44,183 nucleotides of DNA from Bacteroidales bacterium. Lineage in GTDB: Bacteria > Bacteroidota > Bacteroidia > Bacteroidales > UBA932. A model generated the notes under the pieces. It ran no database searches. It had not been told where the DNA came from and saw only the letters and a list, made by a program, of their open reading frames with translations. Both the position numbers and the translations under genes were made by a program. The stretch spans positions 1 to 44,183 of the forward strand of contig SUYX01000006.1 in NCBI GenBank assembly GCA_015060225.1, in the 5' to 3' direction. Position 1 is the stretch's first letter; every line of letters begins with the position of its first letter. Positions 1-44,183 of the stretch are shown in pieces.

Positions 1-298
1 TTACCGTCATTGACTGATGCGTATATACAGCCTCAGGAATCAAGCCGTAGTACCTCAACGCTGTAGACATGGAGATATAAGAAGGAGCATAAAGATGATT
101 TGCAATCAGTTCACTTGAAAGCATTTTCCCAGAATATTCGGGATTCACAACATAGAGCCCTCTCTTCAACCTTATAATATATCCATTCTTCTCAAGCCAG
201 ACAACCTTCTTATCCGCTGACTTGAGTTCTGGATATAACGATTCAATAATTGAAGTTGTAATTGGTATAATTCCTATTTCCTGTAATTGCTTATTCAT
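1..298 (-). CDS. AbiEi-like type IV antitoxin / transcriptional regulator, N-terminal part (runs off window)
   Basis: The reverse strand opens with an ATG at 298 and stays open for 99 codons to the window edge, so only the first third or so of the protein is visible. It begins MNKQLQEIGIIPI and continues with a winged-helix-like region (about residues 20-55, with WLEKNGYIIRLKRGLYVV) and then SSELIANHLYAPSYISMSTALRYY split over residues 61-84. The pattern 'basic wing, G-Y/LYVV, then a segment where a target gene family reads YxSxxTALxxyGL' is what I know from AbiEi-type antitoxins and related abortive-infection regulators. Their N-terminal domain represses its own operon, and their C-terminal domain neutralises a nucleotidyltransferase toxin (AbiEii). 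The toxin gene, if present, would lie left of the window. The family call is from pattern memory and no search was run. Confidence 0.6.
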   Translation of the reverse strand, partial: MNKQLQEIGIIPITTSIIESLYPELKSADKKVVWLEKNGYIIRLKRGLYVVNPEYSGKMLSSELIANHLYAPSYISMSTALRYYGLIPEAVYTHQSMTV

Positions 299-381
299 GG
301 TATAAAGGTAGTGATATTTTGAATAATAAAAGAAATAATTATTCCTTTTCTGTTCAATTATTGTCTGTTTTTGCATTTTTA

Positions 382-560
382 TGGACGCAGCAGAAAAATG
401 CAACCGTCTGTCCACGCAGAGGGTGCCTGGTGTGGACGAAAGGTGCCGGAAGGTGACTTTTGTCCACAGAATGGGTATCTTTTGTGGACGCAGAAGAAAA
501 ATGCAGCCGCCTGTCCACAAAATAGCCCTCCAGTGTGGACGCAAGGTGCCTCCGCAAGCC
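382..560. repeat. Two degenerate tandem units of 103 bp with internal GTGGAC/GTCCAC pairs
   Basis: The gene-free stretch 299-577 holds a duplicated block. The unit starting TGGACGCAG at 382 recurs at 485, and the internal TGGACG at 433 recurs at 536, both at an offset of exactly 103 bp. The first 34 bp of each unit are nearly identical (shared core AGAAAAATGCA, closing CTGTCCAC). Each block opens with GTGGAC or ATGGAC and closes with GTCCAC (382-415, 432-467, 485-517), so each could fold. A separate perfect inverted repeat, TTGCATTTTT (371-380) and AAAAATGCAA (394-403), bridges the left edge. Overlapping short reading frames here look like repeat artefacts rather than genes. The 300-370 part is AT-rich and probably holds the promoter of the leftward antitoxin-like gene. 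Confidence 0.75.
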
Positions 561-577
561 GCCGCGGTGCCCGGTGG

Positions 578-970
578 CTATTCCCTCTCTATTCGCAGCT
601 GCTGTATCTGGTTCCCTTTTTCCTGTGTCATGACAAAGAGGGTGATTCTGAATTTTTCACCGCCTGCACTCAGGCTGCCAATAGCGTAGGTTAAAGGAGC
701 TTTGCCGCTTTTGTGTACTATGGTAAAGGTCTTTGGTGTGTGGTTTACAAAGAAATCTTTCATTATTTGTGTTGCCTGTACTTTGCTGCATGCACTTACT
801 GAACCAAGGATGTCAAGTTCAAGGTTTCCGGCAAACCATGCGGAAAGCTTTTCTGCATCCCCAAGCTGTATATATTTCCCAATTGGTACAAATACATCAG
901 CTTGTTTCTGCGCTAATGCACAAGTTGCAGATAATAATATAGTTGTGAGCAACAGTATAAATCTTTTCAT
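578..970 (-). CDS. DUF4783-family secreted protein
   Basis: This is a 130-residue protein starting at the ATG at 970. An in-frame TTG 12 bp upstream (982) is possible but less likely. It begins with a clear Sec signal, MKRFILLLTTILLSATCALA followed by QKQ, so export to the periplasm is expected. The rest is a small alpha+beta domain of the type seen in DUF4783: a segment resembling ADVFVPIGKYIQLGDAEKL, a central ILGSVSACSKVQATQIMKDFF, and a C-terminal strand pair ending QQLRIERE. DUF4783 proteins are small secreted proteins common in Bacteroidota. Their function is unknown, and the fold resembles NTF2/SnoaL-like or lumazine-binding domains (inference). It is divergent from rlmH, with about 80 bp between the starts. 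Confidence 0.75.
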   Translation of the reverse strand: MKRFILLLTTILLSATCALAQKQADVFVPIGKYIQLGDAEKLSAWFAGNLELDILGSVSACSKVQATQIMKDFFVNHTPKTFTIVHKSGKAPLTYAIGSLSAGGEKFRITLFVMTQEKGNQIQQLRIERE

Positions 971-1014
971 ATCTTTGTTCAAGGTGTTTTAGGGTACAAA
1001 TAACGGCATTAAAC

Positions 1015-1045
1015 TTGCAAAAAACAAGCCATATTTATATTTTTG
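1015..1045 (+). promoter_or_regulatory. Candidate Bacteroidota-type promoter for rlmH
   Basis: TTG at 1015-1017, a 20-bp spacer and TATTTTTG at 1038-1045 match the -33 (TTTG/TTG) and -7 (TAnnTTTG) elements of Bacteroidota. The -7 box ends only 5 bp before the rlmH ATG at 1051, so the transcript would start at or just beside the start codon. Either the mRNA is leaderless or the true promoter lies further upstream. Confidence 0.4.
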
Positions 1046-1050
1046 TTTCT

Positions 1051-1524
1051 ATGAAGATTACATTACTGCTTGTCGGGAAGACAGCATTCCCTTATATAAG
1101 TGAAGGAATTGCGCTTTATGAGAAGCGTCTGGTGCATTATGTCAATTATTCAAGAGTGGAAATTCCTGAGTTGAAGAATGCCCAGGCTCTGAGCCGGGAG
1201 CAGATTAAGGAGAAGGAGGGCGAACTGATCTTAAAGAGTATAAAGAATACAGATGATGTAATCCTGCTGGATGAAAGGGGTAGTACATATACATCTTTGG
1301 AGTGGGCGGCACATTTGCAGAAGAAGATTAATTATGAGGGGAAGGATATTGTGTTTGTAATAGGCGGTTCATATGGATTTTCGCAGAAGGTATATCAGAG
1401 GGCAAATGGTAAAATATCACTTTCAAAGATGACCTTTTCGCATCAGATTGTAAGAGTGATATTTTTGGAGCAGCTATATAGGGCATTTACAATAATAAAG
1501 GGGGAACCATATCATCATGAATAG
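1051..1524 (+). CDS. rlmH: 23S rRNA (pseudouridine-1915-N3)-methyltransferase RlmH
   Basis: The 157-residue protein has the usual length for the SPOUT-family methyltransferase RlmH. RlmH methylates pseudouridine 1915 in helix 69 of 23S rRNA on assembled 70S ribosomes, using S-adenosylmethionine. Visible signatures are the start MKITLLLVGKT, the central LLDERG, the knot-forming FVIGGSYGF, and the C-terminal block HQIVRVIFLEQLYRAF ending with EPYHHE, where the conserved terminal HHE residues lie. An in-frame TTG 36 bp upstream (1015) would add 12 residues outside the family length, so I chose the ATG at 1051. The stop overlaps the next gene by 8 bp, suggesting translational coupling to the sensor kinase. 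Confidence 0.96.
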   Translation: MKITLLLVGKTAFPYISEGIALYEKRLVHYVNYSRVEIPELKNAQALSREQIKEKEGELILKSIKNTDDVILLDERGSTYTSLEWAAHLQKKINYEGKDIVFVIGGSYGFSQKVYQRANGKISLSKMTFSHQIVRVIFLEQLYRAFTIIKGEPYHHE

Positions 1525-4500
1525 GCAGCCGGGTTCAACAGATATATTCAGGTTTATTCTCAGGCACAGGAGTGCCCTGTTGTTGTCATTGGCAATTATT
1601 CTTACGTTGATGTCTTATGTGGTGGTGCCTCACGGAGAGGGGTTGCGGGGTGATGTGGAGAGGCTGGAGGAAAGGATACACCAGAGACAGAGCATTTTGC
1701 ACGATTATGTTATGGAGGCCTTCCGTGTGCCGGTGCAGGAGTGGCTGCAGCTTGACGGATTTCCTGAGGATATGGTCATTTACCGCTATAATGCGGATAC
1801 TCTCCAGTCGTGGGTCAACCAGTTCCCTGTGGCAAATGATGAGGTGGATGTGCTTACATTGTGGCACAGAATAAATCATCTTAACAGCCGCAGCCTGTTC
1901 AATGCCCCTCTCGCATATCTTACAGAGCAGGAACAGTATGTGAATCTGGGTTCTGCATGGTATGTGGTAAAGGTTTACAGAAGGGGTGAGATAAAGATAA
2001 TTTCCGGATTGCTAATCAAGACGCAGTATCTTTCCAATAATACGGTACTGGCCAGCAAGATAAATCCTGAACTGGGTGTAAAGAGAAAAATGGATGTCTC
2101 TCCGGTTACATTTGATGAGGGATTTGTTGTGAAGGGATTGGATGGTGGTGTGCTGTTCTCCGTAAACAACGGATTTGCCATAAATGAGGGTGGTGTGTCA
2201 ATCCCATTGAGGTGGATGGCAATGCTTTTTTTCTGTGCCGCGTTATATTCGTTTTATTATAACAGAAGGACATTCAAGGCTTTTCTCCTTTATGCTGCAG
2301 GGCTTACGGTAATAAGGATAATGTGTGTAGGTATGGCTGTCCTGTTGAGATTCAGTTCAGAACTGTTCTCTCCCAACCTTTATGCAGATGTGGGATTATT
2401 CTCATCATTCGGCAACTTCCTGCTCAACAACCTCTATGTCTCCCTTTTGGTGCTGGGACTTTATCAGCTCAGAAAGAATATTATTCTAAAGCATAAGCAA
2501 TGGGGAAAATGGCGTAAAAGGGTTGTGGAAACCATCCTTTGCATTATTCCCCTGCTATTGGTGCTGTATATAGATTATGTCTTCAGGTCTTTGATCAACA
2601 ATTCAAATATTGTTCTGGAGCTCTACAGAATCCAGCAGCTAAATCTGTATTCAGTCCTGGCATATGCGTCTTATGCACTGCTTTTTATTGCGTTGCTGTT
2701 CTCATTGCAGTTGGCAATACCTTTATTGCCGTTTATAAAAGGGGGTTCAATGCTCCGTACGCGGCCGTTGCTGGCTTATATTTCATTGATATCACTATAT
2801 ACAATACTAACAGTAAGTGATCTTGGTTTCAGGAAGGAGATTGATGGCAGCAAGGTTTGGGCAAATAAGCTGGCGGTAGAGAGGGATATAAGTCTGGAGC
2901 TTCAGCTTCGCTCAATTGAAGCAAAACTTTCGAGGGATCCCATTATAGGTGCGATGTTGGGTTTGCCGCAAGAGAGGTACGGACTTATCCAGAACAGGAT
3001 GGAGGAACTGTATCTGAAGGGGGTTAGCCAGAAGTACGAGATAAACATAACCATTTGTCGCCCCAACGATATGCTTCTTGACAACAAATGGCAACAGATG
3101 GTAGATTGCTCTGCCTATTATAATGAACTGCTGTCATTTGGAGTGCCGTTGACTGACGGGTCAAATTTCTTTTTCCTCAACAATTATAACGGAAGGGTGA
3201 GCTATCTGGGTGTGATGAGGTATGCAAACAGGGTGCAGGGGCCCATAACAATGTATATAGAGTTTGAATCGCGCTATACCAGGGATGTTATGGGACATAC
3301 GGCTGTATTATTTGATTACAAACCTTCCGATAATGTAAATATGCCTCAGGAGTATTCCTATGCCAAGTACATGGATGGTCGTCTGGTAATTTACAAGGGG
3401 GCATATGTTTACCCTATGGTATGTGATCCTGCGGATTATACCTCAGGTTTTTCAGTTATGAAGGAGGAGGAGCATATCCATTTTGTAAGCAGGGCTGATA
3501 ATGACAATATAATTATCATCACAAGGGCGAGGAGGAACATTTATCATTATCTGGTATCATTCTCATATCTGATGCTTTTTTATAGCGGCTTTTCATTCTT
3601 ATTCCTTAGAGGAAGACGCCTTGGCAGGAGGAGGAATATACGGATAAGGCTCCCTAAGAATTCATTCAGAAGGAAGATTACTTATCTTATTACAGTCTCA
3701 TTGGTGGTGTCGCTCATATCAATGGGATTTGGAAGCGTATGGTTCTGTCTCAATTATTACCGGAACTCAAATCATGCCATGATGGAGGAGATGCTACAGA
3801 CAGTGCAGGTCACACTTACCGACTTATGCAAGTATGCAGAGGGATACCAGCAGATAAATACATCCAGTGTGTACCAGTCTCTTGAGATGATGGCCAAGAA
3901 TACTCAGACAACAATCAATCTGTATGATCCTCATGGACGTATGATAAGGTCTACCCAACCGGAGCTCTTTGACCGTTATCTTTTGGCGTCAAGAATAAAT
4001 CCGCAGGCATATTACCAGCTGGTATATGAGAACAGGATGCAGGTGATTATTGAAGAGAGACTGGGTGAATTGGAGTATTCATCGCTTTATGCACCTATAT
4101 ATAATGCGCAAGGAAATCTTGTGGCTATTGCGAACATCCCATATTTTGCTAAAGGATCATATGCTGTCAGTGATGTTCCTTCCATACTTGCTGCCATTAT
4201 CAATATATACATATTGCTGTTGTTGGCAGCCATTTTTGTAGGAACTGCACTTGCAAACCAGCTGTCGGAACCTTTGGCTGAAATCGGGCGCAAGATGAAA
4301 CTTATAGATGTTTCCAAAGAGACGGAACATATCAATTACAGGAATAAGGATGAATTGGGAGAACTCGTAGGTGCATACAATAAAATGGTTGATGCTCTTG
4401 AGGAGAGTACCCGGCGTCTGGCGCAGTCTGAGAGGGAGCAGGCTTGGAGTGAGATGGCGCGTCAAATTGCACATGAGATTAAGAATCCCCTTACCCCTAT

Positions 4501-5101
4501 GCGGTTGAGCATACAGCATCTTATAAGAATGAAGCAGCGTGGAGTGGAAGGATGGGAGGAGAAGTTTGAGGAGGTGGCAAGTTCCTTGCTTGAGCAGATT
4601 GATATCCTTTCAAATACGGCTTCCGAGTTTTCAAGTTTTGCAAAGTTCTATTATGAAGAGAGTACAGTATTGGATCTTGCGGAGCTGATAAATGATCAGA
4701 AACTTTTCTTTGATACCAGGGAAAATATCAGGATAGCATATAGTTATTGTCATAAGGAGTGTATGGTACAGGTGCGCAAAGGGCAAATAATCCGTGTGCT
4801 TGTAAATCTTGTTTCCAATGCCATACAGGCTCTTGAAGAAAAGGGGGGCTATATCCGTATAACCTTAAATGAAGATGCCGGATTCTATGTGGTTGCGATT
4901 GAAGATAACGGACCTGGTGTAAAGGATGAAGATGTGAACAAACTGTTCAAACCCAACTTTACCACCAAGAGCAGTGGAACAGGTCTCGGACTTGCAATAT
5001 GCCGCAACATTATAGAACAAAGCGGCGGCAAGATCTCTTACCACCGCTCGGAACTTGGAGGAGCATGCTTCTCGTTTACATTGCCGGAATTTAAGTTTTA
5101 A
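1517..5101 (+). CDS. Large NtrY-like membrane sensor histidine kinase
   Basis: This 1194-residue protein has about ten predicted membrane segments. One lies near residues 14-37, a cluster of about six between roughly 233 and 440, two near 690-760, and one near 890-912. Extracytoplasmic regions lie between them. The cytoplasmic end carries a HAMP linker (about 912-965), a HisKA dimerisation helix with HEIKNPLTPM (His986 is the predicted phosphate acceptor), and an HATPase domain with the N box NLVSNA (Asn1101), DNGPG, and the G box GTGLGLAI (1154-1161). The HEIKNPLTPM motif and the HAMP-HisKA-HATPase order match the NtrY family of nitrogen or envelope sensors. The long polytopic N-terminal half is typical of Bacteroidota homologues. 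No response regulator gene lies beside it. It is probably cotranslated with rlmH (8-bp overlap). The kinase call is very secure; the stimulus is unknown. Confidence 0.93.
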   Translation: MNRQPGSTDIFRFILRHRSALLLSLAIILTLMSYVVVPHGEGLRGDVERLEERIHQRQSILHDYVMEAFRVPVQEWLQLDGFPEDMVIYRYNADTLQSWVNQFPVANDEVDVLTLWHRINHLNSRSLFNAPLAYLTEQEQYVNLGSAWYVVKVYRRGEIKIISGLLIKTQYLSNNTVLASKINPELGVKRKMDVSPVTFDEGFVVKGLDGGVLFSVNNGFAINEGGVSIPLRWMAMLFFCAALYSFYYNRRTFKAFLLYAAGLTVIRIMCVGMAVLLRFSSELFSPNLYADVGLFSSFGNFLLNNLYVSLLVLGLYQLRKNIILKHKQWGKWRKRVVETILCIIPLLLVLYIDYVFRSLINNSNIVLELYRIQQLNLYSVLAYASYALLFIALLFSLQLAIPLLPFIKGGSMLRTRPLLAYISLISLYTILTVSDLGFRKEIDGSKVWANKLAVERDISLELQLRSIEAKLSRDPIIGAMLGLPQERYGLIQNRMEELYLKGVSQKYEINITICRPNDMLLDNKWQQMVDCSAYYNELLSFGVPLTDGSNFFFLNNYNGRVSYLGVMRYANRVQGPITMYIEFESRYTRDVMGHTAVLFDYKPSDNVNMPQEYSYAKYMDGRLVIYKGAYVYPMVCDPADYTSGFSVMKEEEHIHFVSRADNDNIIIITRARRNIYHYLVSFSYLMLFYSGFSFLFLRGRRLGRRRNIRIRLPKNSFRRKITYLITVSLVVSLISMGFGSVWFCLNYYRNSNHAMMEEMLQTVQVTLTDLCKYAEGYQQINTSSVYQSLEMMAKNTQTTINLYDPHGRMIRSTQPELFDRYLLASRINPQAYYQLVYENRMQVIIEERLGELEYSSLYAPIYNAQGNLVAIANIPYFAKGSYAVSDVPSILAAIINIYILLLLAAIFVGTALANQLSEPLAEIGRKMKLIDVSKETEHINYRNKDELGELVGAYNKMVDALEESTRRLAQSEREQAWSEMARQIAHEIKNPLTPMRLSIQHLIRMKQRGVEGWEEKFEEVASSLLEQIDILSNTASEFSSFAKFYYEESTVLDLAELINDQKLFFDTRENIRIAYSYCHKECMVQVRKGQIIRVLVNLVSNAIQALEEKGGYIRITLNEDAGFYVVAIEDNGPGVKDEDVNKLFKPNFTTKSSGTGLGLAICRNIIEQSGGKISYHRSELGGACFSFTLPEFKF

Positions 5102-5205
5102 GCGTTCTTAATTTTTCTCTTTTTAAAATCAGATAAATTTTTGAATTATTTTCTAATTCAGGTATTGCCCTTTGAAAACATGGACTATGTTTGCTAAAAA
5201 AAACT

Positions 5206-5364
5206 ATGGTAGAAAAGAACGCAATCCCTCAGCGGGAAATAATTAGGGAAGAAGTATTAGAGGCAATTATTGTTTCAGGAATAGAGAATTTGGAATTGTG
5301 GGAGATTGATGATTGTGTTAGAGATATATGGCATTTGAGCAGTAGTGGAAATAATGTAAAATAG
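5206..5364 (+). CDS. Small ORF of 52 residues upstream of the DNA methyltransferase, unknown function
   Basis: An ATG at 5206 opens a 53-codon frame ending TAG at 5364. The product is acidic and looks helical (starts MVEKNAIPQREI, contains LEAIIVSGIENLELWEI, ends SSSGNNVK). It has no helix-turn-helix that I can identify, so I cannot call it a restriction controller (C) protein. It sits 56 bp before the methyltransferase on the same strand, in the AT-rich insert between the kinase and the restriction-modification genes. Coding is plausible because the frame is open and the composition is protein-like, but the frame is short enough to be chance. The rest of 5102-5417 is AT-rich and I see no other gene in it. 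Confidence 0.35.
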   Translation: MVEKNAIPQREIIREEVLEAIIVSGIENLELWEIDDCVRDIWHLSSSGNNVK

Positions 5365-5399
5365 TATTCGAATGTTGGTTTATTATCTGGATTTTAGTA

Positions 5400-5414
5400 A
5401 TATTGTAGCAATAT
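5400..5414. promoter_or_regulatory. Short perfect inverted repeat just before the methyltransferase start
   Basis: ATATTG (5400-5405) and CAATAT (5409-5414) form a 6-bp dyad with a TAG centre, ending 6 bp before the ATG at 5421. The position would suit an operator for autoregulation, as some type II methyltransferases and controller proteins show. In AT-rich sequence such a dyad can also arise by chance. Confidence 0.25.
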
Positions 5415-5420
5415 AATTTG

Positions 5421-7151
5421 ATGGATATTATGTCGTATATATCAACTGCAACTAGAAGGAATTGGAATAAATTGGGGTATGATGAGAATAAAAGACTCAG
5501 ATCGAGAGCCAATAAAACTTGTTCTGTAAAGAAAGTGATTCCTGAAAACTATTTGAATAGTATAGGGGAATTGGATTCCCTGGTTGAAGAATTGTCAACT
5601 TCGGGGTACAGAGTAGAGGATATAGTATATTCATTGTGTTGTATGAAGTTGGAAAAGCTTAGAAAAAAGACTTCTTGTAATGTTGCTAAGTTTTATGAAG
5701 AGTATGGAGGGGCAGGTTATGTTAGAATTCAAATCGGGGTATCTGATCTCATTTTAGTTGAATGTAAAGGTGATTGGATAGGTTATATATATCAGTCTTT
5801 GTTGCCTGAAGGTTACAGGAATCTCAATGGGGTATACTATACAGGTAAAGATATTGTGCATAAGATGATGGATGGATTGGTGTTGGATGAATCAAAAACT
5901 ATTTTCGACCCTTGTTGCGGTAGCGGAGCATTCTTGATGGCTTGTGATGTTGCATCTTTAAGCCAGATTTATGGTGTGGATATAGATCCTGTTGCCGTTA
6001 TGATAGCGAAAACAAATCTTATATCAAAATTTAGTAGTGATAAGGAATATCCAAATATCGTATGCTGTGATTATTTGTTGTCTGATGCCGAATTCAGGCA
6101 AGTGAAATTTGATTATATTTATACTAATCCTCCTTGGGGAACAAGTAAAGTATCAGAATACTATTCTGATACGATATATTCCAAAGAGAGGGCATCATTG
6201 TTTTTTGTTAAGGCATTTTCACAACTATCAGATGATGGTTATATGTGCTTCTTATTGCCAACGTCATTGCTTAAAATAAAAATACATAGTGATATACGGT
6301 TTTTTATTTTGTCTGAAACAAAAATCAGAGATATGCATATATATAAAGAGAAGTTCAATGGTGTATATACAGATTTTTTCAGTATATCTGTAGGTAAATC
6401 ACAAATTGGATGTCCGCAATCATATAGCGTGTATCAGGGAGACGATATAATACATGCAATAACAGCAAATATTGATGATTTTTGCTCAATAAACATGAAT
6501 ACGGAGTATGATGATCAAATTATGAATATATTGGAAAACCGTAGATATGATAATCTCTCTCATAGTAAGTGGGCATTGGGAATAGTTACTGGAGATAATA
6601 AGGGTAAACTAAAAAAAGAACAAGAGATAGGCACGGAACCTGTTTTTACAGGAAGGGATATAAGTAAGTATAAATTGAGTCAGCCTTCAAACTTTGTGCA
6701 TTATGACCGAAGTGTCTTCCAGCAGTGTGCTAAAGATGAAATGTACAGATGTGGAGAAAAGTTGGTGTATAAATTCATATCAAGACAACTTTGTTTTGCT
6801 TATGACAATACAGGTAGCCTTTTTTTAAATAGTGCCAATATCCTGATTCCCGATATTGAGGGGATGTCTGTGAAAACTGTGATGGCATTTTTGAACTCGG
6901 AGTTATTTTCTTTTTATTATAAGAAGAAATTTATGGATATAAAGATATTAAGAGGTAATTTGGAAACCTTGCCATTTCCTAAGATTGCTTTGGAACAGGA
7001 TAATGAGATATCTATAATGGTGGATGAAGTTATAGAAAATGTTAAGGATCGGAATAGTGATATAAATGATTATATTTATAATCTGTACGGGATCTCTAAT
7101 GAAATGGTAAAGTATATTAAGATATTTTTGTATGGAGCATTTGCTGAATGA
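5421..7151 (+). CDS. N6-adenine DNA methyltransferase of a type II restriction-modification system
   Basis: The 576-residue protein has the gamma-class order of adenine methyltransferases. Motif I (S-adenosylmethionine site) DPCCGSGAF is at about 163-171, preceded by a YYTGKDIVHKMM segment (motif X-like). Motif IV NPPW (catalytic) is at 236-239. After the catalytic domain, a roughly 200-residue C-terminal part (from about 375: ALGIVTGDNKG, FTGRDISKY, LNSANILIP, LNSELFSFYY, LETLPFPKI) resembles the TaqI-like target-recognition domain. It should transfer a methyl group to the N6 of adenine at a site I cannot predict. The ATG at 5421 is used; a TTG immediately upstream is also in frame. The gene is clearly more AT-rich than the flanking housekeeping genes, suggesting acquisition. 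It overlaps the endonuclease gene by 20 bp. Confidence 0.9.
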   Translation: MDIMSYISTATRRNWNKLGYDENKRLRSRANKTCSVKKVIPENYLNSIGELDSLVEELSTSGYRVEDIVYSLCCMKLEKLRKKTSCNVAKFYEEYGGAGYVRIQIGVSDLILVECKGDWIGYIYQSLLPEGYRNLNGVYYTGKDIVHKMMDGLVLDESKTIFDPCCGSGAFLMACDVASLSQIYGVDIDPVAVMIAKTNLISKFSSDKEYPNIVCCDYLLSDAEFRQVKFDYIYTNPPWGTSKVSEYYSDTIYSKERASLFFVKAFSQLSDDGYMCFLLPTSLLKIKIHSDIRFFILSETKIRDMHIYKEKFNGVYTDFFSISVGKSQIGCPQSYSVYQGDDIIHAITANIDDFCSINMNTEYDDQIMNILENRRYDNLSHSKWALGIVTGDNKGKLKKEQEIGTEPVFTGRDISKYKLSQPSNFVHYDRSVFQQCAKDEMYRCGEKLVYKFISRQLCFAYDNTGSLFLNSANILIPDIEGMSVKTVMAFLNSELFSFYYKKKFMDIKILRGNLETLPFPKIALEQDNEISIMVDEVIENVKDRNSDINDYIYNLYGISNEMVKYIKIFLYGAFAE

Positions 7152-7863
7152 GTTATATGAGCAGATACAGAAACTGCCAAAAGGCGTAGAATCTGCTTTG
7201 TCTGAAGAGATCTTGGATAAGTTGTATTCAGTGTATCCTTTCAATAAATTTGAGTATATTATTTCACATCTCATAGCAGAAAGGATTATTACTTTACGAG
7301 ACTATTTGGATATCAGAAATAGATATTTGGATAGAAATAAGTATTTGTATATTTTTGAAATAACGGCACCTAGAACTTTTGGAGAAACATGGGCCCAACG
7401 ACATTTGAATGAATTGGTTCCTGAATTGGAGAGGCCCTCTTCACAAAAAGATTTTGAATATTCCGGGCAATATGATTTTTGGTATAAGGGGGTGCGTATT
7501 GAAGTGAAAGCATCCAGGGCTGTTGAAAGAAGTAGTGGTGAGACATTGATAATAAAAGCTTTATCAAGTGAGAGTAAGAAAGGGTTTGATATGAACTTTC
7601 AACAAATAAAGCCGGCGTGTTGTGATGTGTTTGTTTGGATAGCAGTGTGGCGCGATGTAATTAGATATTGGGTATTGTCCAGTGATGAAGTGAAAGGTAG
7701 TAAGTATTTTTCAATAGGTCAGCATAGAGGTAACGTAGGAGAGGGGCAATTATGGATTAAGGAGAGTAATATAAGAGACTTTGAACAATATGAGGTAAGA
7801 GGTGTAGAGGTGTTGGATAAAATAAAGGAGAAATTTTTTCTTCAAACAGGGAAAAGAGTTTAG
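7132..7863 (+). CDS. Putative type II restriction endonuclease, PD-(D/E)XK fold
   Basis: This 243-residue protein starts at an ATG inside the end of the methyltransferase gene (20-bp overlap), the usual arrangement of a coupled restriction-modification pair. The middle of the protein has a nuclease signature: Asp115 in QYDFWYKG, then Glu124 and Lys126 in VRIEVKAS, which together make D-x8-ExK. This is the metal-binding core of PD-(D/E)XK enzymes. The N-terminal 80 residues look helical (EHLLNELYEQIQKLP). The C-terminal part has strands with an FVWIAVW segment and a terminal VEVLDKIKEKF helix. I do not recognise the exact family. The nuclease call rests on the motif and the adjacency to a methyltransferase. 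The cognate methyltransferase is expected to protect the host's own sites. Confidence 0.75.
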   Translation: MEHLLNELYEQIQKLPKGVESALSEEILDKLYSVYPFNKFEYIISHLIAERIITLRDYLDIRNRYLDRNKYLYIFEITAPRTFGETWAQRHLNELVPELERPSSQKDFEYSGQYDFWYKGVRIEVKASRAVERSSGETLIIKALSSESKKGFDMNFQQIKPACCDVFVWIAVWRDVIRYWVLSSDEVKGSKYFSIGQHRGNVGEGQLWIKESNIRDFEQYEVRGVEVLDKIKEKFFLQTGKRV

Positions 7864-7894
7864 AAGTAGATTGGGAATGATGGGATAAACCTAA

Positions 7895-8074
7895 GAGTTT
7901 TGGACAAAACAAGATCTGAAGTAGAAAACGATTCTGCGCGAAGCCGCGTTAGGTCAGTTAAAGTACGACAATAACTTCAAGAGGTTCCGGTATAGAGGCA
8001 AAAGGCCTGTAAGTGCAGAGTTTGCAACTATAGCTGTTGCGCATAACATCAAAAAGGTGATCTCATACCAATAA
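7895..8074 (+). pseudogene. Decayed C-terminal remnant of a DDE transposase (IS1182/IS5-like)
   Basis: The frame ending at the TAA at 8072-8074 reads REAALGQLKY, then NNFKRFRYRGKRPVSAEF, then AHNIKKV. This is the end of the DDE transposase domain as seen in IS1182- and IS5/IS4-type elements, with the conserved FG/GQLK, FKRF-x-x-RG and AHNIKK blocks. An in-frame TAG at 7922-7924 and a TAA at 7892-7894 break it, and no upstream transposase domain or start is present. It therefore cannot encode an active enzyme. It lies between the restriction gene and the der terminator and marks past insertion-sequence activity at this insert. The rest of 7864-8121 holds nothing else I can identify apart from the hairpin at 8083-8122. 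Confidence 0.75.
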
Positions 8075-8082
8075 GTATATAC

Positions 8083-8122
8083 GAAAAGAGGACGACTAAC
8101 ACTTATTAGTCATCCTCTTTTC
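8083..8122 (-). terminator. Strong hairpin terminator after der (probably bidirectional)
   Basis: GAAAAGAGGACGACTAA (8083-8099) pairs with TTAGTCATCCTCTTTTC (8106-8122) around a 6-nt loop with a single mismatch. It touches the der stop codon and separates der from the convergent transposase remnant and restriction genes. The A-rich and T-rich arm ends let it work on either strand. Confidence 0.8.
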
Positions 8123-9435
8123 TATTTCTGCCTCAAGAACACTTGAATAGGAACTCCGTTGAAGTTGAAATGCTCGCGGAGCCTGTTCTCCAGAAAGCGT
8201 TTGTATGGATCCCTGATATACTGGGGAAGGTTACAGAAGAACGCAAATGAAGGGCTTGGACTAGGCAGCTGTGTAATATACTTGATCTTGATGTATTTTC
8301 CTTTCCATGCTGGTGGAGGGTAGTTCTCAATCTCAGGCAGCATAGCCTCATTGAGTTGTGAGGTAGGAATCTTGCGTGAGTAGTTCTCATAAACATCTGT
8401 TGCAGCCTTGAGCACATCAAAGATTCTCTGTTTGTTTATTACAGAGGTGAATATGATTGGAACATCTGTAAACGGTGCAATGCGGTTGAGGATATCCTCC
8501 TTGAACTTCTTCATGGTGTTGTTGTCCTTCTCAATGGTATCCCATTTGTTTACAACTATTACAACACCTTTCTTGTTTTTCTGGATGAGATTGTAGATTG
8601 CCATGTCCTGTGCCTCAACTCCTGCTTGGGCATCTATCATTAGGATACATACATCCGAGTTCTCAATAGAACGTATGGCACGCATCACTGAATAGAACTC
8701 AAGATCTTCCTTAACTTTGGTCTTTTTCCTGAGTCCTGCAGTGTCAACCAGCATGAAATCATATCCGAACTTGTTGTATCTGGTTGCAATTGAATCCCTT
8801 GTAGTTCCGGCAATGTTGGTTACAATGTTCCTTTCTTCGCCAAGGAGGGCATTTGTCATTGAAGATTTGCCCACATTCGGCTTCCCGACAATTGTAATCC
8901 TTGGGATGCTCTCATCCTCGTGGTCAATGACAACATCGTTGTCATCTGGAAGAAGTTCGCAAATCTTGTCAAGAAGGTCACCTGTTCCACCGCCACTGGC
9001 AGAGGCAATGCAGAATGGTTCACCAAGGCCAAGGGCATTGAACTCGTATGCACCGTACATCTTGTCTCCTGTGTCAACTTTGTTTACTGCAAGGATTACA
9101 GGCTTCTTGCAGCGGCGCAGGATTGAAGCAATTTCAGAATCGTAATCGGTAATGCCTGTTGCAACCTCGCACATGAAGAGTATGACATCAGCTTCCTCTA
9201 TTGCAAGAGATACCTGTTTGCGGATTTCCCCCTCAAATATATCATCTGAGTTGCTGGTATATCCACCTGTATCCACAACAGAGAACTCCTTGCCGCACCA
9301 CTCGCTTTTCCCGTAATGGCGGTCTCTGGTTACACCTGCAGTTTCATCAACAATGGCCTGTCTCATGCCTACAAGCCTGTTGAAAAGGGTTGATTTGCCT
9401 ACATTAGGCCTTCCTACAATTGCTACAATTCCCAT
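8122..9435 (-). CDS. der: Ribosome biogenesis GTPase Der (EngA)
   Basis: The 437-residue protein has two tandem GTPase domains, unique to Der, which matures the 50S subunit by binding 23S rRNA. The first P-loop, GRPNVGKST, begins at about residue 8; the second, GKPNVGKSS, lies near residue 180. Each domain has its DTxG G3 motif (VVDTGGY, LVDTAGL) and NKxD G4 motif (NKVD, NKWD). The C-terminal KH-like domain includes [16 protein letters not shown] and ends PIQVFLRQK. The reading frame is open 18 codons further upstream, but the family start is [11 protein letters not shown], so I chose the ATG at 9435. It is the last gene of the leftward run from engB or prs and ends at a strong hairpin. Confidence 0.97.
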
Positions 9436-9449
9436 ATAATTCTCCAATT

Positions 9450-9689
9450 TTAGCAGCCCAGTCCACAACTTCCGCAGTCTGAACTGCACTCTCCGCTATT
9501 TTTTTTGTTTTTCTTTCCCCAAAGTTTCTTCTCTTCCATTTTTGCACATTGGATGCCCCGTTTGCGCATCTCCCTGTTGTTCTCTATCTCAGTCTCGGGG
9601 AATTTTCCATCTTTCCTGAAAATGATGTTGAAGCAGAGCCCTATAACGCAGAGCCCCACAATAAAAATTGTAAATAAAAGCAGTTTCAT
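9450..9689 (-). CDS. Small conserved membrane protein with Cys-rich C terminus
   Basis: This 79-residue protein has one N-terminal membrane helix ([20 protein letters not shown]), then [30 protein letters not shown] and a tail [12 protein letters not shown]. The tail holds several cysteines in close pairs that could bind a metal or an Fe-S cluster, on the side of the membrane after the helix. I recall short Bacteroidota proteins with the same 'FRK-x-G-x-FP ... MRK-x-GI-x-CA' pattern, sometimes loosely compared with NqrM-like assembly proteins, but I cannot assign a function. The start is the ATG at 9689, which overlaps the nadE stop as TAATG, a translational coupling signature. An ATG at 9701 would add four residues. 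Confidence 0.8.
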
Positions 9690-10531
9690 TATAATAACCA
9701 TTTCTCCTTAAGGCCAAGAGGCTTCTCACTTATATTGAATATAGGAGGTATCTGTGCGGCCTTGAAGGATGCACCTCTTTTAAGTTTTACAATTTTCTCA
9801 ACAATTTGTTTGTCTGCACCCTGTGCAACAAGTTCCTCCGGAGTCTTTCCTCCCTCCTGCATATCAAACAGTATTGAATCCAGGATAGAGTAGTCCGGTA
9901 GAGAGTCTGTATCTTTTTGGCCCTCTCTCAGCTCAGCTGAAGGTGCCTTTGTAATGGTTGAAACCGGAATTACAATTCTGTTGCGGTTAATGTAATTTGC
10001 CAGTTCGTATACTTCACATTTGTAAAGGTCTGCAATGACCATTGCGGCCCCTGCAAGATCTCCGTACAATGTGCCGTATCCGGTACTCAGCTCACTCTTG
10101 TTTGAAGTGTTGAGGAGCAGCGCCCCGAATTTGTTTGAGTAGGCCATCAGGAGGGTTCCCCTTATTCTGGCCTGGAGGTTCTCTTCGGCAACATTCCATT
10201 TGTTGTCGGGACCAAAAACAGGAGAGAGTTCTTTCATGAACTTGTCCCATATCTTCCCGATAGGGACAATGTTGTAGCTCATCCCGAGATTCTCCGCAAG
10301 ATCTACTGCATCCTGCACCGAATGCACTGTGGAGAACTCACTTGGCATAAGCAGTCCATGGACATTTTCCTTGCCCAGAGCCTCTACTGCCAATGCTGCA
10401 ACAACGGCAGAATCTATTCCTCCCGACAGCCCGAGACATACTTTGGTTGCACCACAGGAGTGGATGAACTTTCGCAATCCTTCAACGAGAGTGTTGTGGA
10501 CATCTTCTATATGTAATTTTGATGACAACAT
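9689..10531 (-). CDS. nadE: NAD+ synthetase, ammonia-dependent type
   Basis: The 280-residue protein is the synthetase domain of NadE, which converts nicotinate adenine dinucleotide to NAD+ using ATP and ammonia. The PP-loop SGGIDS is at residues 36-41. Further signatures are NLQARIRG, LLNTSNKSELSTGYGTLYGD (substrate and adenylate binding) and PSAELREGQKDTDSLPDY. It lacks the N-terminal nitrilase (glutaminase) domain of the long glutamine-dependent form. The C-terminal FKAAQIPPIFNIS resembles the C terminus of the long form, so ammonia may come from solution or from a separate glutaminase (inference). The stop overlaps the following small gene, and a hairpin separates it from prs upstream. 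Confidence 0.95.
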   Translation of the reverse strand: MLSSKLHIEDVHNTLVEGLRKFIHSCGATKVCLGLSGGIDSAVVAALAVEALGKENVHGLLMPSEFSTVHSVQDAVDLAENLGMSYNIVPIGKIWDKFMKELSPVFGPDNKWNVAEENLQARIRGTLLMAYSNKFGALLLNTSNKSELSTGYGTLYGDLAGAAMVIADLYKCEVYELANYINRNRIVIPVSTITKAPSAELREGQKDTDSLPDYSILDSILFDMQEGGKTPEELVAQGADKQIVEKIVKLKRGASFKAAQIPPIFNISEKPLGLKEKWLL

Positions 10532-10567
10532 GATGCAATGTTTTAAAGAGTGTTACAATAAATGCCG

Positions 10568-10611
10568 CACCTGGCACAAGACATAAGTTCCCTGATGTCT
10601 GAGCCAGGCCG
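10568..10611 (-). terminator. Hairpin between prs and nadE
   Basis: CCTGGC (10570-10575) pairs with GCCAGG (10603-10608), and AGACAT pairs with ATGTCT inside it, giving a two-part stem in the 91-bp gap downstream of prs on the minus strand. No clean T-run follows, so it may be a partial terminator or processing site rather than a full stop. Confidence 0.5.
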
Positions 10612-10622
10612 GACAGTTTATT

Positions 10623-11573
10623 TTAGAATACGAATGATCCGCTGATGGATGTATCGGTGTAAACTTTGTTGATGATTTCTGCAAACAGTTCAGCAACAGA
10701 GATAACCTTGATTTTTGAAACATCCTGTCCCTCTTTTGCTCTCAAAGGGATGGTATCTGTAACTACAAGCTCGCAAAGTTCTGATTTGGAGATGTTCTCG
10801 TATGCAGCACCGCTTAGAACAGGATGGGTTGCAACGGCCCTTACGCTAAGGGCACCTTTCTCTTTAAGCATATTTGCAGCCTTGCAAAGGGTACCTGCTG
10901 TATCAACCATATCATCAACGATTACAACATTTCTTCCCTCTACATCGCCGATTGCAGTCATTGAACCAACTACATTTGCCCTCTCCCTTGATTTGTGGCA
11001 TACGATAAGCGGACAACCAAGACTTCTTGCATATGCATTTGCCCTTTTTGCACCACCCATATCAGGGGCTGCAATAGAAAGGTTCTCAATGTTTAGGCTT
11101 CTCAAATAGTTGAGGAACAAGCCGCTTGCATAAACATGGTCGAACGGTACATCAAAGAAACCCTGTATCTGGTCTGCGTGGATATCGGCGGTCATTACAC
11201 GGTCGCAGCCGGCAGCAGTAAGCATGTTTGCAACAAGTTTTGCGCCGATTGATACTCTTGGGCGGTCTTTCCTGTCCTGTCTTGCCCAACCGAAATAAGG
11301 CATAACAGCTACAACCTTGTATGCAGAGGCCCTTTTTGCAGCGTCAATCATAAGAAGAAGCTCAAACAGGTTCTCAACAGGAGGGAATGTAGACTGTACG
11401 ATAAATACTGTAGCACCCCTTACGCTTTCGTCAAAAGCAGGCTGGAACTCACCGTCACTGAATACATTGACGATAGATTTTCCCAAATCAAGTTTCAGAT
11501 ACTTGGCAATTTTCTCGGCAAGATACTGTGATCCTCTACAAGAGAAAATTTTAATCACGTGATTATGATCCAT
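10623..11573 (-). CDS. prs: Ribose-phosphate pyrophosphokinase (PRPP synthetase)
   Basis: The 316-residue protein is full length. It makes 5-phosphoribosyl-1-diphosphate from ribose 5-phosphate and ATP, feeding purine, pyrimidine, NAD, histidine and tryptophan synthesis. Signatures are the N-terminal FSCRGSQYLAEKIA, FSDGEFQP, the ATP-binding flexible loop YFGWARQDRKDRPR, the metal/ribose site TADIHADQIQGFFD, and the PRPP loop VVIVDDMVDTAGT, followed by ATHPVLSG. It follows engB after 3 bp and is upstream of nadE, whose pathway uses PRPP through nicotinate phosphoribosyltransferase. Confidence 0.97.
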   Translation of the reverse strand: MDHNHVIKIFSCRGSQYLAEKIAKYLKLDLGKSIVNVFSDGEFQPAFDESVRGATVFIVQSTFPPVENLFELLLMIDAAKRASAYKVVAVMPYFGWARQDRKDRPRVSIGAKLVANMLTAAGCDRVMTADIHADQIQGFFDVPFDHVYASGLFLNYLRSLNIENLSIAAPDMGGAKRANAYARSLGCPLIVCHKSRERANVVGSMTAIGDVEGRNVVIVDDMVDTAGTLCKAANMLKEKGALSVRAVATHPVLSGAAYENISKSELCELVVTDTIPLRAKEGQDVSKIKVISVAELFAEIINKVYTDTSISGSFVF

Positions 11574-11577
11574 AACG

Positions 11578-12174
11578 TTATAGTGTATTTAAGATAGTTT
11601 GTATATACTCAAGGACTTCTTCCCTCCCCGTATGCTTCTCAGATGAAGTGATAAATATTGGAGGAAGTTCTTCCCAATATTTGAGCAGTTCCTTTTTGTT
11701 GGCCTCAATCTGTTTTGCAAGGGCTTCTTTTCCGAGTTTGTCAGCTTTGGTAAAGATTATTGAGAATGGAATGCCTGCCGCCCCAAGGCTTGTAAGGAAT
11801 TCAAGGTCAATCTTCTGTATGTCATGCCTGCTGTCAAGCAATACGAACAGCAGCACCATCTCTTCCGATTCATTTATGAATTCATTTATCATCTTGTGGA
11901 GCTTGACCCTTGCTGTTTGGGAAATTTTTGCATATCCGTATCCGGGAAGGTCTACAAGATACCATGAATCATTTATGAGAAAATGGTTTACAAGGAGTGT
12001 CTTTCCGGGCGTTGAAGATGTCTTTGCAAGACCCTTGTGCTGGCAAAGGGAGTTTATGAGAGACGATTTTCCCACATTGGATCTCCCTATGAAGGCAAAT
12101 TCAGGGTGCTTTGCTTTGGGTTTGTCTTTGAGCCTCGGACTGCTTCCGGCAAAAACGGCCTTGGTTATTTTCAT
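11578..12174 (-). CDS. engB: Ribosome biogenesis GTP-binding protein EngB (YsxC/YihA)
   Basis: This 198-residue single-domain GTPase has the EngB order. It opens with AVFAGSSPRLKD, followed by FAFIGRSNVGKSSLIN (P-loop at about residues 31-38), the G2 segment SSTPGKT, the G3 VDLPGYG, and the G4 TKADK in IIFTKADKLG. The C-terminal FITSSEKHTGREEVLEYI holds the G5 motif. It acts late in 50S subunit assembly. With der downstream in the same run, two ribosome-assembly GTPases share one leftward gene group. Divergent from xseA, with a candidate promoter between. Confidence 0.96.
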   Translation of the reverse strand: MKITKAVFAGSSPRLKDKPKAKHPEFAFIGRSNVGKSSLINSLCQHKGLAKTSSTPGKTLLVNHFLINDSWYLVDLPGYGYAKISQTARVKLHKMINEFINESEEMVLLFVLLDSRHDIQKIDLEFLTSLGAAGIPFSIIFTKADKLGKEALAKQIEANKKELLKYWEELPPIFITSSEKHTGREEVLEYIQTILNTL

Positions 12175-12198
12175 AAATAAAGTTCTGGTATTGGATTA

Positions 12199-12206
12199 CA
12201 AAGGTA
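12199..12206 (-). promoter_or_regulatory. Candidate -7 box for the engB-led leftward operon
   Basis: On the minus strand TACCTTTG matches TAnnTTTG 24 bp before the engB start. I do not find a convincing TTTG element 19-21 bp further up, so only the -7 half is supported. Confidence 0.4.
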
Positions 12207-12246
12207 CAATATTTTTTTGTACCTTGTGCGAAAAATAAGAGAGAGA

Positions 12247-13443
12247 ATGGAAGAGAAGATGACACTTCTGGATTTGCAGGAGAGGATAAAAAGGGGGATT
12301 GAGGATGCTGTACCCTCTGTAGTATGGGTTACGGCAGAGATAGGAGAACTTAACAACCATTATAGCGGGCATTGTTATCTTGATCTTATAGACTACAAGC
12401 AAGGGAACCGTGGCGTTGTGGCAAAGGCGCGGGGAGTGATATGGGGGAGTACTTTCAGGGTGCTTAAGCCTTATTTTGAAACTACGGCAGGTGTACCGCT
12501 TGCCAAAGGAATCAATGTGCTGGTAAAGGTGCAGGTTAGCTTTTCTCCAATTTATGGTCTTGCCCTGAATATTTTGGATATAGACCCTTCGTACACTGTG
12601 GGCGAACTTGAACTCAAGAGGCAGCAGACAATAGCCAGGCTCAAGGAAGAGGGTTGTATGGATATGAATTCACAGCTGCAGCTTCCGGCCCTTCCGCGCA
12701 GGATTGCTGTGGTGTCATCCCGTACCGCTGCAGGGTACAGGGATTTTGTAAAACAACTGCAGGGCAATGAAGGGGGATTCAGATTTACAGTGGAGCTTTT
12801 TCATGCACAGATGCAGGGAGAAGAGGCTCCGGCATCCGTTGTGGCAGCCCTTGAGCAGATAGCTTTAAGGGAGGATGAGTTTGATGTGGCGGTTATTATA
12901 AGGGGAGGTGGTGCTGCCATGGATCTGGTCTGTTTTGATGACTATAATATGGCTGTGAATATTGCCCAGTTCCCTTTGCCGGTAATAACAGGTATAGGAC
13001 ATGACCATGATTTCCATATTGCAGATATGGTTGCGCACACGTGGCTGAAGACTCCTACAGCTGTTGCTGATTTCCTCGTAGAGGCTTTTGCGTCACAAGA
13101 GCAATTTATAATGCATTTGTTTCAAAGAATTTCACTAACTTTAGCACATAAAATTTCAGTGGAGAGGCAGAGGCTCACAAGATTGCATGACAGAGTGCAG
13201 CGGAGTGTGGCCCAAAAGATAGAAGGGGAGAGACGGAAACTTGATATGTTTCAGATGAGGATGGATGCTGCCAGCCCGGCAAAGATACTCGGGAAGGGGT
13301 TTGCGATTGTCTCTGTTGGGGGAAAGAGGGCTTCTGTAGGGGATATAGTATCGGGAAGTGTTGTGAGGGTTCAATTGGCAGACGGTACTGTTGAGTTTGT
13401 TGTAGGGGAGGTAAACAATATAATTGTCGGGAAGAAAAATTAA
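12247..13443 (+). CDS. xseA: Exodeoxyribonuclease VII large subunit
   Basis: The 398-residue product has the XseA layout. An N-terminal OB fold (PSVVWVTAEIGELNNHYSGHCYLDL split over about residues 20-46, then VLVKVQVSF) binds single-stranded DNA. The catalytic domain follows from about 130 with RRIAVVSSRTAAGYRDF, VVAALEQI, VIIRGGGAAMDLVCFDDYNMA, and FPLPVITGIGHDHDFHIADMV, including the family GIGHD motif and conserved GGG/DL. The C-terminal helical region and the ILGKGFAIV barrel end match the family. The frame is open upstream to a TTG at 12217; I chose the ATG at 12247, with 12259 (MTLLDL) also possible. It forms exonuclease VII with XseB, encoded 6 bp downstream. Confidence 0.95.
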   Translation: MEEKMTLLDLQERIKRGIEDAVPSVVWVTAEIGELNNHYSGHCYLDLIDYKQGNRGVVAKARGVIWGSTFRVLKPYFETTAGVPLAKGINVLVKVQVSFSPIYGLALNILDIDPSYTVGELELKRQQTIARLKEEGCMDMNSQLQLPALPRRIAVVSSRTAAGYRDFVKQLQGNEGGFRFTVELFHAQMQGEEAPASVVAALEQIALREDEFDVAVIIRGGGAAMDLVCFDDYNMAVNIAQFPLPVITGIGHDHDFHIADMVAHTWLKTPTAVADFLVEAFASQEQFIMHLFQRISLTLAHKISVERQRLTRLHDRVQRSVAQKIEGERRKLDMFQMRMDAASPAKILGKGFAIVSVGGKRASVGDIVSGSVVRVQLADGTVEFVVGEVNNIIVGKKN

Positions 13444-13449
13444 TGGATT

Positions 13450-13647
13450 ATGGAGAAGAAATTGAGTTATGAAGAGGCTTTGGCCAAGTTGCAGGAACTT
13501 GTGGAGGTGATTGAGTCTCCTGATGCGCAGATAGCTGGGATTGAAAAGGAGCTCAGGAGGGCTATGGAACTGCTGGAACATTGCCGCAAGGAACTTGAGG
13601 GTTATGAAAAGGATTTTGAAAAGATATTAAATAAAGGAGAGTTATGA
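13450..13647 (+). CDS. xseB: Exodeoxyribonuclease VII small subunit
   Basis: The 65-residue all-helical protein has the XseB pattern: MEKKLSYEEALAKLQELVEV (residues 1-20), a turn around ESPDAQIAGIEKE, then a long helix ELLEHCRKELEGYEKDFEKIL. Several XseB chains bind the long helical region of XseA in exonuclease VII, which degrades single-stranded DNA in both directions. It directly follows xseA and its stop overlaps the glgB start as ATGA, so a repair gene and a glycogen gene are translationally coupled here. Confidence 0.93.
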   Translation: MEKKLSYEEALAKLQELVEVIESPDAQIAGIEKELRRAMELLEHCRKELEGYEKDFEKILNKGEL

Positions 13648-15623
13648 TTTACGATACTGATACCTATCTGGAACCGTTCCAGAAAGCGATAAGGGGACGT
13701 CACGAAAGGCTGCTTATAAGAAAGGGGGAGATTGCGGGTTTTGGAAGGAGGATAACTGATTCCGTCAACAACCATCTTTTTTATGGTGTGCATAGGGAGG
13801 GCGACCGCTGGGTGTTCAGGGAATGGGCTCCCAATGCCACATCAATTTATGTTAAGGGAGATTTCAACAATTGGGAGATCTCTCCAGGCTACAGAATGAC
13901 AAACAAAGGTGGTGGAGTATGGGAACTGGCACTCCCTAGAAGAGCCGTAAAACATGGCGACCTTTTCAGATTGCATATTTTCTGGAATGGCGGTGACGGA
14001 GAGAGGCTCCCGTCGTATGCGACCAGATGTGTGCAGGACCCGAGGACATATGTTTTTTCGGCACAGGTGTGGGCACCTTCCCGCAGCTACAAGTGGAAGA
14101 ATCCTCGTGTCCCTAAAGTGGAGAATCCACTTATCTATGAAACACATATAGGGATGGCAGGTGAGGAACCTGCTGTTGCAACATTCAAGGATTTTACAAA
14201 AAATGTACTTCCGAGGATAGCCAAGCTCGGTTATAATACAGTACAGATAATGGCCCTGCAGGAGCATCCTTATTACGGGTCGTTCGGGTACCAGGTCTCA
14301 AATTTCTTTGCTTTGAGTTCCCGTTTCGGTACTCCGGAGGAGTTCAAGGAACTGGTAGATAAGGCTCATAAGCTTGGACTGGCAGTAATTATGGATATAG
14401 TCCATTCCCATGCAGTTAAGAATGAGCTTGAGGGGTTGAGCAACTTTGACGGTACAAAAACCCTCTATTTCCATGCTGGAGACAAGGGGGACCATCCGGC
14501 ATGGGGTACAAGATGCTTTGATTACGGCAAGGACGAAACTCTGTATTTCCTCCTTTCAAACTGCAAATACTGGATGGAGGAGTACAATCTGGATGGATTC
14601 CGTTTTGACGGTATAACAAGCATGCTTTACTGGGATCATGGCCTTGGACGTGCGTTTGGAGGATATGAAGATTACTTCAATGCGAATGTGGATGTGGATG
14701 CCCTTGTGTATCTGGGGCTTGCAAATGACATGATAAAGGAGATACATCCTGATGCATTTACCATTGCGGAGGATATGAGCGGTATGCCCGGGCTTGCAGC
14801 ACCAATCCATGAAGGGGGATGGGGATTTGATTACCGTATGAGTATGGGTGTTCCCGACAATTGGATAAAATGGATTAAAGAAGTTCCGGATGAAAAATGG
14901 AATGTGTGTGATATGTGGTGGCAGCTCACCAACAAGAGGGCAGATGAGAAGACAGTGAGCTATGCGGAGTGCCACGACCAGGCTATGGTTGGGGACAAGA
15001 CAATCATTTTCAGGCTGATGGATGCCCTTATGTACACCCATATGGATTTGGGCATGCAGAGTTTGGAGGTGGATAGGGCAATTGCACTGCATAAGATGAT
15101 AAGGCTGGTTACAATTGCTACTGCGGGTAACGGGTATCTCAACTTTATGGGTAATGAGTTCGGCCATCCGGAGTGGATAGATTTCCCAAGGGAGGGGAAC
15201 AACTGGTCGTATATGTATGCAAGAAGACAATGGAGCCTGGCAGACAGTCCGTTCCTCAGATACGGCAAGCTGCTGGCGTTTGACAAGAAGATGATACACT
15301 TGTTCAGGGAGAACAATATATTGGCATCGGCTCCAATATCAATATATAATGATGAGCCTAAACAGGTGCTTGTGATGGAGAGGGGTGGCTTTGTTTTTGT
15401 CTTTAATTTCAGCCCGTCCGAATCCTATAAGGATTATAGGATAAATATCTTTGGAGGAGAGTATTCCGTAGTGCTTGATACGGACTGGAAAGAATTTAAT
15501 GGATTTGAAAGGAATAGGAAAAAACAGGTACATTATACGCAGGAAGATAACCAGGGGACGTTTTTGACCCTTTATCTTCCGGCAAGGAGTGCGTTTGTCC
15601 TTAAACGTAAATTAGTTAAATAA
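13644..15623 (+). CDS. glgB: 1,4-alpha-glucan branching enzyme (GH13)
   Basis: The 659-residue protein has an N-terminal CBM48 domain (FREWAPNATSIYVKGDFNNW near residues 55-75) and a GH13 barrel. Catalytic residues are readable: nucleophile Asp322 in FRFDGIT, acid Glu376 in TIAEDMSG, and His444-Asp445 in AECHDQA. YETHIGMAG, MALQEHPYYGSFGYQ and NFMGNEFGHPEW are typical of the eukaryote-like branching enzymes found in Bacteroidota. A beta-sandwich C-terminal domain ends the protein. It introduces alpha-1,6 branches into glycogen. It starts within the xseB stop (ATGA) and leads a run of five alpha-glucan genes to 24463. Confidence 0.95.
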   Translation: MIYDTDTYLEPFQKAIRGRHERLLIRKGEIAGFGRRITDSVNNHLFYGVHREGDRWVFREWAPNATSIYVKGDFNNWEISPGYRMTNKGGGVWELALPRRAVKHGDLFRLHIFWNGGDGERLPSYATRCVQDPRTYVFSAQVWAPSRSYKWKNPRVPKVENPLIYETHIGMAGEEPAVATFKDFTKNVLPRIAKLGYNTVQIMALQEHPYYGSFGYQVSNFFALSSRFGTPEEFKELVDKAHKLGLAVIMDIVHSHAVKNELEGLSNFDGTKTLYFHAGDKGDHPAWGTRCFDYGKDETLYFLLSNCKYWMEEYNLDGFRFDGITSMLYWDHGLGRAFGGYEDYFNANVDVDALVYLGLANDMIKEIHPDAFTIAEDMSGMPGLAAPIHEGGWGFDYRMSMGVPDNWIKWIKEVPDEKWNVCDMWWQLTNKRADEKTVSYAECHDQAMVGDKTIIFRLMDALMYTHMDLGMQSLEVDRAIALHKMIRLVTIATAGNGYLNFMGNEFGHPEWIDFPREGNNWSYMYARRQWSLADSPFLRYGKLLAFDKKMIHLFRENNILASAPISIYNDEPKQVLVMERGGFVFVFNFSPSESYKDYRINIFGGEYSVVLDTDWKEFNGFERNRKKQVHYTQEDNQGTFLTLYLPARSAFVLKRKLVK

Positions 15624-15666
15624 AAATATTTGTTGTAATTTCGCGCGCAAAATATATTTACATCAT

Positions 15667-17595
15667 ATGGCATACTTGGAATTTAACAAAGAGGAATTGG
15701 TAAATCTTGAGTATTCTCTGGAACGTGAAATTCTGCTCAGCAATAGGGCAGGAGGTTACGTAAATACCACTATCGTGGGATGTAACACCAGGAAATATCA
15801 TGGTTTGCTGGTAGTTCCGATTGAGAATTTTGGAGGAGACAAGCATATTCTTCTCTCAACACTGCACGAGTCGCTTATCCAGCATGGTCAGAGTTTCAAC
15901 TTGGGAATCACATCTTATGGTGATGTGTATGAGCCAAGGGGACACAAATACATTGTTGATTTTGAAATGGATTACGCCTCTACCATTACCTATAGGGTGG
16001 GAGGTATGAAATTCAGCAAGACCATAATGTTCCTCAGGGATACAGAAGAGGTTCTTGTGAAATATACACTTCTTGAGGCACATTCTCCTACAACTTTGAG
16101 AATCAAGCCTTTCTTGGCATATAGGAATATTCATGCACTTACAGCTGCAAACACATCTGCCAACACAAGATACAATGTGGTTGACAATGGTGTTGCCTTC
16201 AATATGTATGAGGGATTCCCTACCTTGAACCTGCAGTTGAACAAGAAGAACGAGTGGATTGCTTCTCCCGACTGGTACAAGGGAATTGTATACAAGGAGG
16301 AGAGTAGAAGAGGATTTGAGTGCAAGGAAGACCTTTTTGTTCCAGGTTATTTTGAACTCCCTATAAAGAAAGGTGAGAGCATAATTTTCTCGGCTTCTAC
16401 GGGTGAAGCTGTCCCTTCCAGATCGTTGAAGACAAGATTTGAGAAGGAGGTTCTCAAGAGGGACAATACAAGAAGCAACTATGAGGCTTGTCTGAAACTT
16501 GCAGCAGGACAGTTTGTAATCAAGCACGCTGGTGAGTACAGCATATGTTCAGGTTACTCATGGGATTACGAGAGCTTGAGGGAGTCTTTCATTGCCCTCC
16601 CCGGACTTACACTATATAATAATGGTGACTATGAGAGATTCGAGAAAGTGATTGACAGCACAATCAGACGCCATAAGGATGCCATATTGCTTGAATCAGA
16701 CACTCCTGACAGTGGATTGTGGTTCATAAGGGCAATACAGCAGTATGTTGATTGGGGTGCGGATGCATCTGCAGTGTGGAAGAAGTACGGCAAATGGATG
16801 GTGGACATCATTGAGTCATTCCTGGGCAATGCAAGGGCAAGTGTCAGACTGCATGAGAACGGTTTGTTGTGGGCGCAGAAATACGGTGTGGCGCTTACAT
16901 GGATGAACACCTATGTTGACGGAAGGCCAGTAAGTGAGAGACCTGGCTATCAGGTTGAGGTTAATGCGCTATGGTACAACGCATTGTGCTTTGTAAGGGA
17001 TCTGGATCTCAAGTTCGGTAAAGGAAAGCTTGTACAGAAGACAGACAATATAATTGGAAAGATAAGGGAGAATTACACAAGGGTATTCTGGTGTGAGGAG
17101 AGAAGGCACCTGGCGGACTATGTTGATGAAAACGGCCAGAACATCTTCACAAGACCTAACCAGCTTATAGCGTGCTGCGTAAAATATTCACCACTTGATG
17201 ATGAGACCAAGATGGCAGTGCTTACGGCAGTGAAGAGGGAGCTTCTTACTGTAAGGGGTATCAGGTCATTGTCTCCTAAGAACCCTCTTTACAGAGGAGT
17301 TTATGAGGGTGATCAGGGCAGCAGGGATATAGCGCACTTCAACGGTTGTGCATTCCCTTGGCTTTTGGCCCCTTACATTGAGGCAAACCTTGCACTTACA
17401 GGAAAGAGCTTTGTAAGGAAGGCAAAAGAGCTGCTTGATGCATTTGAGGAAGATATGGAGATTCATGGAATAGGTTCTGTTGCTGAAATATATGATGGTG
17501 ATCCTTCGCACAGGCCTCATGGGTGTATCTCATCTGCGATTAGTGTGGCAGAGATAGTTAGAGGTAAGAGCATGTTGAACAGAATAAAAAAATAA
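15667..17595 (+). CDS. Glycogen debranching enzyme, archaeal type (amylo-alpha-1,6-glucosidase, GH133)
   Basis: The 642-residue protein has the two domains of archaeal-type Gdb1. The N-terminal domain (about 1-215) reads EREILLSNRAGGYVNTTIVGCNTRKYHGLL split over about 19-49, with LSTLHE and the ERRFEYxK-like EESRRGFEC. The C-terminal (alpha/alpha)6 barrel has SGYSWDYESLRESFIALPGLTL, DSGLWFIRAI, EVNALWYNAL, and the end motif EIYDGDPSHRPHGCISSAISVAEIVR split over its last 35 residues. It hydrolyses alpha-1,6 branch points and may have 4-alpha-glucanotransferase activity. The gap to glgB is 43 bp and to the next gene 4 bp, so this is one operon. Confidence 0.9.
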   Translation: MAYLEFNKEELVNLEYSLEREILLSNRAGGYVNTTIVGCNTRKYHGLLVVPIENFGGDKHILLSTLHESLIQHGQSFNLGITSYGDVYEPRGHKYIVDFEMDYASTITYRVGGMKFSKTIMFLRDTEEVLVKYTLLEAHSPTTLRIKPFLAYRNIHALTAANTSANTRYNVVDNGVAFNMYEGFPTLNLQLNKKNEWIASPDWYKGIVYKEESRRGFECKEDLFVPGYFELPIKKGESIIFSASTGEAVPSRSLKTRFEKEVLKRDNTRSNYEACLKLAAGQFVIKHAGEYSICSGYSWDYESLRESFIALPGLTLYNNGDYERFEKVIDSTIRRHKDAILLESDTPDSGLWFIRAIQQYVDWGADASAVWKKYGKWMVDIIESFLGNARASVRLHENGLLWAQKYGVALTWMNTYVDGRPVSERPGYQVEVNALWYNALCFVRDLDLKFGKGKLVQKTDNIIGKIRENYTRVFWCEERRHLADYVDENGQNIFTRPNQLIACCVKYSPLDDETKMAVLTAVKRELLTVRGIRSLSPKNPLYRGVYEGDQGSRDIAHFNGCAFPWLLAPYIEANLALTGKSFVRKAKELLDAFEEDMEIHGIGSVAEIYDGDPSHRPHGCISSAISVAEIVRGKSMLNRIKK

Positions 17596-17599
17596 AGAG

Positions 17600-18919
17600 A
17601 TGAAAGTATTGATGTTTGGTTGGGAGTTCCCTCCCCATATTGCCGGTGGATTGGGTACTGCATGTTACGGACTTACAAAAGGTCTTGCTAAACATGATGT
17701 GGAAGTTCTGTTCGTTATGCCTTCAGCTTCAGGTGATGAGGACCAGAGTGCAGTGAAGATTATAAATGCAAGTGATATTTCGGTTGCTGAGGTTTGGGGG
17801 AAGGCTGATATCAGCAGATTGGAGAGCTTCCTTGACAAGGTGAGTTTCTTCAAGGTTTCGTCGGGACTGGTACCTTATATTGATCCTGAAATGTTCTCTT
17901 CTATGGTTGAGAGCCAGGAGAAACGCAACCGTTATGAGGAGTATGAGCAGTTCAAGATCCATTATGGCGGGAAATACAAATTCTCAGGCAAGTATGGTGC
18001 AAACCTTATGGAGGAGGTGCAGAGATATGCCATGGTTGCGAGTGCAATTGCTCTTGAGAACGATTTTGATGTAATCCATGCACACGACTGGTTGACATAT
18101 GCTGCCGGTATTGCTGCAAAGAGAATTTCAGGTAAGCCGCTTGTTATCCATGTACATGCCACTTCGTTTGACCGTGCAAGTGACAATGCCATTGATACAA
18201 GGGTTTTTGCACTTGAGAAGATGGGTATGGAGGCTGCCGACAAGATTATGGCGGTAAGTAACCTTACCAGAAATATAGTTATCAACAAATATGGAATTGA
18301 CCCTTCAAAAGTTGTGGCTGTACATAATGCAGTTGACTTTGATGAGTTCAAGCAGATGGAGGTTAAAAGGGGTGTTGATGACAAGATTGTCACATTCCTT
18401 GGCCGTATTACCTACCAGAAAGGACCTGAATATTTCATTGAGGCGGCCAATAAGGTGCTCAAGAAATGTGATAATGTAAGGTTTGTGATGGCCGGTAACG
18501 GAGACCTTATGAACAGGTCTATCAGACGTGTTGCAAAATTGGGTATTGCGGACAAGTTCCACTTTACAGGCTTCTTGCGCGGAGATGATGTGAAGAAGAT
18601 GTTTGCTTACTCGGATGTATACATAATGCCATCAGTTTCAGAGCCTTTTGGTATATCTCCATTGGAGGCTATGAAGTCAAATGTGCCTAGTATCATCTCA
18701 AAACAGTCCGGTGTGGCAGAGGTATTGGATTATGCCATAAAGACAGATTTTTGGGATATTGATGCTATGGCTGATGCAATTTACGGTCTGCTCAAATATC
18801 CTGCATTGGCATCAATGAGTGCACGGTGCGGTGTTGAGGAGGTAAACAACCTAAAATGGGAGAATGCTGCCCTTAAGATGATTGATGTTTACCAGGAGGC
18901 CATTGATAACTTAAAGTAG
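17600..18919 (+). CDS. GT4-type glycosyltransferase in glycogen cluster
   Basis: This 439-residue GT-B glycosyltransferase starts MKVLMFGWEFPPHIAGGLGTAC, with the GGLG motif typical of glycogen-synthase-like enzymes. The N-terminal domain contains DVIHAHDWLTYAAG. The C-terminal GT4 (Glycos_transf_1) domain has VTFLGRITYQKGPEYFIEA, MAGNGDLMNR, FTGFLRGDD, and the Glu-x7-Glu segment SEPFGISPLEAMKS. It could extend or prime alpha-glucan using a nucleotide-glucose donor. The position between debranching enzyme and GH57 hydrolase supports a role in glycogen, but the donor and acceptor cannot be read from sequence. Gap of 4 bp to the gene before and 23 bp to the next. Confidence 0.88.
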   Translation: MKVLMFGWEFPPHIAGGLGTACYGLTKGLAKHDVEVLFVMPSASGDEDQSAVKIINASDISVAEVWGKADISRLESFLDKVSFFKVSSGLVPYIDPEMFSSMVESQEKRNRYEEYEQFKIHYGGKYKFSGKYGANLMEEVQRYAMVASAIALENDFDVIHAHDWLTYAAGIAAKRISGKPLVIHVHATSFDRASDNAIDTRVFALEKMGMEAADKIMAVSNLTRNIVINKYGIDPSKVVAVHNAVDFDEFKQMEVKRGVDDKIVTFLGRITYQKGPEYFIEAANKVLKKCDNVRFVMAGNGDLMNRSIRRVAKLGIADKFHFTGFLRGDDVKKMFAYSDVYIMPSVSEPFGISPLEAMKSNVPSIISKQSGVAEVLDYAIKTDFWDIDAMADAIYGLLKYPALASMSARCGVEEVNNLKWENAALKMIDVYQEAIDNLK

Positions 18920-18942
18920 AAATAAATAAAAATATAACATAT

Positions 18943-20136
18943 ATGGAAAAGTCACTTTGTCTTTATTTTCAGGTGCATCAGCCAGACAGGCTAAGATTGT
19001 ACAGATTCTTTGATATAGGCAATGATTCTCAGTATTTTGATGAGTTTGCCAACAGAACAATTCTAAAGAGGATAGCACAGCGTTGTTATCTTCCTATGAA
19101 TGAGCTTATTTATGAGCTTATCCAGAAACATGGAAAGGACTTCAAGGTTGCTTTCTCCATTTCAGGTGCTGCATTGGAGCAGTTTGAGCAGTATGCTCCT
19201 GAAGTATTGGAGAGCTTCAAGAAGCTTGCATCAACCAAATGTGTTGAGTTTCTGGCTGAGACTTACTCACATAGCCTTGCATCTTTGAAGTCTGAGAAAG
19301 AGTTCAAGAACCAGGTTAAGGAGCATAGTGCAGCAATCAAGAAGTACTTTGGTGTAAAACCAAAAGCCTTCAGAAATACAGAGCTTATCTATTCAGATGC
19401 AATTGGTGAGGCTGTAGCAGCTATGGGATTCAATACCATGCTTACTGAGGGTGCAAAACATATCCTTGGTTGGAAGAGTCCAAATTTCTTATATACCAAT
19501 GCCATAAATCCTAAGTTGAAACTTCTTTTGAAGAACTTCAATCTGAGCGATGACATTGCTTTCAGATTTGCAGGCAACAATGTTACAAGTGACCAGTATG
19601 CCGCTTGGTTGGCTGAGTCTGCAAAAGAGGCAGATATCATCAACCTGTTTATGGATTATGAGACATTTGGAGAGCATCAGAAAGCCTCTACAGGTATCTT
19701 TGAATTCATGAGGGCATTGCCTGAGGCAGTTCTTGCAAATACAGAACTCAAATTCTGTACACCTTCTGAGGCTGCAGCAATGCACCAGCCTGTTGCCCCT
19801 CTTCATGTTCCATATGCAATATCATGGGCAGATGAGGAGAGAGATACCAGTGCATGGTTGGGTAATGAGCTTCAGAATGAGGCATTTGAGAAACTTTACT
19901 CTTTGGAGAAAGGGGTAATGGCAGCTAAAGATGAGGAGCTTCTTGCAGATTACAGAAAACTGCAGGAGAGTGACCATTTCTATTATATGTGTACAAAATT
20001 CTTCTCGGATGGTGCAGTACATAAATACTTCAATCCATATGATACACCATACGAGGCGTTCATCAACTACATGAATGTTTTGAGTGATTTTGCACTGAGA
20101 GTGGAGAAGAAAAATAACAAACCTAAAAAGAAATAA
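18943..20136 (+). CDS. Glycoside hydrolase family 57 (alpha-amylase-like)
   Basis: The 397-residue protein starts MEKSLCLYFQVHQPDRLRLY, where VHQPDRL is the first GH57 conserved region. FAISG-like VAFSISGAALEQFEQY and FLAETYSHSLASL follow. FRNTELIYSD carries the probable nucleophile Glu147 (region 3) and FMDYETFGEHQ the probable acid Asp238 (region 4). These assignments follow GH57 conserved-region logic rather than an alignment. It probably hydrolyses or transfers alpha-1,4-glucan inside the cell, as no signal peptide is visible. Next to the glycogen genes it likely trims or disproportionates glycogen. A 16-bp-stem hairpin follows it. Confidence 0.9.
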   Translation: MEKSLCLYFQVHQPDRLRLYRFFDIGNDSQYFDEFANRTILKRIAQRCYLPMNELIYELIQKHGKDFKVAFSISGAALEQFEQYAPEVLESFKKLASTKCVEFLAETYSHSLASLKSEKEFKNQVKEHSAAIKKYFGVKPKAFRNTELIYSDAIGEAVAAMGFNTMLTEGAKHILGWKSPNFLYTNAINPKLKLLLKNFNLSDDIAFRFAGNNVTSDQYAAWLAESAKEADIINLFMDYETFGEHQKASTGIFEFMRALPEAVLANTELKFCTPSEAAAMHQPVAPLHVPYAISWADEERDTSAWLGNELQNEAFEKLYSLEKGVMAAKDEELLADYRKLQESDHFYYMCTKFFSDGAVHKYFNPYDTPYEAFINYMNVLSDFALRVEKKNNKPKKK

Positions 20137-20157
20137 ATTAATATTTTAAGTGCGATG

Positions 20158-20202
20158 AATTTGACTCAAAAGGACAAGCTTTTTGCCCTTTTGAGTCAAA
20201 TT
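20158..20202 (+). terminator. Perfect 16-bp hairpin between GH57 gene and glycogen synthase-phosphorylase fusion
   Basis: AATTTGACTCAAAAGG (20158-20173) pairs exactly with CCTTTTGAGTCAAATT (20187-20202) around a 13-nt loop. It starts 22 bp after the GH57 stop and ends 25 bp before the ATG at 20228. No long T-run follows on the plus strand, so it could be an intrinsic terminator with poor tail, an mRNA-stabilising or processing element, or an operator. A third partial copy, TTTGAGTTAA, follows at 20201-20210. Confidence 0.7.
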
Positions 20203-20227
20203 TGAGTTAAAAAAGAGAACGGAAAGA

Positions 20228-23200
20228 ATGGTAATTGAGAAAGTTAACAGACCCGATTATCTTTTTGAAGTTAGCTGGGAGGTTTGCAACAAAGTGGGTG
20301 GAATCCACACAGTTGTAGCTACCAAGGCGCTAAATCTGTCTTCCGGTTATGGCAAGAACCATATAATGGTTGGACCGGATGTATGGATGGATGAGTCGCA
20401 GAATCCGGAGTTTGCAGAGGATCCTATCCTTTTCAGGACCTGGAAGAAGCAGGCTGCTTCAGAGGGATTGAGAGTTAGAGTGGGGAGATGGAATGTACCT
20501 GGGAATCCGGTGGCAATTCTGGTTGACTTTACATCGTTTGTGCCAAAAAAGGATGAGATTTTTTCCTGGATGTGGAAGACATTCGGGGTTGATTCTCTCA
20601 GCGGCCAATGGGATTATGTGGAGTCAGCGCTGTTCGGATATGCGTCCGGTAGAGTTATAGAGAGCTTTGTCAACTTCAATTTTCAGCCGCATCACAAAGT
20701 AGTTGCTCAGTTCCATGAATGGATGACAGGTGCCGGTGTATTGTATTTGAAGAGCAAAAACCTCTCTATAGGAACTGTCTTTACAACTCATGCTACTGTT
20801 GTGGGAAGATGTCTGGCATGCAACAATATGCCGTTGTATGATTCCCTCAACCAGTATGATCCGCAAGAGAAGGCGAGACAATTCAATGTTACGGCTAAAC
20901 ATTCACTTGAGAAAACTGCAGCACACAATGCTGATATTTTCACAACAGTGAGCGATCTTACCGGAGTTGAGTGCAGTCAATTCATTGGTAGGGATGTTGA
21001 TGCCATTACTCCAAATGGCTTTGACAACAGCTTTGTCCCTCAGGGGGATGAGTTTGAAAAATGCAGGGAGAATGCCCGTGAACTTCTTCTGAAAGTTGCA
21101 TCGGCTATGCATGGGGTTGAGTATGGGAAAGATACTCTTCTTGTAGGAATCAGTGGAAGGTACGAGTATAAGAACAAGGGTATAGACATTTTCCTTGATG
21201 CGGTTGGCAGAATAAAGAATTCTGATTACAAAGGGGAGAAGATTCTTGCTTTTGTAATGATTCCTGCATGGAGCAGAGGTGCAGACAAGGAGTTGGTAAT
21301 GAAGCTCAACGGAGAGGGGAATGCTGCCTATACAACAAACAGCAGCCATTACCTTGTAGAACCGGAGTACGATGCCATATCGGGAAAATTAAGGTATCTT
21401 GGTATTGATGCCAAAAATGACAATGTGGGTGTTGTGTTCATTCCAAGTTATTTGACCGGCAATGACGGTATTTTTAATGTGAAGTACTATGATTTGCTGG
21501 CAGGAATGGATCTTACAATATTCCCGTCATATTATGAGCCATGGGGGTATACACCGCTGGAATCATTGGCCTTCAAGGTGCCTACAGTAACCACAACACT
21601 TGCCGGATTCGGCTTGTGGGTAAAGGATCATTTTAAGCAGGCTCATCCTGGAATTGAAGTGATTGAAAGGAATGATTCCAATTATGATGCTGTTGTAGAA
21701 GGGGTTGTTTCAAGGATTCTTGAAATTGCAGCCCTTGATGCCGGCAAACGCAACGAATATAGAGAAAATGCCAAGGAGGTTTCAAAAATAGCCCTTTGGG
21801 ACAACAATGTAAAATATTATCTGGAGGCCTATTCTTCTGCGCTGGACAAAGTGGTGGAGAGGAATGGTGCATTCCCACAATTTAAAGAGAAACAAAATAT
21901 GACATATCAGAAATTTACAGTAAATGCTCCTGAGTGGAGAACACTTTTGATCAATAAGGATCTTCCAACAAAACTTAAACATCTCGATAACATTTCAAAG
22001 AACTTGTGGTGGTGCTGGAACCAGGATGCGATTGAATTGTTCCAGATGGTTGACCAGGAGTTGTGGCAGTTGGCGAACGGCAATCCTATTGCCATGTTGG
22101 ATATGGTTGACCTGAAGAGATATAAGGAGCTTGCATCTGATGAGGTTTTCCTTGCAAAGCTTGATGCTGTTTACCGCAACTTCAAGAAGTATATGGAGAG
22201 CAAATCAAAATCTGTCACTCCAGAGATTTCTTACTTCTGTATGGAGTATGGTCTGGATACATCGTTGAAGATTTATTCAGGTGGTTTGGGTATCCTTGCC
22301 GGTGACTACCTTAAAGAGGCAAGTGACATGAATGTGAACATGAATGCTGTAGGTTTCCTGTATAAATACGGTTATTTTACCCAGCAGCTTTCTGCACAGG
22401 GCGAGCAGGTTGCCAAATATGATACTCAGGATTTTACCAAGACTCCTGCAATTCCGGTTATGGATGCCAACAACAACTGGGTTACAGTTTCAGTGGCATT
22501 CCCTGGAAGGAACATTTATGCCAGAGTATGGAAAGTGGCAGTAGGAAGGATTGACCTTTACCTGCTTGATTCTGACATTGACCAGAACCTCCCTGAGGAC
22601 AGAAGTGTTACCCACCAGCTTTATGGTGGAGACTGGGAGAACCGTTTGAAACAGGAGCTCCTTCTGGGTATTGGCGGTATCAGGGCTTTGAGGGCTTTGG
22701 GTATTGATTCTGAGGTTTATCATTGCAATGAGGGTCATGCTGCATTTATAGGTCTTGAGAGAATCAGGGAGTATGTTCAGAATAAGGGCCTTTCATTTGC
22801 AGAGGCACTTGAGGTTGTGAGGGCTTCGTCACTTTATACAACCCACACTCCGGTTGCTGCCGGTCACGATGCATTCCCTGAGGATATGTTGAGAACTTAC
22901 ATTTCACATTATCCTGGACGACTGAATATTGACTGGACCACTTTGATGTCTCTCGGAAAGATTGATCCATACAACCAGAGTGAGAGATTCTCAATGAGTA
23001 ACCTTGCTGCAAATCTCAGCCAGGAGGTTAACGGTGTGAGCTGGCTTCACGGTAAAGTAAGCCAGGAGATTCTTGGCAATTTGTGGCCAGGCTATCTTCC
23101 GGATGAGAATCATGTAGGTTATGTTACAAACGGTGTACACTATCCTACCTGGACAGCACCTGAGTGGAAAGAGGTTCATGCAGAGGTGTTTGGTGAGGAG

Positions 23201-24463
23201 TTCAAGACACATCACTATGACAAGAGCTGTTTCAACGGTATCCGCAAGGTGGCTGATGACAAGATCTGGAGCATCAGAACTGCATTGAAATCAAAACTTA
23301 TTGCTAAAGTAAAGGAGGTGATTTCCAATCCTGCAGCTGCAAACCACTATTCTCCTGCACAGATTGTGAAGATTAAGGAGACTTTGAGGGATGATGTACT
23401 TACTATTGGTTTTGCAAGGCGTTTTGCCACATACAAGAGGGCACACCTGTTGTTCAGGAACCTTGAGAGACTTAATGAGATTGTGAACAATCCTGAGCAT
23501 CCTGTACAGTTCCTCTTTGCAGGTAAGGCACATCCGGCAGACAAACCTGGCCAGGATCTCATCAAACATATTGTAGAGGTTTCAAAGATGCCTCAGTTCA
23601 TTGGAAAGATTGTGTTTGTACCAAACTACGATATTACAATTGCCAAACATCTTGTACAGGGCGTTGATATCTGGATGAATACCCCTACCAGACCTCTTGA
23701 GGCTTCAGGTACTTCAGGAGAGAAGGCTGTAATGAATGGTGTAATGCACTTCTCTGTGCTTGACGGATGGTGGGTAGAAGGTTATAAGGAGGGTGCAGGC
23801 TGGATGCTTCCAATGGAGAGGTCATACGACAACCAGGGATTCCAGGATGAACTTGATGCTGCAACTATCTACAATATCATTGAAGGTGAGATTGCCCCTA
23901 TGTATTATGACAAGGATGAGAGGGGTATTTCAAGCCCTTGGATTGAGACCATCAAGAACTGTGTGGCAAATGTTGCATGCAACTTTACTACAAACAGGAT
24001 GATGGAGGATTATCTGAGACAGTATTACCTCCCTCTTGCAAAGAGAACATCAAAAATGGTTGCAAAAGATTTTGCAATGGCAAAAGATATAGCCGAGTGG
24101 AAGAAGAAGATGAGGAGGGAGTGGCCTATGATTGAGGTTGTTTCATCTTCAAATGTAGATAATGTCTCAGGTGCCCTGTTGCTTAATAATGAGTACAAGG
24201 CTGAGATTACCCTAACAGTTGGAGAGGCAGATCCTCAGGATATAGGAATTGAACTTCTTTTGGCTGAGCCAAACAAGAAAGGCAAGTTGTGCATTAAGGA
24301 GGTATTTGAGTACAAGCTTAAAGAGTGCAAGGATGGTGTTGCTACATACAGATGCAAGATTGTTCCTGACAAGACAGGTGCATACCAGAGTGCATTGAGA
24401 ATGTATGCAAAGAACAAACAGCTTCCGCACAGACAAGATTTTGAGTTGGTAAGATGGTTGTAG
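20228..24463 (+). CDS. Fused GT3 glycogen synthase and GT35 alpha-glucan phosphorylase
   Basis: One uninterrupted 1411-codon frame joins two enzymes. Residues 1 to about 545 are a GT3-type (eukaryote-like) glycogen synthase, with SWEVCNKVGGIHTVV at the N terminus, QFHEWMTGAG, FTTHATVVGR, and the Glu-x7-Glu segment YYEPWGYTPLES (Glu437, Glu445). From about residue 558 (MTYQKF, possibly the ancestral phosphorylase start) the rest is a short-type alpha-glucan phosphorylase, with NLWWCWNQDA, FCMEYGL, GGLGILAGD, HCNEGHAAF, and the PLP loop EASGTSGEKAVMNG (Lys1166). A small beta domain ends it. One half builds the chain and the other shortens it to glucose 1-phosphate. The domain calls are secure. 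Fusions of this type may be known in some Bacteroidales (recollection, not checked). The gene overlaps ribF by 10 bp. Confidence 0.92.
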   Translation: MVIEKVNRPDYLFEVSWEVCNKVGGIHTVVATKALNLSSGYGKNHIMVGPDVWMDESQNPEFAEDPILFRTWKKQAASEGLRVRVGRWNVPGNPVAILVDFTSFVPKKDEIFSWMWKTFGVDSLSGQWDYVESALFGYASGRVIESFVNFNFQPHHKVVAQFHEWMTGAGVLYLKSKNLSIGTVFTTHATVVGRCLACNNMPLYDSLNQYDPQEKARQFNVTAKHSLEKTAAHNADIFTTVSDLTGVECSQFIGRDVDAITPNGFDNSFVPQGDEFEKCRENARELLLKVASAMHGVEYGKDTLLVGISGRYEYKNKGIDIFLDAVGRIKNSDYKGEKILAFVMIPAWSRGADKELVMKLNGEGNAAYTTNSSHYLVEPEYDAISGKLRYLGIDAKNDNVGVVFIPSYLTGNDGIFNVKYYDLLAGMDLTIFPSYYEPWGYTPLESLAFKVPTVTTTLAGFGLWVKDHFKQAHPGIEVIERNDSNYDAVVEGVVSRILEIAALDAGKRNEYRENAKEVSKIALWDNNVKYYLEAYSSALDKVVERNGAFPQFKEKQNMTYQKFTVNAPEWRTLLINKDLPTKLKHLDNISKNLWWCWNQDAIELFQMVDQELWQLANGNPIAMLDMVDLKRYKELASDEVFLAKLDAVYRNFKKYMESKSKSVTPEISYFCMEYGLDTSLKIYSGGLGILAGDYLKEASDMNVNMNAVGFLYKYGYFTQQLSAQGEQVAKYDTQDFTKTPAIPVMDANNNWVTVSVAFPGRNIYARVWKVAVGRIDLYLLDSDIDQNLPEDRSVTHQLYGGDWENRLKQELLLGIGGIRALRALGIDSEVYHCNEGHAAFIGLERIREYVQNKGLSFAEALEVVRASSLYTTHTPVAAGHDAFPEDMLRTYISHYPGRLNIDWTTLMSLGKIDPYNQSERFSMSNLAANLSQEVNGVSWLHGKVSQEILGNLWPGYLPDENHVGYVTNGVHYPTWTAPEWKEVHAEVFGEEFKTHHYDKSCFNGIRKVADDKIWSIRTALKSKLIAKVKEVISNPAAANHYSPAQIVKIKETLRDDVLTIGFARRFATYKRAHLLFRNLERLNEIVNNPEHPVQFLFAGKAHPADKPGQDLIKHIVEVSKMPQFIGKIVFVPNYDITIAKHLVQGVDIWMNTPTRPLEASGTSGEKAVMNGVMHFSVLDGWWVEGYKEGAGWMLPMERSYDNQGFQDELDAATIYNIIEGEIAPMYYDKDERGISSPWIETIKNCVANVACNFTTNRMMEDYLRQYYLPLAKRTSKMVAKDFAMAKDIAEWKKKMRREWPMIEVVSSSNVDNVSGALLLNNEYKAEITLTVGEADPQDIGIELLLAEPNKKGKLCIKEVFEYKLKECKDGVATYRCKIVPDKTGAYQSALRMYAKNKQLPHRQDFELVRWL

Positions 24464-25362
24464 CAGCTACAGGCTTTTTTGACGGAGTACATAAAGGACA
24501 CAAAAAGGTTCTTTCCCTCTTATGTGATATAGCGGCACAGGAGGGAAAGAAAAGTGCGGTCATAACTTTTTGGCCTCATCCAAGGAATGTCTTGCAGCAG
24601 CAGGCCTATAGCTTGAGGCTGCTGAATTCCATTGAGGAGAAAAAGGCTCTTGTAAAGGGAGTGGGGGTGAACAAGTTCATCACCATCCCCTTCTGCAAGG
24701 AGTTCAGCCGCAATACTACACGTGAATTCTTGAAGGATTATCTTAAGGACAAGTATGGTGTTTCAACACTTATTATAGGTTATGACCACCGCTTCGGACA
24801 TGACAAGGTTTCTCATGAGGAGATGATGGCTATGGCTGAAGAGATTGGAATAAAGATCATTAAGGTAAGTGAGTTCATTCAGGATGACAATGTTATAAGT
24901 TCCACCAAGATAAGGAACTTGCTGCAGGTGGGAAATGTGGAAAAGGCAAATGATTTCCTCGGTTACAGATACGGATTGAAGGGAGTTGTGGTTTCCGGGC
25001 AGAAAGTGGGAAGGACAATTGGATTCCCGACAGCCAATATGAAGCTTTATGAGCCTTTGAAACTTGTTCCTGCGGATGGCGTGTACAGCGTTTATGTTGA
25101 GGTGTTGGGGAAGGTTTATATAGGGATCTGCAATATAGGTACCAGACCTACGGTGGGGGAGAGCAATGAGAGGACCATAGAAACACATATTCTTGGATTT
25201 GAGGAGGATATTTATGGCCTTGACATAAAGATTGAGTTTGTCGGGAGTATAAGACCGGAGAAAAAGTTCCCCTCTTTGGATGCGTTGAAGGAGCAGTTGC
25301 AGAGGGATAAGGAGTATGCTTATTCGTTATTGGGAAGAAAAGTTGTTAAAAAATTGAGATAA
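24454..25362 (+). CDS. ribF: Bifunctional riboflavin kinase / FAD synthetase
   Basis: The 302-residue protein makes FMN from riboflavin and FAD from FMN. The N-terminal adenylyltransferase domain has GFFDGVHKGHKKVL (HxGH-type motif) at about residues 7-20, ITFWPHP, GYDHRFG and ISSTKIRNLL. The C-terminal kinase domain has GQKVGRTIGFPTANM and the NIGTRPTVG block, followed by ETHILGFEEDIYG. It begins inside the last codons of the glycogen synthase-phosphorylase gene (10-bp overlap) and its stop overlaps the next start as TAATG, so it is translated as part of the same rightward operon. Confidence 0.95.
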   Translation: MVVAATGFFDGVHKGHKKVLSLLCDIAAQEGKKSAVITFWPHPRNVLQQQAYSLRLLNSIEEKKALVKGVGVNKFITIPFCKEFSRNTTREFLKDYLKDKYGVSTLIIGYDHRFGHDKVSHEEMMAMAEEIGIKIIKVSEFIQDDNVISSTKIRNLLQVGNVEKANDFLGYRYGLKGVVVSGQKVGRTIGFPTANMKLYEPLKLVPADGVYSVYVEVLGKVYIGICNIGTRPTVGESNERTIETHILGFEEDIYGLDIKIEFVGSIRPEKKFPSLDALKEQLQRDKEYAYSLLGRKVVKKLR

Positions 25363-25889
25363 TGTATATGGTTTGTTTGGATTCTGATATTATTGGAATA
25401 TTGTTGGCTCTGCTTACAGTGGTGGTGCCGGCAATTGTCAAGGCTTTTGATAATAGTAAGAAAAAGGATAATGACGCTTCAAATGGTCAGGATCCCAACA
25501 AAAAAGAGGAACTTGAGGTGCTGTTTGAAGAGTTCATGGGTAAGGAAGACTCCAAATACAGTGCAGACGATGAGTATTCCCATCATATAGTGATGTGTGA
25601 AGAGGAACTCCCTGAGCAACACTTTGCCGGGCCTTCTCAGATGGAGACTTATATAGAAGAGTTTCAGGAGCGGGAGAGCCGGTTTGAGGAACCTGTGGTA
25701 AGGGAAATAATTGCAGAAGAGTTGCAGTCTGGACATATTAAGGAAGCAGAACCTCAGACGCAGCAACATGTCTGTAATGAAGAGTCAGAGGAAAGTAGAG
25801 AAACTTCGCTTAAGGAAAGGTTCAGGAACAATCCTGAGGATGCTGTAATTTTTGCAGAAATCCTTAAGCCAAAGTTTAAGGAATTTTAG
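25362..25889 (+). CDS. Membrane-anchored acidic protein of unknown function
   Basis: The 175-residue protein has one N-terminal membrane helix (SDIIGILLALLTVVVPAIV, about 8-26), then a short Lys/Asp-rich stretch, a long strongly acidic low-complexity middle (many Glu, about 50-145), and a conserved-looking C terminus, LKERFRNNPEDAVIFAEILK. I recall Bacteroidota proteins with a similar C-terminal 'NP-x-D-x-VIFxEI' block next to housekeeping genes, but their function is not known to me. It starts with the TAATG overlap with ribF. The transmembrane anchor plus cytoplasmic acidic tail suggests an adaptor role, which is speculation. Confidence 0.75.
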   Translation: MYMVCLDSDIIGILLALLTVVVPAIVKAFDNSKKKDNDASNGQDPNKKEELEVLFEEFMGKEDSKYSADDEYSHHIVMCEEELPEQHFAGPSQMETYIEEFQERESRFEEPVVREIIAEELQSGHIKEAEPQTQQHVCNEESEESRETSLKERFRNNPEDAVIFAEILKPKFKEF

Positions 25890-25909
25890 TGTAAATTAGA
25901 ATTTTATAT

Positions 25910-25917
25910 TATCTTTG
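25910..25917 (+). promoter_or_regulatory. -7 promoter box for greA
   Basis: TATCTTTG exactly matches TAnnTTTG. It lies 49 bp before the greA ATG, giving a leader of about 40 nt that contains a hairpin. The -33 element is weak (TTTT near 25884-25887). Confidence 0.6.
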
Positions 25918-25931
25918 CAAAAGAGGAAGGG

Positions 25932-25955
25932 TCCCGAATTCATCGGGATTCTTTT
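25932..25955 (+). terminator. Terminator-like hairpin in the greA leader
   Basis: TCCCGA (25932-25937) and TCGGGA (25943-25948) form a stem with loop ATTCA, followed by TTCTTTTT. This is a short intrinsic-terminator shape located between the predicted greA transcription start and its ATG, so it could attenuate greA. It could also terminate read-through from the ribF operon. Confidence 0.6.
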
Positions 25956-25966
25956 TAATTTTTTAT

Positions 25967-26449
25967 ATGATTATGTCAGGTAAGGTACATTATTTTACAG
26001 AAGAAGGTCTTGAAAAGGTGAAGGCTGAGCTGGCCCACATGATTTCTGTTGAAAGACCTGCAATCTCAAAGGCCATTGCAGAGGCAAGGGATAAGGGTGA
26101 TTTGTCTGAGAATGCTGAATATGATGCGGCAAGAGAGGCTCAGGGATTATTGGAGTTGAAAATTTCGCAGTTGCAGGATATCATTGCAAATGCCCGTGTG
26201 ATTGATGAGTCAAAAATCAATACAGACCAGGTGCAGCTGCTCAATAAAGTGAAAATCAAGAACCTTGCAAACGGTGCAGTTATGGAGTATACCATTGTAG
26301 GTGAGAGCGAGGCCAACCTCAAGGAGGGCAAACTTGCTGCACAGACACCTATCGGGAAGGCTCTGATAGGTAAAAAGAAGGGTGAGGTTGTTGAGGTGAA
26401 TGTCCCAAGCGGCATCATCAAATTTGAGATTATGGACATTTCAATCTAA
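25967..26449 (+). CDS. greA: Transcription elongation factor GreA
   Basis: The 160-residue protein rescues backtracked RNA polymerase by stimulating transcript cleavage. The N-terminal coiled coil includes the catalytic tip DKGDLSENAEYDAAREAQ (conserved acidic D and E residues near 43-50). The C-terminal FKBP-like domain shows VKIKNLANGAVMEYTIVG, TPIGKALIGKKKGEVVEV and the final VPSGIIKFEIMDI. The ATG at 25973 two codons later is an equally good start. A hairpin in its leader may regulate it. HIT protein gene follows after 6 bp. Confidence 0.96.
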   Translation: MIMSGKVHYFTEEGLEKVKAELAHMISVERPAISKAIAEARDKGDLSENAEYDAAREAQGLLELKISQLQDIIANARVIDESKINTDQVQLLNKVKIKNLANGAVMEYTIVGESEANLKEGKLAAQTPIGKALIGKKKGEVVEVNVPSGIIKFEIMDISI

Positions 26450-26455
26450 TTTGTC

Positions 26456-26857
26456 ATGGCATCTATCTTTACAAAAATTGTAAACGGTGATATCCCTTCG
26501 TACAAAGTGGCGGAGGATGATAACTATTATGCATTTCTGGATATAAACCCTTTGGCTAAAGGGCATACTCTTGTAGTTCCAAAAATGGAGGAGGATTATA
26601 TCTTTAACCTTCCTGCAGAAATATATGCCGGTTTATGGGCTTTTGCAAACAAGGTGGCAAAGGCAATAGATATTGCGGTGCCTAGCAAGAGGGTGGGGGT
26701 TGCTGTTCTGGGTATGGAGGTTCCTCATGCGCATATCCATCTTGTTCCCCTGCAGAGTGAGCAGGACCTTGATTTCAGGAAGGAGAAAGTTTCTCTCACT
26801 CCCGATGAATTTGCAGCAACAGCTGAGAGTATTTCCAAAGCATTTTCAACATTGTAA
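26456..26857 (+). CDS. HIT family nucleotide hydrolase
   Basis: The 133-residue protein has the histidine triad HAHIHLVP (about residues 91-98), in which the middle histidine is the nucleophile. The N-terminal IFTKIVNGDIPSYKV and DINPLAKGHTLVVPK blocks are typical of the bacterial HinT-like branch. Such enzymes hydrolyse nucleoside phosphoramidates or related AMP-linked compounds; the in vivo substrate is uncertain. It lies directly between greA and a lipoprotein gene, with 3-6 bp gaps, so the three genes probably share a transcript. Confidence 0.93.
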   Translation: MASIFTKIVNGDIPSYKVAEDDNYYAFLDINPLAKGHTLVVPKMEEDYIFNLPAEIYAGLWAFANKVAKAIDIAVPSKRVGVAVLGMEVPHAHIHLVPLQSEQDLDFRKEKVSLTPDEFAATAESISKAFSTL

Positions 26858-26860
26858 AAT

Positions 26861-28015
26861 ATGAAAAGAGTTTTTTTAATGGGTTTGGTTGCCCTTATGG
26901 CGACAGCCTGTACAAAGAGTAAGGAGGCAGCAGTAACCGCCACCATTGAGGGGGGTGCGCAGCAGGAGATTGTTGTGGCAAAACTTGCAGTAAGCCAGAT
27001 GCGTATAGTAGACACACTTAAGGCAGATGCCCAGGGTGTGGCTAAGGGCAAGATTGTTTTGTCTGAGAATGCCCCTGAGTTCTATTATCTTATATGTAAT
27101 GGCAAAAGGGTTGCTTCGCTTATACTTAAGCCTGGTGATAAAGTTTCAGTAAAGGCCGATACTTTAGGCAATGGACTAGTAATTGAAGGTTCTGAAGAGT
27201 CTGTACTGCTGCAGAAGTACCAGGAAGGTCTTGCAGCTGTAAACAGGGAATATACAGCCATTACTTCAAAATTGCTTGATGCGGTAGAGTCCTCGGATAC
27301 AAAACTTGCACAGCAGGTCAGCCAGCAGCTGAACAAGCTTTATCTCAAGTACAGACAATCGGTTACAAAGATGATTATGGAGAATCCCTACTCTTTTGCA
27401 AATGTACAGGCAATCTATCAGTCTATAGGCAATGAGCCACCTCTATTCTCGGCAGATAACGATTATCTGCTTGTTCAGAGGGTACATGATTCATTGGCTG
27501 TAAAGTATCCCAATTCAGTATATCTGAAATCTTTACAAAGTGATATAAAGGCAAGACAGAATGCCCTTATCCTTGCAGAGAAGATTTCAAAGGCAGAGGA
27601 GTCCTCATATCCTAACCTTATTCTTCCCGATATCAATGCAAAGAGCGTAGAGCTGCAGAGCCTGAAAGGGAGGCCGTTCATCCTTATGTTCTGGACAATA
27701 TCTGAAGCCAGCCAGAAGATGTTCAACAATGACCTTAAGGAGCTTTACAAAAAATACAGCAACAATGGCCTTGAGGTGTATCAGGTAAGTCTGGATGCGG
27801 ACAAGACAGCATGGGCTACTGCCGTTAAAGAGCAGCAGCTTCCTTGGATAAGTGTTTGTGACGGAAAAGGTGCAGTATCACCGGCTGTAGCAGCATATAA
27901 TGTGGTTACAGTCCCTTATATGTATGTATTTGACAAGAATGGAGATATGGTGGCACATGGCAATCTTACAAGCCGCTCAGAGATTGAGGCTGCAATCAAA
28001 AAGGCTGTTAAATAG
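26861..28015 (+). CDS. Lipoprotein with DUF4369-like and thioredoxin-fold domains, no CxxC
   Basis: The 384-residue protein starts MKRVFLMGLVALMATAC, a lipoprotein signal with Cys17 as the lipidated residue. The N-terminal half (about 25-120) is a beta-rich DUF4369-like domain. The C-terminal part (about 245-384) has a TlpA/thioredoxin fold: LPDINAKSVELQSLKGRPFILMFW split over its start, then VYQVSLDADKTAW, and the cis-proline region NVVTVPYMYVFDKNGDMVA. The usual WCxxC is replaced by Trp278-Thr-Ile-Ser-Glu282, so it cannot act as a dithiol oxidoreductase. It may bind a peptide or partner at the envelope. It ends the greA transcript before a strong bidirectional terminator. Confidence 0.85.
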   Translation: MKRVFLMGLVALMATACTKSKEAAVTATIEGGAQQEIVVAKLAVSQMRIVDTLKADAQGVAKGKIVLSENAPEFYYLICNGKRVASLILKPGDKVSVKADTLGNGLVIEGSEESVLLQKYQEGLAAVNREYTAITSKLLDAVESSDTKLAQQVSQQLNKLYLKYRQSVTKMIMENPYSFANVQAIYQSIGNEPPLFSADNDYLLVQRVHDSLAVKYPNSVYLKSLQSDIKARQNALILAEKISKAEESSYPNLILPDINAKSVELQSLKGRPFILMFWTISEASQKMFNNDLKELYKKYSNNGLEVYQVSLDADKTAWATAVKEQQLPWISVCDGKGAVSPAVAAYNVVTVPYMYVFDKNGDMVAHGNLTSRSEIEAAIKKAVK

Positions 28016-28030
28016 AATGCAAACGCAAAT

Positions 28031-28067
28031 AAACAAGAAGGCGACTAATTTAGTCGCCTTCTTGTTT
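28031..28067. terminator. Bidirectional terminator between convergent lipoprotein and tsaB genes
   Basis: AAACAAGAAGGCGACTAA (28031-28048) is the exact reverse complement of 28050-28067. In practice this gives a stem of about 14 bp with loop CTAATTTAG, with A-rich and T-rich ends on both sides. It sits in the 70-bp gap between converging genes. Confidence 0.9.
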
Positions 28068-28085
28068 GTGGTTATATATTCAGTT

Positions 28086-28784
28086 TTACAGCAGTTTCTT
28101 GGGTTTGCCGGCTACAAAATCTTTAAGATAGAACGGCTCAAAATATGCGCTGTCTTCAAATTCTCCAGCAGCAAGTTTTGCCGATGCAATTACCCTCATT
28201 CCCGAAGCATGAGGCTGTTGTGGCGCAAAGAAGGCATTCGGGTTGTCTCCCACAAGCCCCTTGAATTTTTCAGCTCCGTTGCCTGTGAAAAGTACAGGCC
28301 CGGAAGCAAGTTCCTCTGCATATGAGTTCTCATCAAGAATCTTTGCCTCAACTGGTGTGAGCTGCTCCCCTCTCGAGTTGAAGTTGGCGGTATACACCTC
28401 CATTCTGCGTGCATCAATCATCGGGACTACAAGAAAATCACCTTTGCCGGTGAAGAGATTGTTGTCCAATGCCATCTGTGTTATTGTGGCGAGTGTACAT
28501 ACAGAAATGAGCGGTTTATCTGCACCATAGCATAAACCTTTGGCACATGAAACTCCTACTCGCAGACCTGTATATGAACCGGGCCCTTTGCTTACTGCAA
28601 CGGCTGTGCATTTGTCCATAGTTATTCCGTTTTCTTTGAGGATTTCTGTTACATAGCCTCCAATGACAGATGCGTGGGCTTTGGGTTCATCTATATATTT
28701 TTCAGAGATTACTGCACCATTCAAGGTGAGAGCCACAGAACATGCATCAGTGGCAGTTTCTATAAGAAGTATATATTTGTCCAT
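28086..28784 (-). CDS. tsaB: tRNA threonylcarbamoyladenosine biosynthesis protein TsaB
   Basis: The 232-residue protein has the ASKHA fold start ILLIETATDACSVAL and HASVI, and the family block VAVSKGPGSYTGLRVGVSCAKGL. TsaB supports TsaD and TsaE in making the t6A modification at position 37 of tRNAs that read ANN codons. The C-terminal half is divergent, as usual for TsaB. It lies 4 bp downstream of the hlyD-like gene and is probably the last gene of the tolC-hlyD-tsaB operon. Confidence 0.95.
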   Translation of the reverse strand: MDKYILLIETATDACSVALTLNGAVISEKYIDEPKAHASVIGGYVTEILKENGITMDKCTAVAVSKGPGSYTGLRVGVSCAKGLCYGADKPLISVCTLATITQMALDNNLFTGKGDFLVVPMIDARRMEVYTANFNSRGEQLTPVEAKILDENSYAEELASGPVLFTGNGAEKFKGLVGDNPNAFFAPQQPHASGMRVIASAKLAAGEFEDSAYFEPFYLKDFVAGKPKKLL

Positions 28785-28788
28785 CTCT

Positions 28789-30027
28789 CTACTGGTTGTT
28801 TACTGTAACTGAAGAACCGTCGTTAAGTTCCTTGCTTATGGCATTGTAAGGCGCCGTTACTACTCTGGCGGATGTATCCAGTCCTTTTGTAACCTCAATA
28901 CAGTTCATATCCTGGATACCTGTCTCTACCCGGTGAGCTTTAACTTTTCCGCTCTGACTGTCATATATGAATACCTTCTGTATTACCCCATCATCTGTAT
29001 CCAATGAATCTGACATGACTTTTCTGGTGGTAATTGCCTGAAGAGGGATTTTGATTACCCCCTCCCTACGGGCTGTCTGTATTGAAACAGATGCACTCAT
29101 GCCGGGTCTCAGAGGTATATTCCCTTTCTCGAGGAGATCTTTGTAGGATTGGGGTAGTATATTTACCTTAACTTCAAAGTTTGTCACCTGGTCTGCTGCC
29201 ATGGTTGTACCGGAATTTTTGGAGGAGTTTGCTACCTGGGTAACAACACCCGCGAATCTTCTGTTGGGGTACGCATCAATCTCTATTGTGGCTGTATCAC
29301 CGGCGGACAATCTTATGATGTCAATCTCATTTACATCTACCAGCACCTCCATCCGGTTAAGGTCTGCAATTCTCAACATCTCCGTTCCAGCCATCTGGCT
29401 TGTACCTACAACACGCTCTCCAATCTCAACATTGAGTTTTGATATTGTACCGGTCATAGGGGCATATATGTTTGTCTTTACAAGATTCTCTTCAGCCTCC
29501 TTAAGGGATGCTTCTGCACTTCTTACATTGAATTCAGCCGCTTTCAACTGGCTCTTTGCAATGTCATATTCAGCTTGAGACTTCTCATAGTCAGCAAGTG
29601 AAATGGTACGTTTACCATAAAGTGAAACATTCCTTTTATGTGTGAGTTCAATTTGCCTGAATTGGGCCTCCTGCTGCAGGTACTGGGCCTTTATGGCATT
29701 CAGGGATGCCTCAGCCCTATCTCGGGCAGAGAGATACACATCCTGCTTTATCTGTATGATAAGGTCTCCTTTGGTGACAGCATCACCCTCCTGGAAGTTG
29801 AGCCTTATTATCTCCCCAGAGACATCGGGACTTATCTTTACCTCTGTTACAGGCTGTATTTTGCCATTTGCCGGGATGGTTTCCACTACAGTCCCAATCT
29901 GGGGTGAGGTAACTGTTACCCCAATCCCTTGGGGCCCCTTGTTGCGGCCTATGGCAATAAGCAGCACAATTATTGCTGCTGACGCTGTAAGGACTATCCT
30001 CTTTTTCTTATTCTTCTGTTTCAACAT
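28789..30027 (-). CDS. Periplasmic adaptor protein (HlyD/MacA/RND-type membrane fusion protein)
   Basis: The 412-residue protein has an N-terminal membrane anchor (IVLTASAAIIVLLIAIG, about 11-27). A lipoyl/biotinyl-like half motif, PANGKIQPVTEVKISPDVSGEI split over about 52-73, follows, then a long coiled-coil hairpin rich in Ala/Glu (about 95-180), the second lipoyl half APMTGTISKLNVEIGERV, and a beta-barrel and membrane-proximal end. This is the linker between an inner-membrane exporter and a TolC channel. The ATG at 30027 starts MLKQKNKKKR; it overlaps the tolC end by 20 bp. No RND pump or MacB gene lies beside it, so its inner-membrane partner could be the C39 ABC exporter upstream (inference) or a pump elsewhere. 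Confidence 0.9.
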   Translation of the reverse strand: MLKQKNKKKRIVLTASAAIIVLLIAIGRNKGPQGIGVTVTSPQIGTVVETIPANGKIQPVTEVKISPDVSGEIIRLNFQEGDAVTKGDLIIQIKQDVYLSARDRAEASLNAIKAQYLQQEAQFRQIELTHKRNVSLYGKRTISLADYEKSQAEYDIAKSQLKAAEFNVRSAEASLKEAEENLVKTNIYAPMTGTISKLNVEIGERVVGTSQMAGTEMLRIADLNRMEVLVDVNEIDIIRLSAGDTATIEIDAYPNRRFAGVVTQVANSSKNSGTTMAADQVTNFEVKVNILPQSYKDLLEKGNIPLRPGMSASVSIQTARREGVIKIPLQAITTRKVMSDSLDTDDGVIQKVFIYDSQSGKVKAHRVETGIQDMNCIEVTKGLDTSARVVTAPYNAISKELNDGSSVTVNNQ

Positions 30028-31336
30028 GGCCACTCTTGTAATATTCAATTATCTTCTGCTGGAAAATATATTGGTATTTGCTTTGTATATACTCGGATTC
30101 TGCCTTGAACAGATTTGTCTTGGCTGTAGAGTAATCTGTCCCATTCAGCAGCCCCAAGTCGAATTTTTCCGCCGTAAGGTTGAACGATTCCCTCGCGGCC
30201 TCCATATTCCTTTGTGATGCCTCCATTTTGCCATGGCATGCCAGTGCTTCATTCCATGCCAGCTGAATCTCCTTCATGAGTTCCTGGAGAGCTATTTCTA
30301 CACCAATCCTGGAACTCTCCACATTGTTTCTTGCATTTTTGATTGCAGTATTTGTACGTCTGTTGTTGAAGATTGGTATACTTAACCCAAAACCTACAGA
30401 AGGGTTGCGGTTGTTGTCAAACTGGGTCAGCAGAGGAGTGTCCTGATTGTCGCTGTAGTATGTGCCATACCCTGCATTAAGTGAGATTGTAGGGAGGGCA
30501 CTCCCTTTCTGTATTTTGTACTGTAGCTTGCTGTGTTCAAGCTCCAGTTCGGCTTTCCTTATCCTTGGAAGAGAGCTGGCATTTGCATATATTGTCTCCA
30601 GATCCTCATCCTTCAGCTCCAATGGGGCATTGTCAATGGCAGGGTCCTCAATTTCCAGCTTGATGTCAGGTGGAAGGTTCAGCAGTTGGTGAAGTTCCAG
30701 CAGTGCACTTCTATAGTTGTTGCGAGCCGTTACAAGCTGAAGGTTTTCATTGGCAAGCTGGGATTTCACCTCCAGAAGCGAGCCGTATGTCTGGCTTCCG
30801 GCATCTACCAGATTCTGGGTCCGTGCAACCTGGGCCTCTGCATTTTTATAGCTTTCCAGGGCACATTCCTCCATTTCACGGCAAAGCAGTACCTGCAAAT
30901 ATCCTTTTGCAATTGCAATGGAGATATTGTCCATAAGGTTTTCTATATTGGCCCGGGCAATTTCCAGCTGTTTTGCACTGCTTTTAATATTGTTCTGTTT
31001 CCTCATGCCCTCAAAAAGTGGGAGTGAAGAGGAGAGGTTTACGGATGAACTCTGGGACAGCTTGTTTTCCACTATCTCAAGATCGTTGAGGTTTACAGAA
31101 CGGCCCCAGCTCATATTGTACCCCATAGAGGCATTCAATGTGGGGAAAAACTCAAGCCTGGCAGCCTTGAGATTATTGGCTGCCTGCTCTTGAGAAAGAG
31201 CCATCTGCTTTATCTGCAAGTTGTTCTCCTGTGCATACCTGATGCACTGCTGCAGAGACCATCTCTGTTGCGCCATAGCCTCATTGCAAAAGATGACAGC
31301 CATGCATAATGTGAGTATTCTGTAAAATAATGCCAT
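30008..31336 (-). CDS. TolC-family outer-membrane efflux channel protein
   Basis: The 442-residue protein has a signal peptide (MALFYRILTLCMAVIFCNEAMA split before QQR) and two repeats of the TolC helical domain. Markers are RWSLQQCIRYAQENNLQIKQ at the mature N terminus, AARLEFFPTLNASMGY, the second-repeat SALPTISLNAGYGTYYSD, SVGFGLSIPIF, and the helical NLTAEKFDLGLLNGTDYSTAK near the end. It would form a trimeric channel across the outer membrane. The ATG at 31336 is chosen, as the 13 upstream in-frame codons lie over the promoter. It has its own -7 box and lies downstream of a terminator that follows the two peptide genes. Confidence 0.93.
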   Translation of the reverse strand: MALFYRILTLCMAVIFCNEAMAQQRWSLQQCIRYAQENNLQIKQMALSQEQAANNLKAARLEFFPTLNASMGYNMSWGRSVNLNDLEIVENKLSQSSSVNLSSSLPLFEGMRKQNNIKSSAKQLEIARANIENLMDNISIAIAKGYLQVLLCREMEECALESYKNAEAQVARTQNLVDAGSQTYGSLLEVKSQLANENLQLVTARNNYRSALLELHQLLNLPPDIKLEIEDPAIDNAPLELKDEDLETIYANASSLPRIRKAELELEHSKLQYKIQKGSALPTISLNAGYGTYYSDNQDTPLLTQFDNNRNPSVGFGLSIPIFNNRRTNTAIKNARNNVESSRIGVEIALQELMKEIQLAWNEALACHGKMEASQRNMEAARESFNLTAEKFDLGLLNGTDYSTAKTNLFKAESEYIQSKYQYIFQQKIIEYYKSGHVETEE

Positions 31337-31352
31337 ATTCCCAACTTCATTG

Positions 31353-31360
31353 CAAATATA
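31353..31360 (-). promoter_or_regulatory. -7 promoter box for the tolC-hlyD-tsaB operon
   Basis: On the minus strand TATATTTG matches TAnnTTTG exactly, 16 bp before the tolC ATG. I see no good -33 element at 19-21 bp, so support is from the -7 box and from its place after a terminator. Confidence 0.5.
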
Positions 31361-31397
31361 AAAAAATATGGGCAATTAGTTTATCTTGTGTCAAAGA

Positions 31398-31423
31398 AGG
31401 GGGACTGAAGCTGTAGTCCCCCT
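31398..31423 (-). terminator. Hairpin terminator after the two peptide genes
   Basis: AGGGGGACT (31398-31406) pairs perfectly with AGTCCCCCT (31415-31423) around an 8-nt loop. On the minus strand it is followed by TCTTTGA, and it starts 13 bp beyond the stop of the second peptide gene. It separates the exporter-peptide genes from the tolC promoter. Confidence 0.8.
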
Positions 31424-31436
31424 CACAAAACACACC

Positions 31437-31616
31437 CTAATTCACCAGGGCGGCAGGACTGGTCATAAGTTTGCGGAATCTGTTTATCATATATATTGCT
31501 TTTGCAATACTTCCTACCAGTTCAGCAATAAACTCCACAAGCTGGGCAGTCTCCTTGTTCTTGCCTCCATAAATTTCAGATGCACAAACAGTGCCAATTT
31601 CTACGAATGATTTCAT
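31437..31616 (-). CDS. Candidate secreted peptide precursor 1 with double-glycine leader (59 residues)
   Basis: This 59-codon gene runs from ATG 31616 to TAG 31437. The leader is MKSFVEIGTVCASEIYGG, with Gly at -2/-1, Ile at -4, Ile at -12 and Phe at -15. It is a looser match to the C39 peptidase consensus, lacking Leu at -7 and Glu at -8. Cleavage after GG would release 41 residues starting KNKETAQLVEF, with a hydrophobic helix-like stretch FIAELVGSIAKAIYMI that has small-x3-small spacing, then a basic NRFRKL and the end SPAALVN. Net charge is about +3. It follows peptide 2 after 13 bp and precedes a terminator. It could be a bacteriocin subunit or a signal; no homologue is recognised. Confidence 0.72.
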   Translation of the reverse strand: MKSFVEIGTVCASEIYGGKNKETAQLVEFIAELVGSIAKAIYMINRFRKLMTSPAALVN

Positions 31617-31629
31617 AACCGTTGCATTT

Positions 31630-31806
31630 TTAAAAATTGTTCCATCCCTTTTTAAATCCTCTGATAATCTCCATATGATACTCCTTTATGAAGTTGAAGA
31701 TTTTTCGGAAGCATTCTCCCAAATTGAATTCATAGGCAGTAGCCACTCCTCCGGTTACAAACTGCAATTCTTTTGCACAACAATCTGTAAATTCTCTCTC
31801 TTTCAT
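31630..31806 (-). CDS. Candidate secreted peptide precursor 2 with canonical double-glycine leader (58 residues)
   Basis: A 58-codon gene runs from ATG 31806 to TAA 31630, 58 bp after the C39 ABC exporter stop on the same strand. Its leader ends in KELQFVTGG. Counting back from the cut, Gly -1, Gly -2, Val -4, Leu -7, Glu -8 and Phe -15 match the double-glycine leader consensus read by C39 peptidases. The core would be 38 residues, VATAYEFNLGECF onward, with one cysteine, many aromatics and a basic amphipathic C-terminal part (RGFKKGWNNF). Net charge is about +2. Two cysteines also occur in the leader. The leader pattern together with the adjacent cognate-type exporter makes this a strong precursor candidate. 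Bacteriocin or pheromone function is inferred. Confidence 0.82.
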   Translation of the reverse strand: MKEREFTDCCAKELQFVTGGVATAYEFNLGECFRKIFNFIKEYHMEIIRGFKKGWNNF

Positions 31807-31864
31807 AATAAAATCATTTAATCCCTACCGATCAGTGCTGCGTAGGTTACCACTTTGAGTCAAC

Positions 31865-33994
31865 TCAATTTATTGTAACAACGTTGTCTGTCAATATCCT
31901 GTTTTCCCTTTTGTGGGATATGTATATTATGGTCTTTCCCTCACTCTTGAGAAAGTTTATGCATCCGGCAACACACTCTTCACCTTCAGCAGTCATAGAA
32001 GATGTAGCTTCATCAAATATGTATATTCGGGCATCTCTGTACATTGCCCGTGCTATACAGATTTTCTGGCATTCTCCTCCCGACAATCCCCTTCCACTGT
32101 TCCCGACAGGGGTGAGAAGTCCTTGGGGAAATCTCTTCAGCATTTCATCCATATCCAGTCGGGTGCATATTCCCATGATACGTCCTATATCAGGCTGCAC
32201 TTCCCCCAATGCAATGTTTTCCAATATGCTTCCCTCCATGAGAATGGGATGCTGTCCGACATATCCTATCATATCTCTCCACTTTTTGCCGTTGAACTGC
32301 ATTATATTTATGCTCCCATAATATATTTCCCCTCCTTGAGGAGAAAAATCCCTCATTATAAGATGCAGAAGAGTGCTTTTCCCACTTCCGTTATCGCCAT
32401 CTATCCGTGTAATCTCCCCTTTCTTTATTCTGGCTGAGAATCCGTTGAACAGAGATGCCCTCCCAGGATATTTGAAGTGGAGGTCATTGATAAGGATATC
32501 CCCTTCCAACTCTATTGGAGAAAGTGTTCCTTCATCTTCATCGGCTTCCTGCAGTGACAATATCTCAAATATCCTCTCATATGCTACTTTTGCCCTTGCA
32601 ATAGTATCACTGGCTCCAATAAGGTCATTTACAGGTATTGTGAAGAATGAGCAAAGAGAGTAAAAGCCTACAAGTTCTCCCAAAGTGATTTCACCATGCA
32701 GCACTGCAAATGAGCCTGCAGAGAGGATTATCCATACAAGCAGTTTGGATACCCCTTCCAGTACGGTTTCCAGTGCGTTTACCGCCCTGGCTGAACCTTG
32801 GAGCTTCTCGGCAAGGATAATCTGCTTCCTCCCTATCTTTTCTGCTGCAAACTCTCCGCAGTTATAGTGTCTGATGGCAGATGCCATTGGAATTGAGCTG
32901 AGCATCGCACTCTCCAGACCGGCATTGGCGGTTGCCACCTCTTTCCCATATTTTGTGTTTATCCGTCCGGATACTCTGTATATTACCCAATATAACGGTA
33001 TAAACAATGCAATTATGGTGGCAAGCCGGCTGTTGTAAAGGAACATGGCTCCCAAAGCACCGGCGAGTGTGATGAGACTGGTGACTATACCTATAACCCC
33101 TCCGGTAATGAATGAACGTATAAGGTGTATGTCGTCTCTCCTTGACGAGATGTCGCCTGATGTGTAATTGTCAAAAAAAGCCAGGGGCAGGCGGAATAGT
33201 TTGTGTACATATGAAGCTGTGAGAGAGCATTCAGTACAGATGCTGCATTTTATAAGGTACTGCGATGCCCTGTAACCTGCGTAAAGTGATGCCAGCATGA
33301 GGAATGCGGCAACAAGGGATACTGCAATCAGGGAAACTGTATCCCCTTGAGGGAGGATCCTGTCAATAATCTGTTGCAGCAGAAGTGTTGTTCCTATGGC
33401 AGCCCCTGTGCAAAATGCAGTTGCGGCAAGGGTAAGGAGAAGTTCTTTAAGGTTTCCCATGATAATGGGCTTGAGCGATTCCCATCTGCCGGTATGGGTT
33501 TTTCCCCGTTTCAATCCGGTATCAGGCGAAAGGGTAATGATGTATCCGGTCCATTTCTTTTCAAAATCTACCTTATATATCTTTTCAATTTTTCCGGTGG
33601 CAGGATCCATTATTTTCATCCACCTGCCACCGCAGCTGTAGATTACAATATAATGAAGGTAATCACCGTCATCCTTGATGTGTGCTATAGCCGGTAATGC
33701 AATTGTATTTATCCCTTCAATGGACTTCCCTTTACTCAGGAGCCCTTTTGCCCTCAGTCCCATTTGTGCGGCACCATCTATTATGCCTTGTATGGATATC
33801 CCGTCGGGAGTACAGCCGCACAGCATGCGTATATGTGCGAGTGAGTGGTATATTCCGTAGAATGCAGCTACTGATGCAAGGCAGGCTGCACCACAGTCAT
33901 ATTTGTAGTGCTGCTTAATCTTTATTTTTCCCGGAAGAAGTGCCCATTGGGGAAATTCTTCCATTTGTGCAATTGCTGATGATAATAGTGCCAT
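31865..33994 (-). CDS. Peptidase-containing ABC transporter (C39 peptidase, membrane and ATPase domains)
   Basis: The 709-residue protein has three parts. Residues 1 to about 145 are a C39 peptidase with QHYKYDCGAACLAS (Gln28, Cys34), DYLHYIVIY (His114) and IMDPATG (Asp130), a complete catalytic set. About 180-450 is a six-helix exporter domain including FFDNYTSGDISSR. About 480-709 is the ATPase, with Walker A GDNGSGKSTLL, signature LSGGE, Walker B IYIFDEATSS and the H-loop ISHKRE. Such exporters cut the leader after a double glycine while pumping the peptide out. Two GG-leader peptide genes lie directly downstream. An internal ATG at residue 11 (33964) is an alternative start. Inverted repeat TTGAGT/ACTCAA (31855-31868) overlaps the stop codon. 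Confidence 0.95.
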   Translation of the reverse strand: MALLSSAIAQMEEFPQWALLPGKIKIKQHYKYDCGAACLASVAAFYGIYHSLAHIRMLCGCTPDGISIQGIIDGAAQMGLRAKGLLSKGKSIEGINTIALPAIAHIKDDGDYLHYIVIYSCGGRWMKIMDPATGKIEKIYKVDFEKKWTGYIITLSPDTGLKRGKTHTGRWESLKPIIMGNLKELLLTLAATAFCTGAAIGTTLLLQQIIDRILPQGDTVSLIAVSLVAAFLMLASLYAGYRASQYLIKCSICTECSLTASYVHKLFRLPLAFFDNYTSGDISSRRDDIHLIRSFITGGVIGIVTSLITLAGALGAMFLYNSRLATIIALFIPLYWVIYRVSGRINTKYGKEVATANAGLESAMLSSIPMASAIRHYNCGEFAAEKIGRKQIILAEKLQGSARAVNALETVLEGVSKLLVWIILSAGSFAVLHGEITLGELVGFYSLCSFFTIPVNDLIGASDTIARAKVAYERIFEILSLQEADEDEGTLSPIELEGDILINDLHFKYPGRASLFNGFSARIKKGEITRIDGDNGSGKSTLLHLIMRDFSPQGGEIYYGSINIMQFNGKKWRDMIGYVGQHPILMEGSILENIALGEVQPDIGRIMGICTRLDMDEMLKRFPQGLLTPVGNSGRGLSGGECQKICIARAMYRDARIYIFDEATSSMTAEGEECVAGCINFLKSEGKTIIYISHKRENRILTDNVVTIN

Positions 33995-34074
33995 ACCAAT
34001 ACCTTTTCTGCAAAATTGGAAAGGTAAAAGCTATTTTCCCAGCACTTGCGTAAAATTTATCCCGATAATTTTTT

Positions 34075-34575
34075 TTAAGAAAACATATTATGCAAAAAAG
34101 GGAAAAATTCCTTGGCGAAAGTGGCCAGGAGTCCATATCCTTTGGAATTGTCAAGAAAATCCTGAGGAATGATATGGAACATTCCATTCAGCCAGTTTAC
34201 GGCATAAACGGCTACACTTAGAACTACTATTGCCTTCATTGCACCGAACAGCAATCCCAAAATACGGTTCAGCCATCCAAGCATGCTCAATTTTACCAGA
34301 CCCTCAATCAATTTCCCCAGGAAGTGTGCAAGAACAAGGACCGCAATGAATATTACAGCAAACATTATTATGTGCAGGGTCTGTTGTGACATTTCCAGAT
34401 GAAGCCACTCTTTTGCCAGAGATGAAAGGTAACCTGTAAACTTGCCTGCACACCACATCCCAAGAATAAGTGCGGCAATGCTTGCAAGTTGTCTTACAAA
34501 ACCTTTGAAAATACCCATTACTGCTGATGCAGCTATAACTACAAGGATGATGATGTCCAATATTCCTATGTTCAT
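34075..34575 (-). CDS. cvpA: CvpA family membrane protein
   Basis: The 166-residue protein has four predicted membrane helices: IGILDIIILVVIAASAVMGI with the family GFVRQLASI after it, ALILGMWCAGKF, IIMFAVIFIAVLVLAHFLG, and GLLFGAMKAIVVLSVAVYAV. This pattern is the CvpA (colicin V production) fold, in which a GFxRGxxxE/A loop follows the first helix. CvpA was named for its need in colicin V production in E. coli, and homologues are now linked to envelope homeostasis. It is 80 bp upstream of the C39 exporter on the same strand and may be cotranscribed with it. The neighbourhood is suggestive, but cvpA is widespread without exporters. Confidence 0.88.
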   Translation of the reverse strand: MNIGILDIIILVVIAASAVMGIFKGFVRQLASIAALILGMWCAGKFTGYLSSLAKEWLHLEMSQQTLHIIMFAVIFIAVLVLAHFLGKLIEGLVKLSMLGWLNRILGLLFGAMKAIVVLSVAVYAVNWLNGMFHIIPQDFLDNSKGYGLLATFAKEFFPFLHNMFS

Positions 34576-34592
34576 AACATGCTAAATTTTCC

Positions 34593-34625
34593 CAAAAATA
34601 GGACAATTTGTATTATCTTTGCAAA
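34593..34625 (-). promoter_or_regulatory. Divergent promoters: cvpA (-33/-7) overlapping the ileS -7 box
   Basis: On the minus strand TTTG (34625-34622), a 21-bp spacer and TATTTTTG (34600-34593) make a full Bacteroidota promoter for cvpA. On the plus strand TATCTTTG at 34614-34621 is the -7 box for ileS, inside the cvpA spacer. Polymerases on the two promoters could not bind together. Confidence 0.6.
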
Positions 34626-34649
34626 TTAAATTTAAACTAAAGATCTCAA

Positions 34650-37600
34650 ATGGGTTTTGCAGAATATAAAAATCTGGATTTAGTAGAGATAAATCGCAGT
34701 GTGCTGGATAAATGGAAAGCAGAGAAATGCTTTGAAAATACCCTTAAGGCAAGGGAAGGAGCTAAGAAATATATATTTTTTGAGGGACCGCCTTCGGCAA
34801 ACGGAATGCCGGGCATCCACCATGTGATGGCAAGGGCAATCAAGGATGCTTTCTGCCGTTTCAAGACGCAGAGCGGTTATCTTGTGCAGAGAAAGGCTGG
34901 TTGGGATACTCATGGCCTTCCTGTAGAACTTGGTGTGGAGAAGATGTTGGGTATAACCAAGGAAGATATCGGGAAGAAGATTTCAGTTGACGACTATAAC
35001 AGCGCCTGCCGCAAGGAGGTGATGAAATATACAAAGGAGTGGGTTTCACTTACCGAGAGGATAGGTTATTGGGTGGATATGGACAACCCTTACATTACCT
35101 ATGACAACAAGTATATTGAGACTTTGTGGCATCTATTGAAGGACATTTATGGTAAAGGGCTGTTGTATAAAGGTTATACAATCCAACCTTATTCTCCTGC
35201 TGCCGGTACCGGTTTGAGTTCGCACGAGCTTAATCAGCCGGGTTGCTACAGGGATGTGAAGGATACTACAGTTGTGGGGCAGTTCAAGATAAAGAATCCT
35301 AAAGCAGAGATGGCCCGGTGGGGTACACCTTATTTCCTTGCGTGGACAACTACCCCTTGGACACTCCCTTCAAATGTGGCACTTTGTGTGGGTCCCAAGA
35401 TTGATTATGTGGCTGTTCAGACTTACAATGCATATACAGGTGAGAAGATGACAGCGGTTCTTGCAAAGAGCCTGCTTTACGCTCACTTCAACAGGAAGGC
35501 AGAGGAACTGGCACTGGAGGATTACAAACCTGGAGACAAACTTGTTCCATTTAAGGTGGTTGCAGAGTACAAGGGGCCTGAACTTGTAGGTATGGAGTAT
35601 GAGCAACTGATTCCTTGGGTAAAACCTGTCTCCGTAGATGAGAAAGGTAAATGGAGCGATGCTTCCCAGAAGGCTTTCCGCATTATTCCTGGAGATTATG
35701 TAACAACAGAGGACGGTACAGGTATTGTGCATATTGCCCCTACTTTTGGTGCTGATGATGCTTTTGTGGCAAAGGCTGCAGGTATCCCTTCACTGTTTAT
35801 GATAAACAAGAGCGGTGAGACCCGCCCTATGGTTGACCTTACCGGCAAGTTCTACATGATGGATGAACTTGATGAGGAGTTTGTAAAACAGTGTGTGGAT
35901 GTTGAACTCTATAAGGAGTACGAGGGAAAATGGGTTAAGAATGCATATGATCCGCAGTTCACTGTGAATAAAGTATATGACGAGAAGGCTGCTGCCGCTG
36001 CTGAGACATTGGATGTTGTAATCTGTCTTATGATGAAGGGTGCCAACAAGGCATTCAAGATAGAGAAACATACCCACAACTATCCTCATTGCTGGAGAAC
36101 CGACAAACCGGTGTTGTATTATCCGTTGGATTCATGGTTCATAAGGACCACAGCCGTACAGGATGAACTTATTGCTTTGAACAAAACCATCAATTGGAAA
36201 CCTGAGAGTACAGGTACGGGACGTTTCGGCAAATGGCTTGAGAACCTTCAGGACTGGAACCTCTCACGCAGCCGTTATTGGGGTACACCACTCCCTATCT
36301 GGAGAACAGAAGACAAGAAGGAGGAGATGTGCATAGGCTCTGCAGGGGAACTTTACAACGAACTTGAGAAATCTGTTGCAGCAGGTTTTATGGCCTCAAA
36401 CCCATTGAAGGATAAAGGGTTTGTTCCAGGAGATTTCTCAAAGGAGAACTATGAAAAGATAGATCTTCACAGACCATATGTGGATGGGTACATTCTTGTA
36501 TCCCCAAGCGGTCAGCCAATGAAGAGGGAGCTTGATCTTATTGATGTATGGTTTGATTCAGGTGCAATGCCTTTTGCTCAGGAGGGGTTGGAGAATCTTG
36601 GAAAACCTCAGTTCGGCCAGACAGCAGATTTCATTGCAGAGGGTGTTGACCAGACACGCGGATGGTTCTTTACCCTTCATGCAATATCTACAATGGTGAA
36701 TAAAAAGGTTGCATACAAGACAGTGCTTTCAAACGGCCTTGTACTTGATAAGGTTGGAAACAAGATGAGCAAGCGCCTTGGCAATGCAGTTGATCCGTTC
36801 AAGGCTCTGGATGAGTACGGTGCCGACTCTTTGAGATGGTACATGCTTACCAATGCACAGCCTTGGGATAACCTGAAGTTTGATTTTGCAGGTGTGGATG
36901 AGGTTAAGAGAAAATTCTTCGGGACATTGTACAATACATACTCATTCTTTGCATTGTATTCGAATGTTGACGGGTTTGATAATAAGGCTCCACAGGTGCC
37001 TGTAGAGAACCGTCCGGAGATTGACCGCTGGATCATTTCATATCTCAACAGCCTCATTAAGGATGTGAAGGCTTGCTATGAGGATTATGATGTTACAACT
37101 GCCGGTAGAAAGATTCAGGATTTTGTATGTGACCACTTGAGCAACTGGTATGTACGCTTGAACAGAAAACGTTTTTGGGGCGGTTCAATGACAGAGGACA
37201 AACTGGCCGCTTACCAGACATTGTACTCTTGCCTTGAGACTGTGGCAATTCTTGCGGCACCGATTGCGCCGTTCTTTATGGAGAGGTTGTTCCTGGATTT
37301 GAATGCAGTATCAGGAATGCATCCTGAGAACTCCGTTCATCTGGTACTTATGCCGGAGGTTGAGGAGAAATATATAGATAAGGATCTTGAGGAGAGGATG
37401 GCTTTGGCTCAGTTGAGTTCTTCCATGATTCTTGCCTTGAGAAGAAAGGTGAACATTAAGGTAAGGCAGCCTCTTGCAAAGATAATAATTCCGGTTCTTG
37501 ACCCTAAAATTCAGGAGCAGTTTGAGAAGGTTAAAAATCTTGTGCTTGGTGAGGTTAACGTTAAGGAGGTTGAATTCATTACCAATACAGAGGGATTGAT

Positions 37601-38132
37601 TACAAAGAAAATTAAACCTAATTTCAAGACTCTTGGAAAGAAATATGGCAAGATGATGAAGGATATTGCAGCTGCATTCGCACAATTTTCACAGAGTGAC
37701 ATTACTCAAATAGAGATGTCTGATGCTTATAAGTTTGCATTGCCTGCAGGTGAGGTTATCCTTGAGAAAGAGGATTACGAGATTACATCAGAGGATATGC
37801 CGGGCTGGCTGGTTGCAACCGAGGGCAAACTTACCGTTGCCATGGATATCACAATTACAGATTCTTTGAGAAAGGAGGGTGTTGCCCGTGAACTTGTTAA
37901 CAGAATACAGAATTTGAGAAAGAGCAAGGATTTTGAGGTGACAGACAAGATTGAGGTTAAGATTGAGGAGAGGGAAGATATTGCGGAGTCATTGCAGGAA
38001 TTCTCTGATTATGTCTGTGGACAGACATTGTGCGGGGGTATAGAACTGGTTGGCAAGTTGGAGAGTGCAGATGAAATTGAATGGGCAGATGATGAGGTAT
38101 TGCGCATATCAATAAAGTTGTTAAATTTGTGA
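34650..38132 (+). CDS. ileS: Isoleucyl-tRNA synthetase
   Basis: The 1160-residue protein has the class I synthetase layout. The HIGH-type motif is GIHH (55-58) within GPPSANGMPGIHHVMARAIKD, followed by GWDTHGLPVE. The editing CP1 domain (about 190-420) has AWTTTPWTLPSNVAL. The catalytic core includes SRSRYWGTPLPIW, VDQTRGWFFTLH and KMSKRLG (KMSKR at 705-709). The anticodon-binding helical part and a C-terminal domain with MKDIAAAF and MDITI complete it. It lacks an obvious C-terminal zinc-binding cysteine cluster, as in the eukaryote-like branch of bacterial IleS. It charges tRNA-Ile. It probably leads an operon with the DksA-like gene and lspA. Confidence 0.97.
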   Translation: MGFAEYKNLDLVEINRSVLDKWKAEKCFENTLKAREGAKKYIFFEGPPSANGMPGIHHVMARAIKDAFCRFKTQSGYLVQRKAGWDTHGLPVELGVEKMLGITKEDIGKKISVDDYNSACRKEVMKYTKEWVSLTERIGYWVDMDNPYITYDNKYIETLWHLLKDIYGKGLLYKGYTIQPYSPAAGTGLSSHELNQPGCYRDVKDTTVVGQFKIKNPKAEMARWGTPYFLAWTTTPWTLPSNVALCVGPKIDYVAVQTYNAYTGEKMTAVLAKSLLYAHFNRKAEELALEDYKPGDKLVPFKVVAEYKGPELVGMEYEQLIPWVKPVSVDEKGKWSDASQKAFRIIPGDYVTTEDGTGIVHIAPTFGADDAFVAKAAGIPSLFMINKSGETRPMVDLTGKFYMMDELDEEFVKQCVDVELYKEYEGKWVKNAYDPQFTVNKVYDEKAAAAAETLDVVICLMMKGANKAFKIEKHTHNYPHCWRTDKPVLYYPLDSWFIRTTAVQDELIALNKTINWKPESTGTGRFGKWLENLQDWNLSRSRYWGTPLPIWRTEDKKEEMCIGSAGELYNELEKSVAAGFMASNPLKDKGFVPGDFSKENYEKIDLHRPYVDGYILVSPSGQPMKRELDLIDVWFDSGAMPFAQEGLENLGKPQFGQTADFIAEGVDQTRGWFFTLHAISTMVNKKVAYKTVLSNGLVLDKVGNKMSKRLGNAVDPFKALDEYGADSLRWYMLTNAQPWDNLKFDFAGVDEVKRKFFGTLYNTYSFFALYSNVDGFDNKAPQVPVENRPEIDRWIISYLNSLIKDVKACYEDYDVTTAGRKIQDFVCDHLSNWYVRLNRKRFWGGSMTEDKLAAYQTLYSCLETVAILAAPIAPFFMERLFLDLNAVSGMHPENSVHLVLMPEVEEKYIDKDLEERMALAQLSSSMILALRRKVNIKVRQPLAKIIIPVLDPKIQEQFEKVKNLVLGEVNVKEVEFITNTEGLITKKIKPNFKTLGKKYGKMMKDIAAAFAQFSQSDITQIEMSDAYKFALPAGEVILEKEDYEITSEDMPGWLVATEGKLTVAMDITITDSLRKEGVARELVNRIQNLRKSKDFEVTDKIEVKIEEREDIAESLQEFSDYVCGQTLCGGIELVGKLESADEIEWADDEVLRISIKLLNL

Positions 38133-38149
38133 CTTTAAATCAAATGGTT

Positions 38150-38527
38150 ATGGATACAGAGAAAGTAAGGTACAGCGATGCTGAATTGCAGGAGTTCAAA
38201 GAATTGATCCTGTCAAAACTGGAGTCTGCAAAACAGGACTACGAGGAGTTGAGGGCTGCAATTACACACAGTGCCAGCAATGGTGTTGAGGATACTTCTC
38301 CAACATTCAAGGTACTTGAAGAGGGTGCATCTTCGCTTTCAAAAGAGGAGTCTGGCCAATTGGCGCAAAGGCAGTACAAGTTCATACAGTCTTTGGAGGC
38401 AGCTCTGATAAGGATTGAGAACAAGACTTACGGAGTTTGCAGGGAGACTGGCAAACTTATCCCTAAAGAGAGGCTGATGCTGGTTCCTCATGCAACCTTG
38501 AGTGTGGAGGCTAAAAACAAGAGATAA
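38150..38527 (+). CDS. TraR/DksA family protein without the zinc-finger cysteines
   Basis: The 125-residue protein has the DksA shape: an N-terminal helix pair (about 8-95, YSDAELQEFKELILSKLESAK) with acidic tip, and a C-terminal short domain YGVCRETGKLIPKERLMLVP then HATLSVEAK. In the standard C4 finger the second, third and fourth cysteines are absent here (C-R-E-T-G and LSVEAK), leaving only one Cys. I recall this as usual for Bacteroidota members. It may still bind the RNA polymerase secondary channel and affect ribosomal promoters. The frame is open to a GTG at 38129 overlapping the ileS stop; I chose MDTEKVRYS (ATG 38150). Confidence 0.85.
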   Translation: MDTEKVRYSDAELQEFKELILSKLESAKQDYEELRAAITHSASNGVEDTSPTFKVLEEGASSLSKEESGQLAQRQYKFIQSLEAALIRIENKTYGVCRETGKLIPKERLMLVPHATLSVEAKNKR

Positions 38528-38530
38528 TCT

Positions 38531-39151
38531 ATGAAGTTGTCCAAGGGTAACTGCATCTCTTTATTTGTAGTGCTGTTGCTGGTAATAGACCAGGCAATAA
38601 AGTTTGTTGTAAAGCTCAATATGACAATAGGGGAGAGCATCCCTGTATTTGGAGATTGGTTTCAGATATGCTTTATTGAGAATAATGGAATGGCATTTGG
38701 AATGCAGTTCGGAGGTTCAATAGGTAAACTTGCGTTGAGCCTTTTTAGAGTTGTGCTCATTGGATTTATCATTGTTTATCTGAGGAAACTTATAAAAAGG
38801 GCGGGAACTCCTACAGGTGTGCTTGTAGGACTCTCGCTCGTTTTGGTAGGAGCTATTGGCAATGTTATAGACTGTCTTTTTTACGGTGAGATATTCAGTG
38901 CATCAACCTATACTCAGGTTGCACAACTTTTCCCTCCAGATGGCGGTTACACGGGCCTCCTGTACGGAAAGGTAGTTGATATGTTTTATTTCCCGATAAT
39001 AGACACTGTGCTCCCTGATTGGATTCCGTTCTATGGCGGAAAACCATTTGTATTCTTCCGGCCCATTTTCAATTTTGCAGATTCATGCATTTCGTGTGGC
39101 GTAGTATATATGCTCATTTTTCAGAGAAAGTTCTTTACGGATGAAAAATAA
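38531..39151 (+). CDS. lspA: Lipoprotein signal peptidase (signal peptidase II)
   Basis: The 206-residue protein has four membrane helices. Conserved blocks include VIDQAIKFVV at the first helix, FIENNGMAFGM (the N-x-G-x-AF box), IGNVIDCLFYG, and the catalytic aspartates in GKVVDMFYFP and FNFADSCIS. LspA cleaves the signal peptide from prolipoproteins after lipidation. The extra 30-40 residues before the first catalytic Asp (SASTYTQVAQLFPPDGGYTG, a periplasmic loop) make it longer than E. coli LspA, as in other Bacteroidota. Together with ileS it follows the classic ileS-lspA order. A strong terminator follows. Confidence 0.95.
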   Translation: MKLSKGNCISLFVVLLLVIDQAIKFVVKLNMTIGESIPVFGDWFQICFIENNGMAFGMQFGGSIGKLALSLFRVVLIGFIIVYLRKLIKRAGTPTGVLVGLSLVLVGAIGNVIDCLFYGEIFSASTYTQVAQLFPPDGGYTGLLYGKVVDMFYFPIIDTVLPDWIPFYGGKPFVFFRPIFNFADSCISCGVVYMLIFQRKFFTDEK

Positions 39152-39158
39152 TTGACTG

Positions 39159-39193
39159 ACAGAAAGAGGATGGTCCAGCCATCCTCTTTCTGT
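39159..39193. terminator. Bidirectional terminator between lspA and the sigma factor gene
   Basis: ACAGAAAGAGGATGG (39159-39173) pairs exactly with CCATCCTCTTTCTGT (39179-39193) around loop TCCAG. The genes on both sides converge on it. Confidence 0.9.
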
Positions 39194-39220
39194 TTATATA
39201 TGCATATGGACTACAAGTGA

Positions 39221-39712
39221 TTATTTCTTTATCTTTTCCATAAGTTTCTGTCGGGAGAAGTGGATTCTGCTCTTTACTGTTCCAAGGTGGAGTCCAAGTT
39301 CATCTGCTATTTCCTGGTATTTATAACCGCTGTCATGCATTTGGAAAGGGATTCTGAATTCCGGCTCCAGAGAGTTGACCATTGCAGTCAGTTCGCGGAA
39401 ATTGTAATCGCTCTCAGGACTGGTCTCTGCCGGACGGCTGGTAAGGACAAACTCCTGGACATCCTTGTTGAAAATAGCCTGCTTCTTAACCCTGCGCCTG
39501 TAATCGTTGATGAAAGTGTTTTTCATGATGGTGTACATCCAAGCCTTGATGTTGGTCTGCTCATCAAATTTGTCATGGTTGTTGAGGGCTTTGAAATAAG
39601 TTTCTTGAACCAAGTCTTTAGCATCCTCCATATTTGAGGTGAGGCTGTACGCGTATCTGGTCAGGCTCGGCTCCAGGTTGATAATCTCGGTGTTGAAATC
39701 TGTATTACCCAT
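39221..39712 (-). CDS. ECF-type RNA polymerase sigma factor
   Basis: The 163-residue protein has region 2 (SNMEDAKDLVQETYFKAL split over about 28-47, with IKAWMYTIMKNTFINDYRRR as region 2.3-2.4) and region 4 (PEFRIPFQMHDSGYKYQEIADEL followed by GTVKSRIHFSRQKLME), joined by a short linker. No region 1 or 3 is present, so it belongs to the extracytoplasmic function group (RpoE-like). No anti-sigma factor gene is adjacent. Its upstream region (39713-39964) is AT-rich and I see no second gene in it. The start MGNTDFNTEI at 39712 is chosen, as the 13 upstream codons in frame do not match the family. Confidence 0.93.
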   Translation of the reverse strand: MGNTDFNTEIINLEPSLTRYAYSLTSNMEDAKDLVQETYFKALNNHDKFDEQTNIKAWMYTIMKNTFINDYRRRVKKQAIFNKDVQEFVLTSRPAETSPESDYNFRELTAMVNSLEPEFRIPFQMHDSGYKYQEIADELGLHLGTVKSRIHFSRQKLMEKIKK

Positions 39713-39964
39713 AGATCCTAAGATTATTAGTGAATAAACCGTAAACATCATTTATTGTTTACTTTTACTTGAAATAATCCTCAGTTAAGCGTTAGTCTAT
39801 GTCCTGCTTTCCGAAAGCGAAATTAGAATTTCATTTCTTTATAATTATTAACGGTTGGTGTAGTTATTGTTAAGATTCGGTGAATTTGTGAAAAAATGGT
39901 TGCGGAATCTTAATGCTTTCTTTAGAGATATTTGCACGATTATTTAAAAAATCAGCAAATTTCT

Positions 39965-39995
39965 TTTGTATAAATAAAAAAAGTTCCTATATTTG
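39965..39995 (+). promoter_or_regulatory. Promoter of the tRNA-Ser gene
   Basis: TTTG (39965-39968), a 19-bp spacer and TATATTTG (39988-39995) match the Bacteroidota -33/-7 consensus exactly. It starts transcription about 10 bp before the tRNA. Confidence 0.8.
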
Positions 39996-40011
39996 CAGTC
40001 CCAAAGCGGAA

Positions 40012-40096
40012 GGAGAGGTGGCAGAGTGGTCGATTGCGGCGGTCTTGAAAACCGTTGATCTGAGAGGATCCGGGGGTTCGAATCCCTCCCTCTCCG
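40012..40096 (+). tRNA. tRNA-Ser (anticodon UGA)
   Basis: The 85-nt sequence folds as a class II tRNA. The acceptor stem GGAGAGG pairs with CCTCTCC at the end, the anticodon loop is CTTGAAA (anticodon TGA, for UCA codons), a long variable arm follows, and the T arm contains GGTTCGAATCC. No CCA is encoded. It has its own promoter and a downstream hairpin. An integrase gene begins 120 bp after it, so its 3' end is the likely attachment site of the neighbouring mobile element. Confidence 0.95.
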
Positions 40097-40108
40097 CTAA
40101 TAAAAGAT

Positions 40109-40141
40109 AAACCCTTGTAAATAATAAGTTTACGAGGGTTT
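40109..40141 (+). terminator. Hairpin terminator after tRNA-Ser
   Basis: AAACCCTTGTAAA (40109-40121) pairs with TTTACGAGGGTTT (40129-40141) with one mismatch and a 7-nt loop. It lies between the tRNA and the integrase gene. Confidence 0.75.
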
Positions 40142-40215
40142 GTTGCATATACCGGGACAGAGTTGGGACACTAAATGTTCACTTAAGGTTTCTGCTTAAG
40201 ATGCCTTAAAAAAAA

Positions 40216-41382
40216 ATGTCTGTACGTCAAAAAAATGCCTCCTTGATGCAATATAGAGAGGCTGCTTATCATGAGGGCAAAGAGTGTTTCGTTTACTACT
40301 ATGCCATTGATCCGTCTGTAAAAGATCTGAGACGGAAGAAAATCAAATTAAACCATATCAAGAGTCTCAAGGATAGACGAGCCGCAGCGAACAGAATAAT
40401 TAAAACCATTAATAAGAAACTTGCTGCAGGCTGGAGTCCATTTGTTGAGATAGGAGCAGAGAAATGCTATGAATATACATGGGATGCCTTGGATAAGTAT
40501 CTCAAGTATATGAGTAAGGAGGCTGAGGAGCACAGTATGAGAAGTTACAGGAGTTTTGTTAAGAAAATCAAGGAACTGCTGCTTAAGCATAACTTCTCTG
40601 ATAAAATGCAAATGATAGAATTTACACCTGGAGTGGCATCTTTGATAATGGAGGAACTGCGGGAGCAGCAGAATATATCATTGCGTACCTGGAACAATTA
40701 CTTGAGTATGTATATATCCATTTTCAATTGGATGATTGAGCATAATTATTCCAACACCAATCCATTTACCCATATCAAGAAAGTACCACGCAAGAAACTC
40801 AAGAAAACCAGAAGGCCTCTAACTGCAGAAGAGTGTTTGCAACTTGAAAGATTTCTTGTTGACAATGGGCATTTGAACTATCTTGCCATGTGTTATCTGT
40901 GTTATTACTGCTGTATTCGCCCTAATGAGATATCCTTACTAAAGGTGAAAGATATATCCCTGGAGGAACAATCTGTGTATGTGTCAGAGGAAATTGCCAA
41001 GAATGACAATAATAGTGTAAGGATTATTCCTGATGTAGCAATGTGGGTTTTTAAGGAACTGGACCTCTCGGCGAATAAGGATTTCTATCTTTTTGGGTTT
41101 GACAAGGAGAAGACATTTGCTCCAGGGCCACGCAGGGCAGAGGGGAGGGAGATTGCCCGCTTCTGGAAAGATGTTGTAAGACCTAATCTGGGATGGGGGA
41201 TGGACCTCCAATTCTACTCCCTTAAGGATACAGGTATTACCCAACTTCTTGAGGATGGTGTTGCCCCTAACTATGTGCAGGGGCAAGCAGACCATTCATC
41301 TTTAGCGATAACTAGTATATATGCCAGTAAGGTTAATAAGGAGGCGAAAGCACAACTCAAGAAATTGCCAAAGGCGTTTTAA
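40216..41382 (+). CDS. Tyrosine-type site-specific integrase, tRNA-Ser-proximal
   Basis: This 388-residue recombinase has an N-terminal core-binding region (about 80-190; WNNYLSMYISIFNWMIEHN) and a C-terminal catalytic domain. Catalytic residues include Arg235 (CCIRPNEISLLK), His360 (QADHSS) and the nucleophile Tyr369 (ITSIYA). The usual H-x-x-R-H-T box is replaced by YSLKDTGIT, with Lys337 where Arg is expected and Tyr where the first His is. I recall that KDTG in this position also occurs in some Bacteroidota integrases, so it may be normal for that branch. It lies next to tRNA-Ser and is convergent with the spanin gene (4-bp overlap). It probably catalyses integration of the element. Confidence 0.9.
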   Translation: MSVRQKNASLMQYREAAYHEGKECFVYYYAIDPSVKDLRRKKIKLNHIKSLKDRRAAANRIIKTINKKLAAGWSPFVEIGAEKCYEYTWDALDKYLKYMSKEAEEHSMRSYRSFVKKIKELLLKHNFSDKMQMIEFTPGVASLIMEELREQQNISLRTWNNYLSMYISIFNWMIEHNYSNTNPFTHIKKVPRKKLKKTRRPLTAEECLQLERFLVDNGHLNYLAMCYLCYYCCIRPNEISLLKVKDISLEEQSVYVSEEIAKNDNNSVRIIPDVAMWVFKELDLSANKDFYLFGFDKEKTFAPGPRRAEGREIARFWKDVVRPNLGWGMDLQFYSLKDTGITQLLEDGVAPNYVQGQADHSSLAITSIYASKVNKEAKAQLKKLPKAF

Positions 41383-41843
41383 TTTCTCTTGAATTTGTAA
41401 ATAATATAGGCAATCAATATCAAAGCTATGATCCCCTTGATGTGTTTGATACCTCTAATTGCTGGAGGTTCTTCATATTTGTCCGTCGTTGCTATTATAG
41501 AACTATCGGTTGACACTTCTTGGTGAATCTGCTGTTGTTCCTGGATCTCATCCTTTTTGAGTTCAACGGTATTTTCTTGCCTGGTGTCTCGCTCAATTTC
41601 CATGATATAATCAATTGCCTGATTGCCGGAACTGTCGGGAGGGGAATACTTGGTCACCTTTATCCTTGAGTTGTCTTCTATCTTTTGGATTTCCTTCTGC
41701 AGATCCTTAATTGTTATGACTGTATTAAGGGAGTCCAAGGCGGTCATGGCAATGTCAAGTTGTTGTCTCTGGGCTTGTGTCTTAAGGGTGGCTGCACAAC
41801 TACTGCACAGCAACAATATTATAAGTAAAAGGCTTCTTTGCAT
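41379..41843 (-). CDS. Probable unimolecular spanin (lipoprotein with C-terminal membrane helix)
   Basis: The 154-residue protein opens MQRSLLLIILLLCSSCAAT, a lipoprotein signal with Cys16 as the likely lipidated residue. A periplasmic middle, rich in Gln, Glu and Lys with coiled-coil character, follows (LDIAMTALDSLNTVITIKDL to EQQQIHQEV). At the C terminus IKGIIALILIAYIIYKF is a membrane helix followed by basic KRN. A lipid anchor at one end and an inner-membrane helix at the other is the design of a unimolecular spanin, which links and fuses the outer and inner membranes in the last step of phage lysis. The gene directly follows the endolysin (25-bp overlap). No family recognised by name; the call rests on architecture and context. 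Confidence 0.7.
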   Translation of the reverse strand: MQRSLLLIILLLCSSCAATLKTQAQRQQLDIAMTALDSLNTVITIKDLQKEIQKIEDNSRIKVTKYSPPDSSGNQAIDYIMEIERDTRQENTVELKKDEIQEQQQIHQEVSTDSSIIATTDKYEEPPAIRGIKHIKGIIALILIAYIIYKFKRN

Positions 41844-42349
41844 TGTCTATAAAAGTATTCTCTGTCAGCAAGGCCATTATAACCTCCGTTAATTCTTTTT
41901 GTGATTTTGAGAAATTGGCCGGTGTCTGCAAGGCTATTGAGCCCTCTTGATTGCCAATACCAACAAGCGGACATTACGGCATATTCAGGTTGGCTCAACA
42001 GTTCCGGATTTGAGATGAAATCTATACCTGTGGCGGCAGCCAGTTGGGAATAGTTGTATCTTCCTGTCAACTGTATCAACCCCCGGCCTTTATACCTGCA
42101 GCCATCTCCAGGTTGTGTGTTCCCTAAATCCAATCTTCCTTCGTATGCAGCTCCGGATGCGATTTCCTCAGTATAACGGAAACAACCGCTTTCATGAGCC
42201 ACCTGGGATAGAAATGCAGCCAGCCTTTCGCTTGTGTTAATCCGGTACTCCCTGGTGTATTTTTTTAGAGGCTCAATGAAGGGTGCAATTGTATCTTCAG
42301 TAACTGATAGTATTCTTGTCAGTAACCCAGTTGTGATTTCATTTCTCAT
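41819..42349 (-). CDS. GH19 endolysin (chitinase-like muramidase)
   Basis: The 176-residue protein has the GH19 lysozyme-like fold. It contains LAAFLSQVAHESGCFRYTEE with the catalytic Glu in the HES motif, then YEGRLDLGNTQPGDGCRYKGRGLIQLTGRYNYS split over about 72-103, and KRINGGYNGLADREYF near the end. GH19 enzymes of this size in phages cut the peptidoglycan backbone. It has no signal peptide, so a holin would be needed for release. It overlaps the holin gene by 11 bp and the spanin gene by 25 bp, a tight lysis module. Confidence 0.92.
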   Translation of the reverse strand: MRNEITTGLLTRILSVTEDTIAPFIEPLKKYTREYRINTSERLAAFLSQVAHESGCFRYTEEIASGAAYEGRLDLGNTQPGDGCRYKGRGLIQLTGRYNYSQLAAATGIDFISNPELLSQPEYAVMSACWYWQSRGLNSLADTGQFLKITKRINGGYNGLADREYFYRQCKEAFYL

Positions 42350-42827
42350 CGGTTTTACTTTGTTTTTCGTTCATGATGTCAGAAAGCAAATCTCCCATTT
42401 TCTCGGATTGGGCAGCTTTGCCCCTAATCAGTTTTACAAGTTTTGTAAAAAAAGGATGTTCGGTGATAATGAACATATTTTCCAGAACACTGATAACTTC
42501 AACCAGGAAAATGAATCCAGCAATAATCTTATAGGTGCATATCCAGTCATGAATACCAACCTGACATTCAAATTCCCAAAATAGGTATAAGAGACCAAAA
42601 TAGCATAAAGCTTTAGATAAACTCCGTCTCAGGCGTTTACTTGAGCGGGGTATATGCTGTTTTGCTGAGGCTGCTATTCCAGTTATAAAATCGGCTGCCA
42701 AAAGGAGAAACATAAGCCAGAAAACTCCTTTGAGCGGGGCCATGTATGCAAATGCTGCCGCAATCCAACCATTAACAGTTCCGGCTGCAGATATGATATG
42801 CTTACCAACTTTTACGAAATTATCCAT
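42339..42827 (-). CDS. Phage holin family protein
   Basis: The 162-residue protein has three to four membrane helices. MDNFVKVGKHIISAAGTVNGWIA is the start, GVFWLMFLLLAADFITGIAAS the second helix with the conserved DxxTG motif of phage_holin_4 type proteins, and CYFGLLYLFWEFECQ and IIAGFIFLVEVISVLENMF follow. A soluble basic tail ends in DIMNEKQSKTDEK. It would form pores that trigger lysis. The ATG at 42827 is used; the 26 upstream codons overlap the intergenic inverted repeat and are unlikely to be translated. It precedes the endolysin with an 11-bp overlap. Confidence 0.88.
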   Translation of the reverse strand: MDNFVKVGKHIISAAGTVNGWIAAAFAYMAPLKGVFWLMFLLLAADFITGIAASAKQHIPRSSKRLRRSLSKALCYFGLLYLFWEFECQVGIHDWICTYKIIAGFIFLVEVISVLENMFIITEHPFFTKLVKLIRGKAAQSEKMGDLLSDIMNEKQSKTDEK

Positions 42828-42880
42828 ATCCCAAAAGTATAGACTAAGAATCCAAAACCGAAGGACACAAGTAGACTCCA

Positions 42881-42913
42881 GGTAGATTGTATTTATTCTA
42901 CCCAAAATCTACC
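42881..42913. repeat. Inverted repeat between second integrase and holin genes
   Basis: GGTAGATT (42881-42888) and AATCTACC (42906-42913) are an exact 8-bp inverted pair with a 17-nt centre. It lies in the 89-bp gap, ending 4 bp before the integrase stop. It may be a weak terminator for the integrase or a recombination crossover site. Confidence 0.45.
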
Positions 42914-42916
42914 ACA

Positions 42917-44095
42917 TCAATTATTACCTTGGTTTTTGCCCCGCTTTTTAGCCACCTTTTTGAGATCATTTATGATGGTTTCGGCCATAACTTCGGAATA
43001 TATCTGAGTAGTTGAAATCTTTGTGTGGCCAAGTAATTTTTGAACAGTCGTTATTGGGACACCCTGGTGGCAAAGTATGGTGGCACATGTATGCCTGGCG
43101 GTGTGGAATGTTGTCCTGGTGCTGATTTTTGCTTTCTTTTGAAGTATAGAGAGACGTTTATTCGTATCGCTATTACAACCAATGCGGGCAAAGCTTTTAA
43201 CAGATGAATAATTCTTCAGCAGGTTTATTGCCTTTCCCTCAAATAACAGTGATATCGGTATCTTGAGCTGGTAATGCGTTTTCTGCGTCAGAAGTTCCAG
43301 CCAAGTAGTGCCATTACTGCAGGTGATATTGTCATCTGTTAGCCGGATGAAGTCGGAATATCTCAAACCGGTATAGCAGCAGAACAGGAACGCATCCCGT
43401 ACATGGGCAAGCCGGCCCTTGGCTTTTACGGCTTCCATTCTCTTGAGCTCGGCAGGAGATAGGAATCTGTGCTGCGTCTTTTCATGTATGATTTTATAGT
43501 TGCGAAATGGGTTCTTATCCATCGGGATATACCCGGCTGATATGGCTTCATTGATTAGTGTGCGGAGGTTTCTTAAATGCTTGGCTGCAGTGTTGGTGGC
43601 AGCACCTCTTCCCTTCATCCAAACGTCAAATTCTTTGACAAAGGTGTAAGTCAGATCATCCCAGCAATATCGTGGCCGGTACTCAGCCAAAGCCTTGACG
43701 GTGGTGAGCAGATTGCTTTTTGTGCTGCTGGTTCTGTTGGATGCCCGGATGATGTTCCGGCAGAAGGCTTCAAAGGTGATATCGGGAGAACACTCCGCGC
43801 GGAGTGCTTCCCTGATGAGCGTGAGTGTAGGGGATATTCCCCTCTTCCAGAGCCCCAGTTCAATGCTCTCCAGCCGGATGATGTATTCGTATATCATTGC
43901 ATTCAGTGCTTCAGCATTAGGATGATTGATGATGCTTTGGGTTCGTTTATCCCATTGCCCTGGGGTGATATATATGTTACTTGAGATATACATTTTGCGC
44001 TGCTGAAGTAACAGTTCAATCTGGATCAGCGCTGCACCCCGGCTGTTGAGTTGGTGCTTTCGGTTGTGGACCAGACGGTATTTAATTTTTTGCAT
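42917..44095 (-). CDS. Tyrosine-type recombinase (integrase) with Arm-type N-terminal domain
   Basis: The 392-residue protein has an N-terminal Arm DNA-binding region (QIELLLQQRKMYISSNIYITPGQW split over about 26-48), a SAM-like core-binding region (about 105-200), and a C-terminal phage integrase domain. Catalytic residues are Arg in TGLRYSDFI, the HTARHTCA box with His and Arg, His in LLGHTKIS, and nucleophile Tyr366 in TTQIYSE. This set is complete, unlike that of the integrase next to the tRNA. This architecture is typical of integrases of Bacteroidota conjugative or mobilisable elements and phages. It is upstream of holin, endolysin and spanin on the same strand. A strong hairpin lies 50 bp upstream of its start. 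Confidence 0.94.
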   Translation of the reverse strand: MQKIKYRLVHNRKHQLNSRGAALIQIELLLQQRKMYISSNIYITPGQWDKRTQSIINHPNAEALNAMIYEYIIRLESIELGLWKRGISPTLTLIREALRAECSPDITFEAFCRNIIRASNRTSSTKSNLLTTVKALAEYRPRYCWDDLTYTFVKEFDVWMKGRGAATNTAAKHLRNLRTLINEAISAGYIPMDKNPFRNYKIIHEKTQHRFLSPAELKRMEAVKAKGRLAHVRDAFLFCCYTGLRYSDFIRLTDDNITCSNGTTWLELLTQKTHYQLKIPISLLFEGKAINLLKNYSSVKSFARIGCNSDTNKRLSILQKKAKISTRTTFHTARHTCATILCHQGVPITTVQKLLGHTKISTTQIYSEVMAETIINDLKKVAKKRGKNQGNN

Positions 44096-44144
44096 GAGAT
44101 TTTGAATAAGGATTTTCTTATTAAAAATAATGGGTGATTTTTTG

Positions 44145-44172
44145 AAATAAGCACGCTTGAGCGTGCTTATTT
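44145..44172. terminator. Perfect hairpin near the window end
   Basis: AAATAAGCACGC (44145-44156) pairs exactly with GCGTGCTTATTT (44161-44172) around the loop TTGA. It is probably a bidirectional terminator belonging to a gene right of the window, or insulating the integrase promoter. A smaller dyad, AATAAG/CTTATT, lies at 44105-44122. Confidence 0.75.
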
Positions 44173-44183
44173 GGTGGTGGCAG

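Follow-up and report, generated by a model that had tools for sequence, protein, structure and literature searches.

A two-peptide GG-leader locus with a C39 exporter and a candidate pseudoknot RNA before the peptide genes, inherited across a Bacteroidales family

The window, the whole stretch of 44,183 nucleotides from a Bacteroidales bacterium that was analysed here, carries two adjacent genes for short GG-leader peptides (P1 and P2) directly behind a C39 peptidase ABC exporter, and these genes, their order, their motifs and the catalytic residues of the exporter are conserved in relatives, together with a covarying RNA in front of P1 and purifying selection on both peptides. At about even odds (a probability of roughly 0.5), the two cores would be cleaved, exported and paired as helices at the membrane like a class IIb bacteriocin pair, a reading that draws on sequence comparison, structure models and analogy. 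Two-peptide GG systems are known mainly from Gram-positive bacteria, where they serve as accessory weapons; here, such a system is part of what a Bacteroidales family inherits, and its peptides match no curated family above the cut-off in the searches made. The RNA pseudoknot, the seemingly separate tolC/MFP transcription unit, the predicted helical cores with their GxxxG-type motifs and the single inherited locus go beyond what the first-pass annotation of this DNA had described.

Organization of the locus and its exporter

The genes are arranged in the order ileS/cvpA, exporter, P1, P2, tolC/MFP and tsaB, and the features given below with coordinates lie on the minus strand. The exporter (31865..33994, 709 aa) possesses Pfam C39, ABC membrane and ABC ATPase domains, and the full C39 catalytic set that had been read from the window, Gln28, Cys34, His114 and Asp130, is indeed present, a combination of domains and residues that is characteristic of PCATs. 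By sequence, the solved structures nearest to it are ComA and PCAT1-type transporters. Within the genus, all 35 loci retain the catalytic His and Asp, and 34 retain the Gln and Cys, the exception being L070, whose exporter was matched from residue 106 on only, while all four residues are kept in the 23 exporters of other genera (23/23). The exporter is also the sole C39 match in the source genome, which is 86% complete; four further matches of an exporter search over the genome contigs were set aside as distant ABC transporters.

P1 (31630..31806) encodes 58 aa with a leader of 20 and a core of 38, and P2 (31437..31616) encodes 59 aa with a leader of 18 and a core of 41. The exporter and P1 are separated by 58 nt and P1 and P2 by 13 nt, and a terminator-like hairpin (31398..31423), with a perfect 9-bp stem (31423-31415 with 31406-31398) and a loop of 8, lies 3' of P2; the coordinates, both gaps and the stem given by the first-pass annotation are all exact. 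The window neighbors of the exporter are CvpA, TolC, MFP, TsaB and IleS. Among them, a CvpA family membrane protein (34075..34575) is the upstream neighbor and probably the first gene of the operon, and a TolC-like outer-membrane protein (30008..31336, with a probable ATG start in an ORF from 31375) and an RND/MacA-like periplasmic adaptor (MFP; 28789..30048) follow downstream. The gap between the exporter and cvpA is 80 nt, and that between P2 and the tolC ATG is 100 nt.

P1 and P2 as genuine genes

Relatives were selected by the exporter alone, an orthologue of which is present in 34 of the 36 other genomes of the genus; as for the other genomes, the contig of G001 ends at tsaB and G009 has lost the exporter. 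Each of the 34 orthologues is followed by both of the short genes proposed from the window (34/34), and two different peptides lie side by side in these same-genus loci as well as in 23 of 23 loci of other genera, 22 of which were found via P1 and one (L118) via P2, so that the presence of that peptide there is non-independent evidence. The coding pattern agrees with this recurrence, as dN/dS of P1 and P2 ranges from 0.02 to 0.27 in 11 pairs of relatives with two exceptions, one of 0.76 at a dS of only 0.07 and one pair in which dS is saturated. Judged from these substitution ratios, which are mostly near 0.1, P1 and P2 are under purifying selection. In the window's clade of six, moreover, conservation is higher in the core than in the leader, both for P1 (0.52 vs 0.44) and for P2 (0.65 vs 0.48). 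Short ORFs do arise by chance, but that P1 and P2 are chance ORFs or an artefact has a negligible probability, being refuted by the recurrence, the dN/dS values and the invariant motifs of the peptides.

The leaders differ in part from their first description. The GG occupies residues 19-20 in P1 and 17-18 in P2, and the residues Val-4, Leu-7, Glu-8 and Phe-15, which had been given to the second peptide, actually fit the 58-residue P1, while the leader of the 59-residue P2 has Ile-4, Ala-7, Cys-8 and Phe-15. Irregular leaders were seen in L117 P2 and L134 P1 (AGG, AGAGG), and the GG position in the P1 leader of L069 was set by hand.

Peptide cores

The cores were compared in alignment A4, in which the window is joined by 20 of the 34 further loci of its genus, by all 23 from other genera and by L168, and in alignment A5, which is A4 minus L131 and L139. 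In P1, the motif reads GxxxG in all but one of the 45 rows (44/45), the other having GxxxA, and P2 has GxxxG in 27 of 43 rows and AxxxG in 16, for each peptide in the same alignment columns, while shuffled cores contain an exact GxxxG in a mean of 10/45 (maximum 18) for P1 and 9/43 (maximum 16) for P2. The looser small-xxx-small pattern of P2 (43/43) is not unusual when compared with shuffles (mean 36). By pattern match only, a GxxxG-type motif is found in 35/35 P1 and 35/35 P2 of the genus loci. AlphaFold predicts one long helix for each peptide, covering residues 21-52 of P2 (mean pLDDT 80.5) and, with modest confidence, residues 29-57 of P1 (mean pLDDT 71.9), and amphipathicity exceeds that of shuffles (z > 1) in 44/45 P1 and 35/43 P2. 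There are 0-2 cysteines per core in P1 (two in 2/45) and 0-1 in P2, and some cores are acidic by net charge. GxxxG-type motifs are reported for every class IIb bacteriocin that had been characterised by 2019 and are required for activity (PMC6382864).

No curated family was matched by the window peptides above its cut-off, and matches to bacteriocin models are overall few and all below cut-offs. The best class IIb match was the lactococcin G-beta/enterocin 1071B model (E 0.019, 2/45 P1 members, below cut-off), and Bacteriocin_IIc gave a weak single-member match (E 0.06). Single P1 members also weakly match ComC (E 3.1e-5) and BlpC (E 4.4e-4), which, together with the family-wide conservation, the purifying selection and the lack of an immunity gene, would suit peptides that are exported as pheromones and sensed by a receptor whose gene lies at another place in the genome. 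Such signals are nevertheless unlikely, since the ComC and BlpC matches, each from a single member, may stem from the leader, each locus has two peptides, and the cores, with 38 and 41 aa, are predicted to form long amphipathic helices that bear packing motifs. The first-pass annotation had also offered a signalling locus; in the window, no receptor or kinase gene adjoins it.

Distribution and chromosomal place

Of the 299 genomes of the family, 142 are matched by a profile of the genus P1 at E up to 0.1, 131 of them at E up to 2.4e-5. A wider P2 profile, at E up to 0.01, reaches 166 of the 299; these belong to 12 of 25 genera (g217 being counted on two weak matches only) and include 37 of the 39 from the genus of the window. 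Outside the family, among 393 genomes of the order, there were five matches, all at chance level: one for P1 (E 0.007) and four for P2 (E 0.005-0.01), each of the latter within a frame of 355-722 codons. The exporter, P1, P2 and tsaB follow each other in that order in 23/23 other-genus loci; of the 34 loci fetched from the genus, 31 have tsaB downstream, and L042, L045 and L054 have no tsaB within the stretch. For the 18 genomes with no P1 match, some of which also have no P2 match, 16 tsaB loci were read: one (L168) carries a divergent exporter, P1 and P2, and no exporter was seen in the other 15, several contigs being short. In G009, the exporter, P1, P2 and the RNA element are all lost, and cvpA and tolC are 137 nt apart with a hairpin between them. 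As judged from gene order, many genera have inherited the locus as a unit at a single chromosomal site, and it is no patchy bacteriocin island. Mobile spread was considered and dropped, the window P2 as query having no match in plasmid and phage collections.

Pairwise distances of P1 and P2 correlate with those of the exporter at r 0.91 and 0.88, and IleS does so at r 0.83; likewise, the distances of exporter, P1, P2, TolC and MFP intercorrelate at r 0.84-0.94, with 0.81-0.89 for IleS. These correlations indicate common descent more than partnership, because IleS correlates nearly as well. Mean distances are 0.59 for the exporter, 0.64 for P1, 0.66 for P2 and 0.60 for CvpA, and 0.22 for IleS, 0.36 for MFP and 0.42 for TsaB.

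Inheritance at one site across the family means that signalling and a role at the producer's own envelope or in its host stay serious rivals. In the latter case, the peptides would act as secreted or periplasmic helices and not on competitors, which would be in line with a fixed inherited locus in many genera, the missing immunity gene and the low dN/dS, and, as tolC/MFP are not always adjoining, delivery may stop in the periplasm. We consider such a role improbable: the clean loss in G009 implies that the system is not essential, and the exporter and the peptides rank with those proteins of the locus that diverge most, although CvpA is equally divergent.

Transcription units and neighboring genes

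TAnnTTTG is reported as the Bacteroidetes -7 motif (PMC7366714). Promoter-like sites of this form lie in the window upstream of cvpA (34593..34600) and upstream of tolC (31353..31360). Across loci, TAnnTTTG occurs within 145 nt upstream of cvpA in 48 of the 51 loci that have cvpA directly upstream of the exporter, and within 170 nt behind P2 in 44/58, for which stretch only a shuffle expectation of 0.08 was obtained with single-base shuffles, while it precedes the exporter in 3/58 and P1 in 1/58. A hairpin of -8 kcal/mol or better was found behind P2 in 47/58 loci (a raw count, with no shuffle comparison). From these promoter-like sites and hairpins it follows that cvpA, exporter, P1 and P2 probably form one transcript and tolC and MFP another.

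A promoter of P1's own was rejected on the single occurrence among 58 loci. CvpA was likewise rejected as a specific part of the system, as it lies directly upstream in 51/58 loci, yet an ileS-cvpA-tsaB arrangement exists without the exporter (L161, L172), and CvpA is probably an old neighbor lending its promoter. TolC and MFP, which lie between P2 and tsaB in 20 of 23 other-genus loci, do not qualify as dedicated partners either, being present without the exporter (L158, L162-L165) and missing at L124, L131 and L137.

Comparison with known systems and possible function

Class IIb bacteriocins of the plantaricin S and lactococcin G type are generally known for adjacent small genes, GG leaders and a C39 exporter, all of which the present locus shares, and their loci usually include an immunity gene. 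Helical cores with a GxxxG-type motif in both peptides are a further likeness, the class being so described in PMC6382864. The locus differs from class IIb in its Gram-negative host, in being one inherited locus across a family, in the RNA pseudoknot before the first peptide and in having no match above any curated cut-off. The first-pass annotation had noted no obvious immunity gene, and the window gaps of 80 nt and 100 nt leave no room for one. Because the window is without an immunity gene and the curated models stay below cut-off, class IIb membership is not claimed.

Bacteroidetocins, according to PMC6671954, are also without immunity proteins, so that a missing immunity gene is compatible with a toxin. 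They consist of one peptide with at least two cysteines, encoded next to a five-TM protein and, in most cases, a thiol oxidoreductase, whereas the present locus encodes a pair of peptides, has 0-2 cysteines in each core and differs in its neighbors; two core cysteines are present in only 2 of 45 P1 and in no P2, and neither a five-TM protein nor a thiol oxidoreductase is among the window neighbors. Colicin V is one microcin with an immunity protein. Its export, and that of class II microcins, resembles the present arrangement in joining a C39 exporter with an MFP and TolC, as described in PMC10352776, but the locus differs in its two peptides, its RND/MacA-like MFP and its tolC/MFP genes, which are apparently transcribed apart. 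In titles and abstract openings of the open-access literature, no description of the system was found among the papers listed.

The earlier proposal of a two-peptide bacteriocin locus is thus partly supported, by a genuine GG-leader pair behind a complete C39 exporter and by a two-peptide design with adjacent genes, GxxxG-type motifs and predicted helices, but a typical bacteriocin locus is not supported, given the fixed inherited place, the purifying selection and the absence of an immunity gene from the window. For the class IIb-like pair that we prefer, the following course may be envisaged: with cvpA, exporter, P1 and P2 transcribed as one unit, the C39 domain would remove both leaders after GG, the ABC part would export the cores, probably onward via the neighboring MFP and TolC, and the amphipathic core helices would pack together through their GxxxG-type motifs at the membrane, as is proposed for class IIb pairs (PMC6382864), where the pair would probably act against competing bacteria. 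The joint loss in G009, the recurrence in all 34 loci, the motif columns, the predicted amphipathic helices, the covarying RNA and the stronger conservation of core than leader count in favor of such a pair. What counts against it is that there is no room for an immunity gene, that a family-wide fixed site is unlike most bacteriocins, that the MFP is RND/MacA-like, that tolC/MFP are not always beside the exporter and occur without it, that GxxxG is common in ordinary membrane helices, that the bacteriocin matches are weak and the P1 confidence modest, and that some cores are acidic. Tentatively, and with more doubt than for the pair itself, the locus might be a two-peptide membrane-acting system that many genera of the family inherit with their chromosome and that is neither a classical bacteriocin, having no immunity gene in the window and no mobile spread seen, nor a classical pheromone. 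Its expression would take place downstream of an H-type pseudoknot RNA of a new class, and it would serve as a standing organ for contact with neighbors or for the cell's own envelope. Dozens of natural peptide pairs would make the two-peptide idea directly testable in Bacteroidales.

Pseudoknot RNA upstream of P1

The RNA before P1 is structured, covaries clearly and has no counterpart in Rfam. In the window, it is predicted as an H-type pseudoknot (31824..31854), 17 nt upstream of the P1 start, in which S1 pairs 31854-31851 with 31837-31834 and S2 pairs 31846-31842 with 31828-31824; it is weak in the window alone and strong by comparison. One set of pseudoknot counts comprised 55 loci (L120, L122 and L123 were left out), in which S1 of 4-6 bp, a loop of 1-5 nt, S2 of 5-7 bp, 0-4 nt, S1', 3-8 nt and S2' follow each other, with 14-29 nt from the end of S2' to P1. 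A brute-force search of the 80 nt upstream of P1 placed the best pseudoknot at the same position in 55 of 58 loci, and 27 of 2320 dinucleotide shuffles reached the observed score. For the window alone the result is not significant (4/40 shuffles), and in 14/58 loci at least 1 of 40 shuffles reaches the score. In alignment A3 (57 rows, 53 distinct), from which L120 was dropped (57/58 kept) and whose segments were cut with the fold in mind, so that pairing is favored, 86.6% of cells pair, compensatory changes occur in 9/10 pairs, and the covariation score is 0.476 vs 0.165 when shuffled (0/500) and at most 0.123 when slid. No such fold was found in L120, and the folds of L122 and L123 were fitted by eye and later matched by a strict descriptor.

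A palindrome with 6-nt arms and a 2-nt center (31855..31868) lies at the exporter stop and abuts the pseudoknot upstream. As a palindrome precedes the element in many loci and the exporter frame continues through it in some species, the element might instead be a site on the DNA or belong to the end of the exporter's coding sequence; this is very improbable, since two interleaved stems that covary in 9/10 pairs are unexpected for a simple palindrome or for coding sequence. As a universal operator, the palindrome was rejected, with arms of at least 5 in 25/58 loci only; shuffles equalled the observed arm in 1685 of 5800 cases. Judged by its position alone, the pseudoknot RNA between exporter and P1 most likely sets the translation or stability of the peptide part, and thereby peptide output, apart from that of the exporter. 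The Downstream-peptide RNA (RF01704), as PMC2864571 describes it, is similar in being a structured RNA that precedes short ORFs. That RNA is cyanobacterial and marine, whereas the P1 element has no Rfam match, neither in the window at 31300-34100 (E up to 5) nor in 20 related loci (E up to 1).

The strict descriptor, which uses the S1 letters of the genus and loop ranges set after the other genera had been viewed, found the element where it was expected in 14 of the 23 loci of other genera and missed 9, with no match elsewhere in 814,810 bases (both strands counted). A covariance model, R2, trained on 21 of 35 genus segments, gave 18 matches in the 23 other-genus loci, the 8 best of which (E up to 0.052) lie upstream of P1, followed by a match elsewhere in L120 (E 0.058) and by L123 and L139 upstream of P1 (E above 1); in total, the element was recovered in 10/23 loci and 8 matches lie elsewhere. 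Over 41 genomes, model R1 found the element at the locus in 22 of 25 genus genomes, with G001, G005 and G009 missed, and the next best place anywhere had E 0.065. In loci without the exporter, the genus-only covariance model gave nothing better than E 0.33, and in L168, which lies outside the training set, it finds the element at E 5.1e-6, with 17 nt between it and the start of P1.

In several relatives, including loci L052, L053 and L058, the exporter reading frame crosses the region of the H-type pseudoknot (31824..31854 on the minus strand of the window) and reaches its stop just 5' of the first small GG-leader peptide gene, P1, and therefore the pseudoknot element can double as coding sequence. 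In locus L049, the exporter–P1 spacer contains degenerate tandem repeats 5' of the pseudoknot. Among the window and its 34 same-genus loci, the Shine-Dalgarno-like motif GGAGG lies within 20 nt 5' of the start of the second peptide gene, P2, at 21 loci and 5' of the P1 start at none (0/35); it is absent before P2 of the window itself. Classical Shine-Dalgarno sequences are reportedly absent from Bacteroidetes mRNAs (PMC7366714).

Five genomes of the genus also carry a second, distant C39-type exporter (L071-L075; 26-27% identity), at which no match to P1 or P2 was found.

Between the window and genome G024 (locus L037), IleS (window 34650-38132) is 97% identical with a dS of 0.50, against a dS of 1.98 for MFP and saturated values for P1, P2, TolC and TsaB, and ileS might therefore have been exchanged between species.

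At the end of the window (40012-44183), a tRNA-Ser gene is followed by ORFs, all named by eye, resembling an integrase (40216-41382), a lysozyme/chitinase (41819-42349), a holin (42339-42905) and a second integrase (42917-44095), which suggests a probable integrated element.
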